Shown one piece after another: positions 1-64,000 of a stretch of DNA of 64,000 nucleotides. This stretch comes from Actinomycetaceae bacterium TAE3-ERU4. GTDB taxonomy: Bacteria; Actinomycetota; Actinomycetes; Actinomycetales; Actinomycetaceae. The translations under genes were made by a program, and so were the position numbers. The stretch spans positions 1-64,000 of the forward strand of contig JAHUUJ010000002.1 of assembly GCA_019218365.1 (NCBI GenBank), written 5' to 3'. Every line of letters begins with the position of its first letter. Position 1 is the first letter of the stretch. The notes under the pieces were generated by a model. It made no database searches. It saw only the letters and a program-made list of their open reading frames with translations, and had not been told where the DNA came from.

Positions 1-795
1 AGAACATCAAATCGTTTTGTTTCTTTGGCTGGTGTTACGGCGGATCTTTCTCGTGAGGATCTTAAGGGTATAAAAGATATGCCGGTGTTTAATAAAAGCG
101 ATTTAGAAACCATAATTAGGGTAACGGGTTCGACCCCGCAAGGTCTACTAGCTTTACACAACGCACTAACAAACTACCGAGGTGCGCATGTTGGAGCGCT
201 GGTTAGTAAGTATTCGAATAAAGAAGAAGCTCAGTTAGCAGTCGAAAAATATTTAAGTAATGATGCTTATCTTGAAGGGTCTTTTATTAAAAGTATTTCT
301 CAAGCATCTTTAGGGCATAGTTATGATGAGTATCAGGCGCTAAAAATCTGGATAGAGTTAAGTAAAACGATAGAAAGAATACCCGCCATTCTAGATAGTG
401 ACCTGCCTGAGAATCTTTCTGCGCAAGACTTACAAAACGGTAAAACACAACTGGCGAACATTATCCAAAAAACCAAAACCCAAAACAAAAACCCAGATGA
501 ACTCACCACCCAAACCCTAATGTACCGGCAGTTGGATATAACCAGAGAACTATACAAAAACAAAATAATTAACCTAGAAGATATTCATTACTGCGCTAAA
601 TTAAATGGTCAGGAAAGAAACCTAAATAACTGGTTCTCGGCTGGAAAGTTTCCTAGCAAAATACAAATAGAACATGATGAAAATTTAAAACTTATCCTAG
701 TAGATGCCGGAAAAGACAGCTATGACACTGTTGTTTACCTCAATAGAATCTCTAAAAGATTGAGCGAAGAATCTCTTCTTTCGTATTCAAAATAA
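1..795 (+). CDS. Hypothetical protein, 3' portion (5' end outside window)
   Basis: The frame is open from the first base of the window to the TAA at 793-795. A TTG at 25 could serve as a start but has no ribosome-binding site, so the gene most likely begins upstream. The visible 264 residues are hydrophilic, rich in Lys, Asn, Glu and Leu, with no membrane segment and no motif I recognise. Codon choice is AT-rich compared with the pur genes downstream, which may mean acquired DNA. I cannot assign a function. Confidence 0.6.
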   Translation, partial: RTSNRFVSLAGVTADLSREDLKGIKDMPVFNKSDLETIIRVTGSTPQGLLALHNALTNYRGAHVGALVSKYSNKEEAQLAVEKYLSNDAYLEGSFIKSISQASLGHSYDEYQALKIWIELSKTIERIPAILDSDLPENLSAQDLQNGKTQLANIIQKTKTQNKNPDELTTQTLMYRQLDITRELYKNKIINLEDIHYCAKLNGQERNLNNWFSAGKFPSKIQIEHDENLKLILVDAGKDSYDTVVYLNRISKRLSEESLLSYSK

Positions 796-825
796 ATCTT
801 TGTCCATAGTAAGTGATTTGTGGTT

Positions 826-1059
826 ATGGGTTTTAGTAAGTTGTTTTTTGTAAGTGGGTTAGCTGTTGGGGTGTTTTTTGGGTGTACGCCTAGTCCTGCT
901 GTTTACGCGATGAATCATTCTAATTTCTCTTCATCTTTGGTTGGGCGTAGTGTGTTGTCTTGTGGTGTTGGTGTTTTGGGTTCGCTTGGTTCTGTTTCGT
1001 CTGGGGAGGATTTGGATCGGGTTTTGGTGGTTGTGCGTAGGCAGGCTAAAAGTAAGTAA
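826..1059 (+). CDS. Small putative secreted protein
   Basis: This 77-codon ORF starts at ATG 826; a GTG at 820 is an alternative, and neither has a clear Shine-Dalgarno. The N-terminus looks like an export signal: MGFSK, then a hydrophobic stretch, then a possible signal peptidase I site after AVYA. An FFGC sequence inside it is a poor lipobox. The mature part is Ser/Gly/Val-rich and short. Codon use is strongly skewed to T- and G-ending codons, unlike flanking genes. It ends one base before the convergent TetR gene's stop. It could be a real small secreted protein or a decayed remnant; no function is assigned. Confidence 0.4.
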   Translation: MGFSKLFFVSGLAVGVFFGCTPSPAVYAMNHSNFSSSLVGRSVLSCGVGVLGSLGSVSSGEDLDRVLVVVRRQAKSK

Positions 1060-1060
1060 C

Positions 1061-1762
1061 TTAGTGCATCACCGGGCAGATGGAAGCCTTGCGGACATCA
1101 GAGTTTGAGTTAGCCAAATCTTGGCGAGCTATTTCCACCAACTGCATGTAACGTTCGCGTGAGGTGGGACTAACTTTCGCCCCCAGTGCGCGGAGGATAT
1201 ATTCCTCAGTCTCAATAATTGTGCCCGCGTACTCGTGGGCTTCACGGGCAACAATTCCCGCGGTTAGAGTTGCGTGTATTAAACGTACCAAAGGCTCAGT
1301 GCGCCCCTCGGCAATCAGACCCTCGCGCATCGCGTCACGCAAAATTGAACGCAAAATATCTTCCACTATCGAGGCGTGCGCAGAAAGCTCCATCGCGGTC
1401 TGTGAAGAAACTGCATTACGCAAGGTAATTCCAGAAGAAAGATTCGTGGTGGCATTTAGACGCAACTGAGCTTCCACGTAAATCCGGATTCGATCAATTG
1501 GGTCCGTAACATTTTCTAGGCTCGAAGAAATCTGCTTCGCGTAGCGGCGAGTGACCTCCGTAATGTAGGCCAAAAGCAAAGATTCCTTGTCTGGAAAGTG
1601 GTTATAAACAGCGGTCCTGCCGACTTCGGCGCGGGCGGCAATCTGCGCCATAGTGATGGCTTCAAATCCCTGCTCGTTTAACAAACCAGCCAGGGCAGCA
1701 AAAAGCTTAGAACGCGTTTGTTCCCTGTGTTCAGCTAAGTTTGAGCCAATAATCTTCGGCAC
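1061..1762 (-). CDS. TetR/AcrR family transcriptional regulator
   Basis: The 233-residue protein has a TetR-type DNA-binding domain near residues 15-60, with the typical AQIAARAEVGRTAVYNHF helix-turn-helix and a following FPDKESLL segment. The rest is an all-helical ligand-binding and dimerisation region. The start is GTG at 1762, preceded by GGAGGGG at good spacing. TetR proteins usually repress a nearby gene until a small ligand binds; here the neighbours are a Nudix gene read in the same direction upstream and a small convergent ORF, so the target is unclear. Family assignment is secure, effector unknown. Confidence 0.88.
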   Translation of the reverse strand: MPKIIGSNLAEHREQTRSKLFAALAGLLNEQGFEAITMAQIAARAEVGRTAVYNHFPDKESLLLAYITEVTRRYAKQISSSLENVTDPIDRIRIYVEAQLRLNATTNLSSGITLRNAVSSQTAMELSAHASIVEDILRSILRDAMREGLIAEGRTEPLVRLIHATLTAGIVAREAHEYAGTIIETEEYILRALGAKVSPTSRERYMQLVEIARQDLANSNSDVRKASICPVMH

Positions 1763-1829
1763 TCAGACCCCTCCAAAGTAAATGACAATATGTAGCAATA
1801 ATAGCTGTATTTCGTCAGAAAGGATAGGA

Positions 1830-2381
1830 TTAGTGACCAGTAACCTGCTTTCGAATCTCTTCGATAATCGGATAATCAGCCGGTAACCATTGTAATTCCA
1901 AAACTCTTGCCCAAGGAACCCATTTAAGATTCTGGTGTCCTCCGTCGAGAGAAACTAAATCGTTTGCCCCGGCTGGATCTAGCTCGCACACCCATACTCT
2001 CATGCGCAAATCTGCGACCAGCGGCCAATCTCCATTTCCTTCATTCGGGTGATTAGCGGAAAAATCCCCATCTACCTGATTTGCGTAGACTCCACCGTCG
2101 GCATAAACCTCATGCCAAGCACGCCTAGTTTCCTCGTCAATAGCCTCGATGGTGGAATGAATACGCGGCCCAAAACGAACCTTTACCCCAAGTTCTTCGT
2201 GAAGTTCACGGCAGAGTGCAGCTCGCGGAGTTTCTCCTACTTCAACTTTTCCTCCCGGTAATTCCCACATTCCTTTCAACTCTGGCGGATAGGAACGCTG
2301 AGCGCACAGAAGCAGGGTTGGGTTATCTAAACGGTCAACAATCGCGGCGGCGGCAACTAGGTTAGTCATGGGTAAGAACAT
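1830..2381 (-). CDS. Nudix hydrolase, MutT-like (8-oxo-dGTP diphosphatase type)
   Basis: The protein carries a complete Nudix box (GGKVEVGETPRAALCREL followed by HEELGV) at about residues 43-65, fitting GX5EX7REUXEEXGU, whose glutamates bind Mg2+. The context GMWELPGG before it and the LKWVPWARV segment near the C-terminus are typical of MutT-type enzymes that clear oxidised nucleotides such as 8-oxo-dGTP. I place the start at ATG 2381, which has AAGGG just upstream; an in-frame TTG at 2405 extends the frame but has no binding site. Substrate within the MutT group is inferred. Confidence 0.85.
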   Translation of the reverse strand: MFLPMTNLVAAAAIVDRLDNPTLLLCAQRSYPPELKGMWELPGGKVEVGETPRAALCRELHEELGVKVRFGPRIHSTIEAIDEETRRAWHEVYADGGVYANQVDGDFSANHPNEGNGDWPLVADLRMRVWVCELDPAGANDLVSLDGGHQNLKWVPWARVLELQWLPADYPIIEEIRKQVTGH

Positions 2382-2573
2382 AGGCACCCTTAGCGTAAGG
2401 GTCAAAAGATAGGTTTTAAAGTAGTCCAGTTGCTACTATTTTGCTCGAATAAAAGAAAAAGAGATTTGGAAAATCTCATTATTTTTATCTTAAACCCATT
2501 AGTAAATATCTAAAAAAGTCACTTATGTTGAGCGCTTCTAGCCTCGGGCGCACAGACAGGGTAACCTTGTGCC

Positions 2574-3821
2574 GTGATTGTTTTACTTCTTGGTAGTGGT
2601 GGCCGCGAACACGCCCTAGCACGTTCCTTTAGCGCTGACCCCGAGGTGGAGCGTCTTTTAGTGGTTCCCGGTAACCCCGGTACCGCAAAAATTGCCGAAA
2701 ACGTTGCCCTCGACCCAAATAACGCTGAGGAAATGGTAGACATTGCTTTGCGTGAACGCGTCGATTTAGTTGTGGTTGGCCCGGAAGCTCCCTTGGTTAG
2801 CGGGGTAGCTCAGGCGTTGCGTGAGGCCGGATTAGCGGTATTTGGTCCCGACCGTCAGGCCGCCGCTTTGGAAGGTTCCAAGGCTTTCGCAAAAGAAATT
2901 ATGGAAGAAGCTGGGGTGCCGACTGCACAGGCACTAGTTTGTACTGACGAGGCTGCGGTACAGTCCGCGCTTGACAATTTTGGTTCTCCCTATGTCGTAA
3001 AAAACGATGGTTTAGCCGCCGGTAAGGGAGTAGTAGTTACCCTAGATCGCCAGGAAGCTTTAGATCATGCCCTCTCTTGCTTAAGTACAGAAGGTGGACG
3101 TGTTCTCATTGAAGAATACCTTGATGGGCCGGAAGTTTCTCTTTTCTGCCTCAGTGACGGTAAGACCGTGGTGCCGTTGGAGCCAGCGCAGGATTACAAG
3201 CGTCTCCTTGACGAAGGGCAAGGCCCTAACACTGGAGGAATGGGAGCCTATTCCCCACTCGGGTGGGTTCCCAATTCTCTTGCTCAGCAGGTAGTTAATG
3301 AGGTCGCGAAACCGGTAGTTGAACGCATGGCTCAACGCGGTACTCCGTTTATTGGTTTGCTGTACTGTGGATTGGCACTCACCACCTCTGGGATTCGCGT
3401 AGTCGAGTTTAATGTTCGTTTTGGAGACCCGGAAACCCAAGTGATATTGCCGCGTCTAAAAACCCCGTTGGCGCAGCTTTTACTGGCTTGTGCGCGCGGT
3501 AAATTAGCTGAGTTTGGGCCATTGAGTTGGTCGAAACAGGAGGCCATAACGGTCGTTTTGGCTGCGGCCGGCTATCCTCAGGCTCCCGAAAAGGGAGATT
3601 TGATTACTGGAATTGACGCTGCCGAAGCCGTTCCGGGTGTACATATTATTCATGCTGGGACCGCCCTTAATGAGGAAGAAGAACTTATTAGTGCCGGTGG
3701 GCGAGTACTATGTGTGACCGCTTTGGCTCCAACTGTAGCCGCCGCCCGCGAGAGCGCTTACGAAGCACTTGATAAGATTCGTTTGGAAGGTTCACATTTC
3801 AGGACTGATATTGGGCATTAA
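2574..3821 (+). CDS. purD: Phosphoribosylamine--glycine ligase
   Basis: PurD joins 5-phosphoribosylamine and glycine using ATP to give glycinamide ribonucleotide, the second step of de novo purine synthesis in the cytosol. The 415-residue length is normal. Visible signatures are the N-terminal VLLLGSGGREHALA, the ATP-grasp segment with KNDGLAAGKGVVV, TGGMGAYSP, and the C-terminal EFNVRFGDPETQ. The start is GTG 2574; no clear Shine-Dalgarno precedes it, so it may be leaderless or weakly translated. It opens the pur cluster that continues with an unknown gene, purC, purS, purQ and purL on the same strand. Confidence 0.97.
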   Translation: MIVLLLGSGGREHALARSFSADPEVERLLVVPGNPGTAKIAENVALDPNNAEEMVDIALRERVDLVVVGPEAPLVSGVAQALREAGLAVFGPDRQAAALEGSKAFAKEIMEEAGVPTAQALVCTDEAAVQSALDNFGSPYVVKNDGLAAGKGVVVTLDRQEALDHALSCLSTEGGRVLIEEYLDGPEVSLFCLSDGKTVVPLEPAQDYKRLLDEGQGPNTGGMGAYSPLGWVPNSLAQQVVNEVAKPVVERMAQRGTPFIGLLYCGLALTTSGIRVVEFNVRFGDPETQVILPRLKTPLAQLLLACARGKLAEFGPLSWSKQEAITVVLAAAGYPQAPEKGDLITGIDAAEAVPGVHIIHAGTALNEEEELISAGGRVLCVTALAPTVAAARESAYEALDKIRLEGSHFRTDIGH

Positions 3822-3874
3822 AAGTTCCTCTTGGTCCGTTAGTTAGTAGTTTTTATCTACCTTTGGAGTATCGA

Positions 3875-4762
3875 ATGGATGAGCAAGCCGGTTCCGTGAG
3901 TTCGGCCCCGGATGGCCCCGCACCCACTGATGAACAACTGGAGCGACTGTTAGAGCAGACTCGCCACCAGTTGCGTCACGGTACTCAACTGGCGCGTTCG
4001 ATTCGGGCTACGAGCGAGTCTCTTTTTGCGCCTTTGCGCCCGCATATTCCGCACGAAGGTGGCGGGTATGAGAGTGAATGGGTGCTTTCTGCGCAGGCGC
4101 ATTCACTGTCGCCAGAAGTAGAGTCGCTTGCCCAGCCGGTTTCTTCTTCACCTGTTCCTGAAGTAGCGCATGTCCTAGACCCGGAAGAAGCGGCTGCTCC
4201 GGCTGATCATTTGCCGACGGCGGGTCAGGTTATTTTGATTTTGGCGCAGATTCCGCAGGCATCTTGGGCGCTAGATGCCGGTGAACGTTTGGTTTCTCGC
4301 ACTGAGCTATCTGGAGTGAAAGCAAAACTTTTATTGGGTGGTCCCAAGACGGTTTTACCGGGCGAAGGAACTCGTTTACGGTCGGCTGCAGATTACTTGA
4401 ACTTCCGTGAAGAAGACCCGCAGACAGCCCTTATTTTAGTGGTGATTGATTCCCCGGTGGACGCTCATTCACGCGTGGCAAATAAGCTCCTTGAGGTGGC
4501 TCATCCGGATGCTATTTGGGGTGTGTGGGATGCGCGTCGCCCCTATGGTGAGTGCATTGATTGGATAGCCTCGCGCCCCTACGGTTTAGGAATTGACGCG
4601 ATGGCTTTGCATCACGTTTGGGAGAGCCGAAATATTGCTGAGTTTAAGCGTCTTCCGGTGTGCGTGTCCTGGCTGGATGGAGCTCCCGCTTCGCAAACCG
4701 TGTGGGACCTTTTGCAAGAAGATCGGGTTTCGTCTTCGAATGTAGAGGTTTCGGGTACGTAG
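3875..4762 (+). CDS. Hypothetical protein within the pur cluster
   Basis: This 295-residue protein starts at ATG 3875 with GGAG a few bases before it; a TTG at 3863 in frame is less likely. Residues 1-130 are acidic, Pro/Ala/Ser/Gln-rich and probably disordered, including an early helical Gln/Arg/Leu segment. Residues 130-285 look folded, with hydrophobic strand-like segments (GQVILILAQI, TALILVVID) and an Asp/Trp-rich end. There is no signal peptide or membrane span and no family I recognise. Its position 54 bp after purD and 63 bp before purC suggests co-transcription, but no known purine enzyme matches it. Confidence 0.75.
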   Translation: MDEQAGSVSSAPDGPAPTDEQLERLLEQTRHQLRHGTQLARSIRATSESLFAPLRPHIPHEGGGYESEWVLSAQAHSLSPEVESLAQPVSSSPVPEVAHVLDPEEAAAPADHLPTAGQVILILAQIPQASWALDAGERLVSRTELSGVKAKLLLGGPKTVLPGEGTRLRSAADYLNFREEDPQTALILVVIDSPVDAHSRVANKLLEVAHPDAIWGVWDARRPYGECIDWIASRPYGLGIDAMALHHVWESRNIAEFKRLPVCVSWLDGAPASQTVWDLLQEDRVSSSNVEVSGT

Positions 4763-4824
4763 TTTACTGTTCGTGACACGCGGGCGGTCCGCGTGTTGGA
4801 CCGTCTGTGACGAAAGGTAAAAAA

Positions 4825-5724
4825 ATGACTTCTGCTCCGCTAATTGAGGGTTGGCGACACATCTATTCCGGTAAGGTGCGTGATTTGTATGTTCCTTTGC
4901 CCGGTGGTGAGTATGACCCTGAGCGTCATGTGCTAGTGGTGGCTTCCGACCGGATTAGCGCTTATGACTGGGTTCTTCCGACGACGATTCCTGATAAGGG
5001 AAAAATTCTTACCACGATGACCCTGTGGTGGTTTGAGCAGCTGGCCGACATTGTTCCCAACCATGTGGTTTCTACCGATGTTCCCGAGGTAGTGGCAGGT
5101 CGAGCAATGATTTGTGAACATTTGATGATGCAGCCGGTCGAGTGTGTGGTACGCGGATATTTAACGGGTTCTGGTTTGGTGGATTATCGAGCCTCGGGAA
5201 ATGTATGTGGGGTGGAGCTTCCCGCTGGTTTAACTGAGGCTTCTCGTTTGCCTGAACCGATTTTTACTCCGGCTGCGAAGGCGCAGGTGGGTGAGCATGA
5301 TGAGAATGTTAGTTTCGAGCAGGTAGCGGGAACCGTCGGTGTGGGTGTGGCGCATGATTTGCGTAATCTTTCCCAGCGGATTTACGGGCGTGCTTCTGAG
5401 CTAGCGGCTCAGCGTGGAATTATTTTGGCTGATACTAAGTTTGAGTTTGGGCAGTCGACTTTGGACGGTCCGCTAATTTTGGCAGATGAAGTTTTAACCC
5501 CGGACTCTTCGCGTTTTTGGGATGCTGAGGAATGGTGTGAGGGACGAGTAACACCTTCGTTTGATAAGCAGTATGTGCGGGATTGGCTAGTTTCTTCGGA
5601 CGCTAATTGGGATAGGTCTGGAAAACAGAATCCGCCGCCCCTACCAGCTTCGGTAGTTGCGGCTACGCGGGAACGCTACCTGGATGCTCTGGTTCGTTTG
5701 ACGGGCCGAGGGCTGGAAAGTTAA
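4825..5724 (+). CDS. purC: Phosphoribosylaminoimidazole-succinocarboxamide synthase (SAICAR synthase)
   Basis: PurC condenses CAIR with aspartate using ATP to form SAICAR. Signatures include YSGKVRDLY at the N-terminus, VVASDRISAYDW, VECVVRGYLTGSG, FTPAAKAQVGEHDENVSF and the C-terminal ADEVLTPDSSRFW with SFDKQYVRDWL. The 299-residue length fits the actinobacterial/yeast-like form. The start is ATG 4825, with GAAAGG seven bases upstream; the frame also opens at GTG 4807, which would only add a few lysine-rich residues. Confidence 0.97.
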   Translation: MTSAPLIEGWRHIYSGKVRDLYVPLPGGEYDPERHVLVVASDRISAYDWVLPTTIPDKGKILTTMTLWWFEQLADIVPNHVVSTDVPEVVAGRAMICEHLMMQPVECVVRGYLTGSGLVDYRASGNVCGVELPAGLTEASRLPEPIFTPAAKAQVGEHDENVSFEQVAGTVGVGVAHDLRNLSQRIYGRASELAAQRGIILADTKFEFGQSTLDGPLILADEVLTPDSSRFWDAEEWCEGRVTPSFDKQYVRDWLVSSDANWDRSGKQNPPPLPASVVAATRERYLDALVRLTGRGLES

Positions 5725-5800
5725 GTTTCCGCCAGCATTGGTCTGGCGGGTGGTAAAGGCCCGGTGTTACGTAACGCCGGGGGAGCGAGAAGGAGCCCAA

Positions 5801-6061
5801 ATGGGTGTAATTGTTGTTGAGGTTATGCCGAAATCAGAAATTCTAGACCCGCAGGGTAAGGCTATTTTAGGTGCTTTGCCTCGGCTTGGTTTTTCTGATT
5901 TTGTGGCTGTTCGCCAAGGTAAACGCTTTGAGATTACCGTGGACGGACCGGTGACACAGGAAGCTTTAGAGCAGGCTCGCGCGGCCGCAACGGAGCTTTT
6001 GTCTAATCCGATTATTGAAGATGTAGTGTCGGTTCGTGAGCTGGAAGGTGCAAGCGAATGA
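5801..6061 (+). CDS. purS: Phosphoribosylformylglycinamidine synthase subunit PurS
   Basis: PurS is the small structural subunit that lets PurQ (glutaminase) work with PurL (synthetase) in converting FGAR to FGAM. The 86-residue size and the pattern of an N-terminal [17 protein letters not shown], a central GF..F..VRQGK and a C-terminal [10 protein letters not shown] are typical. ATG 5801 follows AGAAGGAG at good distance; the longer upstream frame is not needed. The stop overlaps the purQ start in an ATGA, indicating translational coupling. Confidence 0.95.
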
Positions 6062-6744
6062 CAAAGGTTGGGGTGGTAACTTTCCCCGGTACTCTCGATG
6101 ATCAGGACGCGGCCCGCGCGGTTCGTCTGGCGGGGGCTCAGCCGGTAAGTCTGTGGCACAAGGATGAGAATCTAAAAGATGTTGAGGCGGTAGTTTTGCC
6201 GGGTGGTTTTTCGTATGGGGACTACCTGCGTTGTGGCGCGATTTCGGCAATGAGTCCGATTATGTCCGAGGTTGTATCCGCTGCCAAGGAAGGTTTGCCG
6301 GTGTTGGGTATCTGCAACGGTTTCCAGGTTCTATGCGAGTCTCATCTGCTGCCTGGGGCACTAATCCGTAATGATCACCAGAAGTTTATTTGCCGTGATC
6401 AAACTCTTGAGGTGGTCAATAATGAGACTGCTTGGACAAGCGCTTTCGCCAAGGGGCAACAGATTGTTATTCCACTTAAAAATGGTGAGGGCAACTATCA
6501 GTGTAATCCGGCCGAGCTAGAACGCCTTGAGGGTCAGGGGCAGGTAGTGTTCCGCTATGTGGGAATTAATCCAAACGGGTCAATGAACGATATCGCCGGG
6601 GTCTGTAACGAGGCCGGGAACGTGGTGGGGCTAATGCCGCACCCCGAACACGCGGTTGAGGATGTCTTCGGGCCTGATGTTCCCGTGCAGAATGATGGCT
6701 TGGGACTGTTTAAGTCAGTACTGGAAAGCCTTCTCGGGAAATAG
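6058..6744 (+). CDS. purQ: Phosphoribosylformylglycinamidine synthase subunit PurQ (glutaminase)
   Basis: PurQ is the class I glutamine amidotransferase subunit that delivers ammonia to PurL. The catalytic cysteine is Cys86 in GICNGFQVL, the oxyanion region is in [16 protein letters not shown], and the His/Glu pair lies in MPHPEHAVE near the C-terminus. At 228 residues it is full length. It overlaps purS by four bases. The DnaA-box-rich gap follows and separates it from its partner purL, which is unusual for subunits of one complex. Confidence 0.96.
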
Positions 6745-6745
6745 G

Positions 6746-7141
6746 TTATACACACCTTTTCCACGATTTTCTTTTCACGGTTCACAACCCTGTGGATAAA
6801 CCTTGTGGATAGAAATGTGGAAAGTTGTGGATAGAAGGTTGAAAGAGGGTCGAGATTGCCGGAACGGCGGGGAAAAATGGTAGCACCTAAAGTTTTGGTT
6901 GAGGGTTTACTCTTTGCAGCCTTCTTGATTGAAACCTTGAATTTATAAGGAAAAGTGCTGATTTGCGAGGGTTTGCGGTGAAAATTCGCGCAATCTTCCC
7001 GAAATTAACACTTGCAAGTCTTCAGAAATAAGAAAAACTCGGAGTTTGTCCACAAGAATTCCTCTCGACTGTGGATAACTCTTGTGGACAAGGCTGTGGA
7101 TAAGAGGTGTTGAAATCTCTTAAACCCTGGTTTTATCCACT
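6746..7141. promoter_or_regulatory. Cluster of DnaA-box-like sites between purQ and purL
   Basis: The 430 bp between purQ and purL has no credible gene. It contains nine close matches to the DnaA box TTATCCACA/TTATNCACA. On the plus strand: TTATACACA 6746, TTGTCCACA 7046, TTATCCACT 7133. In the inverse orientation: TGTGGATAA at 6791, 7070 and 7095, TGTGGATAG at 6804 and 6826, TGTGGACAA at 7083. A looser TGTGGAAAG lies at 6816. The boxes form two groups, about 6746-6834 and 7046-7141, flanking a more AT-rich middle. That layout resembles a replication origin or a DnaA-titration locus; the true role is unknown from sequence alone. Confidence 0.75.
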
Positions 7142-7174
7142 AAACTACCTTTAGTAACAATCTACGGAGTAAAG

Positions 7175-9571
7175 ATGACCGCTTCCGCTAAGACCAACTC
7201 TTCCCCCGACGAAACCCCAAAACATTCCCGCGAACACTACGATACTGTAGAAAATGCGGCCGCCACCTCGGAGCAGGAAATGCCCTACGCCGAGTTGGGC
7301 CTGAAAGAATCCGAGTACGAAAACATTAAAACGCTCCTGGGGCGTCGCCCCACCAACGCCGAACTGGCAATGTACTCGGTTATGTGGTCCGAACACTGCT
7401 CGTATAAATCCTCGAAAAAACACCTCCGGAAGTTCGGGGAAAAAACGACCCCAGAAATGCGCCAGCACCTACTGGTCGGAATGGGTCAAAACGCCGGCGT
7501 AGTGGATATTGGGGACGGGTATGCGGTGACTTTCAAGGTGGAGTCACACAATCATCCCTCCTTTGTGGAGCCGTATCAGGGTGCCGCTACCGGTGTGGGG
7601 GGAATCGTTCGTGACATCATGTCGATGGGCGCTCGCCCAGTAGCCGTAATGGATCAGTTGCGTTTTGGGGATGTTAACCATCCTGACACTGCCCGTGTAG
7701 TTCACGGTGTGGTTGCTGGTGTAGGTGGATACGGTAACTGCCTAGGATTGCCAAATATCGGTGGAGAAACCGAATTTGATTCTTCTTACCAGGGTAACCC
7801 GCTGGTAAACGCGCTGTGTGTGGGGGTGCTTAAGCACGAGGATATTCACCTGGCCAACGCTACGGGAGTTGGTAACCACGTAATTCTCTTTGGCGCACGC
7901 ACCGGTGGGGACGGAATTGGGGGAGCTTCCATCTTGGCTTCCGAAACCTTTGAAGATGGTATGCCCGCTAAGCGGCCCTCAGTACAGGTCGGCGACCCTT
8001 TCATGGAAAAGGTGCTCATTGAGTGCTGTCTAGAACTGTTCTCCTCTCGTGTTGTAGAGGGGATTCAGGACTTGGGAGCAGCCGGAATTTCCTGTGCGAC
8101 TTCCGAACTAGCTTCCAACGGCGACTCAGGCATGCACGTTGATCTTGAAAAAGTGCTTTTGCGTGATCCGTCGCTAACCGCCGGGGAAATTCTTATGTCC
8201 GAATCCCAAGAGCGCATGATGTGTGTGGTAACCCCTGAAAATCTTGCAGCTTTTGAGGAAATCCTTACCAAGTGGGACGTCGAATATTCTGTCATTGGCA
8301 CGGTGACTGGAAATGGTCGCCTGACCATCGACCATCACGGACACCGAATCGTTGATGTTGATCCCAAGAGTGTCGCGCACGAGGGGCCTGAATATGATCG
8401 ACCCTACCGTCGCCCGCTTTGGCTCGATGAATTGCAGGCAAACGGTACTGCAGACCTGCCGCGTCCACGTACCGCCGCCGAAATCAGCGAAGCTGTTCTA
8501 AAGATGGTTGCCAGCCCCAACCAGGCGGCTAAGAGCTGGGTAACTGACCAGTATGACCGTTACGTGCAAGGAAATACTGCTCTAGCTCAGCCCGATGACG
8601 CTGGGGTGGTTCGTGTGGTTGAAGAAACCGGTCTGGGAATTGCCCTATCTACCGACGCTAACGGGCGCTTCTCTAAACTTGATCCCTACGTTGGTGCGCA
8701 GCAGGCCCTGGCCGAGTCTTATCGTAACGTTTGTACGGTTGGCGCCCGTCCGCTCGCGGTTACGGACTGCCTCAACTTCGGTTCCCCGGAAGATCCGGAC
8801 GCGATGTGGCAGCTAGTTCAAGCGATTGAGGGTCTGGCCGAGGCTTGTCGAGTAATGTCGGTACCGGTCACCGGCGGTAACGTTTCGCTATACAACTCTT
8901 CGGGTGCAGAAAAGTCGCGCCCTGACTCGTCTATTAATCCCACCCCGGTTGTTGGGGTGTTGGGGGTAATGGACGATGTTCGTCGCGCTAACCCTTCCGG
9001 TTGGAAGGAAGAAGGACTGGCCTTGGTTCTACTCGGTTTAACTGCTGATGAACTTGATGGTTCTGCCTGGGCGCGTGATATTCACGGGCACCTTGGTGGC
9101 CTGCCTCCGAAGGTTGACCTAGAAGCAGAAATGGCGCTGGGGCGAGTTTTGCTCGCTCTGTCCGAGGCGGATGGCGGAGCTTTGGTCGCGGCGGCTCACG
9201 ACTGCTCTGCTGGTGGTCTGATTCAGACTCTGGTAGATGGGTGTCTACGTTATGGAGTGGGAGCTTCGGTAGATTTGTCGGGAGCTTGCAAACTATCAAA
9301 GCTTGACACTTTTGAGATGCTCTTTAGTGAGTCGGGAGCACGTTGTGTACTGGCTGTTCCTGAGGGGGTCTTGCCTGCCGTTGAGGCCGCCGCGCAAGCA
9401 GAGAATGTTGCCTTTGGAAGAATTGGTACTACGGGTGGTCAAATGTTGACTGTAACCGGGGCTGATTCCTTCAATGAAACTACCGGCGAGCCGGTTGAGG
9501 GTGATTTGCTTATCTTCGATTTGGATGAACTGCGTTTGGCGAGTGAAAAGACCCTGCCTTCACATTTCTAA
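7175..9571 (+). CDS. purL: Phosphoribosylformylglycinamidine synthase subunit PurL
   Basis: PurL uses ATP and PurQ-derived ammonia to turn FGAR into FGAM. At 798 residues it is the small bacterial form that needs separate PurS and PurQ. Visible signatures include [45 protein letters not shown], a second repeat half with NFGSPEDPD and [10 protein letters not shown], and a C-terminal AHDCSAGGL. The start is ATG 7175 preceded by CGGAG. The first 35 residues are a hydrophilic extension before the conserved domain. Confidence 0.97.
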
Positions 9572-9602
9572 AATATTTCTGGTGTAGTACTAGAACACTT
9601 TG

Positions 9603-9646
9603 AACGGTGGGCGCAAAAAGGTATTTTTCTTTTTGTGCCCACCGTT
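9603..9646 (+). terminator. Terminator after purL
   Basis: Arms at 9603-9620 and 9629-9646 pair over 18 bases with a single G-T wobble (AACGGTGGGCGCAAAAAG), with an eight-base loop. It lies 31 bp after the purL stop and ends the purine cluster. Confidence 0.85.
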
Positions 9647-9699
9647 TTACGAGTGTAAAAATTTTCTGAATTACTTAGGACTTTTGTCATCATTTCTTG

Positions 9700-9713
9700 T
9701 TAAAACGTTTTAA
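9700..9713. promoter_or_regulatory. Perfect palindrome TTAAAACGTTTTAA, candidate operator
   Basis: A 14-bp perfect palindrome with a central CG, the style of LacI/GalR-family operators, lies about 150 bp upstream of the promoter for the guanidino operon. The binding protein is not identified. The sequence is AT-rich, so chance occurrence is possible. Confidence 0.35.
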
Positions 9714-9856
9714 TAGGTAGGGGAGATTTGAGAGAATTAGGGCTTTTGTCCCGCCTGAAAACAGGTTAATTTTAGTTGATTTAATTGACTTCTTTTTGTT
9801 TTATTTGCTGAATGATAACAAAAATTGATAGGAAAAATATAATCTTTCGCTATTCC

Positions 9857-9885
9857 TTGACTGGCTAAAAATGCGGTACTAGACT
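9857..9885 (+). promoter_or_regulatory. Predicted housekeeping promoter of the guanidino operon
   Basis: TTGACT at 9857-9862 and TAGACT at 9880-9885 are separated by exactly 17 bp, a good fit to the vegetative sigma consensus. Transcription would start near 9892, giving a leader of about 110 nt before the carbamoyltransferase, which contains the small ORF at 9904. Confidence 0.6.
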
Positions 9886-9903
9886 GAAACTGCCAAGGAG
9901 GGG

Positions 9904-9978
9904 ATGCCCGACAGCTCATCAACAATGATGTTGTCCGAGTATTGTCCGTCAGGTTCTATAGGAATTTGTCCACGATAA
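9904..9978 (+). CDS. Possible 24-residue leader peptide
   Basis: An ATG at 9904 directly follows AAGGAGGGG and opens a 24-codon frame ending in TAA at 9976-9978, 22 bases before the carbamoyltransferase start. The peptide has a Ser run and two late Cys-Pro pairs but no run of one amino acid that would suggest classical attenuation; it contains a single Arg, as the last codon. The spacing between the GGAGG and the ATG is short. It may be a regulatory leader or only part of the untranslated region. Confidence 0.3.
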
Positions 9979-10000
9979 TAGTCGGAGGTATTACTTCGCC

Positions 10001-11017
10001 ATGCCTGAAACAGTATTTCAAGGCCGTAGCCTACTGTCCATGAAGGACTTCAGCCGTGCAGAAATCGAATGGTTAATTGGTTTCTCGCGTCATCTTAAGG
10101 ATCTCAAGAAGCGCAACGTTCCGCACCGTTACCTAGAGGGTAAGAACATTGCACTTTTGTTTGAAAAGACCTCCACCCGTACCCGCGCAGCATTCACCGT
10201 GGCCTCCATTGACCTCGGTGCCCACCCTGAATTCCTCGGTAAGCAGGACATTCAGCTGGGAAACAAGGAAACCGTTCGCGACACCGCTTTGGTTCTTGGA
10301 AGCATGTTCGACGGTATCGAGTTCCGTGGCTTCAAGCAGGAGCACGTAGAACAGCTTGCTGAGCACGCTGGTGTGCCGATTTGGAACGGTCTAACTGACC
10401 GTGAACACCCCACCCAGATGATTGCTGACTTCATGACCATGCAGGAAGAGTTTGGCAAGCTAGAGGGCCTTACCCTTTGCTACTGCGGTCAGGGTCGCAA
10501 CAACGTCCAGAACTCGCTGATGATTACCAGTGCAATTTTGGGTGTTAACTATGTGAACGCTACCCCGAAGGAACTTGCACCGGACCCTGAGGTTGTTGCA
10601 GTAGCACGCAAGTTTGCCGAGGAAAGTGGCGCTACCATCACCGTTACCGATGACCCGGTTGAGGCCGTCAAGAAGGCTGACGTAGTTTACACCAACGTTT
10701 GGGCCGCAATGGGTGAAGAAGGCCAGTTCGCTGAGCGTGTTCGCATGATGCGTCCTTACCAGGTAAACGCTGAACTTGTTTCTCACATCGAGAACCCCAA
10801 CTACATTGTTCTCCACTGCCTCCCGGCTTACCACAATGCCGAAACCGAATACGGTAAGGAAATTGAAGAAAAGTATGGTTTGGCGGAAATGGAAATTACA
10901 GATGACGTGTTCTACTCATCTCACGCCCGCCAGTTTGAGGAGGCAGAAAACCGTATGCACTCCATCAAGGCAATTATGGCCGCAACGCTTGGTGACCTAT
11001 ACATCCCCAGCGTCTAA
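10001..11017 (+). CDS. Carbamoyltransferase of the ornithine/putrescine family, probably catabolic, altered substrate loop
   Basis: The 338-residue protein has the carbamoyl-phosphate motif STRTR (58-62), HPTQ (136-139) and HCLP (272-275) of ornithine carbamoyltransferases. In a fermentative operon it would run backwards, splitting a carbamoylated amine (citrulline in the classical pathway) with phosphate into the amine and carbamoyl phosphate. The substrate-side residues differ from normal ornithine enzymes: the usual D-x-W-x-SMG is NVWAAMG (232-238), and GDxRxNMGNS is [10 protein letters not shown]. The paralogue at 39735-40739 keeps DIWVSMG. Asp and Ser of that loop normally hold the ornithine alpha-amino group, so another substrate is possible. 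ATG 10001 follows GGAGG. Confidence 0.85.
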
Positions 11018-11031
11018 TTCGTGACCGTTTA

Positions 11032-11068
11032 GGTTGGTTACCGCGCTAAAACTGCGCGGTAACCAACC
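11032..11068 (+). terminator. Perfect 15-bp intra-operon hairpin
   Basis: Arms 11032-11046 (GGTTGGTTACCGCGC) and 11054-11068 pair perfectly with a seven-base loop. No T-run follows on the plus strand. It sits between the carbamoyltransferase and the carrier gene, so it may act as a partial terminator or as an mRNA 3'-end stabiliser. Confidence 0.6.
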
Positions 11069-11122
11069 CTGGCGTCCCCATTCTTGGAGGCACGCCTGAT
11101 TACCCAATGGAGCTTATAAGAA

Positions 11123-12670
11123 ATGTCTTCCAAAGTTGTCTCTGACGCTGCTGTCGCAGACCCTAAAGTAAAAGCTAAGAAGAAGAAAACCCGGCAGTCG
11201 CCAAATACCTATGTAATTTTGTTCTTCATTACAGCTTTTATTGCCATTTTGTCCTGGTTCATTCCAGGTGGTGCATACAAGCTTGACGATGCCGGTCACG
11301 CGATTGCCGGAACCTATGCCGAGGTACCCTCAACCCCACAGGGTCTATGGGATGTCCTCATGGCACCGATTACCGGTATGCTCGGATCTAAAGCCACTGC
11401 CGCAGCTATCCCGATTTCCCTATTCGTGATGCTGTTTGGTTCGTTCCTGGAAATGATGGAACAGACCGGTGCTTTGAAACTAGGATTGCACAAGGTCGCG
11501 GTAGCAAGCCAAAAGCGCCTCTTGGTTTTGATTGCAGTTTTGACTTCGGTCATGTCGTTCATGGGAACCGTTGAAGGCGCCTACGAAGAAGGCATGGTTT
11601 ACCTGATGATGTTTATCCCAATTCTTTTAGCTTTGGGACTGGACACCGTCACGGGCGTAATGATTGTTGTTCTCGGTACCCAGATTGGTTGCTTGGCTTC
11701 TACTATCAACCCCTTCGCTACAGGTATCGCTTCCGGTATTGCCGGAATTTCCGTAGGTGACGGAATGGGCCACCGTGCTCTTATGCTGGTGGGCTTAACT
11801 GCTGTGGTTATCGCCTTCATTTATCAATACGCACGTAAAGTACAAGCTAATCCTGAAAAGTCGATGCAGTTCTACCGTCGCGACGAAGACCTTAGGTTGT
11901 TCGCCGCTACCGAAGAGGGCGAAGTAAAGATGGAAAAGCGCCAGAAGTGGGCGCTGGGATTGTTCATCACTACCTTCGTAATCATGATTGTTTCGCTGGT
12001 TCCCTGGACCTCGCTGAACGAAAACTGGACTTTCTTCGGTACTTTCACCAAATGGATTGGAAACACCCCCGGTCTGCGTGAAGTATTCGGTTCTAACATT
12101 GTTCCCTTCGGTGACTGGTACTTTGCTGAACTATCTATGCTCCTGCTCCTGATGACATTTGTTATCGGTTGGGTTTCGGGCTACACTGCGAATGAAATCG
12201 TTGACATTACCATTAAGGGTGCTGGTGGCCTAGTTTCAACCGCGTTCGTGGTTGCTATGGCACGTGGTATCCAGGTGGTAATGGACTCTGGAAAGATCAC
12301 CCCCTCGATTCTGCACTTTGGTGAAAGCACCCTTTCGTCGCTTTCCCCAATTAGCTTCGCAATCGTCTCGCTGATTTTCTACTTCCTGATTGCCTGCCTT
12401 ATTCCCAGTTCTTCCGGACTGGCTGCGGCAACCATGGCGATTATGGCTTCGCTTTCACGCTTTGCCCACGTTGATGTCTCCATCATGATTACCATCTACT
12501 GCATGGCTCTTGGTCTTGCGAAGATGGTTACTCCGACCTCTATCGTCCTAATGACCTGTCTACAGGCCGCCAAGGTGCCCTACGGTAAGTGGGTTCGTTT
12601 CATCGCCCCCTACGTGGCTGCACTCTTTGCCCTGTGCTGTGTCATTCTCGCGATTCTGGTGAGCATTTAA
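11123..12670 (+). CDS. YfcC/ArcD2-type basic amino acid carrier
   Basis: A 515-residue membrane protein with a basic cytoplasmic N-terminus (KAKKKKTRQ) and about 12 hydrophobic spans. It matches the YfcC/DcuC-like ion-transporter family: FFITAFIAILSWFIPGGAY at the start, the internal MGTVEGAYEEGM and STINPFATGIASG re-entrant-type segments, and SSSGLAAATMAIMASL near the end. Members in arginine-deiminase operons exchange arginine for ornithine. Here it likely imports the guanidino substrate and exports the amine end product. GGAG lies about 12 bases before ATG 11123, rather far. Confidence 0.85.
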   Translation: MSSKVVSDAAVADPKVKAKKKKTRQSPNTYVILFFITAFIAILSWFIPGGAYKLDDAGHAIAGTYAEVPSTPQGLWDVLMAPITGMLGSKATAAAIPISLFVMLFGSFLEMMEQTGALKLGLHKVAVASQKRLLVLIAVLTSVMSFMGTVEGAYEEGMVYLMMFIPILLALGLDTVTGVMIVVLGTQIGCLASTINPFATGIASGIAGISVGDGMGHRALMLVGLTAVVIAFIYQYARKVQANPEKSMQFYRRDEDLRLFAATEEGEVKMEKRQKWALGLFITTFVIMIVSLVPWTSLNENWTFFGTFTKWIGNTPGLREVFGSNIVPFGDWYFAELSMLLLLMTFVIGWVSGYTANEIVDITIKGAGGLVSTAFVVAMARGIQVVMDSGKITPSILHFGESTLSSLSPISFAIVSLIFYFLIACLIPSSSGLAAATMAIMASLSRFAHVDVSIMITIYCMALGLAKMVTPTSIVLMTCLQAAKVPYGKWVRFIAPYVAALFALCCVILAILVSI

Positions 12671-12704
12671 TAAACCGAAAATAATTCAGAGAGGAATTAG
12701 TAAA

Positions 12705-13574
12705 ATGTCAGAAAAAGCTCCCCTAGATGAAGTATTCGTAAGCAATGCAACCAACCGCCTAACCAAGGTAATGGTTTGCTCTCCTAAGTACTACACCTTC
12801 AACGCTATCAACGTCATCACCGCCGAGTGGATGAAGAAGGGCGACACCGAACAAAACGATGTGATGGTACGCGAATGGCAGACCCTCGTCGACGCCTATG
12901 AAGCTAACGGGGTCGAGGTCGTACAGGTAGAAGCCCGCAAGGAATTCGAAGTTATGACCTTCGCTCGCGACTATGGTTGCATGATTAAGGAAGGTGCCGT
13001 AATTGGTCACTTCCGCCACCCTGCTCGTCAGGTTGAAACCGTAGCTTACGAACAGAAACTAAAGGAAATGGGAGTTCCGATTGTGGCCCGCGTTAACGCC
13101 GGCTGCATGGAAGGTGGAGACTTCTGGATGATTGATGACCACACCTTGGCATTCGGTCTGGTAGACCGTACTGACGAGGCCGGTGTTGCCAATCTTCGTG
13201 ACCAGCTTTCCAAGTTCGGTTACACCGTAGTTGGAGTGCCGGTTCCTCCGGACAACTTGCACCTTGACATGGTGTTCAACATTGTCGCTCCGCAGGTAGC
13301 TTTGGCTGCTACTGACCAGCTACCGTACAACTTTATGCAGATGCTCAAGCGTCGTAACTTTGAGATTATTGAAGTTGCTGCTGAAGACGTCTTTAAGCAC
13401 GGTTGTAACGTACAGTGCATCGGTGACGAGCGGGTTATCGGTATCGAAAAGAACAAGCACATCAACGACAAGATGCGTGCCCTAGGCCTAGAAGTTATTG
13501 ACGTGCCGTTCGATCAGATTCTGCACGCCGGCGGTGGTCCTCACTGCCTGACCCAGCCGATTAAGCGCCCCTGA
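12705..13574 (+). CDS. Guanidino hydrolase of the arginine deiminase/DDAH (amidinotransferase) superfamily
   Basis: The 289-residue protein has the catalytic layout of this superfamily: FARD at 86-89, EGGD at 136-139, the catalytic His in LHLD (His186), and the nucleophile Cys281 in GGGPHCLTQP. It would hydrolyse a guanidino group to a ureido product, releasing ammonia or an alkylamine. It is much shorter than classical arginine deiminase (about 400 residues), closer in size to dimethylarginine dimethylaminohydrolase, and has GLVDRTD where arginine deiminases have a GxGxRTN-like segment. With the adjacent carbamoyltransferase and carbamate kinase it supplies the first step of an ATP-yielding pathway. 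GAGAGGA precedes ATG 12705. Exact substrate unknown. Confidence 0.83.
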   Translation: MSEKAPLDEVFVSNATNRLTKVMVCSPKYYTFNAINVITAEWMKKGDTEQNDVMVREWQTLVDAYEANGVEVVQVEARKEFEVMTFARDYGCMIKEGAVIGHFRHPARQVETVAYEQKLKEMGVPIVARVNAGCMEGGDFWMIDDHTLAFGLVDRTDEAGVANLRDQLSKFGYTVVGVPVPPDNLHLDMVFNIVAPQVALAATDQLPYNFMQMLKRRNFEIIEVAAEDVFKHGCNVQCIGDERVIGIEKNKHINDKMRALGLEVIDVPFDQILHAGGGPHCLTQPIKRP

Positions 13575-13590
13575 GATTGTAGCGATTGCC

Positions 13591-14574
13591 ATGAAAATAC
13601 TAATTAGTGATTACGCCGAATCAATGATGCCGACCCACGACCTGGAAATCGAAACTATTCGAGCGGGTCTGGGGCCGGAAACAGAGATTGAGGTCTACGC
13701 ATACACTGACGAAAACCGGGCGGAATTCCTAGAAAAAATCAGCGATGTAGACGGTTTGCTCACAGCCTTTGTCAAGATTGACAGGGAAGTGTTCGAACAC
13801 GCTCCCAAGCTGAAGGTAGTTTCTCTAAACTCGACCGGTTGGGATGGAGTAGACCTTGAAGCTGCTACCGAACACGGGGTGAAAGTTTGTCCCGTAGGTG
13901 AATACTGTACTTGGGATGTCGCCGAAGGTGCCGTTGCTTACGTATTTGCCATGAGCAAGCAGCTAAAGTTCTACGGTCGTCAAATCGATCAGGAACACAA
14001 ATGGGATTACTCTGCCGGTAAATCGTGGCCCCGTATCGAAGAAACTACCGTAGGTATTTTCGGTCTCGGTAAAATCGGTAAATGCACCGCTAAGAAACTC
14101 GGACCACTCGTTAGCCGGGTAGTTGCTTACGATCCGTTTGTAAGCGATGAAGACGCCCGGGCTATTGGGGTAGAAATGCTGTCTAAAGAAGATGTATTCG
14201 CACAGTCGGATATCATCATTAGCCACATGAACCTCAACGACGATACCCGAAACATGTTCAATGATCAAGCATTTGAACAAATGCGCCGCCACCCGATTCT
14301 TATTAACATGGGAAGAGGGCAGTGCGTAGATGAAGCTGCTCTGATTAAGGCCTTGGACGAAGGTAAACTTCGGGGATATGCTGCGGATGTGCTCATCGAT
14401 GAGACTCCACAGTTGGAAACCCACCCCCTAGTTGGGAGAGATGATGTGATGTTAACTCCTCATTCATCGTTCTATTCCCAAACTTCGATTGAAGCCTTGG
14501 AGAAAATCTCATCTAACAACCTGGTTCATGTTCTCAAAGGTGAACTAGATCAGGTGTTCAAGCTGGTCAACTGA
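13591..14574 (+). CDS. D-isomer-specific 2-hydroxyacid dehydrogenase
   Basis: The 327-residue enzyme has an NAD-binding GLGKIG at about residues 154-159, the substrate-side NSTGWDGVD, an arginine-bearing NMGRGQCVDEAAL, and the catalytic His in LTPHSSFY. These fit the family that interconverts 2-oxo and D-2-hydroxy acids with NAD(H). It starts 16 bp after the guanidino hydrolase and lacks a strong ribosome-binding site, so it is probably translated by coupling. Its presence in a deiminase-like operon is unusual and suggests either redox balancing or a substrate that is itself a 2-hydroxy or 2-oxo acid. Confidence 0.87.
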   Translation: MKILISDYAESMMPTHDLEIETIRAGLGPETEIEVYAYTDENRAEFLEKISDVDGLLTAFVKIDREVFEHAPKLKVVSLNSTGWDGVDLEAATEHGVKVCPVGEYCTWDVAEGAVAYVFAMSKQLKFYGRQIDQEHKWDYSAGKSWPRIEETTVGIFGLGKIGKCTAKKLGPLVSRVVAYDPFVSDEDARAIGVEMLSKEDVFAQSDIIISHMNLNDDTRNMFNDQAFEQMRRHPILINMGRGQCVDEAALIKALDEGKLRGYAADVLIDETPQLETHPLVGRDDVMLTPHSSFYSQTSIEALEKISSNNLVHVLKGELDQVFKLVN

Positions 14575-14584
14575 AACTAAAAAG

Positions 14585-14623
14585 CAGAAGGGCGGCTGCA
14601 ACTTAACAGCAGCCGCCCTTCTG
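14585..14623 (+). terminator. Perfect 15-bp intra-operon hairpin
   Basis: Arms CAGAAGGGCGGCTGC (14585-14599) and its exact complement (14609-14623) enclose a nine-base loop. There is no T-run after it. It lies between the dehydrogenase and carbamate kinase genes and parallels the hairpin at 11032-11068. Confidence 0.65.
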
Positions 14624-14659
14624 ATATTTCAGACCTCGACTTATTTGAAGGAAAACAAA

Positions 14660-15607
14660 ATGACGAAACCACGTATTGTAATTGCCCTCGGTGGAAACGC
14701 CTTGGGAAACACTCCCGCTGAACAGCTCGAAAAGGTTGAGCACACCGCCGAAGTTTTGGTGGAATTGGTAAAGCAGGGAAACGAAATTGTTGTCACGCAC
14801 GGGAATGGTCCCCAGGTGGGAATGATTAATAAAGCCTTCGAGTTGGCTAATGAAGCCGACAAGAAAATTCCATTAATTCCGCTCCCCGAATGTGGTGCGA
14901 TGAGCCAGGGATACATCGGATACCACCTCCAGCAGAAGATTGGTAAGAAAGCCGTTGAAGCTGGAGAGAACTGGCCGGTTGCCTCAATCGTCACCCAGGT
15001 TGAGGTAGACGAAACCTCGGCAGCCTTCCAGAATCCCACCAAGCCAGTTGGTGCTTTCCTAAGCGAAGAAGCCGCGAAAGAAATGATGGAAGCCGACCCC
15101 ACAGTGAAGTTCGTAGAGGATGCCGGGCGCGGTTGGCGTCGCGTTGTCCCCTCACCCGAACCAATGCGGATTGTCGAAATTGACGCGGTTAATAACCTCG
15201 TTAACGCTGGTTTCATTGTCGTTTGCTCCGGTGGTGGCGGTGTCCCCGTAGTCGCTGAGGGCAAGGGACTAAAGGGTGTACCAGCAGTAATTGACAAGGA
15301 CTTTGCGGGTGAACTACTGGCCGAAAAGGTAGAAGCACAGACTTTGTGCCTATTGACTGAGGTCAAGCATGTTGCGATAAACTACAATACCCCGGAACAA
15401 GAAGACCTAAAGGACATTACAGTTTCTGAAGCTAAGAAACTGTGTGACGAGGGTCAGTTTGCTCCCGGAAGCATGCTTCCTAAGGTACAGGCCGCAATTC
15501 GCTTCGTTGAATCCGGTGCTGGCCGTGTGGGAATCATCGGTGCACTCAGTGACGCTGCGAACGCCATCAATGGCCTCAGCGGTACCCGCATTCACGCGGA
15601 TTCCTAA
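14660..15607 (+). CDS. arcC: Carbamate kinase
   Basis: Carbamate kinase transfers phosphate from carbamoyl phosphate to ADP, giving ATP, CO2 and ammonia; it is the energy-yielding step of arginine-type fermentations. The 315-residue length is typical. Signatures are ALGGNALG at the N-terminus, THGNGPQVG, VCSGGGGVPV, VIDKDFAGELLAE and FAPGSMLPKVQAA. The start is ATG 14660 with GAAGG eight bases before; a TTG at 14645 in frame is not needed. It lies downstream of the hairpin at 14585. Confidence 0.96.
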   Translation: MTKPRIVIALGGNALGNTPAEQLEKVEHTAEVLVELVKQGNEIVVTHGNGPQVGMINKAFELANEADKKIPLIPLPECGAMSQGYIGYHLQQKIGKKAVEAGENWPVASIVTQVEVDETSAAFQNPTKPVGAFLSEEAAKEMMEADPTVKFVEDAGRGWRRVVPSPEPMRIVEIDAVNNLVNAGFIVVCSGGGGVPVVAEGKGLKGVPAVIDKDFAGELLAEKVEAQTLCLLTEVKHVAINYNTPEQEDLKDITVSEAKKLCDEGQFAPGSMLPKVQAAIRFVESGAGRVGIIGALSDAANAINGLSGTRIHADS

Positions 15608-15642
15608 ATAATTAAAAATAACTACCCCCGTTGGTGATAAAC

Positions 15643-17127
15643 ATGAGATGGCTTGACGCTGCTGCCCTAGTAGCATATTTCGTAATCGTAATTGCGGCAG
15701 GTGTGATTGGCGCTAGACGGGCCAACAGCCGTGATGATTACATTGTTGCTGGAAGAAAGCTCAATTTTCCCATGTTCTTCGCCTGTATTGCCGCGATGGC
15801 GGTCGGTGGAGCAGTTACCGTCGGCGGTGCAGCACGAGGTTATGAGGTAGGCATTAGCGGATGGTGGATTGGTGGCTCTTTGGGGCTGGGATTCATCTTG
15901 CTAGGAATGGTTGTTTCCTCAAAACTAAATGCTCTACGCGCCGTGAGTATCACCGACGTGGTGTATCAAAACTACGGCATGGCAGCCCGGATTATGAGTG
16001 CTATCTTGACAATTATCTACACTTTGGCACTAAGCACAGTGCAGATAATTGCAATGGGTGCAATCATGTCCGGGCTGCTGGGCTGGAGTATGTTTGTAAG
16101 CTGCCTAGTTTCTGGATCAGTAGTTGCTTTCTACACGGTAATCGGGGGCATGTGGTCGGTAACTCTGACAGATATTGTCCAGTTCATCGTAAAGACTCTC
16201 GGGGTTATCATCATTGCCCCGCCCCTGATTTTGCTAAACAGTCATGTTGGAGGTTTCAGCGGAATCTGGAGCTCGGTACCTTCTAGCCACTGGGATATCG
16301 GAGCGCTGGGCTTTAACGGCTCCCTTTACTGGATTTTGCTTTACGTTCCAGGGCTATTTATCGGCCAGGATATCTGGCAGCGTATCTTTACCGCAAAGAA
16401 CAAGAAAATTGCCCGTTCAGGTACCATTGGCGCGGGTATCTATTCCCTCATTTACGGTTTCTGTGCCGTCTTTATCGGCTTGGCGGTAAAAGCTTCACAC
16501 ACTCAGTTAGATGATCCACAGCAAGCTTTCGCCGTGGGTGTCTTAAAATTCCTTCCCGACGGTATTTCCGGTTTGCTTCTGGCCGCCGCTCTCGCTGCCA
16601 GCATGTCGGTAGCCTCGGGAACTATCCTCGCTTGTTCAACCATCGTCCACGAGGAACTACTTGCAATTCCCGCTATCCGTGAACGCTTTGCCCTGGTGGA
16701 TAACAGCGAAACTTCTAAACCAACCCTGGACCGTTTCCTCGCCCTCGCAGTAGGGGCAGTGGCCCTGATTCTTTCCATTTCCATCGGAGATATTTTCATT
16801 GCTCTGGACTTGTCCTACACCTTCCTTTCCGGATGTGTGTTCGTCCCAGTCATTGCGATTTTCGTGAACCGCAAAGTAAACCACAAGGCCGGTCTGATTT
16901 CCCTGTTCTCCAGTGCGCTAGTAGTTACGGTAATTACTATTCTCGGTTTCACCGGAGCGCTACCGGCAATCGTCGGTCAAGAATGGGCAAAAGACTGGGG
17001 AATTGGCGGACCGTACCCGATTCTGGCTGGAATGATTGTTGGCGCCCTATCCTACATCATTGTCTACCTGCTAGATTGCAAGAATGCGGTACTGAGCACC
17101 GCTACAGAGGCCACCGGTCGTATCTGA
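15643..17127 (+). CDS. Sodium/solute symporter (SSF family)
   Basis: About 494 residues with 13 or so hydrophobic spans. Family features include RRANSRDDYIVAGRKL before the second helix, a glycine-rich AAMAVGGAVTVGGAARGYEVGIS, FYTVIGGMWSVTLTDIVQF and PGLFIGQDIWQRIFTAKN. SSF carriers use the Na+ gradient to import amino acids, organic acids or sugars. As the last gene of the guanidino operon it probably brings in the pathway's substrate or a related acid. ATG 15643 is chosen; TTG 15631 and GTG 15634 are in frame, and none has a strong binding site. Confidence 0.88.
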   Translation: MRWLDAAALVAYFVIVIAAGVIGARRANSRDDYIVAGRKLNFPMFFACIAAMAVGGAVTVGGAARGYEVGISGWWIGGSLGLGFILLGMVVSSKLNALRAVSITDVVYQNYGMAARIMSAILTIIYTLALSTVQIIAMGAIMSGLLGWSMFVSCLVSGSVVAFYTVIGGMWSVTLTDIVQFIVKTLGVIIIAPPLILLNSHVGGFSGIWSSVPSSHWDIGALGFNGSLYWILLYVPGLFIGQDIWQRIFTAKNKKIARSGTIGAGIYSLIYGFCAVFIGLAVKASHTQLDDPQQAFAVGVLKFLPDGISGLLLAAALAASMSVASGTILACSTIVHEELLAIPAIRERFALVDNSETSKPTLDRFLALAVGAVALILSISIGDIFIALDLSYTFLSGCVFVPVIAIFVNRKVNHKAGLISLFSSALVVTVITILGFTGALPAIVGQEWAKDWGIGGPYPILAGMIVGALSYIIVYLLDCKNAVLSTATEATGRI

Positions 17128-17180
17128 AGATGAGACCGCTTAACACTCGCCTTTTAAGAGCCTGAGTTATAGTGGATATC

Positions 17181-17831
17181 ATGCTTAAAGAGGTCACTTC
17201 CGTCGCTCCTACCTACGCCGTAGTAGACCTCGAAACCAGCGCACTCAGTCCAGAATACGGCCGAATTATCGAGGTGGGTATCGTACAGCTTTCGGCCGAG
17301 TTAGAAGTGGAACAAACCTGGCAAACCCTACTTAATCCCGGTGCAGGAGTAGGACGCAGTGATATTCACGGTATCCGTCGCGCGGATGTGCTCGATGCGC
17401 CGACTTTCGGTCAGGTGGCCGATAAAATTGCCGAGCTTCTAAACGGGCGCATTATCGTTGCACACAATACCCGATTCGATTTATCTTTCCTACATGCTGA
17501 ATACCATCAGCTTGGGCGGCGAGTCCATCTTCCCGCGCTGTGTACCTGTATCCCGGCAAAACACTTTATTCCCACTCCTTCGCGTTCGCTCCAAAGCTGT
17601 TGTGAAACCACCGGAATTACCCGTCAGCGCGTTCACTCTGCTCTCGGGGATGCGACCGATACCGCCGAACTTTTTACTCTTTTCATGCGTCTAGCTGCGG
17701 ACGGAAAACAAATTGGTCGCACGGCCTACCCCACTGAATGGCAGAGGGTAATTACCGGAGAAGATGGGGTGAGCGAAATTTCTTTCGACCCACTCGCTGC
17801 CGTTAACGTGCCCATAAAAATTAGGGGATAA
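17181..17831 (+). CDS. 3'-5' exonuclease, DnaQ/epsilon-like (DEDDh)
   Basis: The protein has the DEDDh exonuclease motifs: VVDLET near the N-terminus (Asp, Glu), HNTRFD in the middle (Asp) and HSALGDATDT (His, Asp) later. At about 216 residues it holds only the exonuclease domain, with a short C-terminal tail and no BRCT or GIY-YIG addition. Such proteins proofread or trim DNA, but stand-alone copies are common and not always Pol III epsilon. ATG 17181 is used; GTG 17172 in frame is an alternative. Confidence 0.86.
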   Translation: MLKEVTSVAPTYAVVDLETSALSPEYGRIIEVGIVQLSAELEVEQTWQTLLNPGAGVGRSDIHGIRRADVLDAPTFGQVADKIAELLNGRIIVAHNTRFDLSFLHAEYHQLGRRVHLPALCTCIPAKHFIPTPSRSLQSCCETTGITRQRVHSALGDATDTAELFTLFMRLAADGKQIGRTAYPTEWQRVITGEDGVSEISFDPLAAVNVPIKIRG

Positions 17832-17838
17832 ACAGAAA

Positions 17839-17870
17839 TTGGGCCCTTCGGGAAAACCCGAAAGACCCAA
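17839..17870. terminator. Hairpin between convergent exonuclease and GlsB genes
   Basis: TTGGGCCCTTCGGG (17839-17852) pairs with the CCCGAAAGACCCAA segment (17857-17870) around an AAAA loop, with small mismatches in the stem. It lies between two convergent genes and may serve both. Confidence 0.6.
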
Positions 17871-17885
17871 CTCGTAAAATGAAGA

Positions 17886-18149
17886 CTACTTGCGGCCTGA
17901 AACCAGCTTCACAATCCAAATTAGGATTACCGCGCCCAACAGGCAGGTAAAGAAACTGAAAACCAGTCCACCGCCAGAAACGTTAAAGCCGAAGAATCCG
18001 AGAACCCCACCGCCAATAAAACCACCGATGATACCAACGAGGATGTTCACACCAATGCCCATAGTGGCATCTGTTCCCATTACCTTGGAGGCAATCCAGC
18101 CGGCTAAACCGCCAATTACAATCCAGCCAATAATTCCGAGAGCAGGCAT
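17886..18149 (-). CDS. GlsB/YeaQ/YmgE family stress-response membrane protein
   Basis: An 87-residue, glycine-rich protein with three hydrophobic helices. It shows the typical IGWIVIGGLAGWIASKVMG start, a central GIGVNILVGIIGGFIGG and a C-terminal transmembrane helix. The family is widespread and linked to stress responses, with no defined biochemical activity. AGGAGGAAT stands just before ATG 18149. Confidence 0.9.
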   Translation of the reverse strand: MPALGIIGWIVIGGLAGWIASKVMGTDATMGIGVNILVGIIGGFIGGGVLGFFGFNVSGGGLVFSFFTCLLGAVILIWIVKLVSGRK

Positions 18150-18341
18150 ATTATTCCTCCTAAGTAGAAAAACCTTTTCGAGCTCATGCTAACAGTACGC
18201 AACGCTAATCAATGCGTTGAAGCAAGCCTAATCACTAATGTTTTACGGGTGTTTAGATAAGTGTTAAGAGAAAGTAGTCCGCTTGTAACCTAAAAATCAT
18301 ATTTCTGACAAACAGGAAGATAAATACCTAAAACGGATACT

Positions 18342-18767
18342 TTATCCCATTCCGGTTAGTACACCTAGACGGTTGAAAGCATTAATAGTGGCGATAGAAA
18401 CTATAAGATCAGTGGTGGTTTTTTCCCCATAAACCGCAATCACCCGTTCTTGCAAACCCATATCAAACGGTTTATCAGAAAGATTCGTACCTGCCGAAGC
18501 GAACTCTAAAACTAGCGATTCAGCCTCGTTGAAAGAGGTATCACCCGGCTGCCAATTGCGGATTAAAGAAATCTCATCAACGCTAAACCCGGCTTTTAGG
18601 GCTTCCCGCGAGTGGTAGTCAACGCAGTAGCTGCAACGGTTTAAGAACGAGGCACGAAGCTGTACCAATAATCGTAAGCGAGTATCTAAACCATGGCCTA
18701 AAAGCTCAGTTGCCCCTAAGGAAGCATAAATACGTTTGTGGGTTTTCATCCAATTTAGAACAGTCAT
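18342..18767 (-). CDS. AhpD-like/carboxymuconolactone decarboxylase family protein
   Basis: The 141-residue protein has the AhpD-type redox motif NRCSYCVDYH, with Cys45, Cys48 and His52, in an all-helical fold. Such proteins reduce peroxides or act as thiol-disulfide partners, and many of unknown substrate belong here. The start is ATG 18767, with only a weak TTAAAG upstream. It stands alone; the 190 bp between it and the GlsB gene show no gene. Confidence 0.87.
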   Translation of the reverse strand: MTVLNWMKTHKRIYASLGATELLGHGLDTRLRLLVQLRASFLNRCSYCVDYHSREALKAGFSVDEISLIRNWQPGDTSFNEAESLVLEFASAGTNLSDKPFDMGLQERVIAVYGEKTTTDLIVSIATINAFNRLGVLTGMG

Positions 18768-19075
18768 ACTTTAAGATAACAAGCCAAAGGAAATAACTAT
18801 TCCCGTTAAAGAAGAAAAGTAACCCTATCGCGCGGCTGAGAAATTCTCAAAGCAGGGCACTTTTCTTCCAAATCAGCCTTTTATGAATTACTTAGTAGAG
18901 GTACCAAAAGATTCCATAATTAACGGATACTAGTTTGCTCCAAGTAAAACTTATTACCTTAAAGTGTATAGTCGAAAATAAGTGGATAAAAGTTACTAGC
19001 AACGATGCTAATAAAACAGCCAGAATAATAGGTAAAGCCTGCCCTATATCTCCACCGCTTAAAACCTCAAGAAAA
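18768..19075. other. Intergenic stretch with one palindrome
   Basis: I see no credible gene here. TGAGAAATTCTCA at 18837-18849 is a perfect 6+1+6 inverted repeat, a possible operator for the AhpD-like gene read leftward from 18767. The rest is AT-rich without clear motifs. Confidence 0.4.
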
Positions 19076-19114
19076 ACCTTTGCCCGCCGGCATAAAACGC
19101 AGGCGGACAAAGGT
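19076..19114 (-). terminator. Terminator of the rhodanese-methyltransferase operon
   Basis: ACCTTTGCCCGCC (19076-19088) pairs with GGCGGACAAAGGT (19102-19114) with one mismatch. It lies 17 bp beyond the methyltransferase stop on the minus strand. Confidence 0.75.
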
Positions 19115-19130
19115 AAATAAAGCGAAGAAC

Positions 19131-19946
19131 TTATAGCGGCTTAACCGCGACAATCCCAATGGCATTCATGCTCTTAGCCTTCTGGCGGAAAGTCTTTCGC
19201 ATATGTAAAATGCGCTTCCGCGCGGCAGGATTACGCAACACGTTAAACACAAAACGTGCGGCCCCAACCAAGCCTTCATCAGCAATCAAACGCTTAGGCT
19301 CTAGCAAGTGCATTGGGTTAGTTGTCTGGTAAGTTACCTCAAATCCAGCCTCGGTAAGCAACGCTGACCAATCCTCCATCGTCAGCGGTCGCGCCCCCAC
19401 TTTAATCGACTGTGAAAGGGCCTTTGCTACAACTTTCTGGTCTTCCGGGTCTACATCACTACGCAAACCCAACTCGTGAATTGCGTAGCGCCCACCCGGA
19501 GCCAAAATGCGGAAAGCTTCATGAATAATCTCGCGCTTTTGCTCATGTGACTGCATAGAAAGCATCGCTTCACCAACCACCAAAGTGGCCTGAGCGTCGG
19601 GCAATCCTGTCTCTTTCGCGTCAGCAGCAACCAAGGAAGCCTGTGGGTAGGGGGAAATAACCTTCTTAACGAGGGTGGCTCCCTGCGGGTTGGGGTCAAC
19701 CCCAATATACTTTTGGGGGTTAACAGCTAAAAGAATCTCTGCGGTTTTACCGACTCCCGGCCCAAACTCGACAATAGAATCGCGCGAGTGAGGATTTGCC
19801 TTTTCGATGATGCGCCGAGTTAGTTCCATGCCCCCAGGTCGCAAAACACGTTTTCCCATTTTTGCAAGCAGCCAGTGCCCCTGCAGTCGAGATTCTGGTG
19901 CCCCCGGACGTTCATCCTTGGGGAGATTCAGGTTATTTTCTTCCAT
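19131..19946 (-). CDS. Class I SAM-dependent methyltransferase
   Basis: The 271-residue protein has a Rossmann-type SAM site: motif I IVEFGPGVGKTAEIL, the acidic strand YIGVDPNP, and the later RILAPGGRYAIHEL typical of small-molecule methyltransferases. The basic C-terminal tail (about 40 residues, rich in Arg and Lys) is unusual. ATG 19946 overlaps the TGA of the upstream rhodanese gene (TGATG), so the two are translationally coupled. Substrate unknown. The shared promoter has an iron-box-like site. Confidence 0.85.
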   Translation of the reverse strand: MEENNLNLPKDERPGAPESRLQGHWLLAKMGKRVLRPGGMELTRRIIEKANPHSRDSIVEFGPGVGKTAEILLAVNPQKYIGVDPNPQGATLVKKVISPYPQASLVAADAKETGLPDAQATLVVGEAMLSMQSHEQKREIIHEAFRILAPGGRYAIHELGLRSDVDPEDQKVVAKALSQSIKVGARPLTMEDWSALLTEAGFEVTYQTTNPMHLLEPKRLIADEGLVGAARFVFNVLRNPAARKRILHMRKTFRQKAKSMNAIGIVAVKPL

Positions 19947-20281
19947 CAGTTGCACTGTTCCTTCCAGGTTTCAAACCCACCACGTACCGAAACAGCATCA
20001 AAGCCACGTTCTTTCAAAGCACGAGCTGCTTTTAATGAACGCACACCATGGGCACAATAAACAACTACCTTCTTGGCCTCCCCAAGGGCAGCTAAGTCAT
20101 TATCGGCAATCTGCCCCAAAGGAATGTGTACGGCCTGAGAATCGTGTCCCTTCTCCCACTCGTGCGCCTCGCGCACATCTAAAACCGTTGCACCTTTATC
20201 AACTAAAGTTCGCGCTTCCTCGGCAGAGACCTCTAAGTCGCTGTCCAAATCGCCACTCATAAAAGAACCAAAAATACCCAT
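19946..20281 (-). CDS. Rhodanese-like domain protein
   Basis: The 111-residue protein is a single rhodanese domain with LDVREAHEWEKGH and the active-site loop YCAHGVRS, whose Cys would carry persulfide sulfur. Single-domain rhodaneses move sulfur for cofactor or Fe-S assembly or for detoxification. AGGAAG precedes ATG 20281, and a DtxR-like box lies 17 bp upstream of the start. It is coupled to the methyltransferase and diverges from the siderophore importer, so a role in iron-limited growth is plausible but inferred. Confidence 0.9.
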   Translation of the reverse strand: MGIFGSFMSGDLDSDLEVSAEEARTLVDKGATVLDVREAHEWEKGHDSQAVHIPLGQIADNDLAALGEAKKVVVYCAHGVRSLKAARALKERGFDAVSVRGGFETWKEQCN

Positions 20282-20297
20282 CTAAACACTTCCTAAC

Positions 20298-20316
20298 TTA
20301 GGTAAGGCCAACGTTT
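20298..20316 (-). promoter_or_regulatory. DtxR/IdeR-type iron box upstream of rhodanese gene
   Basis: TTAGGTAAGGCCAACGTTT agrees with the consensus TTAGGTTAGSCTAACCTAA at about 14 of 19 positions, with the left half strongest. It lies just upstream of the rhodanese start in the divergent region shared with the siderophore importer. Confidence 0.5.
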
Positions 20317-20443
20317 TAACAGTAAAGACAAAATAGGTAATGTCAAGACTTTTCTTCACCCAGAAAAACAAAAGATAAATATTTTTGTGAATGATATCTA
20401 ATTTTCGTCACAATAATGACAAGTCAAGGTTCTTATTGTTAAG

Positions 20444-20462
20444 TTAGGCAAGGCAAACCTTT
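20444..20462 (+). promoter_or_regulatory. DtxR/IdeR-type iron box upstream of siderophore importer
   Basis: TTAGGCAAGGCAAACCTTT matches the DtxR/IdeR consensus at about 14 of 19 positions, with good agreement in the core. It lies about 90 bp before the binding-protein gene, where repression by iron-loaded DtxR/IdeR would be expected. Confidence 0.6.
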
Positions 20463-20552
20463 GCAAAGACATACAAAGTAAGCTCAGCGTTAAGAAATAG
20501 TTCCTTACCGGAACTAAAACTTGACCTCCCATCTTACAAATAAGGAGAATCC

Positions 20553-21581
20553 GTGATTTCCGCTCTTAAACGAAGCCGCGTTGGACTCGCTATCGTTCTG
20601 GCTGGAGCTCTCGCCCTAACCGGTTGCAGCTCCACCAAAACCGCTGAAGCTCCCAAAGAAAAAGGGGCTATGACCAAGGAAGCACCAGCCACCAAAGAAG
20701 CAGGCACCTTCCCCCTAACATTTGAAAATGCTGACGGAAGCACTACCACGATTCCGGCTAAGCCAACCCGAATTGTTTCCACCTCGGTCACCCTAACCGG
20801 TATGGCTGTTCCCTTCAAAGCTCCCATTGTCGCTAGCGCCACTGCCGCCAACGCAAAGTTCTTCCCAGCGTGGGCAAAAGCAGCTAACGAAATGAAGATT
20901 CAGGAATTGTGGAAAGCTCAGTCTGCCGCTAACCTAGAACAGGTAGCAGCCGCTAAACCAGATCTAATTCTTGTTTCTGCCTCCGGAGCAGACTCGGTTA
21001 AGAAACAGGTAAAAGACCTCCAAAAGATTGCTCCTACGGTAGTTATTAACTACTCTAAGTCCTCCTGGCAGGACGTGACCCTTGCCCTCGGTAAACTCAC
21101 CGGTATGGAACCCGAAGCGCAGCAGGTTGTAGACACCTTTAACAAGAAGGTAAAGGACACTGCCGCCACAATTAAACTTCCCGATGGCCAGGTAAATATC
21201 ATCTCCTATAACGGGGCGGGCAAACCAAATGCTGTAGCTAAGCTAGAAGGCCCCTACGGAGAACTCTTTAGCGCACTCGGCTTTGAGGTCGAAGGCCCCA
21301 ACCCCAACTGGAAAGCCGGCGGGGAACAGGGTGCACGCGTTCGTAAAGACTTCGCTTTCACTTCCCTGGAAAACCTCACTCAGCTGAACGCTAAGACCAC
21401 TTTCCTTATCCACGGCGATGAAGAAACTGCCAAGGCAATGATGGAAAATCCGGTCCTCGCAAACGTTCCATCAGTAAAGGCAAAGCAGGTTTACCCACTG
21501 GGTAAGCAGGTATTCCGCCTTGACTACTACACCTCACAGATTGTGCTCGAAAAGATTAACAAGCTATACGGTGTCAAGTAA
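20553..21581 (+). CDS. Iron-siderophore ABC transporter substrate-binding lipoprotein
   Basis: The 342-residue protein begins with a lipoprotein signal ending in LTGCSS, then a Lys/Glu/Ala-rich linker and a FepB/FhuD-type periplasmic-binding fold. Visible are PTRIVSTSVTLTGM, AAAKPDLILVSASG and a C-terminal KQVYPLGKQVFRLDYYT. It would be lipid-anchored outside the membrane and pass ferric siderophore to the two permeases encoded next. GTG 20553 follows AAGGAG. The gene overlaps the first permease by 11 bases. Confidence 0.93.
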   Translation: MISALKRSRVGLAIVLAGALALTGCSSTKTAEAPKEKGAMTKEAPATKEAGTFPLTFENADGSTTTIPAKPTRIVSTSVTLTGMAVPFKAPIVASATAANAKFFPAWAKAANEMKIQELWKAQSAANLEQVAAAKPDLILVSASGADSVKKQVKDLQKIAPTVVINYSKSSWQDVTLALGKLTGMEPEAQQVVDTFNKKVKDTAATIKLPDGQVNIISYNGAGKPNAVAKLEGPYGELFSALGFEVEGPNPNWKAGGEQGARVRKDFAFTSLENLTQLNAKTTFLIHGDEETAKAMMENPVLANVPSVKAKQVYPLGKQVFRLDYYTSQIVLEKINKLYGVK

Positions 21582-22602
21582 GACAAAACAGCGTAAACCG
21601 CTAGGCCGACGAGGACTACTCGTCGGCCTAGTCGGCCTTACCGTAGCGCTAATCCTCCTGGTACTTCTATCGGTTGCAGTTGGGTCGAAACCCATTCCGC
21701 TGGAACACACCCTCCAGGCGCTAGTGGGAAAAAATGCCGGAAGCACAGACTACCTGCTCGTATGGCATTCACGTTTGCCGCGTACCGCCATCGCGATTGT
21801 TGCCGCATCTGCTCTCGGCGCAGCCGGAATGGTAATGCAAGCGATGACCCGCAACCCCCTAGCCGATCCGGGAATTTTTGGAATAAACTCTGGAGCCACT
21901 CTCGCCGTTATCCTTGGCGTAGCCCTATTCGATATCCAAAACTATATTTTTCAGGTTATCCTCGCCCTATTCGGTGCCTTTCTCGCCGGGGTAACTATCT
22001 ACCTACTTGGAGGGGCGCGCTCAGGAATTGATCCGGTAAAACTTGTTCTTGCTGGAACAGCATTCAACGTTATCGTGATGGCTCTAGTACAGATTATCGT
22101 AGTTAATAACGACGAAAATACCTACGATTTTTTTCGCCAATGGGTAGTGGGAACATTTGCCGGAAGACAGCCGATTGTCCTAATTACAACCAGCGTGGCA
22201 ATTCTTCTCGCCCTTATAATCACTTTTGTTTCTAGTCGCCAACTGGACTCCCAGCTTCTTGGTGCAGACATGGCCGTAACTCTTGGTGTTAATCCACGTA
22301 CCCTTGCGGTAACTAGTTCCTTGAGCGTAATCCTTCTTGCCGGAGCAGCGACTGCCGCTGTTGGGCCAATTATCTTTCTTGGGTTAGTTGCACCCCATAT
22401 AGCCCGCGTAATTACCGGCCCCATACACAAATGGGCCCTACCCTACACTCTGCTTATCTCTGCTGATTTAGCACTTCTGGCTGATGTTCTTGGAAGAATA
22501 GTTGCTCCACCTCTAGAAGTACAGGTAGGAATTATGCTTGGCCTAATTGGGGGTCCCTTCTTTATATTCCTAGTCACCCGTAAAAAGCTGGGACGTCTAT
22601 GA
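21571..22602 (+). CDS. FecCD-family iron-siderophore permease
   Basis: A 343-residue membrane protein with about ten spans and FecCD signatures: RLPRTAIAIVAASALGAAGMVMQAMTRNPLADP and GPIIFLGLVAPHIAR, the latter contacting the ATPase. GTG 21571 overlaps the binding-protein gene by 11 bases; longer starts would lie well inside that gene. It pairs with the next permease to form the translocation channel. Confidence 0.93.
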   Translation: MSSKTKQRKPLGRRGLLVGLVGLTVALILLVLLSVAVGSKPIPLEHTLQALVGKNAGSTDYLLVWHSRLPRTAIAIVAASALGAAGMVMQAMTRNPLADPGIFGINSGATLAVILGVALFDIQNYIFQVILALFGAFLAGVTIYLLGGARSGIDPVKLVLAGTAFNVIVMALVQIIVVNNDENTYDFFRQWVVGTFAGRQPIVLITTSVAILLALIITFVSSRQLDSQLLGADMAVTLGVNPRTLAVTSSLSVILLAGAATAAVGPIIFLGLVAPHIARVITGPIHKWALPYTLLISADLALLADVLGRIVAPPLEVQVGIMLGLIGGPFFIFLVTRKKLGRL

Positions 22603-23660
22603 GCATTAAAGATACCCACCATTTCACGCCCGCGTATCGAATTTTACGCAGTGGCAAAAAATCCTTTCTCATACATCGGAAACTAGCGTTAACTTCCCTT
22701 GTTCTACTAATAGTCTGCATAATTACGGGTGCCTACAATCTCAACCTCGGTTCTTTTAATTACACTCTCTGGGACATTACAAAAGCCGTCTTCGGATACG
22801 GTCCGCAACAGGAAGTATTCGTTGTCCAAAACTACCGGCTTCCTCGTGTAGTAATTGCTTTCTTTGCAGGGGCCTCACTGGGAGTCTCCGGAGCCATATT
22901 CCAATCGCTTTCCCGTAACCCGCTCGGCTCTCCCGATATCGTCGGATTTACCCAGGGAGCCGCCACTGGTGCAATTATCCAAATAGTTGTATTCGGCGGG
23001 GGAGCGAGCGCGGTTGCGCTAACCGCATTCTTCTCGGGTATCGCCACTGCCCTAATTGTTTACCTACTATCACGAACTAGCCATAACTTCGGAAGCGAAC
23101 GCATCATTCTTGTAGGAATTGGCATGGGAGCAACCCTTAGCGCACTAAATGCACTTGTGCTCGTGCGCGGTGATCTTGATTCCTCAATTGAAGCTAACCT
23201 TTGGCGAACCGGATCGCTGGAAGGACGTGACTGGGCAAATGCCCTCCCCATCATTGCCTGCGCCTTCATAGCAATTCCTCTGAGTGCAATGCTTGCCAAA
23301 AGACTAACCATGATAGAACAGGGCGATGAACTAGCTGCGCAATTGGGAATACCGGTTGAAAAAACCAGATTTTTTATAATTCTTCTTGCCGTTGCCCTTG
23401 TCTCTGTTGCTACAGCTTCCTGCGGTCCAATTGCTTTCATTCCTCTTGCTGCTCCCCAATTACTGAAACGACTAGCGAAATATCCCCAGGTATCCATTTT
23501 CGGAACAGCCCTCATGGGCTCAACCCTTTTAATGATTGCCGATGCTGCCGTCCGTTCCCTTCCCAACGAACTAGAACTTCCCGTAGGACGAGTAACCGGA
23601 CTGATTGGCGGAATGTACATGATTTGGCTAATCAGCGGCAGAAAGAAAAAACAAGTATGA
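22599..23660 (+). CDS. FecCD-family iron-siderophore permease, second subunit
   Basis: The 353-residue protein has the same fold as the preceding one: NYRLPRVVIAFFAGASLGVSG, FQSLSRNPLGSPDI, and a C-terminal CGPIAFIPLAAPQLLKR. In the last motif the usual GLVxPH is replaced by IPLAAPQ, as in many FecD/FepG-type partners. It starts in an ATGA overlap with the first permease and ends in an ATGA overlap with the ATPase, a tightly coupled operon. Confidence 0.93.
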   Translation: MSIKDTHHFTPAYRILRSGKKSFLIHRKLALTSLVLLIVCIITGAYNLNLGSFNYTLWDITKAVFGYGPQQEVFVVQNYRLPRVVIAFFAGASLGVSGAIFQSLSRNPLGSPDIVGFTQGAATGAIIQIVVFGGGASAVALTAFFSGIATALIVYLLSRTSHNFGSERIILVGIGMGATLSALNALVLVRGDLDSSIEANLWRTGSLEGRDWANALPIIACAFIAIPLSAMLAKRLTMIEQGDELAAQLGIPVEKTRFFIILLAVALVSVATASCGPIAFIPLAAPQLLKRLAKYPQVSIFGTALMGSTLLMIADAAVRSLPNELELPVGRVTGLIGGMYMIWLISGRKKKQV

Positions 23661-24469
23661 AGAACTACACCAATCACCCCCGGCTCCAAGCGGAAAATAT
23701 CACCCTCGCCTATGGGGAACGAGTAATTAGCCAATCCCTTAAAGTAGATATCCCCAAAGGGAAAATTACAGTTATCGTCGGCCCCAACGCATGCGGTAAA
23801 TCAACTCTTCTTAAATCCCTTTCCCGCCTTCTGAAACCCCATGCAGGTAGTGTGTTGCTAGAGGGAAAAGACATTCATTCCCTGCCTACCAAAACAGTCG
23901 CCCGAAAACTTGGTTTTCTTCCCCAAAGCCCCGTTACCCCGCGTGGAATTACCGTTCGAGAACTAGTTGCCCGTGGACGTTACCCGCACCAAACCTTCTT
24001 GCAACAATGGTCGCAAGCAGATGAAAAAGCAGTCGAGATAGCCCTAAAACAAACCGCTATTACCAATCTGCAAGACAGATATGTAGATGAACTCTCCGGA
24101 GGACAACGTCAACGCGCCTGGATAGCACTTACCCTCGCTCAAGATACACCGCTACTTCTCCTTGATGAACCAACCACCTATCTTGATATCGTTCACCAGG
24201 TAGAGGTTCTAAACCTATGCACCCGCATCAACCGCGAAGCCGGAAGAACAGTTGTAATTGTCCTACACGATTTAAATCAGGCTGCACGATACGCAGACCA
24301 CGTCATTATGATGAGAGAAGGGCAAATTAAACGGGAAGGAAAGCCCGCGGAAATCTTTACTGTTGCAGCCATTAAAGAAGTATTTGGGCTAGACGTAATA
24401 ATTGCCGATGACCCAATCTCACATACACCCATGATTATCCCAACCCTTACCCAGGGCGAAAAAATATAA
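23657..24469 (+). CDS. Iron-siderophore ABC transporter ATPase
   Basis: The 270-residue ATPase has Walker A GPNACGKST, Q-loop FLPQSP, signature LSGGQRQRAW, Walker B LLLLDEPT and an H-loop His in VLHDLNQA. It powers uptake through the two FecCD permeases. ATG 23657 forms an ATGA overlap with the upstream permease; a start at 23624 would run deep into that gene and is less likely. Confidence 0.94.
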   Translation: MKNYTNHPRLQAENITLAYGERVISQSLKVDIPKGKITVIVGPNACGKSTLLKSLSRLLKPHAGSVLLEGKDIHSLPTKTVARKLGFLPQSPVTPRGITVRELVARGRYPHQTFLQQWSQADEKAVEIALKQTAITNLQDRYVDELSGGQRQRAWIALTLAQDTPLLLLDEPTTYLDIVHQVEVLNLCTRINREAGRTVVIVLHDLNQAARYADHVIMMREGQIKREGKPAEIFTVAAIKEVFGLDVIIADDPISHTPMIIPTLTQGEKI

Positions 24470-24470
24470 A

Positions 24471-24509
24471 GTTTGGGCCGAAAAGGCTTAATGCCCTCCC
24501 GGCCCAAAC
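24471..24509. terminator. Terminator between siderophore operon and pckG
   Basis: GTTTGGGCCG (24471-24480) and CGGCCCAAAC (24500-24509) form a perfect 10-bp stem with a loop that can itself pair partly. It lies between convergent genes and probably works for both. Confidence 0.7.
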
Positions 24510-24532
24510 TCAAGAATGACTGTAAAAAACTA

Positions 24533-26383
24533 TCAGGATTCCTCGACAGCCTTTGCTACGCGGCGGTGAGCTTCCCAAATTGCCTCGGGGAGACCATCGA
24601 ATTGCTTCAGGTGCTCCTCACGGTTCTTGATTTCCTGCTTCCACAGGTCAGTCTTAATAACCAACAGCTTATCTAGGTCATCACGGTCGCCCTTGAAGCC
24701 ATCAAGGTTAAGTTCCTCAACCTTAGGAACAATACCCACGGGGGTCTTAGTACCTTCGGCGCGGCCTTCCTTAACATCAATCAGCCACAGCAGAGCGCGC
24801 AAGTTGTCACGGTATCCCGGCCAGAGGAAGTGACCGTCCTCAGCGTCACGCTGGAACCAGTTCACGTGAGCAAAAATTGGCTGATGCTTAGCGGCGCCAA
24901 TAATGCGCAGCCAGTGCTCAGCGTACTCGCCCTCGGGGTAGCTCATGAACGGACGCATCGACATCGGGTCGTAGCGCAGCACGCCTTCCTTGCCCTCGGC
25001 GGCAGCTGTAGCTTCAGCACCCAGTGTGAGACCGTCGTAAACACCCTCAGGTAGGTCAGTAATCGCACGAATTAGCGGCTCACGGTCGCGGACACGACCA
25101 CCAAAGATAATGGCGTCAATCGGAACACCCTTGGGGTCTTCGTAGTCGGGAGCGACGTTAGGAACCTTCGATAGGGAGGCGGTGAAACGCGAGTTCGGGT
25201 GCGCCCACTCGTCGCCCTTAGCCTTGGAACGCTGGTGCTCGACCGGACGCTCCGAAATGGGGTTGCCCTTCCAGTCTAGCCAGCCGGTGACGTCCTCGGG
25301 GTAGTCGGGGGTCTTACCTTCCCACCAAACTTCCTGCTTTTCCGGGTTGTAAGCAACGTTGGTGAACAGGGTGCGGGTACCAGGCTGAACGGCTTCCATA
25401 GCGGTGGGGTTGGAGTCCCAGTTGGTGTCCTTAGCAACACCAAAAGCACCGTATTCGGGGTTCATACCGTAAATACGGCCGTCCTCGGGGTCAACACGCA
25501 ACCAGACGATATCGTCACCGTAGAAGTAAACTTCGTAACGGTCTTCAAGGCCGTCCGGGGGAAGCATCATCGCGAGGTTGGTCTTACCGGAAGCTGAGGG
25601 GAAACCGCCGCAGACGTAGTAGGTGCGGTCTTCCTTCTTGTCCTTAATCCCAATGAGCATGAACTGCTCCGACAGGAACTCCTTAGAAGCCCAGCCGTCG
25701 TAAGCGGCCTGACGGAGGCCGTGGGCAATTTTACCGAGTAGGGCGTTGCCGCCGTAGGAAGAACCGAAGTGAAGGATGGTACGGTCATCAGCTACGGTGG
25801 CGAACAGGCGCTTGTCGTCAGGAGTTCCCTGGCCGAGGTTTTCCAAGTCACCGGTGACGTGGACAGCGTTCACGAAGTGTGCCGGGTCCTCAATATCGTT
25901 CAGGAAGTCTACACCCACACGAGCCATGCGAATCATGTGCAGAACAACTGTGCGGTTGTCAGTTAGCTCAACACCGCGAGCGTACTTCTCAAGCGGGGAG
26001 CCCTTCGGAGCCATGAGGTAAGGAATGACGTACATGGTCTTGCCCTTGAAGGCACCGCGCATCTTTTCAATCTGAGACTCGGTGACCTGCTCGGCATCAC
26101 GCCAGTTGTTGTAAACACCCTTGTCAGATTCCTGGTGTGTGGCAACAACGGTGCGTTCCTCGGAACGAGCAGTGTCCTTGTAGTAGGAACGTGAGTAGTA
26201 CAGGCCCTCGCCGGCGGGCTGAATTTCCCCGTCTGCCAAAGCGGCTTCTACCAAACGTTCGTCGTCGCGGGCATCAACTACCTCGATTGAATCAGGCTGA
26301 AGAATCTCGGCCCACTTTGCAACGTATTCCTCTACCGCCTCGTTCTTGAGGCCAGCATCCTTGAGGATCTGTGGAATATCCAC
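24533..26383 (-). CDS. pckG: Phosphoenolpyruvate carboxykinase (GTP)
   Basis: PckG interconverts oxaloacetate and phosphoenolpyruvate with GTP/GDP and Mn2+, linking the TCA cycle to gluconeogenesis or, in fermenters, to CO2 fixation. The 616-residue protein is full length and shows GSSYGGNALLGK, the P-loop, YFYGDDIVWLR and the C-terminal NWFQRDAEDGHFLWPGYRDN. The P-loop reads CGGFPSASGKTNLAMM (258-273): Ser265 stands where GTP-type enzymes normally have the reactive Cys of FPSACGKTN. Activity is probably kept, with altered thiol sensitivity. Confidence 0.95.
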   Translation of the reverse strand: MDIPQILKDAGLKNEAVEEYVAKWAEILQPDSIEVVDARDDERLVEAALADGEIQPAGEGLYYSRSYYKDTARSEERTVVATHQESDKGVYNNWRDAEQVTESQIEKMRGAFKGKTMYVIPYLMAPKGSPLEKYARGVELTDNRTVVLHMIRMARVGVDFLNDIEDPAHFVNAVHVTGDLENLGQGTPDDKRLFATVADDRTILHFGSSYGGNALLGKIAHGLRQAAYDGWASKEFLSEQFMLIGIKDKKEDRTYYVCGGFPSASGKTNLAMMLPPDGLEDRYEVYFYGDDIVWLRVDPEDGRIYGMNPEYGAFGVAKDTNWDSNPTAMEAVQPGTRTLFTNVAYNPEKQEVWWEGKTPDYPEDVTGWLDWKGNPISERPVEHQRSKAKGDEWAHPNSRFTASLSKVPNVAPDYEDPKGVPIDAIIFGGRVRDREPLIRAITDLPEGVYDGLTLGAEATAAAEGKEGVLRYDPMSMRPFMSYPEGEYAEHWLRIIGAAKHQPIFAHVNWFQRDAEDGHFLWPGYRDNLRALLWLIDVKEGRAEGTKTPVGIVPKVEELNLDGFKGDRDDLDKLLVIKTDLWKQEIKNREEHLKQFDGLPEAIWEAHRRVAKAVEES

Positions 26384-26730
26384 TTTTCATCTCCTAACTT
26401 AGGTTAACCGATGTTGAAACTTAGTCTATCCAAATTAGAAGGTTGTTGGGGGTGAAAAATGGTGCTCAGGAAAAATTTCTTTGGCCAGTTTTTAGGAAAA
26501 ATGCTCGTTTGGGGACCCAGGACCCAAAGAAAAAAGGCTTATCTGACGCATCTTCGGGGAAATGTCGGAAAACTGGGGGTGTGATTGTTAGGGGGTATTA
26601 GCTAAATGTTTAGGTGTAGTTTAGAGAAGGTTTAGCTGTCGTTTATGAGCCAGATGCAGGAATTCTTTATTCAAGTGGGAAATGCTTCGGGTCCCGAATA
26701 ACTAGGAGGCAGTCTTATATACTCGCTCTT
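26384..26730. other. Intergenic region upstream of pckG and of the acyltransferase
   Basis: I see no gene in these 347 bp. Just before pckG (on the minus strand) is TTAGGTTAACC at about 26399-26409, half of a DtxR-like box. A short dyad TTTGGG...CCCAAA near 26513-26535 is followed by A-rich sequence. TATACT at 26718-26723 stands about one helix turn before ATG 26731, so the acyltransferase transcript may be leaderless. Confidence 0.4.
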
Positions 26731-27879
26731 ATGGAAAAACGGGGCGGAGCTACGCGACTAGATTCACTTACCGGATTACGGTGGTGGGCAGCATTTGGGG
26801 TATTCCTCTACCATTTGGCACCCAGCGGAGCAGTGGGACTGAGAAATCAGGCGTTTTTTCTTGCTGGAGATTCGGGAGTGGCGTTTTTCTTCGTCCTCTC
26901 TGGGTTTGTCCTCGCCTGGTCAGCCCGCCCTCATGTTGGAGCCAAACAATTTTGGTGGCGCCGTTTCGCCCGTATTTGGCCAGCACATTTTGTAGCGCTA
27001 CTGTTGGCTATCCCCGTCTTCTATTCTTTTGGAAGCTGGGGGATTGAAGGTTCTTCCGCAAACTGGTGGGTAAAACCCGCAGACGGGAATGTATTTTTGG
27101 TTTCGGCACTACTCTTGCAGGGATTCTTCGTGTCCCCCTCGTATGTGTTCGGAGGAAACCCGGCTGCCTGGACACTCAGCTGTGAAGCCCTGTTTTACGC
27201 GCTTTTTCCCGCGCTTATTCTGTTGGTACGAAACTGGAACAAACGGACGGTGGTGGTAGCTACTGCGCTGCTGGTGTGCTTTAGCGGGGCAGTGCTACTG
27301 GGAATTGGACTGCCCGCCGCTTTACCGCCGGTGCTTACGCAACTATGGCAGTTCCTCCTCGGCGTTCTGGTAGCGATGGGCTTAAAACGAGGAATAAGAA
27401 TGGCGCTTTCCCCGCAACTTGTAGTAGCTGGACTTCTATTTTTATTTGTCCTAAGTGGGGTCGTAGCTACGGGAACGCTCGGGGAAGCGGCAAAGAAAAT
27501 TTTGCACCCGCTGAACGTGTTTGGATTCCCCGTAATTTACGGGCTGGCAATTTTTGCTCTAGCGAGCGCCGAATTAGCCGGACGCAATAGTTTCCTACGT
27601 TCACGCCTGCTGGTAAAAGCGGGGGAATGGTCCTATGCGTTCTACCTCGTTCACGCAACCGTGCTCTACGGGTGGCGTGAACTTATCGGAGTACCGCGTG
27701 AGGTAACAATTCGCGGGGTGTACGTGAGCTCTTCCGTGATGGGTTTCGTGACCTTCTGCCTGCTGTTCGTCCTATGTGTGGCTGCCGCCGGGGCGCTACA
27801 CACCTGGGTTGAAAAGCCCTGCGAAAAGAAAATTCGCGCCTGGGCAGATAACCGGTATGGGAAAAGTGGCCGGAGCTAA
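26731..27879 (+). CDS. Acyltransferase 3 family (OafA-like) membrane protein
   Basis: A 382-residue protein of about ten membrane spans with acyltransferase-3 features: RLDSLTGLRWWAAFGVFLYHL with the conserved Arg and His, GDSGVAFFFVLSGFVLAW, and WWRRFARIWPAHFVALL. These enzymes O-acylate cell-surface glycans, lipids or antibiotics, passing an acyl group across the membrane. There is no C-terminal SGNH domain. The last residues overlap a broken hsdM remnant in another frame, suggesting that a recombination event shaped the 3' end. Confidence 0.88.
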   Translation: MEKRGGATRLDSLTGLRWWAAFGVFLYHLAPSGAVGLRNQAFFLAGDSGVAFFFVLSGFVLAWSARPHVGAKQFWWRRFARIWPAHFVALLLAIPVFYSFGSWGIEGSSANWWVKPADGNVFLVSALLLQGFFVSPSYVFGGNPAAWTLSCEALFYALFPALILLVRNWNKRTVVVATALLVCFSGAVLLGIGLPAALPPVLTQLWQFLLGVLVAMGLKRGIRMALSPQLVVAGLLFLFVLSGVVATGTLGEAAKKILHPLNVFGFPVIYGLAIFALASAELAGRNSFLRSRLLVKAGEWSYAFYLVHATVLYGWRELIGVPREVTIRGVYVSSSVMGFVTFCLLFVLCVAAAGALHTWVEKPCEKKIRAWADNRYGKSGRS

Positions 27880-28020
27880 TTTACTTGTGCGAAGTAGCGT
27901 TGATGGTTGGACTTTAACACCTATGTGTTGGGTACTTTGTTCTACCGTTTTATTTCAGATGGTAATTGTGTTGATGTGGAGTATTTCGCAAAGCTAGTAA
28001 GCGATGAAGAAAATAATTAC
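27857..28020 (+). pseudogene. Remnant of type I restriction-modification methyltransferase hsdM N-terminus
   Basis: Reading from ATG 27857 gives ANLLVRSSVDGW, and from 27910 in the next frame DFNTYVLGTLFYRFIS. Joined, these form the typical N-terminal HsdM sequence SVDGWDFxxYVLGTLFYRFIS. The junction is a one-base loss (TGG|GAC reads TGGAC). After RFIS the likeness fades, and no methyltransferase catalytic motif (NPPF) or S or R subunit is present nearby. It overlaps the end of the acyltransferase and looks like the residue of a lost restriction locus. Confidence 0.7.
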
Positions 28021-28048
28021 AGTTTTGTTCCTACGCTAAAATCGGAGG

Positions 28049-28900
28049 GTGAGCAAACCTATCAGAGCCACCTGGGATGGCACAAAAGCCGAAGTTTACC
28101 TACGCACCTTTTCCCGAGTATGCGCGGGTACCATTCCATTTATTTGTGAACATCTAGAAGGCTCCACCATTGCCGATATTGGGTGTGGCTGTGGCGACCT
28201 TGTTGCGACCATCGCTACCTGCATCAACGACCATACCCCAGAACTTTGCCTCACCGGGTGCGATAGTGAACCGGCCATGGTTGAGTTAGCGCGTGAACGC
28301 TTCAAGCACCTACCGACAGAGTTTCGTTGCGATGCCCTTCCCAAGCTAACTACTTATGGTACAGACACCCAAGACACCACAATCTCAAATTTCGTTATTA
28401 ACCACGTTCCCAACCCGCTTGCGTGCATGCGTGGCCTAGCGCGAATCACAAAGCCGGGTGGAAAGATAATTACCACGATTTGGCCAAATGATTTTCTGCC
28501 TCACCGCGACCTCATTATCCAGGCAATAAACACTCTCACACCTCCAAAAACCACACCACCGAAAAATGCCGCAAATCCCTCCGCGCTCGCAGACTTTGAG
28601 ACAAATTTCGAACGTAGCACCGCCGGCCTAAGCGCCCTCAACGCTGCCGCTGGGCTTAGCGTCAGCAAGGCAGAAACTTACCGTTGGAAATGGGAAACCA
28701 CGTGGGAAACCTACTGGTCAGCAATCACGGGTGGACTTGGCAATATTGGGCAACACTACCTTGCCCAAACCCCGCAAAAACAGGCAGAAATCAAGCGGCA
28801 TATACGCGAAAAAATTACACCCTACCTTGCCGATAATGCAGACGGCAATATCCTAAAGTTTCCCTGTCAAGCCATTGTCTGCGTTGCCCGAAAGAACTAA
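28049..28900 (+). CDS. Class I SAM-dependent methyltransferase
   Basis: The 283-residue protein has motif I ADIGCGCGDLVATI, the acidic GCDSEPAM, and LARITKPGGKIITTIWP typical of UbiE/Met-W-like methyltransferases. It has an insertion of Pro/Thr/Lys-rich sequence near residue 170. GTG 28049 is the first start in frame, with CGGAGG immediately before it, which is unusually close; the true start may differ by a few codons. Substrate unknown. It lies directly after the hsdM remnant and convergent to the TPR gene. Confidence 0.75.
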   Translation: MSKPIRATWDGTKAEVYLRTFSRVCAGTIPFICEHLEGSTIADIGCGCGDLVATIATCINDHTPELCLTGCDSEPAMVELARERFKHLPTEFRCDALPKLTTYGTDTQDTTISNFVINHVPNPLACMRGLARITKPGGKIITTIWPNDFLPHRDLIIQAINTLTPPKTTPPKNAANPSALADFETNFERSTAGLSALNAAAGLSVSKAETYRWKWETTWETYWSAITGGLGNIGQHYLAQTPQKQAEIKRHIREKITPYLADNADGNILKFPCQAIVCVARKN

Positions 28901-28912
28901 CGGCAGCAGAAC

Positions 28913-31630
28913 TTAGTTTTCCCCGGTTTCTTCTAGCTCTCGCAAAAGCTGTAGCGCATCTGCTCGTATGGTATTACCCGCATATTTTGGATCTTGTAGT
29001 AGTGCCACGGACTGTTCGAGCACTTCTTTTGCCTTGCTAATTTTCTCCTGAATGCGGTACATCTGCCCGAGGAGGAACAAACACCTAGCCTGGGCAATTG
29101 TATCTTCGAGCCTTTGGAAACTTTCGATTGCTTCCATTTGGTAGTTAATTGCGCTTTCTTGTTCGAAACAGTTCCACTTCATAGAAGCCATATCGGAAAG
29201 CCAGTCAGCTTTTTGCCATTCGCATCCACCCGGCAGATACGGGTCATTTAGCTGGTCGGAAACCTCATCCAGCAGTTCCTGCATTAGGTCTTCCATTTGG
29301 GCAATATCTGCAGGTTCTATCCGTCCGGGCTGGTGGACAATTACGTACGAGGCCTCAAACAGACAAGATATCCGCGCCTCTAGAGCTTTTTTATATTCCG
29401 CCTTGGTCTTTTCAATCTTTTCTTCGTCTGATTCAAGTAGATTAGTCTGGTAAAGATTCTCGATGTGGCGGGTCATTTCTTGGCGCGAAAGAGCTACTGA
29501 ATGTAGGTGTGCTTCGATGGAACGTAGGAAGTTATGTTCCTCAAGATAGAGTTTCCCGGTGGTTCGTAGCGAATCAATGGCTTTTTCAATTTGCCCGTAT
29601 TCTTCGAGAATTTTCGCACTAGCTCGCAGATGGTCGGCGGCAACTTCTGCCTGGCCGAGTTCTTTACTAGCTTTAGAGAAAACCTCTAGTAAACGCATTT
29701 TGATTACCGGAGCTTTTTCAATTCCTTCGAGAATATCCAACCCGTTTTGTGCGGCTTCTGCTGCTTCGAGAGGACGACGTTGACGTAGTAGTAATTGCGC
29801 CACGATTGAGGCGGTAGCAGCTTGGAGATACTTTAGATTCAAAGCGGCAAACAGGTTAAGTCTTTCACGTCCAGCGTCTAGAGCCTCATTCATGTACCCA
29901 GCTTGGTAGGCGGAAAACATTAAGGTCTGTAACGCTGAGATAAGAACTCCAAGCGGTTCACCACCTTGAGTGCGGGTGGCTTCATCCGCTAGCTGCGCGG
30001 CTGTAAAATAATCTTTTTCTTTGTAAGCGGCACGTGATTTGGCAATAAGTGAGTAGGCCGGGTCGGAAGATTGTGCAACAATAATCTCATTCTCGTCATT
30101 GAAGTTTCCCAAACGAGAAATGTACTTACGTGATTCTTCCCAGGTGGAGCGTAAATCCTCGGGTAATTCTTCTCCTACCGAGTCTTTGAGTAAGGATTCG
30201 TCCATCAACATTAGCTGGTCGGCTTTTAAACGGTAAATGCTATAAACATCTTTTCCAAAATCTAATGACCGACGTAGAAGCTGCTTAAGATTCATCTCAT
30301 CCCAGTCCCCGTGTAGAGAAATTGGGATTCGTGGGGGAGTATCTTCCTCCTCTTGAGATTCTGTCAGAGAATCTTGATTCACAGAAGAATGTTCCTGTAT
30401 TTCCTGCGGTTCTTGAGTGAATACCTTAAATGAGGGAATGAAGATACTGTCGATTCCCGAAACGTCAGAAAGTGGACCTTCCGGTTCTAGCGGGGGAACC
30501 GGCTGTGGGTGCATGAGCTTTTGGAAATGCTTTTCAGCTGCTTCACGGTGGGGAAGGCCGGGGCGTGAGGCAAAGAAGTTCCCCAATTTCGTTGCGAAAT
30601 CTTCAAACCATTCTCGAGCCTGACCAAGAGTTGGATTAGTGAGATTCTCACAAGCTTTCCAAGGCAAATCCTCCCCCGGGAGAACAGCGGGGATGACCCG
30701 GTTTTCATCTTCTTTTGAGAATGCCGATAAAAGTAAATAAGAAGCACTTGAAAGATTCAACAAAATAGTTGGGTCTTCCGCTTCTTTCCACCACGGTAGG
30801 TGACGGATAAGAATTCGTAAACCACGCTCAAGGCGTTCCCTGCGCCCGGCTGCCCCTGACAGAGCCAAATAACGCAGATGAAGATGCAAAAATTCTAAGT
30901 AAAGGGGAGATTGTTGACAGTACCTGTAGGCTCGCTTATGGGCTGCCCAAGCTTCCCTATCGCGACCCACCCTCAGCCACGGTTCCATCAATATCCCCAA
31001 TAGCTGTTCAGGCTGGAGGGAACAATTTTGTCCTTCTAAGGTAAGTGCCCTATCGCCCGCGGCCGCAGCTTCTTCCCATTTCTCTTGGGCGAGTGCGTAC
31101 TTAACTTCATTTGAAGAATCACATTGCACGCAGTCAGATACTTCAGAGCGGGATACCGAATACCATTTTTGGTAGGATTCTTCGGCTTTTTCCGTTTCCC
31201 CCATCTGTAGCCAAAAACGGTAGCGGCGAATGTGATAATCCCGCAGGGAAAAACCGTTTGCCAGATAAAAACTACGCATTTGCGCAAAAATATTTAGAGA
31301 TTGCTCGTAAGAAATTGATGGCAAAATCGAAGAAATTCGCGCAATATACTTGTAAATCCAGCTTAAAGATTTCAGTTCGTCCTCGCCAAATAATTCCGGG
31401 CGAGTGCGATAGAGATTATCCACCCAAATAAACGGGGCAATAGAACGAGTAATTTGCCCGCCCATTGCGTATGAATCGCAAAGTGAGATATAAGCCCGTA
31501 GAGCCTTTGGTATATCCCCGCGTTCTTCCGCAAGTTTAGCTGCTTGCGCCCACAGGGAAGAAGAAGTTTTTCCCCACGGTAAAGAATCTGCTCTGACCAT
31601 CAAATCATCTAGGTCATCTAGCTCAGCCAT
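28913..31630 (-). CDS. Large TPR-repeat protein partnered with HSP90-like ATPase
   Basis: A 905-residue helical protein without signal peptide or membrane segment. Repeated pairs of amphipathic helices of TPR type (for example KAEESYQKW, AAEAAQNGLDIL, AIDSLRTTGKLY, AIEAHLHSVAL, AKEVLEQSVALL) fill both ends, with an acidic, probably disordered linker around residues 390-440. The gene follows the HSP90-family gene by three bases on the minus strand, so both are co-transcribed. TPR domains commonly bind HSP90 chaperones or organise complexes, and a scaffold or co-chaperone role is inferred. Precise function unknown. Confidence 0.8.
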   Translation of the reverse strand: MAELDDLDDLMVRADSLPWGKTSSSLWAQAAKLAEERGDIPKALRAYISLCDSYAMGGQITRSIAPFIWVDNLYRTRPELFGEDELKSLSWIYKYIARISSILPSISYEQSLNIFAQMRSFYLANGFSLRDYHIRRYRFWLQMGETEKAEESYQKWYSVSRSEVSDCVQCDSSNEVKYALAQEKWEEAAAAGDRALTLEGQNCSLQPEQLLGILMEPWLRVGRDREAWAAHKRAYRYCQQSPLYLEFLHLHLRYLALSGAAGRRERLERGLRILIRHLPWWKEAEDPTILLNLSSASYLLLSAFSKEDENRVIPAVLPGEDLPWKACENLTNPTLGQAREWFEDFATKLGNFFASRPGLPHREAAEKHFQKLMHPQPVPPLEPEGPLSDVSGIDSIFIPSFKVFTQEPQEIQEHSSVNQDSLTESQEEEDTPPRIPISLHGDWDEMNLKQLLRRSLDFGKDVYSIYRLKADQLMLMDESLLKDSVGEELPEDLRSTWEESRKYISRLGNFNDENEIIVAQSSDPAYSLIAKSRAAYKEKDYFTAAQLADEATRTQGGEPLGVLISALQTLMFSAYQAGYMNEALDAGRERLNLFAALNLKYLQAATASIVAQLLLRQRRPLEAAEAAQNGLDILEGIEKAPVIKMRLLEVFSKASKELGQAEVAADHLRASAKILEEYGQIEKAIDSLRTTGKLYLEEHNFLRSIEAHLHSVALSRQEMTRHIENLYQTNLLESDEEKIEKTKAEYKKALEARISCLFEASYVIVHQPGRIEPADIAQMEDLMQELLDEVSDQLNDPYLPGGCEWQKADWLSDMASMKWNCFEQESAINYQMEAIESFQRLEDTIAQARCLFLLGQMYRIQEKISKAKEVLEQSVALLQDPKYAGNTIRADALQLLRELEETGEN

Positions 31631-31633
31631 AAT

Positions 31634-33493
31634 CTATTCCTTTTGTGCCTGCCCGCCACCATTGTCGAGGGCGCTTAGTGAGAGATTAATAAGGGAGGTA
31701 AAAACCGTGGTTGACCATGAACGCACCTGTGTGTTCATGGGATGACGCCCGGCCAACATCGCTTGGACATAAAAGCCGCGTACCGCACTACTTAATACTT
31801 TAGGGTATCGTGCGCTGGCTGCAAGTTTATAGACCACGGGTGCTTCGACGTTAAAAATTAGCCTTGAGACAGTATTTTCGCGATTTATTCCCTGGTTGAC
31901 CTCCTGGGCAAGATCTGCGAAAGGAGAATCAATCCTGTCGGCATTTTCCGCTATAGATTGTCCTGCTGTATCGCTCCCGGGCAAATAGAGCACCGGAATA
32001 CTGGCAGGATCAAAGGAACGGAGCTCTACCTTTACATCTTGGCCTTCCAAAGCTTTTTGCGCTGCATCGAGTAACGGTAACATGGCCGCTTCTTCGCTAA
32101 TTCCTACAGGTTTAAGCAAATCTAGTATTTGACGGGTATCCAGTTCTCTAATTTGAGCTTGAGGACGATCAAGAGCTAAGAGCCCCAAAATATCCTCATC
32201 AAACGCAAAACTAGCGTTCAATACACACATGCCATTTGCTTTTGCGACCGGTTCGATAGTGCGGAATTCAGAATCCGAAAGAACGTAGCTGATTCTGTCA
32301 TACCGGCGAATAATCTTATCGAGGGGCATCATTCCCAAAGTAGTTTGGAAAGGCACTGTAGAGGCCAGCAGTTGGCGGGCAGAATAGTCCATTAAAGATA
32401 GGGACTTAAAGCCGTTAATATGTAGCGAAGTAAAAGCTAAGAAATCTTCTTCCCGGTTCATCGCCAGATTTTCTAACCAGTTCCTAACCTGGTTACCTAG
32501 CTCTTGGCGGGTAGCTTCCAATAGCTCATCATCGAATAGCTGTTCTCGTGAAGCGGTGGGGTTAAGGTGCTCAGTATTAAGTACTACCCGCACAAAGTAA
32601 GCCCATTCTGGAAGTAAATCGGTGCTTGCGGTACTTAAGAGCATATTTTGCAAATAGACCCGATGTTTCAAAGACTGCCCTGGACTACCTCCGCTGGGCA
32701 GAACGAAAGCGATTCCTTCTACCCCGGCAATCGCTACTTTTACCTTAAAAGTAGCGAAAGGAATGAAGCCAAAGTTTTCTGCACACCAACGGGATTGATC
32801 TGCCGCAGGCATATTCCAAGGAGCTGGTTTACAAGTCAAAATCTCCGGTGCAGACAAAGCCCCAGCACGTTCCAAAGTTACTTCAAACGGAAGGTATTCA
32901 CCGTATTCCGTGATTAGTTGCTGCAAAACTCGATAATCAAAGAAACGCTCACCGGGAAGAGCTTCCAAAAGCACGCAGGTTCCCACGTTTCCTAACTCGA
33001 CAGGTGCCTGATCATTGGTAATTCGGCTTACAGACCAAGTTCCGTTAGAACGTCCCACCCACTTGGTAGTTTCTTTTCCCCCTGTATTTATAGAGCGGGA
33101 AAAAACCGTAATTGTTTCAGAAACCATGAAACATGACAGCAAACCGATTCCAAAACGTCCCAAGAAGTCACTGCGCGACATTCCCAACTCGTCGCGTTTG
33201 GAAGAAGCCCCAATCGTTGCCAGTAGGTTACGTGCCTGGTCAAAATCAAGACCTATACCAGAATCAATTACTCGTAACTGCGACCCGTTAATTACAAAGC
33301 GAATCCGCGCTGGACAATCCGCTTGAACCAAACGACGGGCAGTAATCGCGTCGCAACCGTTTTGTAAAAGTTCGCGTACGAAAACCCTGGGGCCGGAGTA
33401 AAGATTCCGGGAGAGAATCTCAACCAACCCTCCCAAATCAACTTGGAAATTATTAGTGTTTTGGGGGGAATTGTCAGATAAAGAGTCTGTCAT
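31634..33493 (-). CDS. HSP90-family (HtpG-like) ATPase
   Basis: The 619-residue protein has a GHKL ATP-binding domain: ELLQNGCDA at 41-49 (like ELISNASDA of HtpG), VIDSGIGL at 75-82, and the lid GRFGIGLLSCFMVSE at 112-126. Middle-domain features include NMLLSTASTDLLPEWAYFVRVVLNTEHLNPTASREQLF, matching the LLP...FVRGVVDSEDLPLNxSRE region of HSP90. It is divergent from classical HtpG, and the C-terminal dimerisation part is weakly conserved, with no MEEVD. Such actinobacterial HSP90-like proteins occur with TPR partners. Clients are unknown. Confidence 0.88.
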   Translation of the reverse strand: MTDSLSDNSPQNTNNFQVDLGGLVEILSRNLYSGPRVFVRELLQNGCDAITARRLVQADCPARIRFVINGSQLRVIDSGIGLDFDQARNLLATIGASSKRDELGMSRSDFLGRFGIGLLSCFMVSETITVFSRSINTGGKETTKWVGRSNGTWSVSRITNDQAPVELGNVGTCVLLEALPGERFFDYRVLQQLITEYGEYLPFEVTLERAGALSAPEILTCKPAPWNMPAADQSRWCAENFGFIPFATFKVKVAIAGVEGIAFVLPSGGSPGQSLKHRVYLQNMLLSTASTDLLPEWAYFVRVVLNTEHLNPTASREQLFDDELLEATRQELGNQVRNWLENLAMNREEDFLAFTSLHINGFKSLSLMDYSARQLLASTVPFQTTLGMMPLDKIIRRYDRISYVLSDSEFRTIEPVAKANGMCVLNASFAFDEDILGLLALDRPQAQIRELDTRQILDLLKPVGISEEAAMLPLLDAAQKALEGQDVKVELRSFDPASIPVLYLPGSDTAGQSIAENADRIDSPFADLAQEVNQGINRENTVSRLIFNVEAPVVYKLAASARYPKVLSSAVRGFYVQAMLAGRHPMNTQVRSWSTTVFTSLINLSLSALDNGGGQAQKE

Positions 33494-33533
33494 ATATCAA
33501 TCCAAAATTATTATTCAGTGTTGTTGTATTTTT

Positions 33534-33992
33534 TTATCGCTTAGGTATCGGCAAACTAAGGCGCTCGGCAAACTGGTCTAAAGCGTTTGTGTTAGCTTTT
33601 ATTCCAGTCCATATAAAGAGTTCGAGTTGTTCATCTGTAAGGCCCCCCTCAGTAAGCTGTAGACAACTTGCAATCATGTATATTTCATTTTGTTTACGAC
33701 ATATTCTGGCGGTGCCATAATTGATTCCGTTATTCCACTCATTGCTCCAGCGGAGTGCTTCGGCAAAGTGTTCTTCACGTAAAATATCCGTAGAATATCT
33801 AGCGGAAATTACTGAATAATTCCTCTGTTCAGAGAATTCAATAACCGTAAAATACCCGTCGATGTTTGCGTAAATATTCGAGTTTTCTAATTCGAACTCA
33901 CATCCGGCTTTATCGAGAACCTGAATAATACGCTCACGAGTCAAAGGGGTAGGGAGGGTATTCTTAGTCTTTTTCCGGCTGAACCAAGACAT
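33534..33992 (-). CDS. YbjN-domain-like protein (type A, copy 2)
   Basis: The 152-residue soluble protein begins MSWFSRKK and has a YbjN-type alpha/beta pattern: an N-terminal helix ending in a KAGCEFE-like strand turn, NIDGYFTVIEF, ALRWSNEWNN, and a C-terminal GLTDEQLELFI helix. YbjN-like proteins resemble secretion-chaperone folds and have no settled biochemical role. It is a paralogue of the gene at 34550-35032: both start MSWF and share the GxFTVxxF and WxNxWN patterns. GAGGAGA precedes ATG 33992. It is the last of four small genes before the HSP90-like gene. Confidence 0.75.
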   Translation of the reverse strand: MSWFSRKKTKNTLPTPLTRERIIQVLDKAGCEFELENSNIYANIDGYFTVIEFSEQRNYSVISARYSTDILREEHFAEALRWSNEWNNGINYGTARICRKQNEIYMIASCLQLTEGGLTDEQLELFIWTGIKANTNALDQFAERLSLPIPKR

Positions 33993-33995
33993 AAA

Positions 33996-34442
33996 TTAGT
34001 TCTCCTCTCCCGTTTCCCAGGTAACTAGATGAGGAAACTTCTCAGCCAATTTTTTTATTTCCCAAAAGATTATCGAGATACTGGTAAGCAGATGAGTCTT
34101 TAGCTGGATATCTGTCATGCCCCTACCAGTTAGATGTGTTATCTCTAGCGATATGCATCTGTCAGTAGGGTCATTCTTAATTCGGGACAAAATCCATTTT
34201 GGAGCAACAGAACTATTATTTGCCTCATTAACTACGTAAAGACCTTGTTCAATATCTTCTGGTGAACTTAGAATTCCCCGCCAGCATCCGTAGATGCGGA
34301 CATATGTTTCATGCACAATAATCCGCATAAAAACGTCACTAAAATAGATAGCGACAGTTATGTCGTTTTCTTCGGAATAGCTAATTTCTTCCCGTTCGAG
34401 CTGCTCAATCACTCGTTTTTTCGTGACTAGGGGTAATCCCAT
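33996..34442 (-). CDS. Small YbjN-like protein (type B, copy 2)
   Basis: The 148-residue protein is a clear paralogue of 35036-35485: both start M-x-LPLVTxxRVIxxLERE, share RxYGxWRGxLxxPED, APKxIL and GMTDxQL, and end in xFPHxxxWExxEEN. The pattern of a short N-terminal helix, beta hairpins and a C-terminal helix resembles YbjN proteins, at low similarity. It ends three bases before the type A partner. ATG 34442 follows AGAGGA. Confidence 0.72.
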   Translation of the reverse strand: MGLPLVTKKRVIEQLEREEISYSEENDITVAIYFSDVFMRIIVHETYVRIYGCWRGILSSPEDIEQGLYVVNEANNSSVAPKWILSRIKNDPTDRCISLEITHLTGRGMTDIQLKTHLLTSISIIFWEIKKLAEKFPHLVTWETGEEN

Positions 34443-34549
34443 CAGCCTATCCTCTCTGATTAGCTGCCCCTGAGCGGGACAAGAATAGTTTAATGAGTAT
34501 TGAACTTAAACAGGCACTAGAAAAAAGCTTTTCATCTGTTAATAAAAAA

Positions 34550-35032
34550 CTATTTGGCATCTTCAGAGCTGACGGAATTATCTGGAGTTGATAGCCCAAA
34601 GTGCTCAGCAAACTCGGTCAGCGCCTGTACATTGCACTGTAGCCCAACCCCGATGGACATCTTAAGTTGTTCCTCAGTGATTCCTTCGTCAGCAAACACC
34701 ACAACATCGCTCATGACCTCAACCTCGTCATCAACTTTAATTGGGTAAGCTGTGCCGAAGAGAGTGTTCTCATTCCAGGTATTAGCCCAGGTACGCGCTT
34801 CTACGTAGCGATCAAGCGGTAGAGTTAATTTCGAAGAACGCGAATTGATAATCAAACAACCCTGTTGGTCACGAATATCCATAACGGTGAAAAAACCATC
34901 AAAAATTGCGATGATTTTCGACTCGTCTACATCAAAATTATACCCTTCTTCTTTCAGCGTCTGTGCAACACGTTCCAGAGTTAAGGCAGGGGGAACTAAA
35001 TTGTCAGCACCATTTTTCTTAAACCAAGACAT
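34550..35032 (-). CDS. YbjN-domain-like protein (type A, copy 1)
   Basis: The 160-residue protein starts MSWFKKNG, then LTLERVAQTLKEEGYNF, FDGFFTVMDIRD, EARTWANTWNE and GITEEQLKMSIGVG, a YbjN-like arrangement. Compared with its paralogue at 33534-33992 it carries an acidic, serine-rich C-terminal extension (SVSSEDAK). GAGGAGA precedes ATG 35032. It lies three bases after the type B gene of its pair. Confidence 0.75.
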   Translation of the reverse strand: MSWFKKNGADNLVPPALTLERVAQTLKEEGYNFDVDESKIIAIFDGFFTVMDIRDQQGCLIINSRSSKLTLPLDRYVEARTWANTWNENTLFGTAYPIKVDDEVEVMSDVVVFADEGITEEQLKMSIGVGLQCNVQALTEFAEHFGLSTPDNSVSSEDAK

Positions 35033-35035
35033 GAA

Positions 35036-35485
35036 TCAGTTCTCCTCTTCCATTTCCCAGTCAATCACGTGAGGAAATTCTTTAACTAAAGTTTCCGTTG
35101 CCCGGAAAATCAGGGTAAAACTACGGCGTATATGGGCAGAAAGCTGAGCATCGGTCATTCCCTCAGCAATTAGTTGGGAAATCTCTAACATAATGCGTCC
35201 AGATTGATCGTTCTTTTCATCCCGTATCAAAATCTGCTTCGGAGCCACCAAATCGCTGTTAGCGTCGGTTACCAAGTAAATCGCGCGTTCAAAATCTTCG
35301 GGAGTGGTTAGAGTCCCGCGCCAGAAGCCGTATAGACGCATAACTTTTTCGCTTAGGTTAACCCAAATAATAATATCCTCAAACCCAATACCGATTTCCC
35401 CGTCAGAATCATCCTTAAAATATTTAAGGCCTTCCCTCTCTAATTCCTTAATCACTCGTTCTTCCGTAACTAGGGGTAACACCAT
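35036..35485 (-). CDS. Small YbjN-like protein (type B, copy 1)
   Basis: The 149-residue protein opens the six-gene minus-strand array. It has MVLPLVTEERVIKELEREG, MRLYGFWRGTLTTPEDF, VAPKQILI and GMTDAQL, then FPHVIDWEMEEEN. It is acidic, soluble and without signal sequence. ATG 35485 follows GAGAGGAT. The leader just upstream contains TATCCTCTCTGATT (plus strand), which is repeated in front of copy 2 at 34442, showing that the upstream segment was duplicated together with the genes. Confidence 0.75.
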   Translation of the reverse strand: MVLPLVTEERVIKELEREGLKYFKDDSDGEIGIGFEDIIIWVNLSEKVMRLYGFWRGTLTTPEDFERAIYLVTDANSDLVAPKQILIRDEKNDQSGRIMLEISQLIAEGMTDAQLSAHIRRSFTLIFRATETLVKEFPHVIDWEMEEEN

Positions 35486-35649
35486 CGGAATATCCTCTCT
35501 GATTTAATGTCCCCGACTGCGTCAAGAACAACATAGTGGTTAATGGCCTGCATCGGTTTGTACGCAACGATTTTAACAGAAGCAACTGGCAATCGTTGTC
35601 ACTTATGGGTAAGTGAAACTGTACTGAGATGTAGCCAAGCAAAATAAAC

Positions 35650-35681
35650 AGTGGCTCCGGGTCTGCCTACCCGGAGCCACT
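35650..35681 (-). terminator. Terminator of the nrdIEF operon
   Basis: AGTGGCTCCGGGT (35650-35662) and its complement (35669-35681) make a perfect 13-bp stem with a six-base loop. On the minus strand it is followed by GTTTATTTT. It lies about 80 bp beyond the nrdF stop. Confidence 0.8.
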
Positions 35682-35762
35682 ATCCTTTCCTCAAAGCCAA
35701 GAAGGTGCGCGGCTGTAACCTCCCGCTCAGCTCCCTTGGCCTTTAAGCCATCAACTAGGTGC

Positions 35763-36788
<1,026 letters not shown>

Positions 36789-36849
36789 TCATTAAAAGCT
36801 ACGTGCCAAACGGCCCGGAACTATCAGCCCGAGAAACGCCCTCGGAAAA

Positions 36850-38994
36850 CTACAACTCGCAAGAAACGCAACCTTCAACCTCTGTACCCATCAGTGCGCG
36901 CTGACGTAAACGGATGTAGTACAGAGTCTTGATTCCCTTCTTCCAGGCATAAATCTGTGCCTTGTTAATGTCACGAGTGGTTGCCTTGTCAGTGAAGAAC
37001 AAAGTCAACGAACAACCCTGATCAACGTGCTGGGTGGCCATGGCGTAGGTGTCGATAATCTTCTCGTAACCAACCTCGTAAGAGTCTTGGAAGTATTCGA
37101 TGTTCTCTGCGTCCATGTGCGGTGCCGCGTAGTAAACGCGCCCAATCTTTCCTTCCTTACGAATCTCAATCTTGGAAGCAATCGGGTGAATCGAAGCAGT
37201 TGAGTTATTTATGTAACTAATCGAACCAGTCGGTGGAACAGCCTGTAAGTATGCGTTGTAAAGACCGTGCTCCATTACTTGGGAGCGTAGTTTCTGCCAG
37301 TCCTTTGCGGTGGGGAGAGTAATTCCGGCCTCGGCAAAGAGCTGTGCTACACGCTCAGTCTTTGGTTTCCATTCCTCATTAATGTAACGGTCGAAATAGC
37401 TACCATCGGCGTACTTTGAGTCTTCGAAATCAACAAATTTTTCCCCACGCTCAATTGCGAGTCGGTTCGACGCTCGCAAAGCGTAATAGGTGATTGCGTA
37501 GAAGTACATATTGGTAAAGTCCAGCCCTTCTTCGCTCCCGTAGTAGATATGCTGTGAAGCGAGGTAGCCGTGCAGGTTCATCTGCCCCAGACCAATCGCA
37601 TGCGACAGACGGTTACCGTTGGCAATTGGGGGAACTACCTTAATGTTTGTCTGGTCTGAAACCGAGGTGAGTGCGCGTACTGCCACATCCACGGTCTCTT
37701 CAAGGTTCGGAGAAGCCATCGCCGCAGCAATGTTAAGTGAACCGAGGTTGCAGGAAATGTCCCGCCCAACAGTTTCATAGCTGCCGTCCTCGGCGAAGGT
37801 GGAAGGCTGGGAAACCTGCAAAATCTCACTGCACAGGTTGGACATATTAATCCATCCCTTGAGCGGGTTCGCACGGTTTACGGTGTCTTCAAAGAGAAGG
37901 TATGGGTAGCCGGATTCAAACTGCAGTTCAGCCAGGGTCTTGAATAGCTCGCGCGCGTTAATCCAGCTCTTGCGAATCCGCGGGTTTTCAACCATCTCAT
38001 CGTAGTGCTTGGTGATTGACAAATCTGACATGGGAGTGCCATATTCGCGCTGGACATCATATGGACTAAACAATGCCATCTGCTGGTTCTGGCTCGCCAG
38101 TTTCAATGTGACATCGGGGATTACTACACCCAACGAAAGTGTTTTAATACGAATCTTTTCATCCGCATTTTCACGCTTGGTATCGAGGAAACGCAAAATA
38201 TCTGGGTGGTGAGCGTTAAGATAAACCGCCCCCGCTCCCTGACGTGCGCCCAACTGGTTTGCGTATGAGAACGAGTCTTCCAAAATCTTCATTACCGGCA
38301 CGACGCCAGAAGCCTGGTTTTCAATCTTCTTAATTGGGGCACCTGATTCGCGCAGGTTGGTTAGCAAGAGAGCCACCCCGCCGCCTCGCTTAGAAAGTTG
38401 AAGGGCTGAGGAAACCGCGCGAGTAATCGACTCCATATTGTCTTCGATACGGACGAGGAAGCAAGAAACGTATTCTCCGCGCTGGGCTTTACCGGCATTA
38501 AGGAATGTGGGAGTAGCCGGCTGAAGACGACCGGAAACCAACTCGGTAGCAATCTTTAGGGCTAGTTCTTCATCTCCACCACCAAGCAAAACGGCGGTAG
38601 CTGCGGCACGCTCGTTAAAGTTTTCCAGGTATTGCGAACCATCGAAAGTCTTTAGCGCATAGGAGGTGTAGAACTTGAAAGCTCCCATGAATGAAGCAAA
38701 TTGGTGTCCGCCCTTGACAATGTGCTGATGAAGTTTAACGATGAAGTCCATCGAGTAGCGCCCAAAGGCATCTTTGTCGTAGTAGTCGTTTTCCAGCAAC
38801 CAGGTAATGCGCTCTTCAACGGAGGCGAATTTACGAGTTCGGGGTTCGATTTCGTTGTCGAGATAGGCGCGCAGGGCTTCTATATCCTTGCCAAACTGAA
38901 TCTGCCCGTCGGGTCCGAGTAGATTCAACTGGGCATTGAGAGCGTGATAGTCTTTGCGTTCACCAATGCCGCCGCGTTTGCCGAGCGTACTCAT
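36850..38994 (-). CDS. nrdE: Class Ib ribonucleotide reductase, alpha subunit
   Basis: NrdE is the catalytic subunit that reduces ribonucleoside diphosphates to deoxy forms. The 714-residue length is normal for the class Ib form. Seen are the N-terminal [12 protein letters not shown], the active-site Cys region [27 protein letters not shown] with the second Cys-Glu pair, [17 protein letters not shown], and the redox tail GCVSCEL. GGAG stands before ATG 38994. Only 15 bp separate it from nrdI. Confidence 0.97.
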
Positions 38995-39009
38995 TAACGT
39001 GTCTCCTAA

Positions 39010-39477
39010 TTAAATTGTTTCCAAAAATTTGGCCAAGCCCTCACGGACTTTTTGGACGTCTTGGTTTGTTCCCAATAGTTCAAACTGGTAAAGCTGGGGG
39101 ACGTGGCATTTCTCGGAGACAATTTTTCCGGCGAGGCAGTAATGCTCACCAAAATTAGTGTTTCCAGAGGGGATTACCCCGCGCAGCAATGATCGGTTTA
39201 TGGGGTCGTTGAGAAAGGTAGCGACCTGACGGGGAATTGCCAGAGAAGGTTCGCCGCCGCCGTAGGTGGGAACAATCAGGACGTAGGGTTTAGCTACCCG
39301 AATCATTCCTTCGCGTCTGGGGTGAAGGGGGATTCTGACAGAGGGAATTTCAAGGCGTTCAACGAAGCGGCGAGTATTTTCTGAAACACTGGAAAAATAG
39401 ACGAGATTAGCGGATTCGGACTCCGAAAGTTGGTGGAATTCCAGTCCTTTCATTGACCGCAGCTTCGTCTCTGTCAT
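39010..39477 (-). CDS. nrdI: Class Ib ribonucleotide reductase flavodoxin-like assembly protein
   Basis: NrdI is the small flavodoxin that supplies oxidant to build the Mn2-tyrosyl cofactor of NrdF. The 155-residue protein has the FMN-binding [24 protein letters not shown] and [14 protein letters not shown] segments. The start is ATG 39477 with GGAGG five bases before it; the frame continues to a TTG at 39492 that would include the binding site itself. It is the first gene of the operon, downstream of paired NrdR-type sites. Confidence 0.94.
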
Positions 39478-39496
39478 TTTCGCCTCCGCCAAGTAG

Positions 39497-39544
39497 CCAC
39501 AATATCTTGTGGAACGCTTTTTGTTGATACCCGCTATCTAGTAG
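39497..39544 (-). promoter_or_regulatory. Paired NrdR-type boxes upstream of nrdI
   Basis: CCACAATATCTTGTGG at 39497-39512 fits the NrdR box ACACWATATATWGTGT at about 13 of 16 positions. A weaker site, ACCCGCTATCTAGTAG at 39529-39544, lies exactly 32 bp away, the three-helix-turn spacing known for NrdR pairs. NrdR, an ATP/dATP-sensing zinc protein, would repress nrdIEF here; its gene is not in the window. Confidence 0.7.
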
Positions 39545-39692
39545 CGGAGACTAGAATATCAAAAAGTTAGGCGCACCGAACAATGTAAATACGGTTCACC
39601 TAAGTTTTGTGGACGTGGGGTTTGCCACTCATGTTTTTAGGGCGTGAAAAACGGGAAGGAACAGACGAAAATTTACTCTTTTCCAAAAAAAA

Positions 39693-39720
39693 GAGGGGCG
39701 CGGCAAATGCCACACCCCTC
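39693..39720 (-). terminator. Terminator of the ornithine carbamoyltransferase gene
   Basis: GAGGGG...CCCCTC arms with inner GGC/GCC pairing (39693-39720) are followed on the minus strand by eight T residues, a textbook intrinsic terminator, 14 bp after the stop. Confidence 0.9.
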
Positions 39721-39734
39721 AAGGAAATTGAAAA

Positions 39735-40739
39735 TTAGGACAGTGAAGAAACCATTACAGCCTTGATGGTGTGCATTCGGTTCTCCGCCTGTTCAAAGGA
39801 GATGTTGTATTCAGACTCAAATACATCCTCGGTAACTTCAATTCCGTTAGACAAATGAGGGTAGAGAGCCGCGACTTCCTGACCCACTTTGGTTTCGCAA
39901 TTGTGGAACGCTGGAAGACAGTGCATGAACTTAACTTTAGGGTTGCCCACCTTGGCAATCATTTCGGCATTTACCTGGTAGGGCATGAGGATATCAATGC
40001 GCTCACTCCAAGATTCAACAGGTTCACCCATGGAAACCCAAATGTCGGTGTAGAGGAAGTCAACCCCGTTTACCCCGGCATCTACATCATCGGTGACGGT
40101 AACTTTAGCACCCGACTCGGCGGCAAAACGGGCGCACATTTCCTGAAGCTCTACGGTTGGCTGCAGTTCCTGCGGAGCGACGATTCGCACATCCATTCCC
40201 AGTTTGGCACCGATTAGCAACATTGAGTTACCCATATTTGAGCGCCCGTCTCCAACGTAGGCGTAAGAAACTTGGCTGAGTGGTTTATCTGCCCATTCCT
40301 GCATGGTTAGCATATCCGCCAACATCTGGGTGGGGTGGAACTCATCGGTTAGGCCGTTCCAAACCGGAACCCCCGCATAGTCAGCGAGAGTCTGCACAAC
40401 GGATTGGCTGAAGCCGCGGTATTCGATACCGTCATACATTCGTCCCAGAACCCGTGCGGTGTCTTTGATGGATTCTTTGTGTCCAATCTGCGAGGTGGAG
40501 GGCTCTAGGTAAGTGACATTTGCTCCCTGGTCGTGTGCGGCTACCTCGAAAGCGCAGCGAGTGCGGGTGGAGGTTTTCTCGAAAATTAGGGCAATGTTTT
40601 TCCCGCGTAATAGCTGGCGTTCTGTTCCCGTGTACTTTGCCCGCTTAAGATCGCGGGATAGGTCGAGAAGGAAATTTATTTCCCGAGGGGTGTGGTTAGC
40701 CAGGGATAACAGGCTGCGGTTTTTTAGATTAAAGGCCAA
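39735..40739 (-). CDS. Ornithine carbamoyltransferase
   Basis: The 334-residue enzyme catalyses carbamoyl phosphate plus ornithine to citrulline and phosphate, or the reverse. It has STRTR (57-61), HPTQ (135-138), [11 protein letters not shown], the complete ornithine loop DIWVSMG (232-238) and HCLP near the C-terminus. Its likeness to ArcB/ArgI-type enzymes is high, and no argininosuccinate genes are nearby, so a catabolic role with ornithine cyclodeaminase next door is plausible. The start is TTG 40739 with GGAG upstream. It contrasts with the altered paralogue at 10001-11017. Confidence 0.94.
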
Positions 40740-40951
40740 TGCAACTCTCCTTGTAGCAAAAACGGACGAGGCTAGTAAACCACAGTGCTTGAACGATGTG
40801 TCTACGCCACGAGGGGCTTAGTGCATTCCGGTTTATCTTAACGAAAAATCTTTTGTGTATAGGATAAAATCTGTCTCTAAGCCGCTAAGATACCCCTAGG
40901 ACAATCAAGAAGAAACTAGCAAAAGCAGTCCTGCGGTGTATTTTTTCCGTT

Positions 40952-40961
40952 AAAGCGCTTT
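40952..40961. promoter_or_regulatory. AAAGCGCTTT palindrome, candidate LacI/CcpA-type operator
   Basis: A perfect 10-bp palindrome with a central CG, extended to TTAAAGCGCTTTGG, lies 52 bp before the ornithine cyclodeaminase start in the divergent region with ornithine carbamoyltransferase. Catabolite or pathway control is possible; the regulator is unknown. Confidence 0.4.
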
Positions 40962-41012
40962 GGGCAAAGGACGCACTATTTACAGAGACGTAACCATCAA
41001 TAAGGAGCAGTA

Positions 41013-42038
41013 ATGACCGCTTTTGTAGGCGTAGAAGGAGTGTCGAAGTGGGTTGCCGAGAAAGGGGCCGAAAAGGTTATTGGCGAACTCACGGATTACC
41101 TAGCCGACGATTATGTGCGCTGGGAAGAGTTCGATAAGAAACCTCGTGTCGCTTCGCACAGTGAGGTAGGGGTAATTGAGCTAATGCCTGCGGCCGATTC
41201 GAAGCTCTATGGATTCAAGTACGTAAATGGACACCCGGCTAATCCGGCGCGAGGGTTCCAGACCGTCACTGCTTTTGGAGCTTTGGCCGAGGTGCACAAC
41301 GGGTATCCGATTCTGATTGCAGAAATGACTTTGTTGACTGCTTTACGTACCGCTGCTACGTCGGCTTTGGCTGCTCGTACCCTAGCTCGTAAAGACTCTA
41401 AAAAGCTGGGCATGATTGGTAGCGGCTGCCAGAGTCCTTTCCAAGCGTTGGCAATGCGCTCAGCCTTGGGGATTAACGATTTGTCTGTTTGGGATGTTGA
41501 CGCAAAAGCAATGGAAACTTTTGCTGCGCACGCCAAGTCCCTCGGCTTTAACGTACGAATTGCAACCAGTGCCGCAGATGCCGTAGATGGGGTGGACGTG
41601 GTGACTACCTGCACCGCCGATAAAGCATTAGCTACAGTTTTACATGATTGTGACATCGCTAAGGGCATGCATCTTAACGCCATCGGCGGTGACTGTCCCG
41701 GAAAGACTGAGCTGGAAACTTCTATTCTGCACCGTCCTGAATCTCAGGTTTTTGTGGAATTTGAACCGCAGACTCGAATTGAGGGAGAAATTCAGCACTG
41801 CTCCCCCGACTTCCCCGTTACTGAACTTTGGACTGTTCTCGCTGGGCAAGCCGAGGGGCGTCGCGATAGTGAAGCAATTACAATTTTTGATTCCGTTGGT
41901 TTCGGAATTGAGGACTTTACCGTATTGCGTTACATCCATGAAAAGATGGCAGATTCTGCCTATATGGAAGAAATCGACATCATCGCTGATCCGGAAAATC
42001 CGAAGGATCTTTACAGCTTAATCGCGGCTCAGGGATAA
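41013..42038 (+). CDS. Ornithine cyclodeaminase
   Basis: The enzyme converts L-ornithine to L-proline and ammonia using catalytic NAD. The 341-residue protein has GFKYVNGHPANP with Lys69, TALRTAATSALA, the dinucleotide site MIGSGCQSPFQALA and the catalytic Asp227 in NAIGGDCPGKTEL, all as in characterised bacterial ornithine cyclodeaminases rather than alanine dehydrogenase or SbnB. AAGGAG precedes ATG 41013. Divergent from ornithine carbamoyltransferase, it offers a route from citrulline or ornithine to proline. Confidence 0.93.
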   Translation: MTAFVGVEGVSKWVAEKGAEKVIGELTDYLADDYVRWEEFDKKPRVASHSEVGVIELMPAADSKLYGFKYVNGHPANPARGFQTVTAFGALAEVHNGYPILIAEMTLLTALRTAATSALAARTLARKDSKKLGMIGSGCQSPFQALAMRSALGINDLSVWDVDAKAMETFAAHAKSLGFNVRIATSAADAVDGVDVVTTCTADKALATVLHDCDIAKGMHLNAIGGDCPGKTELETSILHRPESQVFVEFEPQTRIEGEIQHCSPDFPVTELWTVLAGQAEGRRDSEAITIFDSVGFGIEDFTVLRYIHEKMADSAYMEEIDIIADPENPKDLYSLIAAQG

Positions 42039-42056
42039 TCTAATCTAACGAGTGAG

Positions 42057-42084
42057 GGGGGAAGGGCTTTACGGCCCTTCCCCC
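42057..42084. terminator. Terminator after ornithine cyclodeaminase
   Basis: GGGGGAAGGGC (42057-42067) and GCCCTTCCCCC (42074-42084) form a perfect 11-bp stem followed by AACTTATTTTT. It lies between convergent genes. Confidence 0.85.
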
Positions 42085-42093
42085 AACTTATTT

Positions 42094-42846
42094 TTAAGAG
42101 TCTTTCCGGTTTTGGCTAAACTCTTTAGCCGCGTTAATTAACTCTTCGAAAATCCTTGGGTCGCTCCCAACTTCGGGGTGCCATTGCACACCTAGCTGGA
42201 ATAGATTTTCAGGTTTTTCAATAGCTTCTATTACTCCATCTTCAGAGACTGCTGAGGATATATAGCCAGGGTGTGTTTGTACGCACTGGTGGTGCTTACT
42301 GTAGACACTTACTTTAGGGATTCCCGAGTTTAGGATCTCCGCTAGTTTGGTACCTTCGCTCAGTTCTACTTCGTGTAGCACATACTGATTGTCAGGCAGG
42401 TTGTGTAGCGCATCTGGATAAACCTCAGGTAGGTGCTGAATTAGTGACCCGCCGTGGGAAACTGCCATTACCTGCATTCCTCGGCAAATACCTAAAATTG
42501 GTATTCCTTTTTCTTCTGCCGCAGCGAGTAAAGCAAAATCGAGATTGTCGCGTTCTGGGCGGGGCTGATCCGTGCGAGGGTGCATTTCCTGTCCGTAAAG
42601 AGCAGGATTAACATCAACTCCACCGGTAAGGATTATTCCGTCAATACGTGAGAGCAAATCTTGTAGACAGGATTGGTCTACTTCCTCGCAAGGTGGAATT
42701 AGGATTGGGATGCCGCCTGCTTGCTGGACCTTTTGAACATACCAGTACCCAATTTGGGCTGCTGCTTCTCCGGGAAGAAAGGGGTCTTTTTCTTCCACGA
42801 GCTTGGTTGTAATAGCAATTATCGGATGACGAAAGGTGCCTGGCAT
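42094..42846 (-). CDS. Gamma-glutamyl-gamma-aminobutyrate hydrolase-like (class I glutamine amidotransferase, peptidase C26)
   Basis: The 250-residue protein has the nucleophile Cys in GICRGMQV, the upstream LTGGVDVNPALYG and the His-Glu pair in GVQWHPE, matching PuuD-type hydrolases that cleave gamma-glutamyl amides. PuuD acts in putrescine breakdown, releasing GABA. Its neighbours here handle ornithine, so a polyamine or gamma-glutamyl substrate is plausible, but no other puu genes are visible. GGAGG precedes ATG 42846. Confidence 0.87.
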   Translation of the reverse strand: MPGTFRHPIIAITTKLVEEKDPFLPGEAAAQIGYWYVQKVQQAGGIPILIPPCEEVDQSCLQDLLSRIDGIILTGGVDVNPALYGQEMHPRTDQPRPERDNLDFALLAAAEEKGIPILGICRGMQVMAVSHGGSLIQHLPEVYPDALHNLPDNQYVLHEVELSEGTKLAEILNSGIPKVSVYSKHHQCVQTHPGYISSAVSEDGVIEAIEKPENLFQLGVQWHPEVGSDPRIFEELINAAKEFSQNRKDS

Positions 42847-42884
42847 GGGCTGGCCTCCCTAACTAGATTATTGGTTAAAAAGTT

Positions 42885-42909
42885 GCCGAGGACGCAAGTC
42901 GTCCTCGGC
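42885..42909 (-). terminator. Terminator of the MFS gene
   Basis: GCCGAGGAC (42885-42893) pairs perfectly with GTCCTCGGC (42901-42909), followed on the minus strand by AACTTTTTAA. It separates the MFS gene from the C26 hydrolase. Confidence 0.8.
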
Positions 42910-42962
42910 GGGTGAAGTAAATATAGTAAAGCTTATTTTCTTCACTGTAAACACTATTTTGC

Positions 42963-44225
42963 TTAGGTGTTCTCTTCCCACTCATCCGGGTGTGGAATGG
43001 CAATAATTTTTCTGCCTAGCAGGATTAGTGCAAGGCTGAAAACTAGGAAAGCAGTGAAAACAGTCAGGGTTATTCCTCCTCCGAAATATTTTAGGCTCCA
43101 CCCGGAAAAAGCGCTGGCAAAGGGAAGTATTCCGGTGGCGAGGAGGGCGATGATGGAAGAAACTCTGCCCTGCATTTGCGTGGGGGTGATGTGCATTAGA
43201 TAGCTTTGCATTCCCGCATTTGCCGGGGCGACTCCCAACCCTAGAGCGATACTGGAAAGGGTAATTAATGTGAGGTTTAGCCCGGCGGCAATCACACCAA
43301 TTCCACCTACTAGTTGGAAGGCTGTAGTTAGGAAGATAATTTTTCCGGTGGGTAGATGTTTGGAAATAATTGGGGTGGCTAATGATCCAAGTAGAATCCC
43401 CACAGCAATTCCGGTGCTTGTAAAACCAATTTTTGCGGGACTGATGTTATTTTCGGCGAGCCAGAGCGTGACCGTGCCGAGGATTCCATTTATTCCGATG
43501 TTGAGGATGATTACGAGGATGCAGATTTCGCGGCGTAGCGCAGTGGCGCTAATCCATTTGAAGCCTTCGGATAAATCTTCACGTACTCGCTTTGGCTCTT
43601 GGGGTGTTTTTGAGGGTGGGTATTTTTCTTTCATCAGTGCGCTAAAGAGTAGGCTTCCAGCCTGTCCCAGTAAGTCGATTAAGGCGGGAACGGCCATCCC
43701 TAAAGCTAGTAGTGCTCCGCTGAGAGGTTTTGAGGCGATTGCGATTGCCGAGTCACGTCCTTCATTTACGGCGAAGGCGTTGGGTAGTTGCTGTTGTGGA
43801 ACCATCTGTTTGAGCATGGTGATTCCAGAAAGTCCGAGTAATGAGACGCGGAAGCTGTCTAGTGCTCCAATAACTGCAATTATTTCCCAGGTGGCGTGTC
43901 CAGAAAGCAAAATAAGGACGAGGGCAACTTGGGTTAGTATGCCGAGGATTGCAGAAATGATTTGTTGCGCTCGCCGGTCGTACCTATCGGCGATTATCCC
44001 GCCGGGGAGAAACCCTAAGGCCATGCCGATGCCATCAATCATGGCTACAGTTCCCGCGATTGCTGTGTCTTGGGTGATGTAATAGGCCACTAGGGGGAAG
44101 GCGAAAGCCCCGATTTGGGTTCCTATTCCGCGGAAGATACTTCCGGCTAACCAAAGTCTATACTCCGAATTTTTACGAAGCGGGGGAGGCGGTAATTCGA
44201 GATTTTCTGCGGTATTCATATGCAT
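42963..44225 (-). CDS. MFS transporter (drug/multidrug efflux type)
   Basis: About 420 residues with 12 hydrophobic spans. The loop 2-3 motif GGIIADRYDRRAQQI and the Arg-containing first helix place it among MFS exporters of the 12-span type, similar to macrolide-efflux-like members. ATG 44225 is the first in-frame ATG; ATG 44219 is an alternative. It diverges from an ArsR-type regulator across a double palindrome, so it is probably regulated by that protein. Exported compound unknown. Confidence 0.87.
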   Translation of the reverse strand: MHMNTAENLELPPPPLRKNSEYRLWLAGSIFRGIGTQIGAFAFPLVAYYITQDTAIAGTVAMIDGIGMALGFLPGGIIADRYDRRAQQIISAILGILTQVALVLILLSGHATWEIIAVIGALDSFRVSLLGLSGITMLKQMVPQQQLPNAFAVNEGRDSAIAIASKPLSGALLALGMAVPALIDLLGQAGSLLFSALMKEKYPPSKTPQEPKRVREDLSEGFKWISATALRREICILVIILNIGINGILGTVTLWLAENNISPAKIGFTSTGIAVGILLGSLATPIISKHLPTGKIIFLTTAFQLVGGIGVIAAGLNLTLITLSSIALGLGVAPANAGMQSYLMHITPTQMQGRVSSIIALLATGILPFASAFSGWSLKYFGGGITLTVFTAFLVFSLALILLGRKIIAIPHPDEWEENT

Positions 44226-44242
44226 AGAATAGTTCAACAATA

Positions 44243-44270
44243 ATTATTGCGCAATAATTATTGCGCAATA
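44243..44270. promoter_or_regulatory. Double palindromic operator between MFS and ArsR genes
   Basis: ATTATTGCGCAATAAT (44243-44258) is a perfect 16-bp palindrome, and TATTGCGCAATA (44259-44270) repeats its core with centres 14 bp apart. It starts 17 bp upstream of the MFS start and lies 60 bp before the ArsR gene, ideal for joint control by the ArsR-like protein. Confidence 0.75.
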
Positions 44271-44329
44271 TGTTTTGGGTATTTTTGGGTTGGGCTGAGT
44301 CCGACTTCATTAGGCTATAGACTAGAGGT

Positions 44330-44941
44330 ATGAAAAAACAAGATGATCACTCCAGCCACAGCGAACGTGACATGCTCGTGGCGATGGCGCATCCGGTTCG
44401 CCTGGCCATCTTGGAAGAACTGGAAAAACTTGGGTATGCGCGAGTTACCGATTTAGCGGAAAAATTACACTTAGCCGGTAATTCTCTCAGCTATCACATG
44501 AAAATTTTGGCGCGCGCCAACTTAGTGGTTGAATCTCCTGAAAAAGCGCGCGATAAACGCGATAGGGTATGGGCTATAAATTCACGTTTTAAGAAAGACT
44601 CGGGACTTGATAATCCCAAAGCTTTTGAAAACGATGAATATCTTGAAGCTGCTTCTATGATGGCGCGAGTTTTAATGGTTCGTTGGCAAAAGAAAGTTAC
44701 TCAAGAGCTCGATTTTTTGCTTTCTACCGCCAGGGGAAACCCTCGTCCTCAGTTCCTTTCGTTACAGGCTGGTTCCTATTTCCTGGATGATGAGCAAAGA
44801 AAGCAGTATGCTGAGGATTTAATTGCGTTGGCGCAAAAATACGCTGAAATATCTGAGGAAAATCAAGAAAACAACTCTGAAGCTATTGAATACGCCGTAG
44901 TGTTTGGGGTTTGTTCTCAGTCTGTTGCGCAGGAAGACTAG
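44330..44941 (+). CDS. ArsR-type winged-helix transcriptional regulator
   Basis: The 203-residue protein has a winged HTH at about residues 15-85: AMAHPVRLAILEELEKLG, then VTDLAEKLHLAGNSLSYHMKILARANLV. The C-terminal half is helical, without the metal-binding Cys box of arsenic sensors, as in HTH_20 proteins that respond to organic ligands. AGAGG lies just before ATG 44330. It is divergent from the MFS gene and probably represses both through the double palindrome. Confidence 0.88.
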   Translation: MKKQDDHSSHSERDMLVAMAHPVRLAILEELEKLGYARVTDLAEKLHLAGNSLSYHMKILARANLVVESPEKARDKRDRVWAINSRFKKDSGLDNPKAFENDEYLEAASMMARVLMVRWQKKVTQELDFLLSTARGNPRPQFLSLQAGSYFLDDEQRKQYAEDLIALAQKYAEISEENQENNSEAIEYAVVFGVCSQSVAQED

Positions 44942-45010
44942 ACATATCACTGCCGAGGATTAACTACTGGTTTTGGCGTTATTTAGCTTCCTTCCTTGTG
45001 CTAGATATTT

Positions 45011-46147
45011 TTACTCACTATTTTTGGGCGAATTATTTACCTGACGGTATAGATTGGCAATAATTTCCCCGGCGAGGGGAGAACTGTTTAGTGGGGTGAT
45101 AACGTGGAATTCTTCCCCGCCTGCTTCCATGAAGGCTTCACGATTTAGAACGTTAATTTCATCGACTGTTTCTATGCAATCTGAGACGAAACCGGGTGTT
45201 GCCACCATGATTTTCTTAATTCCTTGCTCAGGAAGTTTGTTCATTGTGTCGATGGTTGCCGGTCCAATCCATTTTCCAGGGCCGAACTTTGACTGGAAGG
45301 TCTGAAGTATGGGAGGTAATTCCATTCCATTTATCTGCAGTTTTTCCCGTAATTTTTCCGCAATCGCGGCGGTGGTGGCGCTGCAGTGCTGCCGATAAAT
45401 CTCGTGTGCGTGAGTCTCTTTTTCGGGAACTCCGTGATAGGACATGACGAGCGCGTCAACCTTATTTTCCGCTAGTTGTTCAGCGAACTGTTGGGCATAG
45501 AACTCCACATAGTTTTCTTCGGTTTCCCAGCTTTGGAGAATACGCAAGGTGGGGATAGTTGGACGGCTACGGTAGTAGTTGAAAATGCTGTCGTAGCAGG
45601 CGGCTACCGTTGAGGCGGCGAATTGTGGGTAGAGGTTAATGACGGTCAAGTCGTTGATTCCCGCGGCTTCCATTTCCTGTAGTGCGCTTTCGACACTCGG
45701 GTCGGCATATGTCATTGCTACGCGCACGAGTACGTCCTCACCCAGTGCGTTAGCGGCGGCAATTTCTTGGGCTTTGGAATGGACCGTTAAGGGAGATCCT
45801 TTATCTGTCCAGATTGAGCGATAAACGGGTGCAATACGTGATGGCCTTCTTGTCAAAATAAAACCGCGGAGGATGGGTTGCCAAAGTATGGGGTGGAGAT
45901 TTACTACCCGTCGGTCCGAAAGAAATCTTTTGAGGAATCTGCGAATGTGCTTTGCCTCTGGTTGTGCAGGTGATCCTAAGTTAATTAGAAGGCATCCAAG
46001 ACGTTTGTTTTCCCTTGATTTCTCCTGAACTTTTTGTAATCCCTTGGGTGTGATGTCGAGAAAAGGAGAGGGGGTAAGGAGCGTGTTATCTGAATTCTCA
46101 AGTTTGTTCAGGGGACAGCGTTCGCGATCTGACTGGTGTTTTTTCAC
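45011..46147 (-). CDS. hemH: Ferrochelatase
   Basis: The enzyme inserts Fe2+ into a porphyrin; in Gram-positive actinobacteria the substrate is usually coproporphyrin III. The 378-residue protein has LLINLGSP (53-60), the catalytic His238 in SYHGVP, TFQSKFGPGKWIGPAT and PGFVSDCIETVDEI with the acidic partner Glu326. It carries an unusual hydrophilic N-terminal extension of about 48 residues before the core. GTG 46147 follows GGAGG. No other heme gene is near, so it may use acquired porphyrin or a pathway encoded elsewhere. Confidence 0.93.
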   Translation of the reverse strand: MKKHQSDRERCPLNKLENSDNTLLTPSPFLDITPKGLQKVQEKSRENKRLGCLLINLGSPAQPEAKHIRRFLKRFLSDRRVVNLHPILWQPILRGFILTRRPSRIAPVYRSIWTDKGSPLTVHSKAQEIAAANALGEDVLVRVAMTYADPSVESALQEMEAAGINDLTVINLYPQFAASTVAACYDSIFNYYRSRPTIPTLRILQSWETEENYVEFYAQQFAEQLAENKVDALVMSYHGVPEKETHAHEIYRQHCSATTAAIAEKLREKLQINGMELPPILQTFQSKFGPGKWIGPATIDTMNKLPEQGIKKIMVATPGFVSDCIETVDEINVLNREAFMEAGGEEFHVITPLNSSPLAGEIIANLYRQVNNSPKNSE

Positions 46148-46275
46148 ACGACCCTCCGCAGGTTTAATGACATCTACATAAATAATGTTACATAAAACTC
46201 TTAGTGGGTGTGTCTAAAGAGTTTCTCTTAGCGATTCTTGAATAAAGACACTTTGGGTTAGTGAAAGAAATAGGG

Positions 46276-46332
46276 ATAGGTAAATGAGTTGGGGGCGCAG
46301 AGTGTTTCCCTCCCTCCAACTCATTTACCTAT
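46276..46332 (-). terminator. Long hairpin terminator of the 2-hydroxyacid dehydrogenase gene
   Basis: ATAGGTAAATGAGTTGG (46276-46292) pairs perfectly over 17 bases with 46316-46332. It lies eight bases beyond the stop of the minus-strand dehydrogenase gene and upstream of hemH. Confidence 0.8.
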
Positions 46333-46339
46333 TTTGAGA

Positions 46340-47323
46340 CTAGATAATTTGTTTGCGTGCTTTACCTGTTTTGTAAAATTCATCAAGGCTATCGAGTGCG
46401 CAGGTGACCATTTCGGAAACTGCTCCGAGCGTGTAGAACGCAATATGCGGGGTGATGGTAACGTTCGGGAACGAAGCTAGTAATGCCATATTACGGTTCG
46501 GTAGCGGTGCCAGGCGTTTGTCTTTATTGAAGAACGGCTGATCGCCTTCAACTACGTCAAGTGCTGCTGCCCTAACTTTTCCGCTTTCGAGGGCTTCGAT
46601 TAGCGCTTCGGAGTCGACTAGTTCGCCGCGTGCGCAGTTTACGAGAATAACCCCATCTTTCATCTTCGCGAAAGCTTTTTTGTTGAGGATATGCTGGGTT
46701 TCTTCGCGCAGTAGCAAGTGTAGGGAGATGACGTCTGCGCGTTGCACAAGCTCGTCAAAGGAAACGTAGGTCGCATACTTTTTGACTTCTTCATTTTCGT
46801 ATGGATCGTACGCTAGAATCTCGCATCCAAAACCGGATAGATACTTGATGAGTGTGGCTCCAATTTTTCCGGCACCGATTACCCCGACGGTGGTGTCTTT
46901 TAGTTCGCGTCCGTGCAGTCCGGTAATTGTATAGTCCTGTAGGTCTGAATTACGTAAGATAGCGCGTGTCTTGCGTAGGGACATCAGGATTAACATAAGG
47001 GCAAATTCGGCAACGGAACCAGGTGAGTATTCGGCGTTAGAAACGTGTATTCCGAGTTCTTTGGCGGCTTCAAGGTCGATGTTGTCATACCCGACTGAAC
47101 GGGTTGCGACATATTTGATTCCAGCGGCTTTGATTCCGGTGAGTACCTCGCGAGTTACGGGAGAGGTTAGGAGAGAGACTCCGTCGTATCCGTCAATAAG
47201 ATTCATATTCTCAGGAGTCAGCGCAACGGAGTGAAGATCAATTTGTATTTGTTTTTCTTCAGCGTATTTATGGAAGAAAGAGACCTCATCTGGGCGGACA
47301 TTGAAGGCAACTAGCTTACGCAT
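46340..47323 (-). CDS. D-lactate dehydrogenase-like 2-hydroxyacid dehydrogenase
   Basis: The 327-residue NAD enzyme has the Rossmann motif VGVIGAGKIGATL, the substrate Arg in NCARGELVD, and the catalytic His in TITPHIAFYT. YVATRSVGYDNIDL matches fermentative D-lactate dehydrogenases (LdhA/VanH group) closely. It likely reduces pyruvate to D-lactate to regenerate NAD. ATG 47323 follows AAAGGA; the longer frame to 47389 would run through the terminator hairpin and is unlikely. It is only distantly related to the copy at 13591-14574. Confidence 0.9.
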   Translation of the reverse strand: MRKLVAFNVRPDEVSFFHKYAEEKQIQIDLHSVALTPENMNLIDGYDGVSLLTSPVTREVLTGIKAAGIKYVATRSVGYDNIDLEAAKELGIHVSNAEYSPGSVAEFALMLILMSLRKTRAILRNSDLQDYTITGLHGRELKDTTVGVIGAGKIGATLIKYLSGFGCEILAYDPYENEEVKKYATYVSFDELVQRADVISLHLLLREETQHILNKKAFAKMKDGVILVNCARGELVDSEALIEALESGKVRAAALDVVEGDQPFFNKDKRLAPLPNRNMALLASFPNVTITPHIAFYTLGAVSEMVTCALDSLDEFYKTGKARKQII

Positions 47324-47358
47324 GATAAATCCTTTGGTGTGTTTGTATTTAGATGTAA

Positions 47359-47386
47359 AAATATCGGCCCCGGAGAGCCGATATTT
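47359..47386 (-). terminator. Terminator of the lipoate-ligase-like gene
   Basis: AAATATCGGC (47359-47368) and GCCGATATTT (47377-47386) form a perfect 10-bp stem; on the minus strand it runs into TTTTTACATC. It separates the ligase gene from the dehydrogenase, which therefore probably has its own promoter. Confidence 0.8.
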
Positions 47387-47391
47387 CACCC

Positions 47392-48441
47392 TTAAGGTAC
47401 TTTATGTATCCATTCTGGCGTGAGGAATTTAGTTTTTACAAGTTCTTGAGCACGTGACATTTCCGCTTCAGTTATCTCGCTTGGTGAGGTGTCGTATAGT
47501 CTGGCAAAGTGTTTGAGGAAAACTTCGATAATTTCCGTGCGCTCCATTCCGGTTTGTGAACGCATTGGATCTACTCGTTTAACGGCGGAACGTACGCCTT
47601 TATCACGGATTTTTTCGGCACCTATACGCATACATTCAAGCATTTTTAGTGTATCAATGTCGTAAGCCATCGTGACGTGGTGCAAAGTGATTCCGCAGGC
47701 GTATCGTTTTTGTGCGGCCCCGGCAATTTTTCCCTGTTCTGAAGCGATATCGTTGAGCGGTACATATTTTGCTTTTACCCCGACTTTTTCTAGTGCTCCC
47801 ATAACCCATTGATCGAGGAATTCGTATGAGGCGGCAAAGTTCATTCCATCTACAAGAGAGGTGGGCACAATAAGGGAATAGGTGATGCAGTTACCGGGTT
47901 CCATGAACATGGTTCCACCGCCGGTAACTCGACGAGAAACGGTAATCCCGTGTTTTTTCACTCCCGCTGGGTTAATTTCGTTATCGTAGGACTGGAAAGA
48001 TCCCATCACAATAAGTGGGGCATTCCAGTGCCAGATTCGCAGTGTGGGACCACGTCGGCCAGCGGCCATTTCTTCAGCTAGAACCTCATCGAGAGCAATG
48101 TTAATCATGGGGTCAACTACCGGCCCATTAATTACCTCGAAATGCAGTTCTTCCCAGGAGGAAGCTTTCTTCAGTGCTCGACGTACGGCGATTGCGATTC
48201 CCTCAAAAGTAAATCCGAAGAGGTTATCGTTTGGTTCTTTAGCTTTTTCTAGAGCATCTACTATGTCGGCCACGCTTGAATCAACCGATAGCCCGCAAAG
48301 GGCGTGGTTGTAGCGGTCAAGGGCAGTGTCGGGATCGAGGAAAAAGTCTCCGGCAATAGAGACATTTTCTAGGTGTCCATCATTTACTTCTACGTCAACT
48401 ACAATTAGTTTGCATCCGGGTTGTTTGTATTCTCCACGCAT
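47392..48441 (-). CDS. Lipoate--protein ligase-like protein with N-terminal accessory domain
   Basis: Residues about 105-330 form a lipoate/biotin ligase catalytic domain with RRVTGGGTMF (170-179, compare RRxxGGGxVxH) and the lysine-bearing GKIAGAAQ. Residues 1-90 resemble the small accessory domain that in E. coli LplA lies at the C-terminus, so the order is reversed. LplA-type enzymes attach lipoate to E2 or GcvH proteins or adenylate it. No lipoyl-enzyme genes lie nearby. Start ATG 48441 lacks a strong binding site. The exact reaction is inferred. Confidence 0.83.
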   Translation of the reverse strand: MRGEYKQPGCKLIVVDVEVNDGHLENVSIAGDFFLDPDTALDRYNHALCGLSVDSSVADIVDALEKAKEPNDNLFGFTFEGIAIAVRRALKKASSWEELHFEVINGPVVDPMINIALDEVLAEEMAAGRRGPTLRIWHWNAPLIVMGSFQSYDNEINPAGVKKHGITVSRRVTGGGTMFMEPGNCITYSLIVPTSLVDGMNFAASYEFLDQWVMGALEKVGVKAKYVPLNDIASEQGKIAGAAQKRYACGITLHHVTMAYDIDTLKMLECMRIGAEKIRDKGVRSAVKRVDPMRSQTGMERTEIIEVFLKHFARLYDTSPSEITEAEMSRAQELVKTKFLTPEWIHKVP

Positions 48442-48528
48442 GTGGGTAATTCTTTCATAGGACTTAGGGCCTTTGGTAGTATTTGTAATACTTTAATTTT
48501 GGGATTTACCTAACGATCGGAAAAAGAA

Positions 48529-48738
48529 ATGGCAAAAAAGAATCCCCCTGGCGGCTTTCTGATTTATCTCGCAATTGCTCTCTTTGCGACTTCGTTCGTA
48601 CTTGATTTCTTATGGATATTTTCTAAGGGAAACTTACTTATGTATGTGGCAGTTTTGTTGCAAGTAAGTGGCATTATCTGTTTTGTGATTCTCGGTAAGC
48701 TACAGCCTCAAAATAAGCGTCAAAAGAAAAATATCTAA
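48529..48738 (+). CDS. Small two-span membrane protein
   Basis: A 69-residue protein with a basic N-terminus (MAKKNPPGG), two hydrophobic helices at about 10-30 and 35-56, and a basic Gln/Lys tail. Charge placement suggests both ends face the cytoplasm. A weak GGAAAAAG precedes ATG 48529, and a strong terminator follows the stop directly, supporting a real gene. No family is recognised. Confidence 0.65.
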   Translation: MAKKNPPGGFLIYLAIALFATSFVLDFLWIFSKGNLLMYVAVLLQVSGIICFVILGKLQPQNKRQKKNI

Positions 48739-48782
48739 AAACGCTCCCCACCTCTTTAAGAGTTTTGAGATGGGGAGCGTTT
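48739..48782. terminator. Strong terminator after the small membrane protein gene
   Basis: AAACGCTCCCCA (48739-48750) pairs with TGGGGAGCGTTT (48771-48782), with inner CTCTT/AAGAG pairing and a TTTTT tail. It lies between convergent genes and likely serves the sugar permease gene too. Confidence 0.9.
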
Positions 48783-48800
48783 TTCTATCCTCTATATTTT

Positions 48801-49634
48801 TTAGCCCTTTACGCCACCGGCTACGAGGCCGGAGACAATCCATTTTTGGCATAGGACGAAGAAAATAATTACCGGTATAAGGGCAATTAGTGTAATCGTC
48901 ATAAAGAGTGGCCAATTCACCGTGAACTGTGAAACTGCATTGAAAACCTGTAACACAATAGTTCGATTTTCTGAAGATGAGAGGAATAGGTTTGGCCAGA
49001 GGAAATCATTCCAGGTTGAGAGGGTCTGGAAGATAATCACAGTGATAAGAATGGGGCGTATAAGAGGAAGAACAATAGTCCAATAGATTCGTACCGGCCC
49101 TGCCCCGTCTATACGCGCTGCTTCAATGATATCGAGCGGTAATTTACGCATGTATCCAACTATGAGGAAGTAGCAGAAAACTGCGGAACCAAGATAAATG
49201 ATAATTAGTCCCTGCAAGGTGTTTACCATTTCCAGTTGTCCGGCAGTTTGGTAAATCGGAATTAGGGTGGCCTGGGTTGGAATCGCAAAGGTAATTAGCA
49301 AAATAGTTCCCACTGCAGCAGTAAATTTGCTCTTTTGCAAAATCATTCCGTAGGCGGCCATGGAACCAATAATCACTTGGAAGAAAACCGCAAAAACGGT
49401 AACGATTATGGTGTTTAGAAAACTACGGGCTAGGGGGACAGAATTAAATGCCTCAACGTAATTTTGGAAAGAAAAGCTTTCGGGTAGTCCCAATGGGGAG
49501 ATACTCATTTGGGCTTGGTTCTTGAAGGTTGAAACTACAATGTAGTAGAGGGGGACAGCCACTAAAGTGGCCAGTGAAAGCATGAAAACCGTTAGTAGGA
49601 TGTACTTTACTTTGGCGTTTAGATTGCGGCTCAT
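48801..49634 (-). CDS. Carbohydrate ABC transporter permease (MalG type)
   Basis: A 277-residue, six-span permease with the EAA loop EAARIDGAGPVRIYWTIVLP that docks on an ATPase. It pairs with the MalF-type permease upstream through an ATGA overlap at 49631-49634. No ATPase gene lies in the cluster, so a shared MsiK-like ATPase encoded elsewhere probably energises it, as is common in actinobacteria. Confidence 0.92.
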   Translation of the reverse strand: MSRNLNAKVKYILLTVFMLSLATLVAVPLYYIVVSTFKNQAQMSISPLGLPESFSFQNYVEAFNSVPLARSFLNTIIVTVFAVFFQVIIGSMAAYGMILQKSKFTAAVGTILLITFAIPTQATLIPIYQTAGQLEMVNTLQGLIIIYLGSAVFCYFLIVGYMRKLPLDIIEAARIDGAGPVRIYWTIVLPLIRPILITVIIFQTLSTWNDFLWPNLFLSSSENRTIVLQVFNAVSQFTVNWPLFMTITLIALIPVIIFFVLCQKWIVSGLVAGGVKG

Positions 49635-50578
49635 GCGAACCTCCGGGTGACTTTATTTACTACCCAAACCTGGGTGAGAACGATTAAGGCTGAAGCAATG
49701 GTGAATACCACTGCGAGGGCTGAACCGAGGCTGTAGTTACTATTTGCTACACCTTCGAGAATGATTTGTTGGGTTACTGTGTTGGTAGAAACTCCGGGAC
49801 CACCCTTAGTCATTGCGTAGGGTAAATCGTAAATTTTTAACCCGGAGGTAACAAGTAGGAACGTTGAAACCGTAATTGCTGGGGTAAGTTGAGGCAAGGT
49901 GATGTGGAAGAATTGTTGAATCCCGGTAGCCCCGTCTACGCGAGCCTGTTCGTAAAGGTCAGCGGGAATTGACTGCAAGTAGGCAAGATAGAGGGTGGCA
50001 TGCCAACCTACCCCGGCCCAAATAGCTACAAAGATAATGCAGTATCGTGCGTAAGTTGGGTCTGACAACCACGGTATAGCCGAGCCACCGAGTTTGCGGA
50101 TAATTACGTTCAACGCCCCGGAGTCTAGAGGAGAGAAAATGTATTGCCAGACTAGCCCTAGAACTACTTGCGAGGGCACGCCGAGGAAGAAGAATAGTGA
50201 ACGAACCAATTTTTGTCCCATAAACCTTGCGTTTAAGGCAACTGCTAGGGGAATGGCTAGTACGGTGGTGAAAAGAGTTACCAAGACTGTAAATAGCAAA
50301 GTAAATCCCAAACCGGTAAGCATCGAGGAATCATTCAGAATTGCTCGATAGTTGTCTAGACCCGCAAAATTTACCTCTGGGGATAGTGCTTGATAGTCGG
50401 TAAAAGAGTAGTACAGGCTTTTCCCTAACGGAAGAGCGAAAAGGGCGATGAACACTGCCATGATTGGCAAAAGAAAGCCAAAAGATGCAAGTCTATTTTC
50501 TGTGCTTGCGCTAATGTTTCTTTTTACTTTTTGTAATTGTTTGCTGTTTGTCTTGGTTCTAACTCGCCTCTGGTCCAT
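49631..50578 (-). CDS. Carbohydrate ABC transporter permease (MalF type)
   Basis: A permease of about 315 residues with a basic N-terminal tail of roughly 35 residues, then six spans. It has the EAA-type loop YEQARVDGATGIQQFFHITLPQL. ATG 50578 is chosen because AGGGGA stands six bases before it; ATG 50584 is in frame but its binding site would touch the start. It forms the channel with the MalG-type subunit. Confidence 0.91.
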   Translation of the reverse strand: MDQRRVRTKTNSKQLQKVKRNISASTENRLASFGFLLPIMAVFIALFALPLGKSLYYSFTDYQALSPEVNFAGLDNYRAILNDSSMLTGLGFTLLFTVLVTLFTTVLAIPLAVALNARFMGQKLVRSLFFFLGVPSQVVLGLVWQYIFSPLDSGALNVIIRKLGGSAIPWLSDPTYARYCIIFVAIWAGVGWHATLYLAYLQSIPADLYEQARVDGATGIQQFFHITLPQLTPAITVSTFLLVTSGLKIYDLPYAMTKGGPGVSTNTVTQQIILEGVANSNYSLGSALAVVFTIASALIVLTQVWVVNKVTRRFA

Positions 50579-50601
50579 CCTCATTCCCCTAAATTAGATT
50601 T

Positions 50602-50649
50602 GGAGTAGGGCGAGGCGAAGAGGTTTTAGATAAATCCTCGCCCTACTCC
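50602..50649 (-). terminator. Attenuating hairpin between binding-protein and permease genes
   Basis: GGAGTAGGGCGAGG (50602-50615) is exactly complementary to 50636-50649, a 14-bp stem without a strong T-run. Such hairpins after binding-protein genes let the binding protein be made in excess over the permeases. Confidence 0.8.
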
Positions 50650-50669
50650 CGGTGGTTAATTGGTGAAGA

Positions 50670-51920
50670 TTACTTCCACTTTGCATCGAGGGCTTCGGTC
50701 ACCTTAGCGGGAGTCGTGTTGCCCAAAATTAGTTCTTGGAAGTTATCGGACATGGTCTTGGCCATTACAGCGGCTTTCTTTGGCCAGTTGGACCAGAAGT
50801 ATTTACCCTTTTGGAGGTAGTTAACGTAAACATCTTCAAACTCGGGATCTACTTTGGTTTTGTGTTTGGTGGAAGAAGAAATGGTTCCCAAAGATTCATC
50901 CATAATGGACAGACCCTTGTCACTATTTACGAAGCTGAAGAACTTCTCTGCGGCCTGAAGTTTCTTCCCCTCTAGTTTCGAGGACATGACGAAAGGCGAG
51001 TCGGGCCCTCCACCAATGTAGGGTTCTCCACCTTCAACTGCGGGATAGGGAGCAGTTCCAAAGTTTATTCCTGCTTTTTTGATGTCTGGGAAATCCCATG
51101 CTCCGGAGCGGTACATTGCTAGCTTGCCCTGTAAAAACTCCTGCTTTACCTGGTCGCCAGATAGCCCAACAACTTCTTTTGGCATAATTCCCGAGGTGCT
51201 AAGTGTTTGCCATTGAGTCAATACTGGGGTCCATACTTCAGAGAAAGTTTTTTCACCTTTATAGATGGGGTTGTTCTCGTCAGTAATTGAGTGCTGCGCA
51301 AAATAACCACCGAGCATGGGAAGGAAAGAACCCGATACAACGTTGCTTTCTTCCATGTAAACGGCAGTTCCACTAGCCTTGATTTTCTTCCCGTATTCGA
51401 TGAACTCTGGTAGCTTTTCAGGAATTTTTTCGGGGACGCCGGCTTTCTTTAGTAAATCTTTGTTGTAAACAATTACTCCGGCCCAGGCGCTAACGGGCAT
51501 TCCGTAAGTTTTCCCGTTCAAGCTATACATAGCCGCGCCCGTGGGGTCGATTCCCTCCATAAACGGCTTGCCCGTTAGATCCTTGGCGTATCCGCCTTTC
51601 ATGATGTCAGTACGGACTTCCGTTGACATGTGATAGATGTCTGGGATTTGATTTCCGGCGATGCGTGTAGTTAACAACTGGGCGTAACCGTTGGCCGAGC
51701 CTTCGGCGCTGTTGAAATCAATTTTGATATTTGGGTTTTCTTTTTCGAAGGCGTCAATTAGTGGACGAGCTATTTTTTCGTTCCACCATGACAGGTAGGT
51801 GAGAGTAACTTTTTCGTTGTCATCCTGGCTGGGGGTGGCTGATTTAGTGCCCCCGCATGCGCCTAGGCTTACCGCCAAGCTGGCGGCAATAACTACTGCA
51901 AGTCCCTTTTTGCGAAACAT
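50670..51920 (-). CDS. Sugar ABC transporter substrate-binding lipoprotein
   Basis: The 416-residue protein starts with a lipoprotein signal ending SLGACGG, then a family 1 solute-binding fold: VTLTYLSWWNEKIARPLIDAFEKENP, IPDIYHMS, and a C-terminal helical part. It would be lipid-anchored on the outer face and deliver an oligosaccharide or glycoside to the permeases. GAGG precedes ATG 51920. A LacI-type operator is just upstream. Confidence 0.93.
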   Translation of the reverse strand: MFRKKGLAVVIAASLAVSLGACGGTKSATPSQDDNEKVTLTYLSWWNEKIARPLIDAFEKENPNIKIDFNSAEGSANGYAQLLTTRIAGNQIPDIYHMSTEVRTDIMKGGYAKDLTGKPFMEGIDPTGAAMYSLNGKTYGMPVSAWAGVIVYNKDLLKKAGVPEKIPEKLPEFIEYGKKIKASGTAVYMEESNVVSGSFLPMLGGYFAQHSITDENNPIYKGEKTFSEVWTPVLTQWQTLSTSGIMPKEVVGLSGDQVKQEFLQGKLAMYRSGAWDFPDIKKAGINFGTAPYPAVEGGEPYIGGGPDSPFVMSSKLEGKKLQAAEKFFSFVNSDKGLSIMDESLGTISSSTKHKTKVDPEFEDVYVNYLQKGKYFWSNWPKKAAVMAKTMSDNFQELILGNTTPAKVTEALDAKWK

Positions 51921-51965
51921 TGTGGATAGCCTCTTTTCTTACGAAAATCACTGCATCTTTGCTAG

Positions 51966-51977
51966 CGATACGTATCT
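51966..51977 (-). promoter_or_regulatory. LacI-type operator upstream of the sugar importer
   Basis: CGATACGTATCT matches the perfect palindrome at 53176-53187 in 11 of 12 positions. It lies about 45 bp upstream of the binding-protein start and is followed by AT-rich promoter-like sequence. Confidence 0.7.
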
Positions 51978-52057
51978 ATATGATGACAGGGGGTGTATTA
52001 GTGCGTCAAATGAATTGTATGAATTGTTATAAATACTTGAAAATACGCTGAAAAATC

Positions 52058-53092
52058 TTAGTAAGTTCGAGTGGTGGCACGTCGTTGCAAACGTTCTGGG
52101 GCAATTAGATAAGTGTCTGCGGGAGCGTATGGATTCTTAATCTTAGCAAGTGCAATTTGCACAGCTTGTTGACAAATCTTATTTACATTTCCGCAAATAT
52201 TTGTGACTGGGCGCGGGTAGGAAACCGCAACGGTGTCGGGGCAATAGGCGACTACTGAAATGTCGGTGCCGGGTGTGAAACCTCTAGACTCTAAAAGACG
52301 TAGCACCCATTCTGCTGTTTTTGGGGTACGGGCAACAATCCCGGTGACTTTGTTATCTTTTGGGATCAGCTGATCGGCGATTCTCATGAAACCATCCCAA
52401 CGGGAATTTGGCCGGGGAACTATTTGTAAATCAATATTGCGTTTTTCGGATTGACTTTTTAGACCTTCGTAGAAATCGGAAACGAATTGAAAACTTTCTT
52501 TTTCGCCTCTGTCTTCACCAACGGCGATAGCGGCGGTATGGCCGGTTTGGTAAAGTTCTTCGATTAGTTCTTGGCCTACCTTGAAAGTGTCGAAATCAAC
52601 TACATCAAGATTCTCATTATTCTTTGGCCGACCCATTAAAATCGTTGGAACGCTTAGGTTTGAGGCGGTGTGGATACGTTCGTCGTTGATAGAAATATCC
52701 ATCATGATTATTGCGTCGCAGATAGAGCGAGAAGCTAATCTAGTAAGGTCTTTGGCTCCTCCTTCTAAAGGGGAGAGGATGACGTCGTAGTCATGTTTAC
52801 GGGCTTCTTTTATGATTGCCCGAATGTATGGTGCGGTTTCGCGAGCGTCAATTTTTTCGTCCAGGTGAACTCCTAATGCGATTACGTTGGTACGCGCGGT
52901 TCGAAGTGTTCGAGCTCCTGCATTAGGCTGGTAATTTAGCTGTTTTATTGCCTCTAAGACACGCTTTTCCGTTTCTGGTGAAACGTTGCGTCGGCCGCTC
53001 AGGACATAGGAAACCGTGCTCTGGGCTACGTTGGCGAGAGCTGCTACGTCGCGGCTAGTGGGTTTTTTATCGCCTTTATGTGCATTCATCAT
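52058..53092 (-). CDS. LacI family transcriptional regulator
   Basis: The 344-residue repressor has the N-terminal HTH TSRDVAALANVAQSTVSYVLSG, the hinge helix SPETEKRVLEAIKQLNYQPNAGARTLRT, and a periplasmic-binding-type sugar-sensing domain (VIALGVHL, AIIMMD, TILMGRP). It likely binds CGATACGTATCG sites in front of the importer and the GH31 gene and releases when the sugar is present. Start ATG 53092 (or 53089) lacks a clear binding site; TAATCT lies about ten bases upstream, so the transcript may be leaderless. Confidence 0.92.
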   Translation of the reverse strand: MMNAHKGDKKPTSRDVAALANVAQSTVSYVLSGRRNVSPETEKRVLEAIKQLNYQPNAGARTLRTARTNVIALGVHLDEKIDARETAPYIRAIIKEARKHDYDVILSPLEGGAKDLTRLASRSICDAIIMMDISINDERIHTASNLSVPTILMGRPKNNENLDVVDFDTFKVGQELIEELYQTGHTAAIAVGEDRGEKESFQFVSDFYEGLKSQSEKRNIDLQIVPRPNSRWDGFMRIADQLIPKDNKVTGIVARTPKTAEWVLRLLESRGFTPGTDISVVAYCPDTVAVSYPRPVTNICGNVNKICQQAVQIALAKIKNPYAPADTYLIAPERLQRRATTRTY

Positions 53093-53175
53093 AACTAGAT
53101 TAGCAAGTAATTGTGTCGATTAAAGTGCAAGAGTTTCCCTTTTGCTTTTTCCCGTTTATACTAATCTTGAAATGT

Positions 53176-53187
53176 CGATACGTATCG
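53176..53187 (+). promoter_or_regulatory. LacI-type operator upstream of the GH31 gene
   Basis: CGATACGTATCG is a perfect 12-bp palindrome with the central CG typical of LacI/GalR operators, followed by a second partial TTACGTATTT. It lies 35 bp before the GH31 start, in the divergent region with the repressor gene. Confidence 0.75.
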
Positions 53188-53221
53188 TTACGTATTTTGA
53201 CCTTCTTGGATAGGAAAACTC

Positions 53222-54856
53222 GTGAACGTTGAGGTTGGAAGGGATGACAAGAAGGGGGCAGGGACGCCTCTAGAATATTGTCAGAGAGCCCTTAAAAACG
53301 AATTGCAGATAAAGCTTCTACCCGGAGAGCACTGGTGGGGAGGGCTGGTTACAGATGGTGCTCAAATGCCATTTGATGAAAACACTGAATACTCTCGTGA
53401 TTTAGGGCATCCGGAAAAAGATGCGATGGGTCTAGGCCTGCCATCTAATCAGGTTTCTCCCTCGCTTGTATCAAATCGTGGACGTCTGGTTTTTTCTAAA
53501 TTTCCCTTTAAATTTACCTTTCAGCGCGGAGTGTTGCTGGTGCAGGGAAAAGAGGTTGAATTTGGGCAGTGTGGTCAAGACTTGCGGGGGGCCTATTCGG
53601 CATTATCAAGAATCTTTTTTGGCCCCTCGGGGAAGATGCCAGCTTCGCAACTTTTTACCAGCCCGCAATACAATACCTGGATTGAGATGCCCTACCTGCC
53701 AACCCAGGAAAAAACATTAGCCTATGCCAAGAAGCTTCTAGAAGGTGGGATGAAGCCCGGAGTTCTCATGATTGATGACAACTGGGCCAGTACTTATGGT
53801 ACTTGGGAATTTGATCGCTCTAGGTTCCCCGATCCTGTGCAGATGATAACTGAACTGCATGAGCTTGGTTTTAGTGTGATGCTTTGGGTTGTGCCTTTTA
53901 TTAGTCCCGATACTGCCACTTTCCGAGAGTTGGAAAAGAGGGGGTATCTATTGCGTCAGAGCGATGGAGAAATAGCTTTGCGGCGCTGGTGGAATGGAAT
54001 TAGTGCGACCTTTGACCTTTCTAATCCCGAAGCTGAAAAGTGGATTCATGAGCGCCTTAGATATTTGATTGAAGTTTTTGGCGTAGATGGTTTTAAATTC
54101 GATGCCGGTGATATTCGCGATTACAGAGAAGATGATGAAACTAGTGCTGGGTGGACTCCGGTAGAATTTTGCGAAAAATGGGCACAGATAGCTTCTTGCT
54201 ATCCCTTTAATGAGATTCGCGCCTGCTGGAAAAACTCTGGATTACCAATTGCCCAACGACTTGAGGATAAGCCGCCGGCATGGGGTGCTAAAGGGATTGG
54301 GACACTTATTCCAAATCTTCTTGCGCAAGGAATGATAGGACATCCCTACTCTTGTCCTGACATGGTCGGTGGTGGGGAAATTTCCGCTATGCAGGCGCAA
54401 TCCCGGATAGACGAAGAATTCTTTGTCCGCTACTGTCAGGTGGCGGCGCTCAGTCCGATGATTCAATTCTCCACCTCTCCTTGTCGCGTACTTACTGGAA
54501 AAGCGTTAGAGGCGGTAAAAAAGGCGCTTGATATACGTGAACGATTCCTTCCGCTCATTATGCGTCTAGCTACTGAAAGCGCATGTTCGGCAGAGCCAAT
54601 CATGCGTCCTATTTCCTACCATGTTCCGGGCGCACCGAAAATTATTGATCAGTTTTTCTTGGGAGAAAACCTTCTTGTGGCACCGGTAATTAAGCGGGGT
54701 CAAAAAGTAAGAGAAGTTATTTTGCCTGCCGGTCGTTGGGTTGGCGATGACGGGATTGAATACCTTATAGAAGATGAATATGCGAGTGTTGAAATAGAGG
54801 TTCCTTTAGGCCGTCTTCCCTACTTCCAAAATCGTGATTTAAAAAATGTTTTCTAG
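53222..54856 (+). CDS. Glycoside hydrolase family 31 (alpha-glycosidase)
   Basis: The 544-residue enzyme has the GH31 nucleophile Asp294 in FKFDAGD and the acid/base Asp380 in SCPDMVGGGE. LMIDDNWASTYGTWEFDRSRFPDP followed by MITELHELGFSVMLWVVPF resembles the MYORG/alpha-galactosidase branch more than alpha-glucosidases or xylosidases. There is no signal peptide, so it acts in the cytosol on the imported sugar. GTG 53222 follows TAGGAAAA. Shared operators tie it to the ABC importer and LacI repressor. Specificity is inferred from likeness only. Confidence 0.9.
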   Translation: MNVEVGRDDKKGAGTPLEYCQRALKNELQIKLLPGEHWWGGLVTDGAQMPFDENTEYSRDLGHPEKDAMGLGLPSNQVSPSLVSNRGRLVFSKFPFKFTFQRGVLLVQGKEVEFGQCGQDLRGAYSALSRIFFGPSGKMPASQLFTSPQYNTWIEMPYLPTQEKTLAYAKKLLEGGMKPGVLMIDDNWASTYGTWEFDRSRFPDPVQMITELHELGFSVMLWVVPFISPDTATFRELEKRGYLLRQSDGEIALRRWWNGISATFDLSNPEAEKWIHERLRYLIEVFGVDGFKFDAGDIRDYREDDETSAGWTPVEFCEKWAQIASCYPFNEIRACWKNSGLPIAQRLEDKPPAWGAKGIGTLIPNLLAQGMIGHPYSCPDMVGGGEISAMQAQSRIDEEFFVRYCQVAALSPMIQFSTSPCRVLTGKALEAVKKALDIRERFLPLIMRLATESACSAEPIMRPISYHVPGAPKIIDQFFLGENLLVAPVIKRGQKVREVILPAGRWVGDDGIEYLIEDEYASVEIEVPLGRLPYFQNRDLKNVF

Positions 54857-54904
54857 TGATTTCTATGAGAATAACGGGAAGAGAGCCTAACTCTATCGGA
54901 AATA

Positions 54905-55228
54905 CTAGGCTTTGAAAAAGGTTGAATATGCGGTAGTGAAGCGTTCCCATTCCAATTCCAGTTCCCCTAGGTATTCTTCTCCTTTGGAGGTAAGGCAATA
55001 ACTTTTACGTCCGGGACCACCCTCGCCCTCTAACCATGTAGATTCGCAGTATCCTTGTGTTTCGAGTTTGGTTAAGGCTGGGTAGAGCTGTGCTCCTTTA
55101 ACTCGTTCAAACCCGCGTTCTTCTAAGCGAGCGGAAAGAGCATATCCGTGCGCGGGAGAGATACTCATCTCGCGTAGAAGAAGTAGCGGGAGGGTGGTGC
55201 GTTGCCAGTCAGAGAATTTAGAGCTCAT
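54905..55228 (-). CDS. PadR family transcriptional regulator
   Basis: The 107-residue protein is a PadR winged helix: LLLLREMSISPAHGYALSARLEERG, then KGAQLYPALTKLETQGYCES and GRKSYCLTSKGEEYL. It overlaps the end of the upstream membrane-protein gene by 11 bases and is co-transcribed with it. Small PadR proteins with such partners usually control their own operon. Confidence 0.92.
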   Translation of the reverse strand: MSSKFSDWQRTTLPLLLLREMSISPAHGYALSARLEERGFERVKGAQLYPALTKLETQGYCESTWLEGEGGPGRKSYCLTSKGEEYLGELELEWERFTTAYSTFFKA

Positions 55229-56114
55229 AGGTATTTTTCCTCATTTTGTAGGTTTCCCAAGCTACTATTAGCGATCCGATACCCAATAGGGCGAAGACTA
55301 TTACCGCGCTGGTTTGCCAGAAGGAAAGCTCTTGTGATTCTAGTATTGTCCCAATGCTGGCAACTAACAGGATAATGCCTATAAATGTGTAGTAAACACA
55401 GAGGGATGAGTATTTACGTCGCAACCCCGCTTGATTTGCCTGAGCTAGTTCGCGGGCCGTGGCCGCGGGGGTTTCGAACTCGTCTTCAGCATATACCGGT
55501 TTGCCGACGGCAGTAGATAATTCACTCAAGTGTTCTTTAAGTTCATACGTGAAAAGTTTAGTTTGTCGTTTAGAAAACCAGTAACGAGAATGTAGCTGTC
55601 GTTCTAATTCAGCAAACCAGAGTTTGTTGTTATCTTCAGCGCTTGCGTTAGCCAAAAAAGCCAGACGTTCGTTTTTTACGCTATTGTCGCGAGCTGAAAA
55701 ATATTTTTTTCCAACTAGTGACAGCGCTAAAAAGGCCGGAATTAAAATCCAGGTGGGAACTGAGAAGAAAGGCGTATCCTTTACTTCTTTCGGTGTGTAT
55801 TCTGAGGATATGTAAAGGAAAGCGATACTTGTAATAAAACCTGCAATCCCAAAACTACTAGCGTAAACAATCCCGCGTTGACGGTAGAGGAAATTACCTC
55901 CCGAGATAATTGCTGTTATGTAAAAGAAGAAGAGTGTTCCCACTAAAAAACGCGGGGTTATCTGGGTGCTCCATCCGAGTGAGTCTTTAAAATAAAGCCT
56001 AATCAGTAGGAAAAATATCCAGATGGTACTGAGAATTATCCAGTTTTCCAATGCCTCCCAAATGGTGGCGGGGGCATTGGCTGAATCTTCTGAATACATG
56101 TTTTCAATACTCAT
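55218..56114 (-). CDS. Membrane protein partnered with PadR regulator
   Basis: A 298-residue protein with about four hydrophobic spans in the first half, a soluble segment at 135-220, and two or three further spans. The segment RYWFSKRQTKLFTYELKEHLSEL resembles the DUF1700/permease-prefix helix often found in proteins encoded next to PadR regulators. Function is unknown. The PadR gene follows it rather than preceding it, the reverse of the common order. Confidence 0.75.
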   Translation of the reverse strand: MSIENMYSEDSANAPATIWEALENWIILSTIWIFFLLIRLYFKDSLGWSTQITPRFLVGTLFFFYITAIISGGNFLYRQRGIVYASSFGIAGFITSIAFLYISSEYTPKEVKDTPFFSVPTWILIPAFLALSLVGKKYFSARDNSVKNERLAFLANASAEDNNKLWFAELERQLHSRYWFSKRQTKLFTYELKEHLSELSTAVGKPVYAEDEFETPAATARELAQANQAGLRRKYSSLCVYYTFIGIILLVASIGTILESQELSFWQTSAVIVFALLGIGSLIVAWETYKMRKNTYEL

Positions 56115-56220
56115 GTTTTTACCTCGTATGCCGCTATTGGTAACTATAAAGATATACTAGATAAAAAATTAACCTAGTGCAATATTGTTCCTAGCGCTAA
56201 TTTGTGGATTAGGTAAAACA

Positions 56221-56257
56221 CTTTCCCCCCAAGCAATTTTCGGGCTTGGGGGGAAAG
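56221..56257 (-). terminator. Terminator of the alcohol dehydrogenase gene
   Basis: CTTTCCCCCCAAGC (56221-56234) pairs perfectly with GCTTGGGGGGAAAG (56244-56257). It lies 16 bp beyond the dehydrogenase stop on the minus strand. Confidence 0.8.
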
Positions 56258-56272
56258 TCTGAGTTCTAATAA

Positions 56273-57319
56273 TTAGGCGAGGGTGGAAGTATCTATGACG
56301 AACCGGAAACGCACATCACCGGCGATAACTTTTTCCCACGCCTCATTAATTTGTCCGGCTTCAATCACTTCAATTTCTGCTCCCAAGCCGTGTTCTGCGC
56401 AGAAGTTAAGCATTTCTTGAGTTTGCTCAATGCCGCCGATGGCGGAACCTGCATACTGACGATTTCCGGTAATGATATTTTCTGCATGAATCTTCATTGC
56501 ATCTGGAGGCAAGCCAACTGATACCATCGTCCCAAAGGGGCGAAGTAACTTTAGATAACTGTCTAAATCAATCTTGGCGCTTACGGTGTTAATGATGATA
56601 TCGAATGAGGGACCAAGCTTTTTCGCTAGTCCTGCTTCACCCTCGCTAGCGCTGGCATAGTGGTAGCTTGCTCCCAAAGCCTTTGCGGCTTCGGCTTTTG
56701 CGTTGGTTCGAGAAATTACCGAGACCTCAGCTCCAAGAGCGGCCGCGATTTTAACTGCCATATGTCCCAGTCCGCCTAGACCAATTACGGCCACTTTTTT
56801 ACCGGGGCCGGCACCGTAGCGTTTAAGCGGAGAATAGGTGGTAATTCCGGCGCAAAGTAAGGGAGCAGCATGAGCCAAATCAATCCCTTCGGGAATCTTT
56901 AAAGCGAATTCGTCTCGGACAACAATCTGTTGGCTGTATCCGCCCATTGTCTGCGCGCCATCGTAACCGGTTGAATCGTAGGTACCAACCGCACCTTTGG
57001 TGCAAAATTGTTCGTAACCGTCGGTGCAATATTCACATTCTTTGCAAGAATCAACCAAGCACCCGACGCCTACAGCATCACCCACTTTGTGTTTGGTAAC
57101 GGCTGAACCAACCTGGGAGACAATTCCAGCAATTTCATGTCCGACAACGATTGGATAGTATGTTCCTCCCCATTCGCCACGAGCGGTATGTATATCGGAA
57201 TGGCAAATACCGGCATATTTAATATCTATAAGAATGTCATGTGGGCCAACTTGTCGGCGTTTAATTTCCATTGGTTCGAGTTGCTTGGTAGGGCCGTAGA
57301 GTCCGTATGCTTTGACCAA
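56273..57319 (-). CDS. Zinc-dependent alcohol dehydrogenase (NAD(P)-dependent, YahK/CAD type)
   Basis: The 348-residue enzyme has the catalytic zinc motif AGICHSDIHTARGEWG, GHEIAGIV, the structural zinc cysteines in CKECEYCTDGYEQFC, and VIGLGGLGHMAVKIA for the cofactor. It is of the cinnamyl-alcohol-dehydrogenase-like group that reduces aldehydes. The start is TTG 57319 with AGGAG seven bases before; a longer frame reaches 57367 without a binding site. It lies next to, and in the same direction as, the DUF5692-like gene upstream. Confidence 0.92.
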   Translation of the reverse strand: MVKAYGLYGPTKQLEPMEIKRRQVGPHDILIDIKYAGICHSDIHTARGEWGGTYYPIVVGHEIAGIVSQVGSAVTKHKVGDAVGVGCLVDSCKECEYCTDGYEQFCTKGAVGTYDSTGYDGAQTMGGYSQQIVVRDEFALKIPEGIDLAHAAPLLCAGITTYSPLKRYGAGPGKKVAVIGLGGLGHMAVKIAAALGAEVSVISRTNAKAEAAKALGASYHYASASEGEAGLAKKLGPSFDIIINTVSAKIDLDSYLKLLRPFGTMVSVGLPPDAMKIHAENIITGNRQYAGSAIGGIEQTQEMLNFCAEHGLGAEIEVIEAGQINEAWEKVIAGDVRFRFVIDTSTLA

Positions 57320-57421
57320 TTTTTTTCTCCTGTGAAATGTATGGTGTCTAAGGCCGACAGTGGCCATTAGCTAAAATGGGGGCAGCTAGAAATCTAGTGC
57401 CCCCATTATCTCAGGTTTTAC

Positions 57422-58768
57422 TTACTTTTCATGCACATTCCAACGTGGGTTGGAAACGATACCCTTGTCCACTAAAACCTGATCAGCTTCAAGGGGGGTG
57501 CGTAGCTTCGGGTAGCGCTTATCTTGTTTTCCCCACCACGGCATATAACTTACATATCCATCTGCAGGAGGGGTGTCAGTATCTGGTTCGAGTTTTAGGT
57601 CTTGTGGAGTTTCTTTAATTAGGTCACAAAGCCAGTATTTGTCCGCATTGTCAAAATGTTCCTTGGCGATGGTGCGGAATTCACCCAGCTCTTGGAAAAT
57701 ACCGGCGGTAATTGGGTTGCGACGTTTCTTGATAATTACATAGAGCCAGTAGGCAAATAGCGCCACATTTGCGATAAGGGCAAGTCCAGAGCAAACAATG
57801 TTAGCGGTTGGATTCATCGTCGCAAAGTTGGACTCACCCGGTTTGATGAGGAACTCGGGAATGATGTTATTCATCGCAATCCAGAACATAAGGGTGTAGC
57901 AACGGAACCAGAGCCACTGCCCCTTTGCCCAGGTAAACGCGGGGATTGTTGCAGCCAATAATAGGGCGAGGGTGCAGTACCAGGTGTAGTCAGCCAGGGC
58001 ATTGTAAAGGAAAGCATGGTTCCATAAATCGTAGGCAATTACCCATGGCCAAACCATATCCACCCAAATTAGTCCCTTTACCTTTTGGTGGGGGTTGGTG
58101 GTTACGGCAATCTTTGCCCAGCCCGTCATGGTGATGATATTAAGCAGTCCGGCAATAGCCGACATGATATTCCAATAACCACCGATAGTGCGGAAGCCGG
58201 TTTCTGGGTCAATTCCCACTCCGGTACGAGCGAAGTTACCAGCTACTGCCTGATACCAGGCATCTGAATGTAGTGCGGCATCAACGCCGCGACTCTCAGG
58301 AAGTCCGTTAATCATATCCAGGGCATGAGTGGAATTGATTTCTTTCAGGCACATCCAATTGGCTGCACAGGCGTCATAGGTATCTTTTTGGAAGTAAATT
58401 GTTAGGTCACGGATATTAGCTTCCATGATGTTTGTAGCAATTCCAAGCCAGATGATGAACCCAATTAGCATTATATGTCGGTGGAATTTTTGCGGGTTAT
58501 TACGACCCATGTAAAGGAAGATTCCATTCAGCACGGAAACGGTCACCATAATTACGTATTTCCCGAAAGGGAACCAACCCACCATTGGGACTGCATGGTA
58601 GGCAGCGTAGGGAATAAGGGCAATTCCTCCCACCATCCAAATAACAAATACGGTCCATAACCAACGTCGATTAATTTCGGCAACTGCTACCTGAGCTACG
58701 AAAACAATTAACCAAATTAGGTAGAGGCGGGGGGTTCCAATTTCCCACATTCCGAGAAAGGTTGTCAT
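57422..58768 (-). CDS. Multi-pass membrane protein, DUF5692-like (paralogue 1)
   Basis: The 448-residue protein has about ten hydrophobic, Trp-rich spans and a soluble C-terminus of about 90 residues. It aligns by eye with the protein at 60133-61182: NIMEANIRD/NIAEAVVRD, GGYWNIMSAIAGLLN/GGSWNIMNGIAGILN, IAYDLWNHAFLYNALADYTWY/IAYDLWNFAFVYNCISDHAWY, and KKRRNPITAG/KFRRNPFTQE. Compared with that copy it has an insertion of about 60 residues after the RD motif, with several Cys (DACAANWMCLK). From memory this resembles DUF5692, of unknown function. ATG 58768 has AGGAG 13 bases upstream. It diverges from the SRPBCC-like gene. Confidence 0.8.
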   Translation of the reverse strand: MTTFLGMWEIGTPRLYLIWLIVFVAQVAVAEINRRWLWTVFVIWMVGGIALIPYAAYHAVPMVGWFPFGKYVIMVTVSVLNGIFLYMGRNNPQKFHRHIMLIGFIIWLGIATNIMEANIRDLTIYFQKDTYDACAANWMCLKEINSTHALDMINGLPESRGVDAALHSDAWYQAVAGNFARTGVGIDPETGFRTIGGYWNIMSAIAGLLNIITMTGWAKIAVTTNPHQKVKGLIWVDMVWPWVIAYDLWNHAFLYNALADYTWYCTLALLLAATIPAFTWAKGQWLWFRCYTLMFWIAMNNIIPEFLIKPGESNFATMNPTANIVCSGLALIANVALFAYWLYVIIKKRRNPITAGIFQELGEFRTIAKEHFDNADKYWLCDLIKETPQDLKLEPDTDTPPADGYVSYMPWWGKQDKRYPKLRTPLEADQVLVDKGIVSNPRWNVHEK

Positions 58769-58941
58769 GATTTTGGGTTCTCCTGCTTCATTGAAGGAAT
58801 CATTGTAGGGACAGTCTAGTGGTGATTTTTCGCGGGATACAGGCCAAAAGTCCAAGAATATACATTTTTGTATCCTTTAGGGTGTATGTAGTGGAGGAGC
58901 TTCCGAATGCCCCTCTTTATAACAGGACAAAGGTGTTCAAT

Positions 58942-59991
58942 ATGAAAAATAGTTTTATTCCCCGAATAGGCGGGAAAAAGATGTTTGCGCTGGCCGGTGC
59001 CGGTGCTGCTGGGATTTTCGCTGGCCTATATAGTTTTAGTCAGCTAACCGGGAAAGCAACTAAGGAGGAACAGGCATTTCGCTACCCGGGGGACGAGTTA
59101 ATTGATGCCAATTATGACAATGCGTATTCGTCAACCTACGCGATTACCATAGATGCGCCAGCCTATGCCGTGTATCGTTATTTCAAGCAAATTGGTGCCG
59201 AACGTTCCGGTTCGTTCAGTTCAGAATTCCTTGAGCGCACGTTTGCTCGTTTACCATTCTTTAACTCATACGAAATCCAAGAAGAGTTCCAACAGCCCGA
59301 TTCGCTCATGCCCGGTGACATTGCAGCATTCGATTTTCATGGCATGAGTATGGAGTGGGCGGACGTAGTTCCAGGTAAATACGTAATTTCCTGGGTTGAT
59401 ACTAAGAATCCGCCCGCGGCTCCCGGATCCTACGCTTTCCGCTTTCCCTTTATGAAACACTTTGCGGCGGCTTGGTGTTTCTACATGGTTCCCCTTAAAG
59501 GGAATCGCACTCGTTTGATTAACCACTGGCGAATTGGGTACGAGCCGGCAACCTTGCCGATGAAGATTATTAACTGGTTGAACATCGAGCTGGTTGGCGG
59601 ATGCATGACCAATATGCAAAACCGCTATATGAAACGTCTAGTTGAGTTTCGGAAGAAGGAACAGTGGACGGGTAAGTTCATGCGTGGTGTTTTGGGTGGT
59701 CGTTTCTTTAATACCGGTACTCCTGCTGGTCGTTGGGATGGTACTCCGTTGTTTGAGCGTACCTACACGCAGTGGATGCGTTTTGGTCGTCAAAACCCGG
59801 CTGTGGCCGAGATTCGTGAGCCTGTTACGGATAACCCGAACTGGCCGCCGACTGGCCCTGGTACCCCCTGGGCCGATGTTGTGGATGAAGAATACTATCA
59901 GGACTGGGAGGAGCCGGAGTTCTCCTGGGATGAGCAGATGCGGCAAAAGCGCGAACAGACCTACCTACCCAATTGGGGAAAGAAAAAGTAG
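58942..59991 (+). CDS. Membrane-anchored SRPBCC-like protein
   Basis: The 349-residue protein has a basic start, one hydrophobic segment (MFALAGAGAAGIFAGLYSF, about 14-33) that can anchor it, then an SRPBCC-type domain at 45-230: DELIDANYDNAYSSTYAITIDAPAYAVYRYFKQIG, GDIAAFDFHGM and NRTRLINHWRIGY. That fold holds hydrophobic ligands in a deep cavity. A Trp/Pro-rich tail of about 110 residues follows, ending WDEQMRQKREQ. ATG 58942 follows AAAGG. It lies between the two DUF5692-like genes and is probably co-transcribed with the second. Ligand unknown. Confidence 0.78.
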   Translation: MKNSFIPRIGGKKMFALAGAGAAGIFAGLYSFSQLTGKATKEEQAFRYPGDELIDANYDNAYSSTYAITIDAPAYAVYRYFKQIGAERSGSFSSEFLERTFARLPFFNSYEIQEEFQQPDSLMPGDIAAFDFHGMSMEWADVVPGKYVISWVDTKNPPAAPGSYAFRFPFMKHFAAAWCFYMVPLKGNRTRLINHWRIGYEPATLPMKIINWLNIELVGGCMTNMQNRYMKRLVEFRKKEQWTGKFMRGVLGGRFFNTGTPAGRWDGTPLFERTYTQWMRFGRQNPAVAEIREPVTDNPNWPPTGPGTPWADVVDEEYYQDWEEPEFSWDEQMRQKREQTYLPNWGKKK

Positions 59992-60005
59992 GTTTTTGTA
60001 AGACT

Positions 60006-60038
60006 GTCGGGGGCGGCCACCTGCCGGCCGTCCCCGAC
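60006..60038 (+). terminator. GC-rich hairpin between SRPBCC-like and second DUF5692-like gene
   Basis: GTCGGGG (60006-60012) pairs with CCCCGAC (60032-60038), with inner CGGC/GCCG pairing. No T-run follows, so it may attenuate rather than end transcription into the next gene. Confidence 0.6.
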
Positions 60039-60132
60039 GCTAGGCACGCAAAGACGCTTGCCTACCAATGAATTAAAACTAAACGTACCTGAAGGGGAGC
60101 TCTCTCCCTCTCCGGGTACTAAAGGAGCAAAA

Positions 60133-61182
60133 ATGTTCTGGCTTCCAATTGCAATTACGCCGCCTGATTACCCAACGGCTTTCTTTTTCGAGGCGGGCAA
60201 CTGGGTTGCCTATCTCGGTTTGGTACTGGTCACGCTAGCTTTGGCGGTAACCGCCTGGCTAATTCAACGTAGTAAGTTCGCAGTTCTTTTCTTCTTCATA
60301 ATCGCCCCGATAGCTCTGACGATATTTTGGTGGCCCTGGTCTACACAGGGGACCACCACGGCGGGATGGTTCCCCATAGTCAAGCAGTATTCGGCTCTTT
60401 TAGGTTCGCTTTCTCTAGTCGCCTTGCAATATTTTCCTCGTTTGCGGCACAAATATTGGTATTTGCTACTGCCGCCTATCTTGCTGGCGGTAAACATTGC
60501 CGAGGCGGTAGTCCGAGATTTCCAGTGCTACTGGGTCGAAGGAATAGACCCAAATCAAGGTGGCATGGTTACTTGGGGAGGGTCATGGAACATCATGAAT
60601 GGGATTGCTGGGATACTAAATTTGCTGGCAATTTCCGGTTGGGTTGGAATCTTTGTAGCAAAGGGAAAATCTAAGGCTATTATTTGGGGAGACCTGACAA
60701 TCTGGTGGATTATTGCCTACGATTTGTGGAACTTTGCTTTTGTCTACAACTGTATTTCTGACCATGCTTGGTACTCGGGATTGGCTTTGCTAGCATCTTG
60801 TACTATCCCGGTTCTTTTCAAGTTTGCACGCGGATCTTGGATTCAATATCGTGCGTACACGCTGACTCTCTGGACGGCTTTTGTGCTTACTTTCCCCACT
60901 TTCACTAATGGGACAGTGTTTGCCCACCGATCTTCGCACAACGAGACCGCCCTGTTCCTTGTCTCCCTGCTTTCCCTTCTGTTCAACCTCGGTGTATTCG
61001 GATACCACATCTACCGTATTATCAAGTTCCGTCGTAACCCCTTTACACAGGAGGTTTACTCTGACACTCGCCAGTACGCTCAACTTGTTGCGCAATTTGC
61101 CTCCGAGGAGGACAAGAATCTTACCGCCGCGCGTTTGGGACATTCGCCGAAAGAACTGGGGTATGAACCTCGTTCTATCTAG
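60133..61182 (+). CDS. Multi-pass membrane protein, DUF5692-like (paralogue 2)
   Basis: The 349-residue protein has about nine hydrophobic spans with many Trp and Tyr. Conserved polar points are NIAEAVVRDFQCYW, GGSWNIMNGIAGILN, WWIIAYDLWNFAFVYN and the cytoplasmic KFRRNPFTQEVYSDTRQYAQL. It shares these with the protein at 57422-58768 but is shorter. AAAGGAG precedes ATG 60133; the frame is open upstream to a TTG at 60058 that lacks a binding site. The buried RD, YD and N residues could form a transport path or cofactor site. Function unknown. Confidence 0.8.
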   Translation: MFWLPIAITPPDYPTAFFFEAGNWVAYLGLVLVTLALAVTAWLIQRSKFAVLFFFIIAPIALTIFWWPWSTQGTTTAGWFPIVKQYSALLGSLSLVALQYFPRLRHKYWYLLLPPILLAVNIAEAVVRDFQCYWVEGIDPNQGGMVTWGGSWNIMNGIAGILNLLAISGWVGIFVAKGKSKAIIWGDLTIWWIIAYDLWNFAFVYNCISDHAWYSGLALLASCTIPVLFKFARGSWIQYRAYTLTLWTAFVLTFPTFTNGTVFAHRSSHNETALFLVSLLSLLFNLGVFGYHIYRIIKFRRNPFTQEVYSDTRQYAQLVAQFASEEDKNLTAARLGHSPKELGYEPRSI

Positions 61183-61197
61183 GGAAAATTAACTAAT

Positions 61198-61239
61198 CCT
61201 CCCTGCCTGGCCTACTAAGTAGCTATCTAGGCAGGGAGG
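61198..61239 (+). terminator. Terminator after the second DUF5692-like gene
   Basis: CCTCCCTGCCT (61198-61208) and AGGCAGGGAGG (61229-61239) make a perfect 11-bp stem followed by TTCTTTG. The loop can pair further through CTACTAAGTAG. Confidence 0.85.
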
Positions 61240-61379
61240 TTCTTTGTCTGGGAGCTAAGCTAACGTTTCTAAAGATTGCATTTTATCCTCGGAAACAAAA
61301 AGAAAAACTGAAAATTTACTTGCCAGTGTAGTTATCCTTGAAAAGAAAAAATATTTATTAAAAGTGGAAAGCATAATAA

Positions 61380-62105
61380 ATGCATTTAGCGGTAATAGTG
61401 GCTGTATTAATTTTGGCCGTTGCGGTTCAGGGAGTAGCTGGAATGGGGTTTGGCATGATTGCCGTCCCTTTCCTGGTGTGGCACTTTGGGGCGATAGATG
61501 GAATTACCTGGGCGAATGTATGTGGGTTGATGGTTGCCGCAGGTTTGTTTTGGATGAACCGTGAGGCGGTTGAATGGCAAAAGGTCGGGCTTTTCCTGAT
61601 TGGGTCAGTACCGGCAATCTTTGCTACCGTTTATCTACTAAAAGCTATTCCGGAAGAAAAGATTCACTTCTTTGTCGGGGCGCTAATGCTGGGAATGGTA
61701 ATTTTTTCTCTTTTGGCGCTGAAACTACCCGCTGTTTCTGGGCGTTGGCCAGCGTTGTTAACTGGGTTCTTAGGCGGATTTCTTTCACTTTCAGTGGCTC
61801 AGTCAGGACCTGTGATGGCCGCTTACGCGCAGGCCACTCGATGGCCACAGAAATCTTTTGCGGCTACTTTACAGCCCTATTTTCTAGCTCTTGCCCTGAT
61901 AATTGTGCCGTTAAAGCTAACTCTTGGGCTTACTTCAGATATGAGCGGACTATATAGTTGGGAAATTGTATTTTTTGCCGCGGCAATTGCCTTCGGCGCC
62001 TATGTTTCCAAATGGTTGGCAAAAATACTTAGCCCTATGCGTGCTCGGTATCTTGCTATTGCGGTAGCAACTCTGGGCTCCTTACATGTGCTGGGTCTAT
62101 TTTAA
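61380..62105 (+). CDS. TauE/SafE family membrane permease
   Basis: The 241-residue protein has about eight hydrophobic spans in two related halves. The first reads VQGVAGMGFGMIAVPFLV and the second LTGFLGGFLSLSVAQSGPVMAAYA, the paired G-x-G segments of the TauE/SafE (DUF81) family. Members export sulfite, sulfoacetate or other organosulfur or carboxylate anions. Start ATG 61380 lacks a good binding site. Its substrate here is unknown. Confidence 0.87.
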   Translation: MHLAVIVAVLILAVAVQGVAGMGFGMIAVPFLVWHFGAIDGITWANVCGLMVAAGLFWMNREAVEWQKVGLFLIGSVPAIFATVYLLKAIPEEKIHFFVGALMLGMVIFSLLALKLPAVSGRWPALLTGFLGGFLSLSVAQSGPVMAAYAQATRWPQKSFAATLQPYFLALALIIVPLKLTLGLTSDMSGLYSWEIVFFAAAIAFGAYVSKWLAKILSPMRARYLAIAVATLGSLHVLGLF

Positions 62106-62139
62106 TTAGGTAAAGGCAAGGAGCCCAGAAGCAACCACT

Positions 62140-62946
62140 TTAGATGGGTGATTCGAGAGGTCGTCCCTGAATATGGGCCTGACGCTTAAGTTCCCTAATA
62201 CGTGCTCGTTCGCGCTTATCTAAACTGGTGCGAATTCGCAAAATTGTGTAAGCGATGAAGATACCGGTGTAAATCGCAAGTGAAAGATAGGTATCAATCA
62301 TGTAGAGGAAGTCTTTGTCCAGGTACTGCGAGAAAGAAACAATACGACGAACAAAAACTAAAATTACGTTTGCGTACAAAACGAAGTAGAAAACGTAAGA
62401 AAGTTTGTGAAGCTTTTGCCACTTTAGAGCGGACATTGAGAAACGAATCTTTTTGAACGAGGTATAGAACAGAGGGATTGCGATGACTAGAAGAGCCATC
62501 GAAGACCACATAAGAATCTCGTATCCCCAGTCCGAACGTGAACTTACAAAAAGGTATCCAAGGAAGTAGATAGTGATATGCGGGAAAGTTAGGATACAAG
62601 CCAAAATTGAAAGTTCACCACGGATTGCATACAGCTGTTTCGTGGGACGATTCCAAGGTTTTATAACTCCCTGGAACATTACTATGGTGAATAAGACGAA
62701 CCCGACGCTGCCTCGTTCAACTTGAGAGATTAAGGGCCACCACCAAGCCTCATTCGGGTATGAATCACTCAAAGCCCAACGGACAAACAAGCCAATAATC
62801 AGGAAGGAAAGGAACGTGGACCCCAGGTAGTACCAAAGCGCGTGTGCGCGAATATTTTTTCGTAGCAAGAATACAAGCGGGGTGACGATTCCAAATCCCA
62901 AAAGAACTAGATTCTCAACGTAGAGAAAATATAGAAAAGCTAACAA
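62140..62946 (-). CDS. Ferric reductase-like transmembrane protein
   Basis: The 268-residue protein has about seven to eight spans and the pattern of the ferric-reductase-like/MsrQ membrane domain: RGSVGFVLFTIVMFQGVI, IRGELSILACILTFPHITIYF with a candidate heme His, and MSALKWQKLHKLSYVFYFVLYANVILVF with a second His. It has no flavin or NAD domain, so electrons must come from a partner. The basic C-terminus faces the cytoplasm. The start is TTG 62946 with GTGAGGT upstream. A strong DtxR/IdeR-type box 26 bp upstream predicts induction under iron limitation. Confidence 0.8.
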   Translation of the reverse strand: MLAFLYFLYVENLVLLGFGIVTPLVFLLRKNIRAHALWYYLGSTFLSFLIIGLFVRWALSDSYPNEAWWWPLISQVERGSVGFVLFTIVMFQGVIKPWNRPTKQLYAIRGELSILACILTFPHITIYFLGYLFVSSRSDWGYEILMWSSMALLVIAIPLFYTSFKKIRFSMSALKWQKLHKLSYVFYFVLYANVILVFVRRIVSFSQYLDKDFLYMIDTYLSLAIYTGIFIAYTILRIRTSLDKRERARIRELKRQAHIQGRPLESPI

Positions 62947-62971
62947 AATACCTCACTTAAAATAAAGTAAC

Positions 62972-62990
62972 TTAGGTAAGGCAAGCCTAA
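62972..62990 (-). promoter_or_regulatory. DtxR/IdeR-type iron box upstream of the ferric-reductase-like gene
   Basis: TTAGGTAAGGCAAGCCTAA fits the consensus TTAGGTTAGSCTAACCTAA at 16 of 19 positions, the best iron box in the window. It overlaps the expected promoter position of the gene starting at 62946. Confidence 0.8.
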
Positions 62991-63404
62991 CATTTCTGTT
63001 TATTTGGTGAAGTTGGAAAAAGTGTTTTCGTGACTGATGTAACCAGATTTTATTGATTACATGTAATTTTTGTCGTTTTAATTTTTCTGCTTTAGAGCGC
63101 AAGTTTTTCTCTGCTAATTCGTACATGCAATCCCATGTATGCAAGGGGAGGGAGGAGCAGATGCCTAAAAAATGCAGGTATCGGCAAAATAAGACAAATC
63201 TTGTTTTAAATGATTGGGAGAAAACTAAAATGGCAGATATATAAGAAAATTACATTTATGTGTATAGGGAAGTAGAAAATGTAATGAAGTTATTTATGTT
63301 TGTCGATAGATGATATTTCTCAGCTTGAGGATATTTTTCATAGTTTTTACATAAAAGTTATTGAGGTGTAATTATAAAAAGGTTCCATTCCTTATCCCTG
63401 TTTG
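62991..63404. other. AT-rich intergenic region without clear genes
   Basis: Short open frames of about 60 codons exist on both strands (62953-63144 and 63053-63244), but they overlap each other, are Cys/Lys/Asn-rich in the manner of AT-rich noncoding DNA, and lack convincing ribosome-binding sites. The region presumably holds the promoter of the MFS gene at 63451. I see nothing else definite. Confidence 0.5.
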
Positions 63405-63433
63405 GCTAAATGGTTTTAGCAAATAGGCTAAAA
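63405..63433 (+). promoter_or_regulatory. Overlapping inverted repeats GCTAAA/TTTTAGC/GCTAAAA before the MFS gene
   Basis: GCTAAA (63405-63410), TTTTAGC (63414-63420) and GCTAAAA (63427-63433) are three half-sites in alternating orientation, able to form two mutually exclusive dyads. They end 17 bp before ATG 63451, overlapping the probable leader, and may be a repressor site. Confidence 0.5.
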
Positions 63434-63450
63434 CGTTAAGGAGATAGTTT

Positions 63451-64000
63451 ATGGAATCAAAACACTCTAGATATATTGTTGTTTTTGCAGCAATGTTACT
63501 GCAGGCAATTCCTTACGGAATTGCCCAGAATATCCCACCGCTATTTGTGGCTCCTTTAAGGAACAGCTATCACTTCAGCTTGGGGGATATTGGTTGGATT
63601 TTTACAATCGGAGCGGTCGCGGCTTCTCTTAGCGCTCCTTTGATGGGGCGTTTATTTCGTTCCTACCCTGTCAAGCTAATTATGTTTGGTGGCATTGTTC
63701 TTTCTGCTTCGGGAGTTATCCTAAATACCTTTGCCACAGATTTATGGATGTTCTTAGCAACTAACGCAATTACCCAAATCGGGACGATTACCTTCTCCGG
63801 TTTAGGAGTTCCCTATCTGATCGGAACTTGGTTTACCGGTGCAGAAAAAGCAAAGGCTTTAGGAATTGCTTTTTCTGGTGGATCAATTGGTAACTTCTTC
63901 CTGCAACCCGGAGTTGAATATCTTTTGTCTCATAACCGGGTCAGCAGAGTTTACTTAATCGTGGGACTAATTTCCCTTATTGGTGGCCTTATAGTTCTGT
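63451..64000 (+). CDS. MFS transporter, N-terminal part (3' end outside window)
   Basis: ATG 63451 with AAGGAG nine bases before it opens a frame that continues past the window end. The visible 183 residues hold about five hydrophobic spans. After helix 1 comes NIPPLFVAPLRNSYHFSLGDIGWIFT, then APLMGRLFRSYPVKLIM (the loop 2-3 motif) and YLIGTWFTGAEKAKALGIAFSGGSIGNF, as in the oxalate/formate-antiporter-like and monocarboxylate-type MFS group. Substrate unknown. Confidence 0.85.
   Translation, partial: MESKHSRYIVVFAAMLLQAIPYGIAQNIPPLFVAPLRNSYHFSLGDIGWIFTIGAVAASLSAPLMGRLFRSYPVKLIMFGGIVLSASGVILNTFATDLWMFLATNAITQIGTITFSGLGVPYLIGTWFTGAEKAKALGIAFSGGSIGNFFLQPGVEYLLSHNRVSRVYLIVGLISLIGGLIVL

Follow-up and report, generated by a model that had tools for sequence, protein, structure and literature searches.

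The question raised by this locus is why a dense cluster of DnaA-box-like sites lies in the gap between purQ and purL of Actinomycetaceae bacterium TAE3-ERU4 (hereafter also G000). The window, that is, the whole stretch of DNA that was analysed, comprises 64,000 nucleotides (positions 1 to 64,000 of contig JAHUUJ010000002.1). An earlier note had counted nine such sites, had held chance to be an improbable cause and had offered three options, namely a relocated or second origin of replication, a DnaA locus like datA or DARS, and control of purL by DnaA. With at most one mismatch to TTATCCACA allowed, all nine were recovered at 6746-7141 (396 bp), three exact and six with one mismatch, and chance is indeed hard to invoke: the Poisson probability of at least nine boxes in 396 bp is about 5e-15, and after dinucleotide shuffling of the gap (2000 replicates) the mean was 0.11 boxes and the maximum 2. 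Genome-wide (1.70 Mb, 10 contigs), 22 exact TTATCCACA sites and 54 YTRTCCACA sites are present, 3 and 7 of which, respectively, fall in this gap. The 756 kb scanned in this genome (103-503 kb of contig C1 and 1-356 kb of contig C3) contain 207 sites with at most one mismatch, and elsewhere no 400-bp stretch holds more than 5.

The boxes form two groups (Table 1), as had been noted before, but the AT-richer centre claimed to lie between them was not recovered, since the AT content of 50-bp windows ranges from 46 to 64% and the two lowest values lie directly after the left group. The ORF list has no frame of at least 90 aa inside the gap, positions 4500-10000 gave no Rfam hit at the gathering score, and a terminator scan gave nothing at threshold. 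PurQ shares 63-74% identity with the 80 named relatives retained, the top one being Winkia neuii (74%), and the N-terminal part of PurL is 85% identical in G049 and G061, two genomes of the same genus in which the 24-bp inverted pair of the second group is also present. A TetR gene is located at 1061-1762, 5 kb from the element, and frames at 10001-15607 resemble, by eye, an arginine deiminase pathway (carbamoyltransferase, transporter, deiminase-like protein and carbamate kinase).

Table 1. Genes flanking the purQ-purL gap and DnaA-box-like sites within it (window coordinates)
Feature	Position	Strand	Basis or remark
purQ, left neighbour of gap	6058..6744	+	228-aa ORF
purQ-purL gap, 430 bp, contains the element	6745..7174	strandless	AT 59%
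DnaA-box-like TTATACACA, slot of conserved inverted site, 45 bp before box II	6746..6754	+	reads TACACA here
Box I slot, weak inverted site CGGTTCACA, conserved slot	6778..6786	+	CACA register, 39-locus alignment
Box II, exact TTATCCACA	6791..6799	-	box match and alignment
Box III, CTATCCACA, 13 bp past box II	6804..6812	-	box match and alignment
Tenth, weaker box CTTTCCACA, 2 mismatches	6816..6824	-	box match
Extra box CTATCCACA	6826..6834	-	box match
Second group: inverted box TTGTCCACA, 24 bp before next	7046..7054	+	box match
Second group: exact TTATCCACA	7070..7078	-	box match
Second group: TTGTCCACA, 13 bp beyond 7070 box	7083..7091	-	box match
Second group: exact TTATCCACA, 12 bp beyond 7083 box	7095..7103	-	box match
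Box-like TTATCCACT, between second group and purL	7133..7141	+	box match
purL, right neighbour of gap	7175..9571	+	798-aa ORF

Smaller clusters were also observed in these genomes. Four boxes, two of them exact, lie at C1:341664-341818 (L202) of this genome, directly upstream of a gene of the glutaredoxin family resembling nrdH, and a three-site cluster occupies the matching place in G049 (C1:501168-501330). Six sites are located between dnaB and a divergent transporter-like frame in G061 (C1:72043-72221, L154), and dnaB-adjacent clusters of three sites each occur in G000 (C1:317483-317852) and G049 (C1:472681-473076), dnaB having been identified by Pfam in G061 and by homology in G000. About 15 kb from dnaA, five-site clusters adjoin a rhomboid gene (Pfam in G000) in G000 (C1:361324-361487, L203) and G061 (C1:17048-17159), and three of the loci L306-L309 from other families show rhomboid-like frames by eye.

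Comparison with relatives revealed that the core of the cluster has a fixed layout, consisting of an inverted site followed by two tandem sites in 13-bp steps, often with a second inverted site 43-45 bp upstream, which recurs in three other families (f8, f9 and f13) as well as in Georgenia and Oceanitalea. The tandem pair, written as TGTGGA-N7-TGTGGANAA, gave 19 matches in 16 of 62 family genomes, compared with 1 match for the same pattern read backwards; 15 of the 16 genomes carry exactly one match and G040 carries four, and none of the 19 lies at dnaA. The only strict match in this genome belongs to the second group rather than the left one. In 9 of the 19 tandem loci an inverted TCCACA, which is no part of the search pattern, stands 43-45 bp upstream of box II, where about 0.04 would be expected from density, in a distance window picked after inspection; these nine loci come from six genera and are therefore not all independent. 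When the inverted site was included (gap 32-38), 26 of 396 genomes of the order matched and the control gave 0. Four of these matches are dnaA-dnaN regions, four have a different-looking shared sequence at another locus (three adjoining rhomboid-like frames, by eye), and 18 are elements at other sites (two from this family, six from f13, five from f8 and five from f9), so that the -44/II/III pattern alone is not exclusive to the element. When the search was extended to the class, 10 of 394 genomes matched, including 2 from the order; seven matches from one f36 genus and one from f22 had no dnaA, dnaN, pur or TetR match in the flanks examined.

An alignment of 39 loci was assembled from the 19 tandem loci, 18 matches from 16 f13, f8 and f9 genomes, the left group of this genome and Actinomyces oris. 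The CACA of box I stands exactly 13 bp before box II in 30 of the 39 loci (TNCACA in 25), the mean count of CACA per offset being 1.35; for the f13, f8 and f9 rows, which had been selected by means of the -44 site, independent testing is confined to box I and the spacers. The consensus of 35 rows approximates TNTCCACAGG, about 21 bp, TGTGCACA, NNCC, TGTGGACAA, AATC, TGTGGATAAC, and was sharpened by the omission of 7 of the 19 tandem rows (G034, G020, four of G040 and the second group of this genome), with three Georgenia and Oceanitalea rows added. Box I is weak in this genome, its slot lacks CACA in G061, and the core is blurred in G049, where four boxes are kept; the missing CACA kept the element of G061 from matching a looser pattern for the whole unit. 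That pattern occurs once in 2.17 Mb from three genomes of the genus, in the purQ-purL gap, and at 6 of 80 named purQ loci, including Georgenia satyanarayanai (two genomes) and Oceanitalea stevensii, in both of which the unit lies about 1.2 kb beyond purQ and on the opposite strand. It is absent from both strands of 32 family dnaA loci (31 genomes), and the box lists of 10 such loci were read strand-corrected. The strict tandem pattern found no match in 46 of 62 family genomes, including G019 and G049 of the same genus, which may reflect loss, drift or a different element; as strict patterns miss diverged copies, all these frequencies are lower bounds. Duplicated forms were observed as well: one f13 genus has two core copies about 255 bp apart and in register (L294/L314 in G172, L295/L315 in G159), and the four tandem pairs of G040 (L278, L285, L286 and L287) lie on four contigs without box I, three of them with an inverted site 21 bp upstream, perhaps as a spreading repeat.

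The gene neighbourhood is more variable than the core. After all loci had been turned to the purQ strand (30 from the family and 7 named ones), at least three box-like sites under a loose rule followed purQ at 7 of the 30 family loci (G000, G049, G056, G027, G038, G003 and G014) and at 4 of the 7 named loci (Winkia neuii, one Actinomycetaceae MAG, Actinomyces oris and A. denticolens). Of the 16 genomes with the tandem pair, 13 have it no more than about 3.2 kb from purQ, purC or purL, the exceptions being G061, G020 and G040. In G061, a single contig, the 900 bp that follow purQ (351.8 kb) are free of sites with at most one mismatch; a two-part cluster of the same layout lies at 213.9-214.2 kb between synteny blocks, with purL at 255.5 kb. 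In G003 and A. denticolens, purQ and a trehalose-synthase-like gene (Pfam in G003) converge on the element with their 3' ends, an arrangement that G038 shares; in G011 and G044 purC precedes the element, and the flank examined has no purL match. G034 has purL and, in the flank examined, no purQ, whereas topA lies beyond the element in G033 and, as it reads, in G060. G019 has neither a purQ/purL pair nor a pattern match, and its sole PurQ- and PurL-like matches share one open frame of 1239 aa (G019:C7:58477-61155), as if a single-chain enzyme had replaced the pair. Among f13 and f8 genomes, a homologue of the TetR gene of the window lies within 1.5 kb of the element in 9 of 11 (two of the nine matches covering 60-75 aa only, at the locus end), and f9 elements adjoin a CtaG/CopD-type gene instead (Pfam at one locus, the others reading alike). 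A class-wide search found the TetR gene in 7 of 118 genomes at E<=1e-20; outside this genome, five of the six loci had no DnaA-like box in the flanks examined and one had a single weak site. A link with the TetR gene was observed in no families other than f13 and f8. As far as can be read from the sequences themselves, then, the element is defined by its boxes, by a core spacing fixed across families and by a usual site near purine genes in this family, and it persists where those genes have been lost or moved.

The most probable reading of these data, to which we assign a probability of about 0.58, is that the cluster is an enlarged version of a short DnaA-box element, non-coding and present in Actinomycetales, which lies near the origin of replication and outside it and serves in the control of DnaA. 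Of the options raised before, a locus like datA or DARS fits best, in that this is a conserved element, not situated at dnaA, whose internal spacing stays the same where the flanking genes differ. That the boxes are a chance pile-up or the functionless remains of a decayed element is extremely improbable: box number and gap length do vary among close relatives, and the strict pattern is missing from many genomes of the family, but the shuffle and Poisson tests and the spacing fixed across families speak against it.

It is very improbable that the chromosomal origin has been relocated from dnaA to this gap or that a second origin resides there. Such an origin would be consistent with the densest box cluster within the sequence scanned, and the dnaA-dnaN gap of this genome is weak in boxes, having no exact one and two with one mismatch, with two more upstream of dnaA. 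As the check proposed earlier required, dnaA was located, at 376.4 kb on contig C1, with frames resembling dnaN, recF and gyrB after it and rnpA, yidC and parAB-like frames on the opposite side (by eye). Judging by gene order in G049, the right end of C1 adjoins the left end of C3, which puts the element about 134 kb from dnaA provided that no sequence is missing at the junction; the corresponding distance is 214 kb in G061, 125 kb in G044 and 370 kb of 3.1 Mb in G038. With at most one mismatch allowed, four parS-like sites were found, all of them at C1:380.6-385.2 kb (3-9 kb from dnaA) and none on C3, which speaks against an origin in the gap, although parS may merely stay with parAB; among the matches listed, parS-like sites are similarly close to dnaA in G049, G019, G003 and G038, and so are two of three in G061. 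AT content is 68% in the dnaA-dnaN gap, where a 40-mer reaches 90%, whereas the purQ-purL gap is 59% AT and has no 40-bp stretch above 72%, so that of the features of an oriC the latter shows the box cluster and not the AT-rich unwinding element. G027 and G056, moreover, have the element as well as several boxes on both sides of dnaA. Nucleotide skew, also suggested as a check, placed the origin neither at dnaA nor at the gap: the minimum of the cumulative G+C skew and the fitted switch in G000 fall between the two, which could favour a displaced origin, but the skew is weak and noisy, and in G049 the fit has the opposite sign, with weak and contradictory switches. The raw, cumulative and strand-corrected four-fold-site models covered 756 kb in G000 and 758 kb in G049, and for G061 raw skew was computed over 800 kb; GC skew was used as evidence in neither direction. 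The true origin is probably at dnaA, and the purQ-purL cluster is probably not a replication origin.

The proposal that DnaA acts here as a transcription factor on purL, coupling purine supply to replication, is improbable as the main role. The boxes lie between purQ and purL in this genome, G049, G056, G027, Winkia neuii and one MAG, and other clusters of this genome adjoin the nrdH-like glutaredoxin gene or sit between dnaB and a divergent gene, all in keeping with this proposal. A conserved position upstream of purL was nevertheless not found among the relatives: in G061 the element is separated by 41 kb from purL and by 138 kb from purQ, and it lies between convergent genes in G003, A. denticolens and G038 and after purC in G011 and G044. 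Given elements between convergent genes, after purC or without purQ in the flank examined, control of a purL promoter cannot be the shared role. No sigma-70-like promoter was detected in 6600-7300 by a scan that covers that promoter type only. The element is thus unlikely to be mainly a purL promoter, and it may have an added local effect on purL in this genome.

Whether the element acts like one of the known DnaA-control loci was considered by comparison. In Escherichia coli MG1655, DARS1 and DARS2 both read I(+) -14- II(-) -12- III(-) over 35 bp (boxes I and III, which are unannotated, being assigned here), and the element reads I(+) -13- II(-) -13- III(-), likewise over 35 bp. This polarity, with boxes I and II in head-to-head contact, is described as a prominent feature of DARS in PMC5742627. 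At a locus of the DARS type, ADP-DnaA would collect on boxes I and II in head-to-head orientation, box III following in tandem, and release of ADP would yield fresh ATP-DnaA and promote initiation. The three-box core with an inverted box I is present (box I of this genome being weak), and the absence of the unit from the 32 family dnaA loci also agrees with this mode of action. On the other hand, the spacing is 13/13 and not 14/12 (both totalling 26), close spacing is common in DnaA arrays, so that the likeness could be due to chance, and the element is nearer to dnaA than DARS1 and DARS2 are to oriC, a distance that is more like that of datA. The element may work like a DARS, although this is an unlikely account on balance; it is not classed as one because the shared 14/12 spacing is not found in it.

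In E. coli, datA lies about 10 centisomes from oriC, and the element about 8 from dnaA (134 kb of 1.70 Mb). Like datA, it is, by box match, an intergenic DnaA-box cluster near the origin and outside it, whereas datA itself requires an IHF site and its own set of boxes (PMC5742627). Clusters of DnaA boxes outside oriC are reported to repress untimely initiation in Streptomyces coelicolor and Bacillus subtilis in a manner like datA (PMC5742627, PMC4585315), and removal of six such clusters from B. subtilis is reported to have led to early initiation (PMC5295017). The element resembles them as a chromosomal cluster near the origin and outside it. In comparison with the Streptomyces clusters, the fixed 43-45/13/13 layout and the pur/TetR neighbourhood are known from the present comparison alone, and the strict pattern had no match in 39 f37/g148 genomes (5.8-11 Mb), which we take possibly to be Streptomyces. 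The dnaA-dnaN origin regions of Actinomycetales share boxes of the same consensus, and four in other families match -44/II/III; the element differs from them in lying away from dnaA, in lacking a strongly AT-rich stretch and in its box I unit, which is absent from the family dnaA loci. No description of this element was found by title or abstract in the open-licence literature.

If the cluster is indeed an enlarged DnaA-control element, a mechanism may be suggested. Boxes in fixed register would favour a defined DnaA assembly, in which DnaA would bind cooperatively and be held or processed, leaving less DnaA, or DnaA at set times, for the true origin beside dnaA. The element would be doubled soon after initiation, and re-initiation would then be damped, in line with proposals made for datA and for clusters in Bacillus and Streptomyces; this restraint is suggested because of the analogy with those loci (PMC5742627, PMC4585315 and PMC5295017). 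A bolder and decidedly tentative extension is that Actinomycetales have a dedicated element for recycling or inactivating DnaA, with a DARS-type head-to-head core, kept across several families and often near pur or TetR genes, of which the window would contain an expanded two-part version. To our knowledge, elements with a DARS-type head-to-head core are otherwise known only from proteobacteria, and the control that limits initiation to once per cycle is much less worked out in actinobacteria than in E. coli. With its readable layout, a conserved non-coding element of this kind would provide a concrete handle on the sequestering, inactivating or recharging of DnaA and bears on whether DnaA-control loci are general in bacteria. 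In these organisms, the element may help to set when copying of the chromosome starts.
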